Shown here: positions 1-32,652 of the stretch, piece by piece | How positions within the stretch are numbered: position 1 is the first letter of the stretch | How the letters are laid out: every line of letters begins with the position of its first letter | Translations under genes and position numbers: made by a program | DNA from: Treponema sp. | GTDB taxonomy: Bacteria; Spirochaetota; Spirochaetia; Treponematales; Breznakiellaceae | Assembly: GCA_031272575.1 (NCBI GenBank) | Contig: JAISTO010000171.1 | Coordinates: 1 to 32,652, forward strand | Direction of reading: 5' to 3' | Length of the DNA stretch: 32,652 nt | Notes under the pieces: generated by a model | Database searches by the model: none | What the model saw: the letters and a program-made list of their open reading frames with translations, nothing else | Told to the model about the DNA's origin: nothing

Positions 1-1
1 G

Positions 2-265
2 CGGGGGGGATACCCCCCCGCAACGCCCCCCCACCCGGTCCCTGATTGGGGGGCAGCGCAGCACCTGAAAAGTGCCGCGGCGGGCAAAATGTATTTTCCC
101 CCTCTCCCCCCCCCAGCGAAGAAAACCGAGCAGGATCGGTTGAGCACTTTTCAGGTGCAGGGTGGGGGGGGCGGACGGAAAAAACGCTTGCGCGTTTTTT
201 CTTGGAGTTTTTTCGACCGTTTACAGTCGAAAAAACTCCATAAGCACATTGCGAAGCAATGTGCG
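2..265. repeat. Dense cluster of inverted repeats: 2-9/13-20, 25-31/48-54, 61-75/144-158, 125-129/136-140, 178-187/192-201, 203-217/226-240, 245-253/257-265
   Basis: Perfect arms read directly, e.g. GCACCTGAAAAGTGC/GCACTTTTCAGGTGC, TGGAGTTTTTTCGAC/GTCGAAAAAACTCCA, GCACATTGC/GCAATGTGC. Confidence 0.8.
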
Positions 266-286
266 GCGTAATCGCCCCCCCCTCCT

Positions 287-1539
287 CCATGATCCGCATT
301 GCGCTGTCGCGGTAGCGGTTCAGCGCGGCGGTCTCGTAGCGCCATTCCGCGCCCGCGCCTTTTTTGAGCACCGGCGTGCGGAAGACGAAGGCCGTGCGGA
401 GCTTCTCGAGGGGCTCGAGGCGGGACTGACGGGCCTCGAGCGCGCGGAGGGGGTCCGCGCCGCGGACGTAGGGGACGCCCCGGGGGTAGCAGAAGTCCGC
501 GCCGTACAGTTCTATGGCGGCCGCGCCCGCGGCCTGGGCCAGCGCTATCGCGGCGTAGGTGACATTGCCGCCCGAGGTGTCGAGCGCGCTTAGGGGGGGG
601 GAGTACGCGCCGGCCGCGAGGCGGGCAAGGGGGTGGCCGCCCGCGAAGAAGCGGACCGTGGTTTTTTTCGCGAGCGCGGCCAGGGGGGGGGGGGCTTGCG
701 AGATCGATGTACAGGAGGGGGGGGAGGGGTACGCCGATGAAGTGCTGGAGGCTCGCGTGCTGGCAGTCGATAGAGACAGCCGCGTCCGGCACAAGCCCCG
801 CGGCGGCCAGGGACGGGAGGCTCGTGTCGGTTGCGAGGATGAAGAACGCGCCGCGCCGCGCCGTGCGCCGCTTTTTGAGCGCCGCAATGCTTTTTTCGAG
901 CGAGGGCCCCGCCGCGGTGATCGCCACGACCGCGCCCCGGCAGGCGGGGAGGGGAGGGGAGTCCCCCGCTGCCTGGGCCCGGGCCGCGGCCTCTATGTTG
1001 CGGATGATGTTGCCGAACCAGCGGAGCCCGAAGTGCGCCTGCACCGAGTAGTCGGCCCGCACCCGATCGAGCGCGCGGCGGATAGCAGCCTCGGCGCCGG
1101 CGAAGAGGGCCTCGTCCGCCGCGCGGCGCTGCCTTAGGGGGAGCACCCGCAGCGCCCCCGTGAGCGCCGGGAAGCAGCGCCCCGTGATCGTCTCCTCGAT
1201 GGCAGAGGGCGCGGGGTCAGAGAGCAGGTGAAAGCGGGGGTCCGAGAAGAGCGGGCCGTAGTCGATGGCCCCGAAGAGCGCGGCCAGGGCCTTGGCCCCG
1301 TAGTCAATCACCAGGACGGCCGCGGTGCCGGGCCGCTCGAGGAGGGCGCGCGCCTCGAAGCCCCCGCCCAGGCCCTCGAGGACGAAGAAGCCATCGCCCG
1401 GCGGGAGGCTCGCGGCCAGGCGCCGCGCGTCCCGGGCCGGGTCCACCAGCGAATGCAGCGCCCGGGGCGCCCCGCCCTCCGCCGCGAGCAGGGGCACGAG
1501 CGCGCCGCTTCTGGCGCGGGCGAACGTGTAGGGGGACAT
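287..1539 (-). pseudogene. MptE-like / motility-associated factor (DUF115) family protein, frame-disrupted at a 12-G tract (683-694); 3' end unresolved
   Basis: N-terminal part (..GLRWFGNIIRNIEAA..VVAITAAGPSLEKSI..DAAVSIDCQHASLQHFIGVPLPPLLYIDLASPPP) is in one frame; the C-terminal part (LAALAKKTTVRFFAGGHPLARLAAGAYSPPLSALDTSGGNVTYAAIALAQAAGAAAIELYGADFCYPRGVPYV...YRDSAMRIMEE) is in another. Confidence 0.75.
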
Positions 1540-1596
1540 GCGGATATGTTACCTAAAAAAAGCCCCCTCTGGCAAGAGGGCGTAGAGGTCTACCCC

Positions 1597-1638
1597 AAAA
1601 AACAAGAGGAGGCAGGACAGAGTCCCGCACTCCTCTTG
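1597..1638 (-). terminator. Rho-independent terminator downstream of the RRM gene
   Basis: CAAGAGGAG(1603-1611)/CTCCTCTTG(1630-1638) stem with inner GGAC/GTCC; followed by TTTTTT on the minus strand. Confidence 0.8.
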
Positions 1639-1719
1639 AGGCGCCTCATCTTTTTTGAGTCTTTTGGAATTTGATGCCCCGCCCCGGATTGGGCAGAGGC
1701 TTTCGTCGATCAGAGGGAA

Positions 1720-2013
1720 TCAGTATCCGTATCCGCCGCCTCCGTGCGGGGCTCTGTCCCGGGGTGGACGATCCATTGCTTCGTTCACCCTGAGTTGGCG
1801 GCCGTCGAGGTCCTTGCCATTTGTCCCCGCAATCGCGGCGGCGGCTTCTTCATCCGTGCCCATTTCGACAAAGCCGAAGCCCTTGGAGCGATTACTGTCT
1901 CTGTCGCAGACGATTTTTGCAGAGACGACAGTTCCGAATTCCGAGAAGCGGTTCGTCAGACCGTCTTCACTTGTTTGGTAAGAGAGGTTGCCCACATACA
2001 GTTTCTTGCCCAT
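1720..2013 (-). CDS. RNA-binding protein, RRM domain (cold-inducible / Rbp type)
   Basis: MGKKLYVGNLSYQTSEDGLTNRFSEFG...RSKGFGFVEM (RNP1/RNP2), Gly-rich tail HGGGGYGY. Confidence 0.93.
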   Translation of the reverse strand: MGKKLYVGNLSYQTSEDGLTNRFSEFGTVVSAKIVCDRDSNRSKGFGFVEMGTDEEAAAAIAGTNGKDLDGRQLRVNEAMDRPPRDRAPHGGGGYGY

Positions 2014-2036
2014 TGAAAAAAATCCTTTTCCCGGAA

Positions 2037-2062
2037 GGAACGGCCTTCCTTTCGGCCGTTCC
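2037..2062 (-). promoter_or_regulatory. Stem-loop in 5' leader of RRM gene
   Basis: GGAACGGCC - 8 nt - GGCCGTTCC perfect 9-bp stem ending 24 nt upstream of the ATG. Confidence 0.6.
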
Positions 2063-2139
2063 GATGCGTCCGGGCGCGCTGTGGACCTTGCGGGTCCGAT
2101 TATATGCGCCCACAAACAGTGGGTGTCTCAGCCCTGCCG

Positions 2140-2382
2140 AAAAAATCGACATGGAGTACCATGGGGTCTTTGGGGCAGAGTATGGGATACCAATACGAGG
2201 GGGAATTACAGTATATGCGGTACAGGCGTTTCCGCCTGCGGGCGCGTACCAAAACGGCGCCAACGGCACGGACATACTGCCGGTATACGAGAAAACCGAG
2301 ATTCCAGATCGCAACGCGAGGCCGCTCCCTTGCGGGAAGAGCCGATAAAAAACACAATTCAAACAGAAAAATCCTATTTCTG
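2140..2382 (-). ncRNA. Candidate structured RNA (independent sRNA or long RRM leader)
   Basis: Downstream of a near-consensus promoter; several hairpins including CAGGCG-GAAA-CGCCTG, CAGAAA/TTTCTG and long-range CAGTATGT/ATATACTG; ends at CATGG-TACT-CCATG-TCGA-TTTTTT. Confidence 0.45.
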
Positions 2383-2388
2383 GCTTAA

Positions 2389-2417
2389 ATAATAACACTT
2401 TTGAATATATTTGTCAA
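2389..2417 (-). promoter_or_regulatory. Sigma70-type promoter, TTGACA-17-TATTAT
   Basis: Minus strand TTGACA (2417-2412), 17-nt spacer, TATTAT (2394-2389). Confidence 0.75.
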
Positions 2418-2469
2418 GTACTTTTTCCATTTTTTTTCATTTTTTGTTGAAAAATGGCATCTTTTTTTC

Positions 2470-5400
2470 TTAATGCGCCGGTTTTTTCCCGGAATCCGCA
2501 AAAGGCTGAGCCCAATCATCAGCCGCATCGCTCACTTCACGATAGTTTACCCCTATGGCGCTGAAATGCCTGCGGGCGCAAAGTATCTTCCGGCGCTCGT
2601 GGGGGTACTGAAGTTTGGACAGGTTCATCGAGCCCTTTGTTTCCCGGACCAGTTCGAGACAGCCCTTGCCGTCCTCCGTGCGGAGCACTATGCCCCAATC
2701 GGGGTTGTAGTTAAAAATGATGGCCGGAATGCGTATTTTGAAACCTGCCGGAAACTTGAAGTAGCAGAGCACGTTCCCGCGGCGATCCTCCTGCTGTAAG
2801 CGGTTTTGGACGAAGCGCTGCTCGACATCCGAATCGATCTGCACTTTATCGTAGAGGCTGTGCGCCGAACCCGGGATAAGTTCCTGCTGCGGGAAATCCT
2901 TTTCCCTGGGGAAGAACTCCTCCATACTGCGGGCGGCCGCGGCCTCATCCATTTCCAGCGGCCTGTAGACGATGTTCTCCGCGATCTGATCCGCGGCCGC
3001 GTCTTTCAGCACACGGATAAACACTTCCGCAAACCCTTCAGGATTTACGAAAATGTTCTGCTTTTGCCCAGGATGGAGATTTTTGAAGACGGCGAGTACC
3101 GTAGAGCGGGTCAGGCCGGTTTCCTTTGCGGCCCGCTCGATCAGGTTCAGCACCGGGGAGGCGGACTGCGTTTCATGGACATTCACTTTGCCGTACGCCG
3201 GCAGGGAACGCCCGCTGAAGTGCCGCAGTTCCCCCTTGCGCACACTGACGTCGTTGCCGAAATGTACAACAGAGCGTTCCCCCTTTTCCTCGATCTGCAC
3301 GATCTTGTAGCCGCGCAGGTTTTTATCTTTCGTCCAACGGTAGAAATCATAACCGACGGGAAAGTACGACATAAACGTTTCGCGCCGGCCGCTCGTATCC
3401 GTCACGGTAATTTGTATTTTTGCGCAGCCGAGTTTTGTTTCAAGCAGAGAGATCGCGTAATTCGAAAGAACGAACGCGCCGGCGGAAACGGTTATGCGGG
3501 GGGACGGAAACACCGCCGCGTTAAGCGCGGCGGCGCATTCTTTTATCAGCGCGTCCGTATCCATGATGATGCTATACTCGGCCGGCCGCGAGAGGCGTTT
3601 CCAAAAGGCAATGAACGCGGGGCTCGTAAAAACAGCGTCCTTACGCCGCGCCCGGCAGCGGCGTGTCTTCGCCGGCGTGGGCGGCGCCGCATCGCCTGAC
3701 TCCGCGTACTCGCTCTGCAGGGCCGACACATACTCTTCATAAGACTCGTTAGCCACCACGGTGAGTATATTGACGCTCTCGTCTTTTATCTGATCGCCCG
3801 CTTCGTTCCGCGCAAGCCGGAGTCCGCGGCCTATTTCCTGCCGCTTGCGGCTGTCCGACCGGGAGCTGTTCAGCGTACAGATGCAGAACACGTTGGGATT
3901 GTCCCAGCCTTCGCGGAGCGCGGAGTGCGCAAACAGAAACGCGGTTTTTTCCGAAAAACTGAGCAGTTTTTCTTTGTCCCGCATAATCAGCCTGAAGGCG
4001 TTCTTTTCCGCTTCCAGTATCTTTTTCCGTTCTTCCGCCGGCATATTCGCGGTTTCAAACGAATCGAGAAATCCGGCGTCACCTTTCTTTTGCGCAAAAT
4101 ATCCCTTATGCACTTCCGCGGCTTCGATGTTTTTGAAGTACGGATCGGCAGCCTTTAATTTGTTGAACGCGTTTTCAAAAAGGATTTTTATGAACGGCTC
4201 GGAAGCGCCGCCCCCGGAAGCGGCACCGGTATAATTCGCCACGCGGTCGATAAAAAAGAGGGACAGTACTTTTATGCCTCTGGCGCGCAGCTCTTTCTGC
4301 CGTTCAAAATGACACCTGATCGTTTCCTCAATCTGCACACGGAAAATTTCTTTTTTGGAAAGAGTAATACTGCGCGAATCGGTCAAAATTGATTGATTGG
4401 TAAAGACGACTGTGTTGGCCGCCTTGTTTATTTCCTCGACGACAAAACCCGCGAATTCGGGATTGCGCGTTTTTACGGAAAGATCATCCCCCTGCCTTAA
4501 GCGCAGCGGCCGCACCGACGCGGTGCCGTTTTCAATAACCGCCGCTTTTACTTTCGCCTGCGGCAGGCCGCGCCCGCTGCTTATGCTTTCCAGTTCGAGC
4601 GAGAGCGGGGCGTCGTGTACATTGTGCTGCTGCGTCACTCCGAACACGCGGATTTTTTTTACGAGATTCTGCCGGAACGCGTCAACAGGAGAAAGCCGGT
4701 ACACGAGATTGTAAGGGTCTGCCGGAGTGGCGCTGTAATTGATCGCGAAGAGGGGGTTCAAGCGCCGCAGCGCCTGACGCGAAATGTCACTCCGGTAATT
4801 CTGACTCTCGTCCAGTATCAAAACAGGCCGCACCGATTGAATGTACTGAATCGGCCGCCGCCCTTCCTGCCCCCTTTCCCCGTCTTTAAAAATGAGATTC
4901 GTGCTTCTGTTGAAACTGTCGATAGTCATCACGAGTATCTCTATGCATTGGGACGAGGCGAAATGACTCAAGCGGTTCAACTGCCGGCTGTCGTATTCAA
5001 TCAGGTTGGCCTGCTCGCCGCGGTACAGTGCACTGAAATGTCCGCGCATCTGACGGAACGCGGCGGCCGTCCCCTCGAAGATCGCCGTGCCCGGGGTAAC
5101 GATGATGAACTTGCGGAAGCCGCAGCGCGCGCGCAATTCGTGGATAGTGCGGAAGTACGTGTAGGTTTTTCCTGCGCCCGTTTCCATGTCAACCGTGAAG
5201 ACCGGGTATCGCAGTTCCTGATCCGGGAGCCCGCGGACGCGCAGCGCGGGCCCCTCGTCGCAGCGGAGTACGGGGTTGATCGGCAGGGGCGGCTGGTTCT
5301 CTGCCGCGCGGATGTTGTTGCGCGTCCTGAGGATACGGCAGTAGTTGCGGTACAGAAGTTCCTCGTCAAGAATTGGAGTCAGTTCCGAATCGAAAAGGCG

Positions 5401-5493
5401 GCCGCATTCCCGAGGGAATCCCCTGAAAAGTTCCACTATGCTTTCGACGGCATCCATCTGGTGAGGCTGTTCAGATTCAAACTTAAACTGCAT
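2470..5493 (-). CDS. res: Type III restriction-modification system endonuclease subunit Res
   Basis: Helicase Walker A (TVDMETGAGKTYTYFRTIHEL), DESQ box (VLILDESQNYRS), SF2 motif (ALREGWDNPNVFCICTLNSSRSDSRKRQEIGRGLRL); adjacent to mod. Confidence 0.93.
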   Translation of the reverse strand: MQFKFESEQPHQMDAVESIVELFRGFPRECGRLFDSELTPILDEELLYRNYCRILRTRNNIRAAENQPPLPINPVLRCDEGPALRVRGLPDQELRYPVFTVDMETGAGKTYTYFRTIHELRARCGFRKFIIVTPGTAIFEGTAAAFRQMRGHFSALYRGEQANLIEYDSRQLNRLSHFASSQCIEILVMTIDSFNRSTNLIFKDGERGQEGRRPIQYIQSVRPVLILDESQNYRSDISRQALRRLNPLFAINYSATPADPYNLVYRLSPVDAFRQNLVKKIRVFGVTQQHNVHDAPLSLELESISSGRGLPQAKVKAAVIENGTASVRPLRLRQGDDLSVKTRNPEFAGFVVEEINKAANTVVFTNQSILTDSRSITLSKKEIFRVQIEETIRCHFERQKELRARGIKVLSLFFIDRVANYTGAASGGGASEPFIKILFENAFNKLKAADPYFKNIEAAEVHKGYFAQKKGDAGFLDSFETANMPAEERKKILEAEKNAFRLIMRDKEKLLSFSEKTAFLFAHSALREGWDNPNVFCICTLNSSRSDSRKRQEIGRGLRLARNEAGDQIKDESVNILTVVANESYEEYVSALQSEYAESGDAAPPTPAKTRRCRARRKDAVFTSPAFIAFWKRLSRPAEYSIIMDTDALIKECAAALNAAVFPSPRITVSAGAFVLSNYAISLLETKLGCAKIQITVTDTSGRRETFMSYFPVGYDFYRWTKDKNLRGYKIVQIEEKGERSVVHFGNDVSVRKGELRHFSGRSLPAYGKVNVHETQSASPVLNLIERAAKETGLTRSTVLAVFKNLHPGQKQNIFVNPEGFAEVFIRVLKDAAADQIAENIVYRPLEMDEAAAARSMEEFFPREKDFPQQELIPGSAHSLYDKVQIDSDVEQRFVQNRLQQEDRRGNVLCYFKFPAGFKIRIPAIIFNYNPDWGIVLRTEDGKGCLELVRETKGSMNLSKLQYPHERRKILCARRHFSAIGVNYREVSDAADDWAQPFADSGKKPAH

Positions 5494-5499
5494 AACCCC

Positions 5500-7407
5500 T
5501 CAGATCGTGCGGACGCGCCCTTTGTCTTCGAGGGTGATTTTGTCCTGATCGCGCAGCGCGCAGTCCCGGCAGATAAATACATCGTTCTCGCCGAGCGAAA
5601 GCGCGGCCGCGGTAGCGGGAACAATGGTATCGTCGAGACAGACAAGAAGCGTGCGGCAGCATGAATCGCTGGTGATCTTCCAGACCGTGTTGCCGGGAAA
5701 CGCCGGCTGCCGCTCTATGCTGCTTTCGAGCGGAAAGCCCTCGAGCAGCAAAAGTTCGAGCAGCACAGGCCCGGTCTGCCAGCCCCGGACGAGCGGATCC
5801 GCGCAGCCTTCGAAGAGCGCTTCCAATTCCTCTATATCGCTGCCGGTGTAGTTTTGCCACTTGCGTATCATGGAACGGCCGGTACGGAAAACGCGGAAGC
5901 CCGTGTCCAGATCGCGCGCGTCCGGGAAATCCGCGCGGATTTTTTCTCCGGCCCTGCGGAGGCGCTCTTTGCCGACATCACAAATAGTTCCATACCCTGC
6001 CTTTGCCGCCTCGCTCTTCGGATGGCAGGGCTCCGGCACCTGCACGAGAATAAAGCGCCGTCTGCCGCCGTCTTCCGCGTTCGCCTGCATAACCGCATGG
6101 CCGGTGGTTCCCGAGCCGGAAAAGAAATCGAGGATGAGGTCGGGTTCTTCATCCTTTTTTGTGTTTGTGGCAATGCGCAAAAAGTGGGTGATAAGACTGA
6201 CCGGTTTCGGATGGTCAAAAAATGTCTTCCCGTTAAAAAGATCGCGGATTTCCCTGGCAGCGCTCTCGTTGAAAAATTCAGAGAGCCAGTTTCGGTAAGG
6301 AATAGTCCGCGTAATGGGGATGTTATTGTTGTCGACAAATTGGTACTGCTTGAAGTAGACGTTCCACTTGTCCCTTTTACGCTTAAACACAATGAAATCG
6401 TGCGCCTTCCCCCACTGCACTTTTTTCCGGCTCCAGCGCCAGCACCAGCCGTTTTGTTCTTTTACGCCCCCCGGGTGTACTTTCGTTCCGTCAGGCGCGG
6501 CAATGGGAAAATCCATCGATGCGGAGTACTGCAGGCTGCCCCTGTCCAACTTGTTCAGTTTGTATTTTCCCCGCCGCCTGAAATGCCGATCCCTGAACGG
6601 GTACGCAGACTCGTTCATCGACTGCATTTGATTCAGGTTGAGCGCGCCGATGTTTTTTGCATACAGCAAAATCGAGTCATGTTCTACGGAAATAAACCTC
6701 GTGTCGAGGCGCGCGGACACGCCGCTCTTCCGTACAAACTCAGCGACAAAGTTCTCCTGTCCAAAAATCTCGTCGCAGAGGTGCCGCAGATTGTGCGCTT
6801 CATTATGGTCTATGCTGATGAAGATAACGCCGTCTTCGCGCAGTACGTTTCTGGCCGCGCGGAGACGCGGGTAGAGCATGGAAAGCCAGTTCGAGTGGAA
6901 GCGCCCCCCGTATTTGGGGTTCGTTGTCAAGGCATTACCCAGCGCGTCAACCTGACTCGTGCGTTTTGCGTAGGACTCCTGCGTTTCCGAGAAATCGTCT
7001 TTGTAAATGAAATCATGCCCGGTATTGTAGGGAGGATCAATGTAGATCATCTTGACGCGCCCGGCATAGGATTTTTGCAGCACCTTCAGAACTTCGAGGT
7101 TATCCCCTTCTATGTACTCGTTGCGGGTGCGCGCTTCGTCCACCCCCTCCCCGGGCACGGGCACGAGCGTACCCGCCGGAGGCAGCGCGGCCATGCGCCT
7201 GGCCTGCCGCTTCCCCGGCCATTCAAGCCCGTAGTGCGCCGGGTCCGAATCGTCATGTGCAAGGTCCTGGTCGAAGCGGTCCGAGAGTGCGTAGTACAGC
7301 GCGGAAAAATCGATCTCGTTGTCCCGAAACGCTTCCGGCGCGATCTGCCGCAGCGCCGCTATCTGCGCTTCGTTGAAGCGGAACGCCGGTATACCTTTTT
7401 CGAACAT
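5500..7407 (-). CDS. mod: Type III restriction-modification system methyltransferase subunit Mod
   Basis: MIYIDPPYNTGHDFIYKDDF (motif IV), DLILDFFSGSGTTGHAVMQ (motif I); 6 bp upstream of res; ATG at 7405-7407. Confidence 0.93.
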   Translation of the reverse strand: MFEKGIPAFRFNEAQIAALRQIAPEAFRDNEIDFSALYYALSDRFDQDLAHDDSDPAHYGLEWPGKRQARRMAALPPAGTLVPVPGEGVDEARTRNEYIEGDNLEVLKVLQKSYAGRVKMIYIDPPYNTGHDFIYKDDFSETQESYAKRTSQVDALGNALTTNPKYGGRFHSNWLSMLYPRLRAARNVLREDGVIFISIDHNEAHNLRHLCDEIFGQENFVAEFVRKSGVSARLDTRFISVEHDSILLYAKNIGALNLNQMQSMNESAYPFRDRHFRRRGKYKLNKLDRGSLQYSASMDFPIAAPDGTKVHPGGVKEQNGWCWRWSRKKVQWGKAHDFIVFKRKRDKWNVYFKQYQFVDNNNIPITRTIPYRNWLSEFFNESAAREIRDLFNGKTFFDHPKPVSLITHFLRIATNTKKDEEPDLILDFFSGSGTTGHAVMQANAEDGGRRRFILVQVPEPCHPKSEAAKAGYGTICDVGKERLRRAGEKIRADFPDARDLDTGFRVFRTGRSMIRKWQNYTGSDIEELEALFEGCADPLVRGWQTGPVLLELLLLEGFPLESSIERQPAFPGNTVWKITSDSCCRTLLVCLDDTIVPATAAALSLGENDVFICRDCALRDQDKITLEDKGRVRTI

Positions 7408-7477
7408 GACAGTAACCCTTATTGCGTATATTAGCATAAAGGGGGCGCGGATGGGAAGCACACGCGGGGGCAGGCGA

Positions 7478-8119
7478 TTACCGCACAAACCCCTCGAAAT
7501 AGGGCGGCAGGGGGGCGCCGGCGTCGAGGCCTTCGGGGAGCAGGGGCAGGGGGGGGAGCACGAGGCGCGCGGCATGGAGCAGGAGGCGCTTAAGGCCGGC
7601 TTCGGAGCGCAGCCTTTTGTTCAGAGCAAAGTCCCCGTATTTGTCGTCCCCGAGGATGGGGCAGCCCGCGGCCGCGAGGTGCCGCCGGATCTGATGCATG
7701 CGCCCGGTTCCCAGTTCCACTTCCACAAGCGAGGTTTCCGGCAGCGCGGCCTGCCCCGCGAGCACACGGTAGCGCGTCTCCGCCTGCCTGCGGACGCCCC
7801 GTTGTTCGAGCGCGCCGCGGATACGGCCCTCCGGCGGAACGGGCGCGCCCCCGCAGACCGCGAGGTAGACCTTGCGCGCGCCGCGCCCGGCAAAGACCTC
7901 GCCAAAGGCAGCGGCAGCGGCCCGCCCCTTCGCGGCAAGCAGCACCCCCGACGTGTCCCGGTCGAGCCGGTGGACGAGCCGCACTTCCCCGCCGTACGCG
8001 GCTTCCAGCAATGCGTCGAGCGAAGTATGAAGCCCCGCCCCCCCCTGCACCGCGAGGCCGGCGGGTTTATTCACTACGAGACAGACGTCGTTTTCAAAAA
8101 GTATGGATATATTTTTCAT
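7478..8119 (-). CDS. RluA-family pseudouridine synthase
   Basis: VNKPAGLAVQGG...VRLVHRLDRDTSGVLLAAKG...GRMHQIRRHLAAAGCPILGDDKYG. Confidence 0.93.
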   Translation of the reverse strand: MKNISILFENDVCLVVNKPAGLAVQGGAGLHTSLDALLEAAYGGEVRLVHRLDRDTSGVLLAAKGRAAAAAFGEVFAGRGARKVYLAVCGGAPVPPEGRIRGALEQRGVRRQAETRYRVLAGQAALPETSLVEVELGTGRMHQIRRHLAAAGCPILGDDKYGDFALNKRLRSEAGLKRLLLHAARLVLPPLPLLPEGLDAGAPLPPYFEGFVR

Positions 8120-8128
8120 GTGTTGTTC

Positions 8129-8137
8129 ATTATAGCA
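8129..8137 (-). promoter_or_regulatory. Extended -10 (TGCTATAAT) for pseudouridine synthase gene
   Basis: Minus strand TGC-TATAAT about 10 nt upstream of the ATG; no clear -35. Confidence 0.5.
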
Positions 8138-8167
8138 TAAATGACCTTAATTCCGATACTCTTAATA

Positions 8168-8208
8168 CGAAAAAAGAACTTTTTTCGAAAAAAAACGCGT
8201 TTTTTTCG
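8168..8208. repeat. Two overlapping AT-rich palindromes in the divergent intergenic region
   Basis: CGAAAAAAG-AA-CTTTTTTCG (68-87) and CGAAAAAAAACGCGTTTTTTTCG (86-108). Confidence 0.75.
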
Positions 8209-8239
8209 CCTTTTTTCACGAATTTTTCCCCCTACCCTC

Positions 8240-8268
8240 TTGATCTTTTTTTTTCATTTTTTTATACT
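8240..8268 (+). promoter_or_regulatory. Promoter of rpsL operon, TTGATC-17-TATACT
   Basis: TTGATC 8240-8245, 17-nt T-rich spacer, TATACT 8263-8268; about 50 nt upstream of rpsL. Confidence 0.7.
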
Positions 8269-8317
8269 GTGAATCCCTGCTCGCAGTGGGCGGGGATAAG
8301 GAGTTAGCAGTCGAAAG

Positions 8318-8692
8318 ATGCCTACGATTAACCAGTTGGTACGATTCGGCAGGAAGCAGGTCACTTCCAAAACGAAGTCGCCGGCTCTCCAGTCTTGCCC
8401 CCAGAAACGGGGCGTTTGCACACGGGTTATGACGGTAACCCCCAAAAAGCCCAACTCGGCGCTCCGCAAGGTGGCGCGTGTCAGGCTCTCTCATGGGACG
8501 GAGGTCACCGCCTACATTCCCGGTATAGGGCACAATCTGCAGGAGCACTCGGTGGTGCTGGTGCGGGGCGGCAGGGTCAAGGACCTCCCCGGCGTCCGTT
8601 ACCATATCATCAGGGGGGCAAAGGACACCCTCGGCGTAGAAGACCGCAAGCGGGGCCGTTCAAAGTACGGCGCCAAGCGGCCGAAGGCGTAG
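8318..8692 (+). CDS. rpsL: 30S ribosomal protein S12
   Basis: [15 protein letters not shown]...[28 protein letters not shown]. Confidence 0.99.
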
Positions 8693-8702
8693 GAAGGCAC
8701 AC

Positions 8703-9173
8703 ATGGGCAGAAAGAAAAAAACCATCGATCGGGGCATTGCGCCCGATCCGCATTTTCACAGCGTCGTGGTGGCCAAGTTCGTCAACCGCATGATGTGGGA
8801 AGGCAAGCGCTCGGTGGGGCTGCGCATAGTCCACGATGCCTTAACGGCAATCGGGCAGAAGGCGGGCAAAGAGCCTCTTGACGTTTTCCTCAAAGCTTTG
8901 GATAATGTCAAGCCGGTGGTAGAAGTCAAATCGCGGCGGGTCGGCGGCGCCACTTACCAGGTGCCGGTCGACATCCGCGAGTCGCGCCGCGAGGCGCTCG
9001 GTATGCGGTGGATCATCGCGGCGGCCCGGAACCGTTCCGGCCACGCCATGAGCGACCGCCTCGCGTCCGAACTCATGGACGCGTACAACAGTACGGGTAC
9101 CGCCTTCAAAAAGAAGGAAGATACCCACAAAATGGCCGAGGCGAATAAGGCGTTCGCGCATTATCGCTGGTAA
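8703..9173 (+). CDS. rpsG: 30S ribosomal protein S7
   Basis: MGRKKKTIDRGIAPDPHFHSVVVAKFVNRMMWEGKRS...EVKSRRVGGATYQVPVDI. Confidence 0.99.
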   Translation: MGRKKKTIDRGIAPDPHFHSVVVAKFVNRMMWEGKRSVGLRIVHDALTAIGQKAGKEPLDVFLKALDNVKPVVEVKSRRVGGATYQVPVDIRESRREALGMRWIIAAARNRSGHAMSDRLASELMDAYNSTGTAFKKKEDTHKMAEANKAFAHYRW

Positions 9174-9179
9174 GCCGGC

Positions 9180-9218
9180 TCCCCCACAAGGGGGGTTGAC
9201 TCTTTTTTTGAAAAAGAG
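9180..9218 (+). terminator. Terminator-like hairpins after rpsG
   Basis: CCCCC-ACAA-GGGGG followed by a T7 run, plus CTCTTTTT-TTG-AAAAAGAG. Confidence 0.5.
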
Positions 9219-9224
9219 TATATG
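9196..9224 (+). promoter_or_regulatory. Putative tuf promoter, TTGACT-17-TATATG
   Basis: TTGACT 9196-9201, 17-nt spacer, TATATG 9219-9224; 170-nt leader before tuf. Confidence 0.5.
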
Positions 9225-9393
9225 TATACGAGCATTCCAAACCGATCGCCTGGGTATGGGCGGGACAGGTGGAAGGCAGTGCGGTTTTTCCGTTTACGCC
9301 CTTCACTCATCCTTCCCGTACCAAAGCGGTCATTTGGAAAATAAGAGCCTTAGGGCTCGAACGAAAGTAAGTGCCCAGAAGGAGGACACCTAA

Positions 9394-10593
<1,200 letters not shown>

Positions 10594-10603
10594 GGAACGC
10601 GGA

Positions 10604-10915
10604 ATGGCTGCCAAGGAACGGATCCGCGTACGGCTGCGCGGTTTCGACATAGAGTTGATAGATCAGAGCGCGAGGTCGATCGTGCAGACCGTGCAAAAGG
10701 CGGGGGCCAAGGTTACCGGCCCTGTCCCTCTGCCCACACGGATCAACAAGATCACGGTGCTCCGTTCTCCGCACGTCAACAAAAAGTCGCGGGAGCAGTT
10801 CGAGATGCGCACACACAAGCGCCTCATCGACATCATAAGGCCTTCCCCCGAGGTCATGGACTCGCTCATGAAGCTCGAACTGCCTGCGGGCGTGGATGTC
10901 GAGATAAAACAGTAG
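10604..10915 (+). CDS. rpsJ: 30S ribosomal protein S10
   Basis: [41 protein letters not shown]. Confidence 0.99.
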
Positions 10916-10930
10916 GGGACGGAGTTAACT

Positions 10931-11563
10931 ATGATTGGTCTTTTGGCTGTAAAAGTCGGCATGACACAGGTGTTTGACGCGGACGGCAACCTCGTGCCGG
11001 TAACGGCGCTGCGGGTCGATCCCAACGTCGTCATCGCGAAAAAGACGAAAGAAAAAGACGGCTACGACGCGGTGGTCGTGGGCTTTGGCGCCATAAAAGA
11101 AAAGCGGGTTTCGAAGCCGGTAAAGGGCCAGTTCCCGGAAGGGGTTACCCCCACGCGGACTATCCGCGAGTTCCGCGGCTTCGAAAAAGAGGCGGCGGTG
11201 GGCGACAACCTCGGCGCGGAACTCTTCGAAGGGGTGCGCTGGGTCGATGTCACGGGCGTCTCCAAAGGCAAGGGCTTCCAGGGCGTGGTAAAGCGCTGGG
11301 GCTTCGGCGGGGGCAGGCACACGCACGGCTCAAAGTTTCACCGCGAGCCGGGCTCCACGGGGCAGTCCACCTATCCGCATAAGACCTTCAAGAACGTCAA
11401 ACTGCCGGGGCGCATGGGCCGCGAGCGGGTGACGGTGCTCAGTCAGCGGGTAATCCAGGTCGACACGGAAAAACAGCTCGTCCTCGTGCGGGGCGCGGTG
11501 CCGGGCATCAACAAGGGCGTGGTCACCATACGGGCCGCGGTAAAGAAGCAGGCAGGCAGGTAA
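10931..11563 (+). CDS. rplC: 50S ribosomal protein L3
   Basis: MIGLLAVKVGMTQVFDADGNLVPVT...GKGFQGVVKRWGFGGGRHTHGSKFHREPGS. Confidence 0.99.
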   Translation: MIGLLAVKVGMTQVFDADGNLVPVTALRVDPNVVIAKKTKEKDGYDAVVVGFGAIKEKRVSKPVKGQFPEGVTPTRTIREFRGFEKEAAVGDNLGAELFEGVRWVDVTGVSKGKGFQGVVKRWGFGGGRHTHGSKFHREPGSTGQSTYPHKTFKNVKLPGRMGRERVTVLSQRVIQVDTEKQLVLVRGAVPGINKGVVTIRAAVKKQAGR

Positions 11564-12228
11564 TGATTCGGAAGGTATATTCCAAAGAGGGCGATGCCCT
11601 GCGGGACATAGAACTGGCGGACGACGTCTTTGGTCTGCCGTTGAACGACGACATCATCTGGTACGCGATCAACAACGAACTCGCGAACCGGCGGCAGGGT
11701 AACGCCTGTACCAAAGACCGCGGCGAGGTGCACGGCTCGAACACGAAGCCCTACAAGCAGAAGGGCACGGGCCGGGCGCGCCGGGGCGACAAAAAGTCAC
11801 CCCTCCTCGTGGGCGGGGGCGTTATTTTCGGCCCCAAGCCGCGGGATTTTTCCTACGCGATACCCAAAAAGGCGAAGCGCCTCGCGCTCAAGAGCATACT
11901 CAGTTTGAAGGCGCAGAGCGACACGCTCATGGTCATCGAAGATTTCTCCGTCGAGTCAGGCAAAACGAAAGAGTTGGCCAACATCCTCAGTGCCTTCGGC
12001 GCGCCCCAGCGGACGGTGCTCATTTTGCCGGGCGACGACGCGATGACCAAGCGCGCCGGCGCGAATCTTCCCTATCTCGACTTCCTTGCCTATAACCGGC
12101 TCAGCGCCCACTGCCTCTTTTACGGGCGCCGGGTGCTCATTCAGGAAAGCGCGGTCAAAAAACTGAACGAGTTCTATCATCCCCGCGGCAAACAAGCCGG
12201 TGTAACGGAGGCGCAGGATGCTGCTTAA
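11563..12228 (+). CDS. rplD: 50S ribosomal protein L4
   Basis: [54 protein letters not shown]. Confidence 0.98.
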
Positions 12229-12505
12229 CGAACAAATCCTCATAGAGCCGGTGCTCTCGGAGAAGGCGAACCTCCTCCGCGAGGAAGGCAAGTACGTCTT
12301 CAAGGTCGACCCGCGGGCGACGAAGATTCAGATAAAAGAAGCGGTCCGCAAGTTGTTCAACGTGCACCCCATTGCGTGTACGGTCATGCGGGGAGGCGGG
12401 AAGCCCAAGCGCCTCAGGTCTCGTGCCGGGTTCACCGCAACCTGGAAAAAGGCGATTGTGCGTCTGGCAAAAGACGAAAAAATCAGCGTGTTCGAGGGCG
12501 TATAA
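12218..12505 (+). CDS. rplW: 50S ribosomal protein L23
   Basis: IEPVLSEKANLLREEGKYVFKVDPRATKIQIKEAVRKLFNV. Confidence 0.98.
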   Translation: MLLNEQILIEPVLSEKANLLREEGKYVFKVDPRATKIQIKEAVRKLFNVHPIACTVMRGGGKPKRLRSRAGFTATWKKAIVRLAKDEKISVFEGV

Positions 12506-12514
12506 GGGTATAGT

Positions 12515-13345
12515 ATGGCAATTAAGACCTATAGGCCGGTTACTCCCGGTATGCGGCAGTGGCAAAGCCTCGACCGCTCGGAACTAACAAAGGGCGCGCG
12601 TCCGGAAAAGGGCCTGCGGGAGGGCCGCAAGCGGCGGGCCGGCCGGGACGCGAACGGCAGGATCAGCGTACGGCACAAGGGCGGGGGCCACAAGCGCCTC
12701 TACCGCATAGTCGACTTCAAACGGAACAAGACCGGCATTCCGGGCAAAGTCGTCAGCATCGAGTACGATCCGTACCGCAGCGCCAACATCGCGCTCGTCA
12801 ACTATGTTGACGGTGAAAAGCGCTATATCCTGGCGCCAAAGGGCCTCGTGGTGGGCGCGAAGGTGCTCTCCGGGCCGCAGGCGCCGATCGAGGCGGGGAA
12901 CGCGCTCCCCCTCGAGAACATCCCGCTGGGCTTCACGGTGCACAACATCGAACTGAGCCTGGGGAAGGGCGGCCAACTGGCCCGCTCCGCGGGGACGAGC
13001 GCGCTCGTGGCCGCGAAAGAGGGCGATTATGTCACCCTGAAACTGCCCTCGGGCGAGATGCGCATGGTCTTCAAGAAGTGCAGCGCCACCATCGGCGTCG
13101 TGGGGAACGAAGACCACATGAACGTGCAACTGGGCAAGGCGGGCCGCAAGCGCTGGCTCGGTATCCGTCCCACGGTGCGGGGTATGTCGATGAACCCGGT
13201 CGATCACCCCCACGGGGGCGGTGAGGGCAAGAACAAAGGCTGCAATCCGGTGACTCCGTGGGGGCAGCCGACGAAGGGCTTCAAAACGAGGAAGCGGCAT
13301 AAGCCTTCTTCGCGGTTCATTGTGAGCCGGAAGGTCAAGAAGTAG
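12515..13345 (+). CDS. rplB: 50S ribosomal protein L2
   Basis: [15 protein letters not shown]...[17 protein letters not shown]...[15 protein letters not shown]. Confidence 0.99.
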
Positions 13346-13356
13346 GAGAGCGGCAG

Positions 13357-13635
13357 GTGTCACGATCCATCAAGAAAGGCCCTTTCATTGAAAAGAGCCT
13401 TTACAAAAAAGTGCTCGATATGAGCAGGTCGGGAGAGCGGCGAATGATCAAAACGTACTCCCGCTGCTCAACGATTATCCCGGAGATGGTCGGGGGGACG
13501 ATTTCCGTCCACAATGGCAAGAACTGGGTGCCGGTGTATGTCACCGAGAACCTGGTGGGGCACAAACTGGGCGAATTTTCGCCCACGCGGATTTTCCGGG
13601 CGCATGGCGGCTCGGATAAAAAGGCCGCGAAGTAG
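13357..13635 (+). CDS. rpsS: 30S ribosomal protein S19
   Basis: [18 protein letters not shown]...[39 protein letters not shown]. Confidence 0.99.
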
Positions 13636-13641
13636 GGAAGT

Positions 13642-14022
13642 ATGGCAGCACAAACAGAGAAGCCCGGTTTTAGGGCCGCAACAAAGTTCGTTATCGCGTC
13701 GCCTTACAAGATTAGGCCGGTGGCCGACCTTGTCAGGCGCAAGCCGTACCCGGAGGCGGTCTCCATACTGGAGCATATGCCGCACAAAGGGGCGCGGCTC
13801 ATAGGCAAGACCTTAAAGTCTGCCGCGGCCAACGCGTTGAACCAGAACAAACGGCTCGCGGAAGATATGCTCTACGTAAAGGAGATTCGCATTGACGAGG
13901 GACCGAGAATGAAGCGTCTGTGGTGCCGGGGGAGGGGCCGCGCAGATATGCAGTTGAAACGGATGAGTCACATCACCGTGGTTGTTGACGAGACCGGAAA
14001 CGTCACAAAGGCGGGTAGTTAA
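13642..14022 (+). CDS. rplV: 50S ribosomal protein L22
   Basis: [50 protein letters not shown]. Confidence 0.97.
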
Positions 14023-14739
14023 GTGGGACAGAAAGTCAATCCCATCGGGCTCAGGGTCGGCATCAACAGGACCTGGGGCTCACGGTGGTACGTCGATCCC
14101 AAGGACTACGCGGACACGCTCCACGAGGACCTGAAGCTCCGCAAACTCATCCTCGAATTGCCGGAGACGAAGGGGGCGGACATCGCCGAGATCGAGATCA
14201 TCAGGCACCCGCAGCGGATCACGCTCACGATCCACACTGCGCGGCCCGGCGTTATTATCGGTATGAAGGGCGCAAACATCGAAAAGATCGGCGCGTCCCT
14301 TCAGAAGCACGTGAGCAAGAAGATTCAGATCAAGATCAAGGAGATCCGCAACCCTGACAACAACGCGAAGATCATCGCTGAAGGGGTTGCGCGGCAACTG
14401 GCGGCCCGTTCCGGTTTCCGCCGGACGATGAAGCAGGCGATCTCCAACGCGATAAAAAAAGGCAACGCGCAGGGGGTCAAGATCAGGCTGTCGGGCAGGC
14501 TCGGCGGCGCGGAAATGTCCCGCACCGAGGAGTCGAAAGAGGGGCGTATACCCCTGCACACCCTGCGGGCGGATATCGACTTCGGCTTCGCGGAGGCGCA
14601 CACGACCTTCGGCTCCATCGGGGTAAAGGTGTGGCTTTACAACGGCATGAAGTACGGCAAAGAGCAGCAAAAGGAAGATGCCGGCGCGCTGCTGCGGAAG
14701 CGGCGGGACAGGCTCCCCCCGCGGCCGGAGCGGGCATAG
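14023..14739 (+). CDS. rpsC: 30S ribosomal protein S3 (GTG start)
   Basis: [41 protein letters not shown] motif [14 protein letters not shown]. Confidence 0.99.
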
Positions 14740-14751
14740 AGGAAGGCAGGT

Positions 14752-15177
14752 ATGTTGAGTCCAAAGCGGGTAAGATACCGCAAGGTGCAGCGCGGGAATA
14801 TGCCGGGGAACGCAACGCGGGGCAACACCGTGGTCTTTGGGGACTACGGGCTCGTTTCCCTCGACCGGATGTGGATCACCAACCGGCAGATCGAGGCGGC
14901 CCGCGTCGCAATGAACAGGCACGTCAAGCGGGGCGGCAAACTGTGGATCCGGATTTTTCCGGACAAGCCCTACTCCAAGAAGCCCGCCGAGACCCGCATG
15001 GGGAAGGGCAAGGGCGCGCCGGAGTACTGGGTCGCGGTGGTCAAGCCCGGCACGGTGATGTTCGAACTTGGGGGCATCGAAAAGGCCCTGGCGGAAGAGG
15101 CGATGAAGCTCGCCGGCGCGAAACTGCCGGTGAAGACGAAGTTCGTCTCCCGCGCGGAAATGCAATTGGGCGGTTAG
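14752..15177 (+). CDS. rplP: 50S ribosomal protein L16
   Basis: [57 protein letters not shown]. Confidence 0.99.
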
Positions 15178-15181
15178 CGGT

Positions 15182-15430
15182 ATGAAAAACTCGTTCAAAA
15201 ACCTGAGTTTTCCCGAGCAGAAAGCGAAGCGGGACGAACTCACGCGAAAGTACATGGACCTGCGCTTTCAAATGGTGATAGGTCATGTGGATAATCCGCT
15301 GCAGAAGCGGATTATGCGGCGGCAGATCGCGCGGCTTAACACGCTGGTGCATCTGCACGAAATCGAAGACGCGAAGCAGGCACTGCGGCAGAAACTCGCC
15401 GCGGGAGGCCCGGCGCCGGGGAAGGAGTAG
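15182..15430 (+). CDS. rpmC: 50S ribosomal protein L29
   Basis: Position between L16 and S17; DLRFQMVIGHVDNPLQKRIMRRQIARLNTLVHLHE. Confidence 0.94.
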   Translation: MKNSFKNLSFPEQKAKRDELTRKYMDLRFQMVIGHVDNPLQKRIMRRQIARLNTLVHLHEIEDAKQALRQKLAAGGPAPGKE

Positions 15431-15433
15431 CGT

Positions 15434-15706
15434 ATGCCGGAAACCGCAGCGAAGCCGAGGAGCGGCAAAAAGGAATTCGTGGGGGTTGTGAAGAGCGACA
15501 AGATGCAGAAAACCATCGTTGTCCAGGTGGAAACGACCGCCCTCCATCCCCTGTACAAAAAGTATGTCACGAAGACAAAAAAACTGAAGGCCCACGACGA
15601 AACCAATGACGCCAAAATTGGCGACAAGGTGCGTGTGGTGGAGTGCAGGCCGCTCAGCAAGGAAAAGTGCTGGCGGCTCCAGGCCATACTGGAAAGGGCC
15701 CGATAG
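15434..15706 (+). CDS. rpsQ: 30S ribosomal protein S17
   Basis: KKEFVGVVKSDKMQKTIVVQVETTALHPLYKKYVTKTKKLKAHDETN. Confidence 0.98.
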   Translation: MPETAAKPRSGKKEFVGVVKSDKMQKTIVVQVETTALHPLYKKYVTKTKKLKAHDETNDAKIGDKVRVVECRPLSKEKCWRLQAILERAR

Positions 15707-15718
15707 GGAGTGTGCGCA

Positions 15719-16087
15719 ATGGTTCAGGTAGAAACGTTTCTGAATGTGGCGGACAATTCAGGGGCCAAGATCGTCCAGTGTATCAAGGTGCTGGGGGGCT
15801 CGAAGCGTCGATATGCGGGCATAGGCGACATCATCGTTGTGGCGGTGAAGGATGCCCTGCCCGCGTCCGCGATAAAAAAAGGCTCGGTAGAGAAGGCGGT
15901 GGTCGTGCGGGTGCACAAGGAGTATCGCAGGCCTGACGGAACGTACATCCGTTTCGACGACAACGCCTGCGTCATCATTGATGACACGCTGAACCCGAAG
16001 GGCAAACGCATATTCGGGCCTGTGGCGCGCGAGTTGCGGGAGAAGAACTACATGAAGATCGTCTCCCTGGCGCCTGAGGTGTTGTGA
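15719..16087 (+). CDS. rplN: 50S ribosomal protein L14
   Basis: [48 protein letters not shown]. Confidence 0.99.
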
Positions 16088-16100
16088 GGCAGGTAACGAA

Positions 16101-16445
16101 ATGGCTGAAAACGTACAACACAAGTACAGGATCAAAAAAGAGGACACCGTGCAGATCCTTGCCGGAAAGGACAAGGGGAAGCGCGGGCGGGTCCTCAAGA
16201 TCCTGCGGGATAAAGACCGGGTGCTCGTCGAAGGGCTCAATCTGGTCAAAAAGACGCAGAAACGCCGCAAGCAGAGCGACCGGGGGGGCATCGCGGAAGT
16301 GGAAGCGCCCCTCCACTACTCGAATGTGGCGATCGTCTGCGCCAAATGCGGCCCTACCCGCATAGGCTACAAAGTGGAGCCGGCTTCGGAGGGCGTCAAG
16401 GCGCAGAAGACGCGGATATGCAAAAAATGCGGGGAGGCGCTGTGA
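16101..16445 (+). CDS. rplX: 50S ribosomal protein L24 (zinc-binding form)
   Basis: [28 protein letters not shown]...[12 protein letters not shown]...[10 protein letters not shown]. Confidence 0.98.
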
Positions 16446-17002
16446 TGGCCGGCAAAAAATACGAGCCGCGGCTCAAAAAAGTCTATCGGGAGCGGATTTG
16501 CCCCGAACTGATGAAAGAATGCGGCTACTCGTCCCCCATGCAGATACCCCGTCTCGAAAAGATCGTGGTGAGCATGGGTGTGGGGGAGGCCTTGCAGAAC
16601 AAGAAGCTCCTCGACGCCGCGATAACCGACCTTACCCAGATCACTGGGCAGAAGGCCGTCAAGACGAAGGCTCGCAAGAGCATCGCCAACTTCAAGATTC
16701 GGACCGGGCAGGAGATCGGCGCGAAGGTGACCCTGCGCGGGGCGATGATGTACGAGTTCCTCGACCGCCTCGTCAATGTGGCGCTGCCCCGCGTGAAGGA
16801 CTTCCGCGGGGTCAGCGGCAACGCGTTCGACGGGCATGGGAACTACGCGCTCGGCATAACCGAGCAGATCATCTTCCCGGAGATCGACTACGATAAGATC
16901 GAGAAGGTGGCGGGACTCAACATCGTCATTGTGACAACGGCAAAAACGGACGCGGAGGCAAAAACCTTCCTCGGCAAGTTCGGTATGCCGTGGCGGAAAT
17001 AA
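16445..17002 (+). CDS. rplE: 50S ribosomal protein L5
   Basis: [62 protein letters not shown] overlaps the L24 stop. Confidence 0.98.
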
Positions 17003-17011
17003 GGGGGAACG

Positions 17012-17197
17012 ATGGCAAGGAAAGCGATGATCATCAAGGCGCTCAGGACGCCGAAATACAAGACGCGTAAGGTGAACCGTTGCAGGATTTGCGGGCGGCC
17101 GAGGGGCTATCTCCGCAAGTTCCAGATGTGCCGTCTCTGCTTCCGCAAACTTGCGAGCGAGGGGCTTATCCCCGGCGTCACTAAATCCAGTTGGTAG
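17012..17197 (+). CDS. rpsN: 30S ribosomal protein S14 type Z
   Basis: 61 aa, [38 protein letters not shown]. Confidence 0.99.
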
Positions 17198-17209
17198 GAG
17201 GAACACAGG

Positions 17210-17608
17210 ATGAGTGTATCGGATCCCGTTGCGGATATGCTGACCAAGATCCGGAATGCCGGCATGGCCAAGCATGAAAAGGTTGATATCCCCACCTCCA
17301 AACTGAAGCTCGAGATCGTCAAGATTTTGAAGATCGAGGGGTATATCAGGAACTTCAAAAAGACGAGTCAGGATGGCTCTAACGTCATCCGCGTCTATTT
17401 GAAATACGGCGACGACACAGCCCCCATCATCCATGGGCTGGAGAAGGTGTCGAAGCCCGGGCGCAGGGTGTACATGGGCTACAAAAAGATGCCCAGGGTC
17501 TATAACGGCTACGGAACGCTGATCGTGTCCACCTCGATGGGGATAACGACCGGCAAGAAGGCCGCCGAAAAAAAGGTCGGCGGCGAAGTCATCTGTAGCG
17601 TGTGGTGA
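17210..17608 (+). CDS. rpsH: 30S ribosomal protein S8
   Basis: [37 protein letters not shown]...[26 protein letters not shown]. Confidence 0.99.
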
Positions 17609-17615
17609 GGCGGTT

Positions 17616-18152
17616 ATGTCACGAATTGGAAAGGTGCCGGTCAAAGTACCGAAGGGCGTCAAGGTGAGCGCGGTAGACGGCCTGCTCACGGTGGAAGGCC
17701 CGAAAGGGAAACTGACGCAGAAATATCACCCTGTCATATCCTTCGAGGATACGGGTGAAGAGATCGTCGTGTCGCGGCCGAACGACGAAAAACAGACGAA
17801 GGCCTTCCACGGCCTCTACCGCAACCTGCTGAACAACATGGTGACGGGGGTGTCGGCGGGCTTCACCAAGGTGCTCGTGGTAACCGGCGTGGGCTACCGG
17901 GCCGAGGTGCAGGGGAAGATACTCATCCTCTCCCTCGGATACTCGAACGACATCTACGTCGGGGTGCCGGAGGGCCTTACGGTGACGGTGGAGGGCGCGA
18001 AAGTGACCGTCGCCGGCATCGACAAGCAGAAAGTGGGGGAGTTTGCCGCGCAGGTGCGCAAACTCCGCGAGCCCGAGCCCTACAAGGGCAAGGGCGTAAG
18101 TTACGAAAACGAAAAGATTCGCCGCAAGGTCGGCAAGTCTGGGGTCAAGTAG
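17616..18152 (+). CDS. rplF: 50S ribosomal protein L6
   Basis: [18 protein letters not shown]...[27 protein letters not shown]...[21 protein letters not shown]. Confidence 0.99.
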
Positions 18153-18161
18153 GGGTAAGGT

Positions 18162-18524
18162 ATGCTGAGAAAAATGCCCGAAAAAGACCGGAAACGGCTT
18201 AAACGGAAGGTGCACATACGGAAGCGCATCGTGGGGACCGCCGAGCGGCCCCGCCTCAGCGTCTTTCGGAGCAACAAGCGCCTCTCGATACAGGCGATTG
18301 ACGACCAGAAGGGTCAGACCATCGCTTCCATCTCGACGCTCGAAAAAGAACTGCGGGATGTCAAGCCCAATGTCGAGGGCGGCAGCAAGGTGGGCGAACT
18401 TATCGGGAAGCGCCTTGCGGAAAAAAACATCACGTCGGTGGTGTTTGACCGGAACGGCTACCTCTACCACGGCGTGGTGAAGGCGATGGCTGAGGGCGCC
18501 CGGAAAGCCGGGCTGGCATTTTAG
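18162..18524 (+). CDS. rplR: 50S ribosomal protein L18
   Basis: [31 protein letters not shown]...[28 protein letters not shown]. Confidence 0.98.
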
Positions 18525-18535
18525 GAGAAGGCCGA

Positions 18536-19246
18536 ATGGAAGAAAAGGCGCAGGAAACCGAAGCCGCCGTGGACACGGCCGCGGAAGCGGTTTCCGAAAT
18601 AAAAGGCGAAGCGTGGAGCCCCGAGGGGAGCGGCCTCGTAGAGGCGGAAGCCCTCCAGGACACCGACACGAGCGCGGCCGCGGGGGGCGGAGGCCGCGAC
18701 CGGGGCGGGCGCAAGCGCGGGCGCGACCGGCATGGCCGCAGAGACCGCGACCGCGACGACGGCCCGAAGGACGACTACGTCGAAAAACTCGTCAAACTGA
18801 ACCGCACCGCCAAGGTGGTCAAGGGCGGGCGCAGGTTCAGTTTCTCGGCCCTTACCGTCATTGGTGACAAAAAGGGGAGCGTCGGCTACGGCTTCGGCAA
18901 GGCGAACGATGTGTCCGAGGCGATACGCAAGAGCGTCGAAAAGGCGAAGCGGAACATGATCACCCTGCCGATCAAAAACGGTACCATACCGCACGAGATC
19001 ATCGGCGAGTTCAAGGCCTCGCGGGTGCTCCTGAAGCCGGCCTGTTCCGGCACGGGCATCATCGCGGGGGGGCCGGTGCGGGCCATTATGGAAGCGGGGG
19101 GCATTACCGACGTGCTCTCGAAGTCCCTGGGGGCCTCGAGCCAGTACAATGTGGTGAAGGCGGCCTTCGAGGGCATCGGCAGGATGATGGACGCCCGCAA
19201 GACGGCGCATAACCGCTGCCGGCCGCTGAAGGATATGTGGGGGTAG
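18536..19246 (+). CDS. rpsE: 30S ribosomal protein S5 with long low-complexity N-terminal extension
   Basis: Core DDYVEKLVKLNRTAKVVKGGRRFSFSALTVIGDKKGSVGYGFGKANDV...; preceded by about 78 residues rich in E/A then R/D/G. Confidence 0.97.
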   Translation: MEEKAQETEAAVDTAAEAVSEIKGEAWSPEGSGLVEAEALQDTDTSAAAGGGGRDRGGRKRGRDRHGRRDRDRDDGPKDDYVEKLVKLNRTAKVVKGGRRFSFSALTVIGDKKGSVGYGFGKANDVSEAIRKSVEKAKRNMITLPIKNGTIPHEIIGEFKASRVLLKPACSGTGIIAGGPVRAIMEAGGITDVLSKSLGASSQYNVVKAAFEGIGRMMDARKTAHNRCRPLKDMWG

Positions 19247-19249
19247 GGC

Positions 19250-19462
19250 ATGGCAAAGAAAACACAAAGCGCTGCTGCGGCCGCGCCCGCCAGGAAGATC
19301 ACGGTGCGCCTCGTGCGCAGCCTCATCGGGAGGCCGCCGCGGCAGCGGGCGACCGTGCGCTCACTCGGGCTGCGCAAGATCGGCTCCAGCCGCGAGCACG
19401 AGGCCAGTCCTGCCGTGCTTGGCATGGTCAAGGCCGTCTCCCACCTGGTAACGGTGGAATAA
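19250..19462 (+). CDS. rpmD: 50S ribosomal protein L30
   Basis: [55 protein letters not shown]. Confidence 0.97.
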
Positions 19463-19474
19463 GGGGAATGCGGG

Positions 19475-20137
19475 ATGCACGATTATGATTTGCACGCCCC
19501 TGAGGGCGCGAACCGGCGTAAACGGATCATCGGGCGGGGCCAGGGCTCGGGCCGCGGCACCACCGCAGGCAAGGGTAACAAGGGCCAGAAGGCCCGCTCC
19601 GGGGGCAAAACCTACGTGGGCTTCGAAGGGGGGCAGATGCCCCTGTACCGCAGGCTGGCGCAGCGGGGCTTTTCAAACTATCCCTTTAAGAAGACCTGGG
19701 AAATCGTCAGCCTCGGCACGATAGACCGCGTTTTCGCGGCGGGCGAGACGGTGAACCGGGCGACGCTGGCGGCGAAGCGGGTGCTGAAAAAGGCCGTCCG
19801 CGTAAAGGTGCTGAGCGACGGCGCCCTGACGAAGGCGCTCCACTTCGACGTCGAGGCGATCTCGGCGAAGGCGGCGGAGAAGGTGAAGGCCGCGGGGGGC
19901 ACGGTGGCGCGCGATCCGGCAGCGGCGAAGGCGGCCGCGGCGAAACCGGCGGCAAAGCCGCAGGCAGAGCCGGAAAAGGCGGCGCCCGCGGCGGAAGCCG
20001 CGGCAAAGCAGGAAAAGGCAGCGCCCGCGGCGGAGGCAGCGGCAAAGCCGGAAAAGGCAGCGCCCGTGGCGGAAGCCGCGGCAAAGCCGGAGGCGGCGAA
20101 GGCAGCGGCCTCGGCTGTCCCTGAGGAAAAGGGGTAA
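19475..20137 (+). CDS. rplO: 50S ribosomal protein L15 with Ala/Lys/Pro repeat C-terminal tail
   Basis: LHAPEGANRRKRIIGRGQGSGRGTTAGKGNKGQKARSGGKTYVGFEGGQMPLYRRLAQRGFSN; tail (K)PEKAAPxAEAAAK repeats. Confidence 0.98.
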   Translation: MHDYDLHAPEGANRRKRIIGRGQGSGRGTTAGKGNKGQKARSGGKTYVGFEGGQMPLYRRLAQRGFSNYPFKKTWEIVSLGTIDRVFAAGETVNRATLAAKRVLKKAVRVKVLSDGALTKALHFDVEAISAKAAEKVKAAGGTVARDPAAAKAAAAKPAAKPQAEPEKAAPAAEAAAKQEKAAPAAEAAAKPEKAAPVAEAAAKPEAAKAAASAVPEEKG

Positions 20138-20139
20138 GC

Positions 20140-21468
20140 ATGGCAAATCCACTGATTGGGGTTTTTAGAGTAAAGGAACTGCGGGAACGGATACTCTTCA
20201 CCGTTCTTATGCTGGCGGTCTTCCGCATAGGGGCGGTGATCCCGATACCGGGGATCAACGTCCGCGAACTCACCGCGTATTTCCAGTCGATGCAGAATTC
20301 GGGAAACGCCATCGTGGATTACCTCGACTTCTTCGCGGGCGGCGCGTTCTCGAACTTCTCCGTGTTCATGCTGGGGATTATGCCCTACATCTCAATGTCG
20401 ATCATCATGCAACTGTTGATCATCGTGTTCCCCAAACTGAAAAAGATTTCGCAGGAGGAGGGGGGCCGCAAGAAAATCCAGATGTACCAGCGGGTCGGCA
20501 CCGTGGCGGTCTGTCTAATCCAGTCCTTCGCGGTAACCCAGTACGCGCAGCGCATATCCCGCGAGGTGGAAAACCTCCTGTCCATGGGCATGGTCTCCTT
20601 CACCATCATCGCCATTTTGACGGTGACGACGGGCACCATGTTCCTTATGTGGATAGGGGAACAGATTACCCAGCGGGGCATAGGGAACGGCATCTCGCTC
20701 CTCATCTTCGCGGGGATCGTGGCGCGGCTCCCCAACGCGATCTGGGAACTCTTCGGCAGGGTGCGGAGCGGGGACCTCAACCTCGTCTTCGTCATCGTTG
20801 TGTTCGTCATGTTCGTGGCGGTGGTTACCCTGGTCGTGTTTGAACAGCAGGGGCAGCGCAAGATTCAGGTGAACTACGCCAAGCGGGTCGTGGGCCGCAA
20901 GATGTACGGGGCGCAGAACACGTACATCCCCTTCAAGATCAACCCGTCGGGGGTGATACCGGTCATCTTCGCCTCGTCGATACTCACCTTCCCGCTGCAG
21001 ATTGCGCAGACCCTGGGGGGGAACATCGGCTGGCTCGCGCGCGTGTCGAATGCGCTGAGCCCGCAGGGCTGGCTCTACAACATCCTCTACGTGCTGTTGA
21101 TCATCTTCTTCGCGTACTTCTACACCCAGGTAACGCTGAACCCCATCGAGATCGCGAAAAACATACGGGAAAACGGCGGTTCTATCCCCGGCATACGGTC
21201 GGAAAACATCGAGCAGTACCTCACGAAAATCCTGAACCGCATCGTGCTTCCCGGCTCGCTCTACCTCGCGCTGATCGCGGTGATACCAACAATCATCCAG
21301 CACCTGTTCAACTTCCCGTCCTCCATATCGTACCTTATGGGCGGCACGAGCCTGTTGATTCTGGTGGGGGTAGACCTGGATACGATGAGTCAGGTGGAGG
21401 GGCTCTTGAAGATGCACCACCACGAGGGCCTGACGCGGCATGGCCGCTTAAAGGGAAGAAACCTGTAG
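20140..21468 (+). CDS. secY: Preprotein translocase subunit SecY
   Basis: FRIGAVIPIPGIN...ITQRGIGNGISLLIFAGIV...YFYTQVTLNPIEIAKNIRENGGSIPGIRSENIEQYLTKILNRI. Confidence 0.99.
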   Translation: MANPLIGVFRVKELRERILFTVLMLAVFRIGAVIPIPGINVRELTAYFQSMQNSGNAIVDYLDFFAGGAFSNFSVFMLGIMPYISMSIIMQLLIIVFPKLKKISQEEGGRKKIQMYQRVGTVAVCLIQSFAVTQYAQRISREVENLLSMGMVSFTIIAILTVTTGTMFLMWIGEQITQRGIGNGISLLIFAGIVARLPNAIWELFGRVRSGDLNLVFVIVVFVMFVAVVTLVVFEQQGQRKIQVNYAKRVVGRKMYGAQNTYIPFKINPSGVIPVIFASSILTFPLQIAQTLGGNIGWLARVSNALSPQGWLYNILYVLLIIFFAYFYTQVTLNPIEIAKNIRENGGSIPGIRSENIEQYLTKILNRIVLPGSLYLALIAVIPTIIQHLFNFPSSISYLMGGTSLLILVGVDLDTMSQVEGLLKMHHHEGLTRHGRLKGRNL

Positions 21469-21485
21469 CGGCGGCTGCGGGCCTC

Positions 21486-21514
21486 TTGACTAAAATGGCG
21501 TGAATTGTTTTAAT
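21486..21514 (+). promoter_or_regulatory. Internal promoter before rpmJ, TTGACT-17-TTTAAT
   Basis: TTGACT 21486-21491, 17-nt spacer, TTTAAT 21509-21514. Confidence 0.55.
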
Positions 21515-21516
21515 AG

Positions 21517-21533
21517 GTATCCCGTAGGGATAC
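21517..21533 (+). promoter_or_regulatory. Leader hairpin upstream of rpmJ
   Basis: GTATCCC-GTA-GGGATAC perfect 7-bp stem; followed by TATCC..GGATA. Confidence 0.55.
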
Positions 21534-21567
21534 TATTATCCTGTAAGGGATAAAAAGGGAGATAAGG

Positions 21568-21681
21568 ATGAAAGTCCGAACGAGCGTAAAGCCTATTTGC
21601 GACAAATGCAAGGTGATCAAACGGCACGGGATAATCCGCATCGTGTGCCAGAATCCCAAGCATAAGCAAAAGCAAGGGTAG
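21568..21681 (+). CDS. rpmJ: 50S ribosomal protein L36 (below ORF-track length cut-off)
   Basis: [40 protein letters not shown]-like GATAAGG. Confidence 0.98.
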
Positions 21682-21686
21682 GGTGT

Positions 21687-22052
21687 ATGGCGCGTCTTGT
21701 GGGAGTTGACCTCCCGAATAAGCACGTGAACATTGCGCTTACCTACATCTTCGGGATCGGCAGGTCGAGCGCGGACACGATCTGCGAAAAAACGAAGATC
21801 GATCCCCTGCGCAAGATCAACGATCTGTCGCAGGAGGAATTGGGGGCTCTCCGCAGTGTGATCGAGGGGGATTACAAGGTCGAGGGCCGGCTCAGAACCG
21901 AGGTGGCTCTGAACATAAAGCGTCTCATGGATATAGGCTGCTACCGCGGCCTGCGCCATAGGAAGGGTCTGCCTCTGCGTGGACAGAGGACGCGGACGAA
22001 CGCCCGCACCCGAAAAGGCAAGCGGAAGACCGTGGCCGGAAAGAAAAAGTAG
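21687..22052 (+). CDS. rpsM: 30S ribosomal protein S13
   Basis: [33 protein letters not shown]...[24 protein letters not shown]. Confidence 0.99.
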
Positions 22053-22061
22053 GCGGGAAAC

Positions 22062-22099
22062 ACGGCAGGGGGCATACAGTGCGCCCTTTTGCCGTTTTT
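22062..22099 (+). terminator. Candidate intra-operon terminator/attenuator between rpsM and rpsK
   Basis: ACGGCA(62-67)..GGGC..GCCC..TGCCGT(90-95) followed by T-run to 22099. Confidence 0.5.
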
Positions 22100-22138
22100 C
22101 CGGTCTGCTTGCGCTGCTGCGCTTAGAACGGAGGAGTC

Positions 22139-22531
22139 GTGGCTGGCACGAACAAGAACACAAAGAAACGAAAAGAAAAAAAGTCGGTGTATGAAGGCAA
22201 CGTCTACATTCAGGCGACCTACAACAACACGATTGTGACGATCACCGACCTGCGGGGGAACGCGGTGTCGTGGGCGAGTTCCGGCGGGCTGGGCTTCCGG
22301 GGGGCGAAGAAGTCGACGCCCTTCGCGGCCCAGACCGTCACGGAAACGGCGGCGCAGAAGGCGCTGCAGGCGGGCCTGCGGGAGGTGCACGTGTACGTGA
22401 AAGGCCCCGGAATGGGACGGGAGTCCGCTATACGCCAACTCGGCGTGATGGGGATAAAGGTGCGCTCGATCAACGATGTGACACCCATTCCGCACAACGG
22501 GTGCAGGCCGCCCAAGACGCGGCGCATTTAG
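22139..22531 (+). CDS. rpsK: 30S ribosomal protein S11 (GTG start)
   Basis: [46 protein letters not shown]...[19 protein letters not shown]. Confidence 0.99.
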
Positions 22532-22540
22532 GGAGTATTT

Positions 22541-23176
22541 ATGGCGCGATATACTGGTCCCGTATGCCGGCTCTGCCGCACGGAACAGAAAAAGTTGATG
22601 CTGAAGGGGGAGCGCTGCAAAAGCGGCAAATGCCCCATTTCGCGGAAACTGCCCCCTCCGGGCAAGGACCCGAAGGTCAGGCCTGGCAAGAGATCCGACT
22701 ACGGGCTCCAACTGCGGGAAAAGCAGCGGCTCAGGCGGATCTACGGTATGCAGGAGAAGCAGTTTCACCTCTTCTTCGAGCGGGCGTTGCGTATGCCAGG
22801 CATTACCGGCGAAAACCTCTTTCTGCTGCTCGAGCGCAGGCTCGACAACACGGTGTACCGTCTGCACTTTGCGGTAAGCCGCGCGCAGGCGAGGCAATTG
22901 GTACTGCATGGGCACGTGCGGGTCAACGGGAAACGGGTGGATATCCCCTCGTTTCTGGTGAAACCCGGGGACAGCATCGAAATTGACGAAAAGAGCAAAC
23001 CGTTGGCGATCATAAAAGACGCGCTGAAGGAGTACGGCAGGTCCGGGGTGATGCCCTGGCTCTCGCTCGATCCGGACGCGTTGAAAGGCGTGTTCCTTGC
23101 CGCGCCGCGGCGCGGCGACATCACCGATCTGATGGACATCAAGGAGCAGATGGTCGTCGAATTCTATTCGAAATAG
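22541..23176 (+). CDS. rpsD: 30S ribosomal protein S4
   Basis: MARYTGPVCRLCRTEQKKLMLKGERCKSGKCPI...LLLERRLDNTVYRLHFAVSRAQARQLVLHGHVRVNGKRV. Confidence 0.99.
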   Translation: MARYTGPVCRLCRTEQKKLMLKGERCKSGKCPISRKLPPPGKDPKVRPGKRSDYGLQLREKQRLRRIYGMQEKQFHLFFERALRMPGITGENLFLLLERRLDNTVYRLHFAVSRAQARQLVLHGHVRVNGKRVDIPSFLVKPGDSIEIDEKSKPLAIIKDALKEYGRSGVMPWLSLDPDALKGVFLAAPRRGDITDLMDIKEQMVVEFYSK

Positions 23177-23238
23177 GCTTCCCGTTATGCGGTCTGCCGG
23201 AAACGGCGGGCGGCGGAAAGCCGGCTTAAGGAGTTGAA

Positions 23239-24294
23239 ATGGCCCGGAAAAACCTTCTAAAAGGATTCAAACGACCAAAAGGTCTTACGTTTGAGCACGG
23301 CGAACTTAAGGCCAACTATGGAAAGTTCGTTGCTTCGCCCTTTGAACCAGGTTTCGGCGCTACCGTGGGGAACACACTGCGAAGGGTGCTCCTTTCCTCC
23401 ATTCAGGGCTACGCGATTACGGCGGTGAAGCTCACCACCTACAGCGCTGATGGGGGGCCCCACATCGTTTCAAGCGAGTTTGAAACGGTAGACGACATCG
23501 TGGAAGATACTCTCGAGGTGCTGAACAACCTCAAGCAGGTGCGGGTAAAACTGCCCGGCGACGCGGAAGAGGGGGTGTTTCTGTACGAGTGGACGGGGAA
23601 GCGGGAGGTCACGAGCGACGACTTCGCGCGCCCGGAGCACATCGAGGTGTTGAGCCCGGACCAGCACATCATGACTCTTGCCGAGGGCGCGAAGGTCGAG
23701 GTGGAGATTCAGGTGAATCTGGGCCGCGGCTATGTGCCCTCGGATACGAACGACCGCTACATCGAGGTGATCGGCACCATTCCGATGGATGCGATCTTCT
23801 CGCCGGTAAAACGGGTAAAGTACGCGGTCGAGCCTTGCCGTGTGGGGCAGCGTAACGATTACGACAAACTCGTGCTCGAAGTCTGGACGGACGGTACCGT
23901 GCGGCCGGACGAGGCGCTGGCGGAGGCGGCAAAAATCGCCAAGGAGCACTTTTCGGTCTTTATCAATTTTGATGAAGACAGTCTGGGCGATCTCGACGAT
24001 TTTGACGAGGATGACGACCGTATACGGAAAATCCTCAACACGCCTGTCGAGGAACTGGAACTGTCGGTACGTTCGTCAAACTGCCTGAAAAACGCGAACA
24101 TCAAGGTGCTGGGCGAACTGATCCGCAAGAGCGAGGACGATATCACCAAGACGCGGAACTTCGGCAAGAAGTCCTTGCAGGAGATCAAGGAAAAACTGCG
24201 GGAGTGGGGCCTTGACCTGGGGATTACCGATCTGGGCACCATACGGGACGCGGTAAAGATCGTTGCCGATAAGGATGGGGAAGATGAAGCATAG
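23239..24294 (+). CDS. rpoA: DNA-directed RNA polymerase subunit alpha
   Basis: [35 protein letters not shown]...[46 protein letters not shown]. Confidence 0.99.
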
Positions 24295-24853
24295 AAGGGG
24301 GTTCAATCCTCTCGAAAGGATGTCCGCACACCGGAAGGCGCTGCACCGCAGCATGGTGACCTCGCTTTTCCGTTACGAGCGGATACGGACGACAAAGGCA
24401 AAGGCGCTCGCGGTGCGGCGGAGCGCGGAGCGGTTGATCACCCGCGCAAAGGCGGACACCGTGCATAACCGGCGCATCGTGTCGGCACGGCTTTTCGACG
24501 AAGGCATCGTTGCGAAGCTCTTTACCGACATCGGCCCGCGTATGCTTGAGCGGCCGGGCGGCTACACCCGCATTCTCAAATTGGGCGAGCGCGCCGGGGA
24601 CGCGGCTGAAATCGTCATCCTCGAACTGGTGGATTACCAGTTGAAAGAGGAAAGCGCCGAGGATAAAAAGGCCCGCAAGCAGGAAAAAAAGGCCGCGGCG
24701 AAGTCCAAAGACAAGGACGACAAAAAGGCGCGGGCCGGCCGGTCGGGCGGCAAGCGCGCCGACCGGGACGCGGGCGGCAAGAAGGAAAAGGCAGTGGAAA
24801 AAGCCCCTGAAAAAGCGGGCATCTATAGGAGAGGCTATGTCGAAGGCGCATAG
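24284..24853 (+). CDS. rplQ: 50S ribosomal protein L17 with charged C-terminal extension
   Basis: [56 protein letters not shown]; tail [25 protein letters not shown]... Confidence 0.97.
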
Positions 24854-25358
24854 AGGCAAGGGCATAAAGGAATTGCCCGCGCGGGGGAGGGGAGTATGCC
24901 CCCTTTGCAAGCGGACCGGCGTGAAGGCGCTCTACGAGCAGGAACTCGAAGGCCAGAAACTGAAGATCTGCAAGATCTGCAAGGCCACTCTGAAGCACGG
25001 CAAGCGCCGCCCGGAGGAAACGCCCGCGGCGGAACCCGTGGTGAAGGCCGCCGCCGCGAAGCCGGCGCCCGCCGAGCCGGTCGTTGCGCCTCCCATCCCC
25101 GTGGAGCCGGCCGCGGCGCCGGAGACGCCGCCCGCCGCCGAGGCAGCGCCTGAGGCAGCAGCGTCCGTGGCGGCGCCTGTCGCCGAGTCGGCGCCGGCGG
25201 ACGGGGTTGCCCCTGCGGAAGAGGCCGCGCCTGCGGACGGGGCTGCGCCCGCGGACGGGGCCGCGCCTGCGGATGGGGTTGCGCCTGCGGATGAGGCGGC
25301 GCCCGCGGACGGGGCGGCGCCGGCGGACGGGGCGGCGCCTGCGGACGGGGCGGCGTAA
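24837..25358 (+). CDS. Small zinc-ribbon protein with Ala/Pro-rich APADGA tandem-repeat tail
   Basis: [38 protein letters not shown], then AAEPVVKAA..., (APADGA)n; overlaps the 3' end of rplQ by 17 nt. Confidence 0.7.
25189..25355 (+). repeat. 18-bp coding tandem repeats (GCGCCYGCGGACGGGGCG-type)
   Basis: About nine imperfect 6-aa units [18 protein letters not shown]. Confidence 0.8.
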
Positions 25359-25421
25359 GGGGGGGGGCGGCTTGTCAGCTGAACGCCGCCTCTCGGCTGC
25401 TCACTCCATTGTGGGTTGATC

Positions 25422-25895
25422 ATGGTTGATTTGTTGGAGCGCATCGCTGAGGTGGGAAGCATGAATGCTGCCGGCCCCCACCTTTCCGATGTTGAAATTT
25501 TTAAGCCCTATTTCTCGTCCACAAAGGATGGGCAGAGTGTCTTAAACGAAGCTGACTTAGACCTTCAGGATGGTAATTGTACCCGGAGGGAAGTTATCAC
25601 TCGTTTTTTGCTTTTGAACGCGGTGCTCGATCAGGGGCCTGATATGGAGGGGGTCAGGCATTTGCTTGCGGACACCTTGAACCAGTTATACCGCAGGGAG
25701 CTTCGAATCCTGCATAAGCCCATTCGGTTTTTTCAGGAACTGGGAATAGCCATCGAAAAAATTGATGAAGTACACGAAGTGGTGCGCAAACTCCGGGAAC
25801 CCGAGTGGCAGAAATCAAACAAAACAACAAAGCTTTGCGCCGTGTGTGAGGCTCACAATACGCATCCAGAATGGATAGACAGGTATAGGACTTAA
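25422..25895 (+). CDS. Hypothetical protein, possible restriction-system partner of the adjacent methyltransferase
   Basis: Intact 157-aa ORF ending 3 nt before the methyltransferase start; no family recognised by eye; AT-richer than surroundings. Confidence 0.7.
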   Translation: MVDLLERIAEVGSMNAAGPHLSDVEIFKPYFSSTKDGQSVLNEADLDLQDGNCTRREVITRFLLLNAVLDQGPDMEGVRHLLADTLNQLYRRELRILHKPIRFFQELGIAIEKIDEVHEVVRKLREPEWQKSNKTTKLCAVCEAHNTHPEWIDRYRT

Positions 25896-25898
25896 CCC

Positions 25899-26936
25899 AT
25901 GGCGATCAATCCTGATCTGTTTTATAATGATGATTGCATAAGCGGTGCACAAAAATATCTCAAAAATGATTCGATAGATTTGATGATCACCGATCCGCCT
26001 TACGGCATCGCGGGGAATACCCTGCACAAACACTATCATCGCGACGAAAGTAACGTCATTGACGGGTATGTTGAAATACCCTCGGCGGAATATCCGGCAT
26101 TTTCACAAAAATGGATACGCGAGGCAGAACGGGTGCTGCGGCCGGGAGGGAGCATATATATTGTCTCCGGGTGGACTCATCTGCGTCATATCCTCAATGC
26201 ATTGGCGGATACCAAATTGAAAGAGGTCAATCACATAATATGGAAATATAACTTTGGGGTGTATACGAGTCAAAAATATATTTCCTCACACTATCATATT
26301 TTATATTATGTGAAGCCTGGGGGTAAAAAAACGTTTAATACCTTTGCGTTTTTTTCAGATTCAGAAAAAACAGAAAACGGCGGCTCAGCCAATTATCTTG
26401 ATCGGGAAGATGTCTGGATACTAAACTGCGAGTACAAACCGGGGCAGATAAAAAATAAAAATGAACTGCCCCAAAAACTGCTGCAGAATCTAATTCTCTA
26501 TTCGAGCAATCCCGGGGATATGATTTGCGATTTTTTTCTGGGAAGTTTTAGTACCGCAAAATGCGCGTTTGCGCTTGGCCGCAATGCCTGCGGTTTTGAA
26601 ATAAACAAACAGGCTTTTGATTACCAGATGTCGCAGCTTGCGCATATTTCTTTTGGGAGCGATCTAAGCGAACTGCGGATTCCGCCCAAAAGTAAAGTAA
26701 TGAACCGTGGTAAAGCTTTGGCCGCGGAAGAAATTACGGCAATCGTAAAACATTATAATCACTGTTTGGGACAGGGCTGTACAAAAAGGCAGTCAGTTGA
26801 AAAGACCGCCGGCTTGGTTGGGAGGGGATACTGGTCTGTTCTGAACGTAATCGAAAAAAGGAGTCAAAATGAAAACAGCCCTCAGCATCGCGGGCTCGGA
26901 TTGTTCGGGCGGGGCGGGGATACAGGCGGATATTAA
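25899..26936 (+). CDS. Site-specific DNA methyltransferase (beta-class, DPPY)
   Basis: DLMITDPPYGIAGN (motif IV) precedes GDMICDFFLGSFSTAKCAFALGRNACGFEIN (motif I). Confidence 0.9.
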   Translation: MAINPDLFYNDDCISGAQKYLKNDSIDLMITDPPYGIAGNTLHKHYHRDESNVIDGYVEIPSAEYPAFSQKWIREAERVLRPGGSIYIVSGWTHLRHILNALADTKLKEVNHIIWKYNFGVYTSQKYISSHYHILYYVKPGGKKTFNTFAFFSDSEKTENGGSANYLDREDVWILNCEYKPGQIKNKNELPQKLLQNLILYSSNPGDMICDFFLGSFSTAKCAFALGRNACGFEINKQAFDYQMSQLAHISFGSDLSELRIPPKSKVMNRGKALAAEEITAIVKHYNHCLGQGCTKRQSVEKTAGLVGRGYWSVLNVIEKRSQNENSPQHRGLGLFGRGGDTGGY

Positions 26937-27675
26937 AACGTTCTCGGCGCATGGGGTGTTCGGGATGAGTGTGATCGTCTCGGTGGTGGCGGAAAATACG
27001 TGCAGGGTGCTGGGCTGGGACGCGGTGCGGCCGCCCCTGATCCGCGCGCAGATCGACGCGATCTACGAGGACATCGGCACGGACGCGGTGAAGATCGGCA
27101 TGCTGCCGGATACGGTGACGATGGAGACGGTGGCGGAGAAACTCGCCGAGTATACGCCGCGCTGCATTGTGCTTGATCCGGTGATGTACGCGAAAAACGG
27201 CGCGGCGCTGATGGAGCGCGATGCAATCGACGCCCTGAAGCGGACGGTGATTCCCCGCGCGGATCTGGTGACGCCGAATATCCCGGAGGCGGAGGAACTT
27301 GCGGGCTTTGCGATTGGAGGCCCGGCGGACGCGCGGCGCGCGGCGGAAAAGATACTGGCGCTGGGCTGCGGGGCCGTGCTCGTGAAGGGGGGGCATGGCG
27401 GGACCGAGGCCGCCGAGGACCTGCTGTTTGACGGAAGCAACTTTCGCGCTTTTAGCGCGCCGCGAATCCACACGAGGAACACGCATGGGACCGGATGCAC
27501 GCTCTCGTCCGCGATTGCGGCGAATCTGGCGCTGGCTCTGCCCCTGGAAGAGGCGGTCGAAAAGGCGAAGGCGTATGTGACGGCGGCCATCGCGCACGCG
27601 CTCGACATTGGGAAGGGGCACGGGCCGACGAACCATTTTTACGCCCTGTACGAGGCGGCGGAAAAAGCCGGATGA
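26869..27675 (+). CDS. thiD: Hydroxymethylpyrimidine/phosphomethylpyrimidine kinase
   Basis: MKTALSIAGSDCSGGAGIQADIKTFSAHGVFGMSVIVSVVAENT...VLVKGGHGG...NTHGTGCTLSSAIAANLA. Confidence 0.97.
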   Translation: MKTALSIAGSDCSGGAGIQADIKTFSAHGVFGMSVIVSVVAENTCRVLGWDAVRPPLIRAQIDAIYEDIGTDAVKIGMLPDTVTMETVAEKLAEYTPRCIVLDPVMYAKNGAALMERDAIDALKRTVIPRADLVTPNIPEAEELAGFAIGGPADARRAAEKILALGCGAVLVKGGHGGTEAAEDLLFDGSNFRAFSAPRIHTRNTHGTGCTLSSAIAANLALALPLEEAVEKAKAYVTAAIAHALDIGKGHGPTNHFYALYEAAEKAG

Positions 27676-27729
27676 AGGGGCTCCGCGGGGGGGGGGCGTA
27701 CAGCAAATTTCATTTTACCTCTCACAAAT

Positions 27730-27893
27730 ATGACTGTTCCTGAAATTATTGCGGCACTGGAACCTGAACATCCGCGCCTTACGGTACCTGCGACGAGTTT
27801 CTAAAGTTTGTCAACGGCGGCTGCCCTTTCCCCCGTGAGGACCGTCATATCAGCAGCGCTGCCGAAAGCCTTTCGTTTTGGGTGAAGAAATAA
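27730..27893 (+). pseudogene. Decayed/frameshifted small ORF
   Basis: MTVPEIIAALEPEHPR in one frame, then APYGTCDEFLKFVNGGCPFPREDRHISSAAESLSFWVKK* in another. Confidence 0.4.
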
Positions 27894-27912
27894 CGGGGGC
27901 TGCGAGGGGGAC

Positions 27913-28887
27913 TTAGGCCGCGGTTCTGCCGGTGGCGCGCGCGGCGGGGACGAAGCGCCGCGCAAGCGCCTCGAGGCGCGTCATCTTGTCCCGCCCGATC
28001 AGCGCCGCCCCGCTGTAAGCCCAGTCTTGCGAGAGGCGCTCGTACTTATCCTTGCATAAATTGTTGAACGCGCAGAGTTCCCACTGTTCCGGCAGGGGGA
28101 GCGCGGCGAGAAAGGCCCCTATCCCCATAATGTTTGCCTCCCCATCCGTTGCCCCCTCGATGATCGGCGTACGCACCCAGAGGGGCACATGCCTGCGGGC
28201 GAGCTGCTCGTAGTTTTCAAGGATGATATGATTGTCCGCGCCGGTTATGCGCTTGTGTTCATCAACATTGAAGATTTTTATATCGTAGAGGATAAGGTCG
28301 ACATAGGGAAGGATTTCCTCGAAGCGGGAAAAAGCGCAGCAGCCCGCGGTGTCCACCGCGACGTGCACCCCCTCCCCATGCAGGATAGCGGCGAGGTCCC
28401 GCGCCGCCCCATGCTGCAGGAGCGCCTCCCCCCCCGAAAGCGTGACGCCCCCCCCTTCGTGAAAGTATGCCCTGTCCTTCAGCAGTTCTTTGGCCAGCGC
28501 TTCCGTCCGTATCCGCCTGCCCTTTACCTCGATGGCCCCGGCAGGGCATTCTTCGGTACAGCCCCCCCCCGTACCGCTTTCCGCGAGGCAGGCCGCGCAG
28601 ACTTCCCGCTCGAAGGTGATGCCGGCAGGGCCCCTTCGAAGCCCGCCCCGCCTGCAGGCCGCGCCGCAAAGCCCGCACCCAATGCAGCGCTGTTTGTGCC
28701 AGCCTATGTCGGGGGTACTGGCGATGCTCTCCGGGTTGTGGCACCAGGGGCAGCGGAGATTGCAACCCTTGAAAAAAACGGTCGTCCGCATACCGGGACC
28801 GTCCTCGGTGGAGAGACGCTGTATATCGAGTATCAGTGCTTCGCCGCTCCGCTCCGCGCCGTTGTGTGGGGCAGTCATATTATCCAT
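27913..28887 (-). CDS. Glycyl-radical enzyme activating protein (radical SAM with ferredoxin-type Cys clusters)
   Basis: LSTEDGPGMRTTVFFKGCNLRCPWCHNPES, CIGCGLCGAAC, GGGVTLSGGEALLQ, LILYDIKIFNVDEHKRITG. Confidence 0.93.
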   Translation of the reverse strand: MDNMTAPHNGAERSGEALILDIQRLSTEDGPGMRTTVFFKGCNLRCPWCHNPESIASTPDIGWHKQRCIGCGLCGAACRRGGLRRGPAGITFEREVCAACLAESGTGGGCTEECPAGAIEVKGRRIRTEALAKELLKDRAYFHEGGGVTLSGGEALLQHGAARDLAAILHGEGVHVAVDTAGCCAFSRFEEILPYVDLILYDIKIFNVDEHKRITGADNHIILENYEQLARRHVPLWVRTPIIEGATDGEANIMGIGAFLAALPLPEQWELCAFNNLCKDKYERLSQDWAYSGAALIGRDKMTRLEALARRFVPAARATGRTAA

Positions 28888-28920
28888 CCCTAATAATGAT
28901 GATAGCATACCCGCGCCGTA

Positions 28921-28949
28921 TTGCACAAGTCAGCCGTATATGCTATAAT
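28921..28949 (+). promoter_or_regulatory. Sigma70-type promoter, TTGCAC-17-TATAAT
   Basis: TTGCAC 28921-28926, 17-nt spacer ending TGC, TATAAT 28944-28949. Confidence 0.75.
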
Positions 28950-28967
28950 TTTTCAAAAGGGGGAAAA

Positions 28968-30065
28968 ATGGCGGAAAACACCACTTTCCTGCGGCGGGTC
29001 GACGGGTTCTTCAAAAAACAGGGAATCATTTTCAGTTGGAACCGCATCGGCATAAAGGCGATGGGCGCCATGGCGCAGGGGCTTTTCGCGTCCCTGCTGA
29101 TCGGGACGATCATAGGCACGATCGCGGCGCAATTTCATATCGGCAAGTTGAACGAGATCGCGAATTTCGCGAAGGCGGGCGCCGGGGCCGCTATGGCGGT
29201 GGCCATCGGTTACGCGCTGGAAGCGCCGGCCTTCGTGCTCTACTCGCTCATAGCGGTAGGGGCCGCGGCGAACGGGCTCGGGGGCGCGGGGGGGCCGCTC
29301 GCGGTCTTCTTCATCGCGCTTATCGCGGTCTTCTGCGGCAAACTGGTGTCGCGTCTCACGCCGGTCGACCTCATCGTCACCCCCGCGGTGACTATCCTCG
29401 CGGGCGTGGGGGCCGCGTTCCTGCTCGCGCCCCCCATAGGCAAGGCGGCGCAGGCCATCGGCTGGGCGATCATGTGGGCCACCGAGCAGCAGCCCTTCGT
29501 CATGGGGGTCATCGTGTCCGCCATAGTGGGCATAGTGCTTACCCTGCCGATAAGTTCCGCGGCGCTCTGCGCGGCGCTCGGGCTCGTGGGCCTGGCCGGC
29601 GGGGCAGCGCTCGCCGGCTGCTGCGCTCACATGGTGGGCTTCGCCGTGGCCTCATGGCGCGAAAACAAAACCGGCGGCCTCCTCGCGCAGGGCCTGGGCA
29701 CGAGCATGCTGCAGGTGCCGAACCTTATGCGCAAGCCCGTGCTGTGGATACCGGCAGTGGCGGCCTCTCTGGTCAACGGCCCCCTGGCGACGGTGGTCTT
29801 CCGCTTAAGGATGAATGGCCCGCCCATATCCTCCGGCATGGGCACCTCCGGCCTCGTCGGGCCTATCGGGGTACTCAGCGGCTGGAAGGTCCCCTCGCAG
29901 GAGGCCCTCGCCCAGGGCGCGGCCGCCCTGTCACCCTCGGCCTTCGACTGGCTGGGGCTCCTCCTCGTGTCGCTCGTCATCCCCGCGGCGGTCGCGCTGC
30001 TCGTTTCAGAACTCATGCGCCGCGGCGGCCTTATTAAGCCGGGGGATTTGAAGATTGAGTGTTAG
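28968..30065 (+). CDS. PfoR-like PTS transporter subunit IIC family membrane protein
   Basis: Hydrophobic; GIKAMGAMAQGLFASLLIGTIIGT...CCAHMVGFAVASWRENKTGGLLAQGLGTSMLQVPNLMRKPVLWIP...MNGPPISSGMGTSGLVGPIGV. Confidence 0.85.
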   Translation: MAENTTFLRRVDGFFKKQGIIFSWNRIGIKAMGAMAQGLFASLLIGTIIGTIAAQFHIGKLNEIANFAKAGAGAAMAVAIGYALEAPAFVLYSLIAVGAAANGLGGAGGPLAVFFIALIAVFCGKLVSRLTPVDLIVTPAVTILAGVGAAFLLAPPIGKAAQAIGWAIMWATEQQPFVMGVIVSAIVGIVLTLPISSAALCAALGLVGLAGGAALAGCCAHMVGFAVASWRENKTGGLLAQGLGTSMLQVPNLMRKPVLWIPAVAASLVNGPLATVVFRLRMNGPPISSGMGTSGLVGPIGVLSGWKVPSQEALAQGAAALSPSAFDWLGLLLVSLVIPAAVALLVSELMRRGGLIKPGDLKIEC

Positions 30066-30089
30066 AGGGGATGCTCGTGGAGCGCCCCC

Positions 30090-30119
30090 TTGCGCAAAGA
30101 TACCCTTTCACCCTATACT
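30090..30119 (+). promoter_or_regulatory. Putative pckG promoter, TTGCGC-18-TATACT
   Basis: TTGCGC 30090-30095, 18-nt spacer, TATACT 30114-30119. Confidence 0.55.
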
Positions 30120-30173
30120 ACCCCTGAACAAGGCGGGCCGCCTCCGCGGTTTGCCTTCATAAGGAGAATGTTG

Positions 30174-32003
30174 ATGGAACTTCAAAATTTGAAGCATGCG
30201 GGCCTGAAAAAATGGATTGAAGAGGCTGCGGCCCTTATGGCCCCGGATTCGGTGGTGATCTGCGACGGAAGTCAGGCGGAATACGACCGGATGATACAGA
30301 TTACCGTGGACGCGGGGCTTGCGACACGGCTTAATCCCGCCAAAAAGCCCAACTCGGTGCTTTACCGCTCCGACCCGTCGGATGTGGCGCGTGTGGAAAA
30401 CCGCACCTTCATTGCCAGCAAGAGCAAGGACGACGCGGGCCCCACGAACAACTGGATCGACCCCGCGGAACTGAAGCACACGATGACGGACTTGTACCGC
30501 GGCAGCATGAAGGGGCGCGTCATGTACGTGATCCCCTTCTCGATGGGGCCGATAGGCTCCGGCATCGCGAAGATCGGCGTGCAGATCACCGACAGCCCCT
30601 ACGTGGTGGCCAATATGCACATCATGGCGCGGGTCGGCACGAAGGTGCTGGACGTGCTCGGCACGGACGGCTTCTATGTGCCGTGCTACCATTCGGTCGG
30701 CAAGCCGCTCGCCCCGGGCGAAAAGGACGCGGGCAAGTGGCCCTGCGCCCCTATCGACAAGAAATACATCTCGCACTTCCCGGAGACCCGCGAGATCTGG
30801 TCCTACGGCTCCGGCTACGGCGGCAACGCGCTCCTGGGCAAGAAGTGCCTGGCCCTGCGCATCGCCAGCGTTTTGGCGCGGGATGAAGGCTGGCTCGCCG
30901 AGCACATGCTCATCCTCAAAATCACCAACCCAAAGGGCGAAGTGAAATACATCACCGGCGCGTTCCCGTCCGCCTGCGGCAAGACGAACCTGGCCATGCT
31001 CATTCCGACGCTGCCCGGCTGGAAGGTGGAGACCGTGGGCGACGACATCGCCTGGATGAAGTTCGGCGCGGACGGCCGGCTCTACGCGATCAACCCGGAG
31101 GCGGGCTTCTTCGGCGTGGCCCCGGGCACCAACAACGAGAGCAACTACAACGCCATGCAGTCCTGCGCGAAAAACTCCATTTTCACCAACTGCGGCCTCA
31201 CCGAGGACGGGGACATCTGGTGGGAGATGATAGGCCACGGCGCGCCCGGCAAGACGATCATCGACTGGAAGGGGCAGACCCGCCCCGCGCCCCAGACGGA
31301 CAAGTCCCCCAAAGGCGAGGAGATCGCGCACCCCAACGCGCGCTTCACCGCGCCCGCAAAGCAGTGCCCCTGCATTGCGCCGGAATGGGAAGACCCCAAA
31401 GGCGTGCCCATCAGCGCGTTCCTCTTCGGCGGGCGCAGGCCCAGCACCATCCCCCTCGTGAACCAGAGCCTCAACTGGGCGCATGGCGTCTTCATGGGCT
31501 CCATCGTGGGCAGCGAGGTGACGGCCGCCGTCATTTCCGATCAGGTCGGCCAGGTGCGCCGCGACCCCTTCGCCATGCTCCCCTTCTGCGGCTACCACAT
31601 GGGCGACTACTTCAAGCACTGGCTCAAACTCGGCGCGTCGCACGACGAGTCCAAACTGCCGAAGATTTTCTTCGTCAACTGGTTCCGCAAAAACGACGAC
31701 GGCAAGTTCATCTGGCCCGGCTACGGGGACAACTCCCGCGTGCTCGCCTGGATTTTCGACCGCTGCGACGGCAAGGACAACTACGTGCAAACCGCCATCG
31801 GCAACCTGCCCAAGCCCGAAGCGATCGCGCGCCCGGACGGCGTCAGCGAGGCCGACCTGAAAGCGATCACCAGTGTTGACATCGAAGGCTGGAAAAAGGA
31901 GATCGCCGACGTGCGCAAGAACCACTACCCCAAATTCGGTGACAAACTGCCCGCGGAGTTGTACGCGGAACTCGACGCCATCGAAAAGCGGCTGAACGCG
32001 TAA
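30174..32003 (+). CDS. pckG: Phosphoenolpyruvate carboxykinase (GTP)
   Basis: [39 protein letters not shown]...[22 protein letters not shown] 7 nt before the ATG. Confidence 0.97.
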
Positions 32004-32020
32004 CTTGGGCATTGCTGGTG

Positions 32021-32047
32021 CCCCCCCCTGGCCCCCCAGAGGGGGGG
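32021..32047. terminator. GC-only hairpin after pckG (no U-tract)
   Basis: CCCCCCC(32022-32028) / GGGGGGG(32041-32047). Confidence 0.35.
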
Positions 32048-32081
32048 ATTTGCTTCTACTCCCTACTCCCTACCCCCCTCC

Positions 32082-32110
32082 TTGCTAATTTTTGCGAAAT
32101 GTGCTATACT
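32082..32110 (+). promoter_or_regulatory. Sigma70-type promoter, TTGCTA-17-TATACT
   Basis: TTGCTA 32082-32087, 17-nt spacer, TATACT 32105-32110. Confidence 0.6.
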
Positions 32111-32249
32111 TGTAACATGACCATGCGTTTTCATTATGCGGCGGCAAGCGCGCTTTGTGCCGCCCGCAAACCTCTTTTCCGCGGCCGCGGTGCTGGCGGC
32201 GGCGGCGCGGCGGTTTTCTCCAAAACCTCCATGCGGGGGGAAGCCGTTA

Positions 32250-32652
32250 ATGAATCTACCCCCCCCCCCGTCCCCCACTTTTTCGCGTAAGTAGCCGTCT
32301 CCCGTTTCTGCTTATTTTCCTCGCTATGGGCCTCGCCCAGCGCGCGGCCGCGCAAGGTGCCGCGGCGCCCGTCTCGTATGAAAAGGCGCTCATGTATATC
32401 GCCGCGCAGGCGCAGGCCACGGTCTCAGACGCTGACCGCGCGGCCATCGTCGATTTCCAGGCAGCAACGAGCCGGTTCCGGGAGCGCGTCATACATGACC
32501 TGATCGGTTGCCTCCTCGCGGGCAAGGTGCGCGACGTGGAGCGGCAGCACCTCGCGGCCATCCATGCGGAACAGGTCTACCAGGCCTCGGGCTTTGTAAG
32601 CGATGAGTCCGCGGTGTCCATCGGCCGCGAACTCGGCGCGACTGTCATCCTC
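32250..32652 (+). pseudogene. CsgG/LpoB-like secreted protein, truncated by window; ATG out of frame through an 11-C tract (32259-32269)
   Basis: Downstream frame encodes ..RPPLFRVSSRLPFLLIFLAMGLAQRAAAQG..ADRAAIVDFQA...LLAGKVRDVERQHLAAIHAEQVYQASGFVSDESAVSIGRELGATVIL; upstream ATG 32250 is +1 off. Confidence 0.65.

Follow-up and report, generated by a model that had tools for sequence, protein, structure and literature searches.

A lineage-private 12-G run splits a Maf-type gene in a Treponema genome rich in poly-G runs and in-frame palindromic repeats

In the assembled genome of an uncultured Treponema sp., a gene that is Maf-type by its domains is broken by a run of 12 G residues (683..694, plus strand; C12 in the mRNA) lying over conserved Ser-Pro-Pro-Leu codons. 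Our best explanation, held with about even confidence, is that a genuine homopolymer prone to slippage leaves the gene OFF in the assembled population, reversibly so, like a translationally phase-variable gene, and that the run probably arose as a by-product of poly-G growth across the genome, not as an old dedicated switch. The window, the whole stretch of 32,652 nucleotides analysed here, is contig C98 of a draft metagenome assembly (2.3 Mb, 226 contigs, 75% complete). The nearest named relatives of the gene are found in Breznakiella homolactica and Treponema metagenome-assembled genomes, which we take to be mostly from termite guts.

The two halves of the gene are read in different frames of the minus strand. 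The N-terminal half (695..1539, 281 codons) ends ...GVPLPPLLYIDLA, matches positions 26–87 of the PF01973 (DUF115/MptE-like) profile (E 2e-12) and is 41–52% identical to orthologues. At 285..683 the +1 frame encodes the C-terminal portion of PF01973 and the conserved region after it, again with profile matches; this frame, from 683 to 240, starts LAALAKKTTVRFFAGGHPLAR and covers profile positions 138–170. A profile of 35 orthologues gives the first half 359 bits and the second 163, with their junction at column 269/270, placing the break exactly at the 12-G run within the coding sequence, where the initial annotation had put it. Codon arithmetic agrees with its further claim that loss of one G (11) or gain of two (14) restores the frame: lengths of 3k+2 (8, 11, 14) join the two frames and 12 does not. 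Two other G runs lie in frame inside the gene, a G9 at 593..601 (plus strand; SPPL), where the gene has one residue more than its orthologues, and a G8 at 717..724 (plus strand; PLPPLL), whose reading the orthologues confirm. The G8 was considered as the site of the break and rejected, as LYIDLAS reads through it and matches the orthologous L.LDLASPP. Beyond the G12 run the upstream frame meets no early stop and remains open to position 151, so translation in the 'off' state would yield a protein carrying an incorrect tail.

The assignment of the gene to the MptE/Maf-like (DUF115) family, made initially from the letters alone, was upheld by domain searches. PF01973 is the sole domain detected in the window gene. 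The closest named orthologue, the intact B. homolactica gene L063, has the Maf architecture, an N-terminal PF20157 domain (E 3e-7) followed by PF01973 (E 1e-30), and both matches exceed the curated thresholds. This orthologue also shows a weak sequence match to PDB 5mu5 (E 3e-5), a Magnetospirillum Maf structure, and its match to the NCBIfam PseD model falls far under the cut-off (39.8 of 670 bits). It is from family membership only that a role in flagellin glycosylation is suggested, because no flagellar gene was recognised beside the window gene or beside two orthologues; likewise, neither the window nor contig C222 showed a recognisable flagellin or sugar-synthesis gene adjoining the Maf-type gene, nor did the neighbours of the two orthologues, which were inspected by eye. 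A second PF01973 gene, on contig C76, is intact, and loss of the window gene may therefore be tolerated.

We examined the C-terminal end of the gene, where homology to orthologues stops near position 283, at the start of a dispersed repeat. The repeat is a palindromic element of 121 bp (164..284, minus strand) that runs in frame with the gene (EGGAITPHIASQCAYGVFSTVNGRKNSKKKRASVFS); its predicted fold is stable (z-score -11), with the G8 and C8 ends paired around three internal hairpins. Near-complete copies are present on contigs C42 and C135 (90–94%) and partial copies on C177, C97 and C168. Positions 1..163 (minus strand) hold a further repeat-rich, poly-G-rich stretch of the insertion, with the frame open to the contig end. 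The first 58 bases of the window overlap the start of contig C222 at 57 of 58 positions, and C222 3–377, continuing this frame, encodes the C-terminal domain that the window lacks (profile E 2e-8). Across this putative join of C98 and C222 the downstream frame extends for 333 codons, through the inserted repeat into the conserved C-terminal domain, and the insert adds about 131 residues in a linker whose length varies among orthologues. A C-terminal truncation of the gene was rejected because the tail is found on C222. No known RNA family was found within the window.

Over more than 600 codons, neither gene half contains a further stop or frame break, so the inactivation would be recent or reversible; the additional inactivating mutations that were to count against a switch are thus absent, the C-terminal insertion being in frame and the tail present on C222. 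Because the rest of the gene is intact, the G12 run is most likely the product of slippage that turned this copy off and that could revert. A one-way loss, in which a recent slippage knock-out is turning the gene into a pseudogene with the paralogue making this tolerable and the tail insertion helping, seems to us unlikely. The privacy of the split to this genome, the 131-residue repeat insertion in the linker and the intact paralogue on C76 would all fit such decay, whereas the lack of any second lesion, the in-frame insertion and a C-terminal domain that is still recognisable speak against it.

The history of the run was traced in orthologues. A search of 150 genomes of the family found the gene in 132, 131 of them besides the source, at about 40–52% identity. 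None of the 131 other genomes carries an internally split copy, shortened copies appearing instead to be cut by contig ends, and all 35 aligned orthologues are single open frames. At the place of the run 33 of the 35 encode S-P-P or G-P-P, mostly within D-L/I-A-S-P-P. The corresponding codons, AGC CCC CCC CTN, form a C8 seed that is extended to 12 in the window; in the orthologues the gene contains no run longer than 9, and near the G12 site none exceeds C8, and at family level the run is thus not conserved in relatives. As the orthologues keep the L-A-S-P-P motif at the run's place, the G12 run appears to have grown from the conserved Ser-Pro-Pro-Leu proline codons, and on these alignments it is private to this lineage and therefore not a conserved switch.

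The same comparison bears on two other readings. The strongest form of the switch proposal, a dedicated phase-variation locus for flagellin modification conserved in the spirochaete family, could draw on Maf family membership and on the abundance of poly-G runs in many family genomes. It is contradicted by the lack of any internally split copy in the 131 other genomes with the gene, by the short runs near the site in aligned orthologues and by the lack of recognised flagellin or sugar-synthesis neighbours; we regard it as very improbable and, at family level, as largely refuted. The initial proposal of a candidate phase-variable switch is partly supported: reversible slippage is plausible, and a conserved locus is not supported. 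Alternatively, ribosome or RNA polymerase slippage at the C12 of the mRNA, with a +1 shift at CCC-C, could yield some full-length enzyme with the DNA unchanged. The shift needed is indeed +1 and falls at CCC proline codons, runs of which are a known weak spot for bacterial +1 frameshifting. Against such recoding, the C12 is unique to this genome and its orthologues are all single-frame, and we consider it improbable.

A wrong G count in the assembly would also split an intact gene. We surveyed G/C runs with a codon-usage frame caller on 1.23 Mb of the genome (53%); the caller is wrong on about 1–2% of long ORFs of the same genome, ORFs that were also used for its training, and it replaced an earlier codon model with 18% wrong calls. 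All 54 other within-gene runs of 9–11 with coding flanks lie in frame in an open ORF; at G/C runs of at least 8, the 1.23 Mb contain no clear within-gene frame break other than the one at the window G12. The 54 in-frame runs argue that run lengths in the assembly are largely right, and they put the error rate for slightly shorter runs below about 5%. Nevertheless we take seriously, though we doubt it, the possibility that the run was assembled with a wrong count of Gs and that its true length keeps the gene open. In favour of such an error, the assembly is a fragmented, incomplete metagenomic draft, no within-gene run with callable flanks is longer than 12, and the aligned orthologues are intact without exception. 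Homopolymer error, named at the outset as the main alternative, is thus less likely than feared in view of the shorter runs, yet possible at the longest one.

Several other apparent frame changes were set aside. Those at a G11 (L127), a G10 (L135) and a G9 (L244) are gene junctions by eye; a G9 in L143, which has an adjacent stop, was judged a junction from the stop position alone; and the apparent breaks at a G8 in L184 and elsewhere proved by eye to be gene junctions or natural gene starts and ends. Two of these runs occupy the place of a ribosome-binding site, the G10 directly before the motB start codon (L135:16564-16573) and the G11 immediately ahead of where a sugar-permease gene starts (L127:4998-5008), and changes in their length could tune translation. 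In the window, a small protein at 24837-25367 has about ten repeats at its end and a G9 run immediately after its stop codon, a G10 (27687-27696) immediately follows a gene identified by eye as thiD-like, and a C11 (32259-32269) lies some 60 bases ahead of the ORF at the contig's right end. Beside the Maf-type gene are genes for a Type III restriction enzyme and an N6/N4 DNA methyltransferase (2470-7494). A phasevarion in these restriction–modification genes was considered and dismissed, there being no G run of 8 or more in their likely coding parts; the G8 at 7549 precedes the likely start of mod.

Long G runs are abundant throughout this genome. The window holds 28 matches to G8 against 3.5 expected (0 of 100 shuffles). 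Of the genome's homopolymers, G/C runs of at least 11 are in excess (39 compared with about 5 under a third-order Markov model) and A/T runs of at least 9 are depleted. Genome-wide there are 391 overlapping G10 positions, and 59 relatives range from 0 to 1089. About 60% of the length-11 runs lie in or near repeats, and most long G runs are found either in repeats or in ordinary genes whose frame is preserved. Because essential genes also carry G runs, the runs by themselves do not mark switches. With 54 of 55 long within-gene runs keeping the frame, long G runs alone are poor evidence for phase variation.

Together, these observations suggest how the split may have arisen. In this lineage only, the conserved Ser-Pro-Pro-Leu codons would have grown to G12, and at length 12 the downstream part of the catalytic domain would be placed in the wrong frame, turning the gene OFF. 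The same slippage could turn it back ON, in a manner like translational phase variation. We regard it as probably a side effect of poly-G growth across the genome and not as a dedicated switch of long standing. What we infer, beyond the observed run and break, is that the state is reversible, that the population contains mixed lengths and that flagella may be affected. Against our best explanation, the break is a single event, no relative shares the run, and length errors are likeliest at 12.

It is established that maf genes of Campylobacter jejuni vary in phase through poly-C/G runs (PMC13130089), as the initial annotation had stated for the genus. The window gene and C. jejuni maf1, maf4 and maf7 belong to the same protein family and have a frame-setting G/C run in the coding sequence. 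Length switching and a phenotype have been shown for the C. jejuni genes, whereas the window gene is known from one assembled length, its run is absent in relatives, and its neighbourhood is not a flagellar glycosylation locus. Treponema pallidum is likewise a spirochaete with long G runs linked to genes (tpr and others); the genes differ, and here the runs are genome-wide and mostly in ordinary in-frame genes or repeats.

The palindromic element in the Maf-type gene has counterparts in other genes of the genome. A survey of 856 kb identified 351 repeat regions, of which 35 have an open frame through the repeat and coding flanks; roughly ten of the 35 are palindromic or G-rich, and the others are mostly ordinary internal protein repeats. 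The same element as in the Maf-type gene lies in frame in folC (L141:3190-3244), where it is absent in seven relatives, corresponds to a gap against PDB sequences and would give the peptide GGAITPHIAAQCASRPPP across the insert; in purL (two repeats of the palindromic or G-rich kind, at L140:1131-1214 and 2107-2173), with the ORF open through the element; and in a SafE-like gene (L142:2193-2236). Related or other dispersed repeats, each opposite a gap in the PDB comparison, are in frame in the genes for MutS (L163:3222-3315), IleRS (L119:3377-3541), MnmG (L162:3343-3430) and ProRS (L159:18839-18867). Probable in-frame repeats occur in genes named by eye from sequence as Mfd (L132:543-690) and GltB (L137:7587-7720). 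FolC, MutS, IleRS, MnmG, ProRS and PurL are conserved proteins, and their genes carry in-frame insertions that counterparts elsewhere lack. In MutS (L163:1484-4291) an insert of some 70 residues, PPPGSGDALS repeats among them, immediately precedes the ATP-binding loop; speculatively, it might affect mismatch repair and hence the stability and growth of runs. The commonest kind of repeat in the sampled genome, dispersed in very many units, consists of a GTACTACCGG...CGGTAGTACGCGC hairpin surrounded by GGGGAGT/GGGAGTA arrays, as at L196:3811-4118, L193:10268-10516 and L157:433-813.

To our knowledge, in-frame palindromic repeats in essential enzymes have been studied mainly in Rickettsia. In the literature searched, with most subscription journals outside its scope, there is no report of such elements in spirochaetes. 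The closest known parallel is the Rickettsia palindromic element (PMC2229807, PMC10969869). Both are small (about 100–150 bp), palindromic, mobile-type repeats with a stop-free frame, and both occur between genes and also in frame inside conserved housekeeping genes. The spirochaete element differs in its phylum, in its G8/C8 ends, in a closed stem with three hairpins, and in being found, of 60 genomes tested, essentially in this one alone. The two are likened by description, and a relation between them is neither claimed nor expected. We think it likely that this lineage has protein-coding palindromic elements independent of those of Rickettsia, poly-G/poly-C-ended multi-hairpin repeats that lie in frame in many conserved and even essential genes (FolC, PurL, MutS, IleRS, ProRS, MnmG and Maf), alongside genome-wide poly-G growth.

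If the G12 run does switch, phase switching of a maf gene would extend beyond Campylobacter to a gut symbiont in which motility and surface are difficult to investigate. The palindromic elements are probably the more interesting finding, and with them this genome lends itself to studying how selfish DNA comes to be tolerated, and recruited, by proteins.
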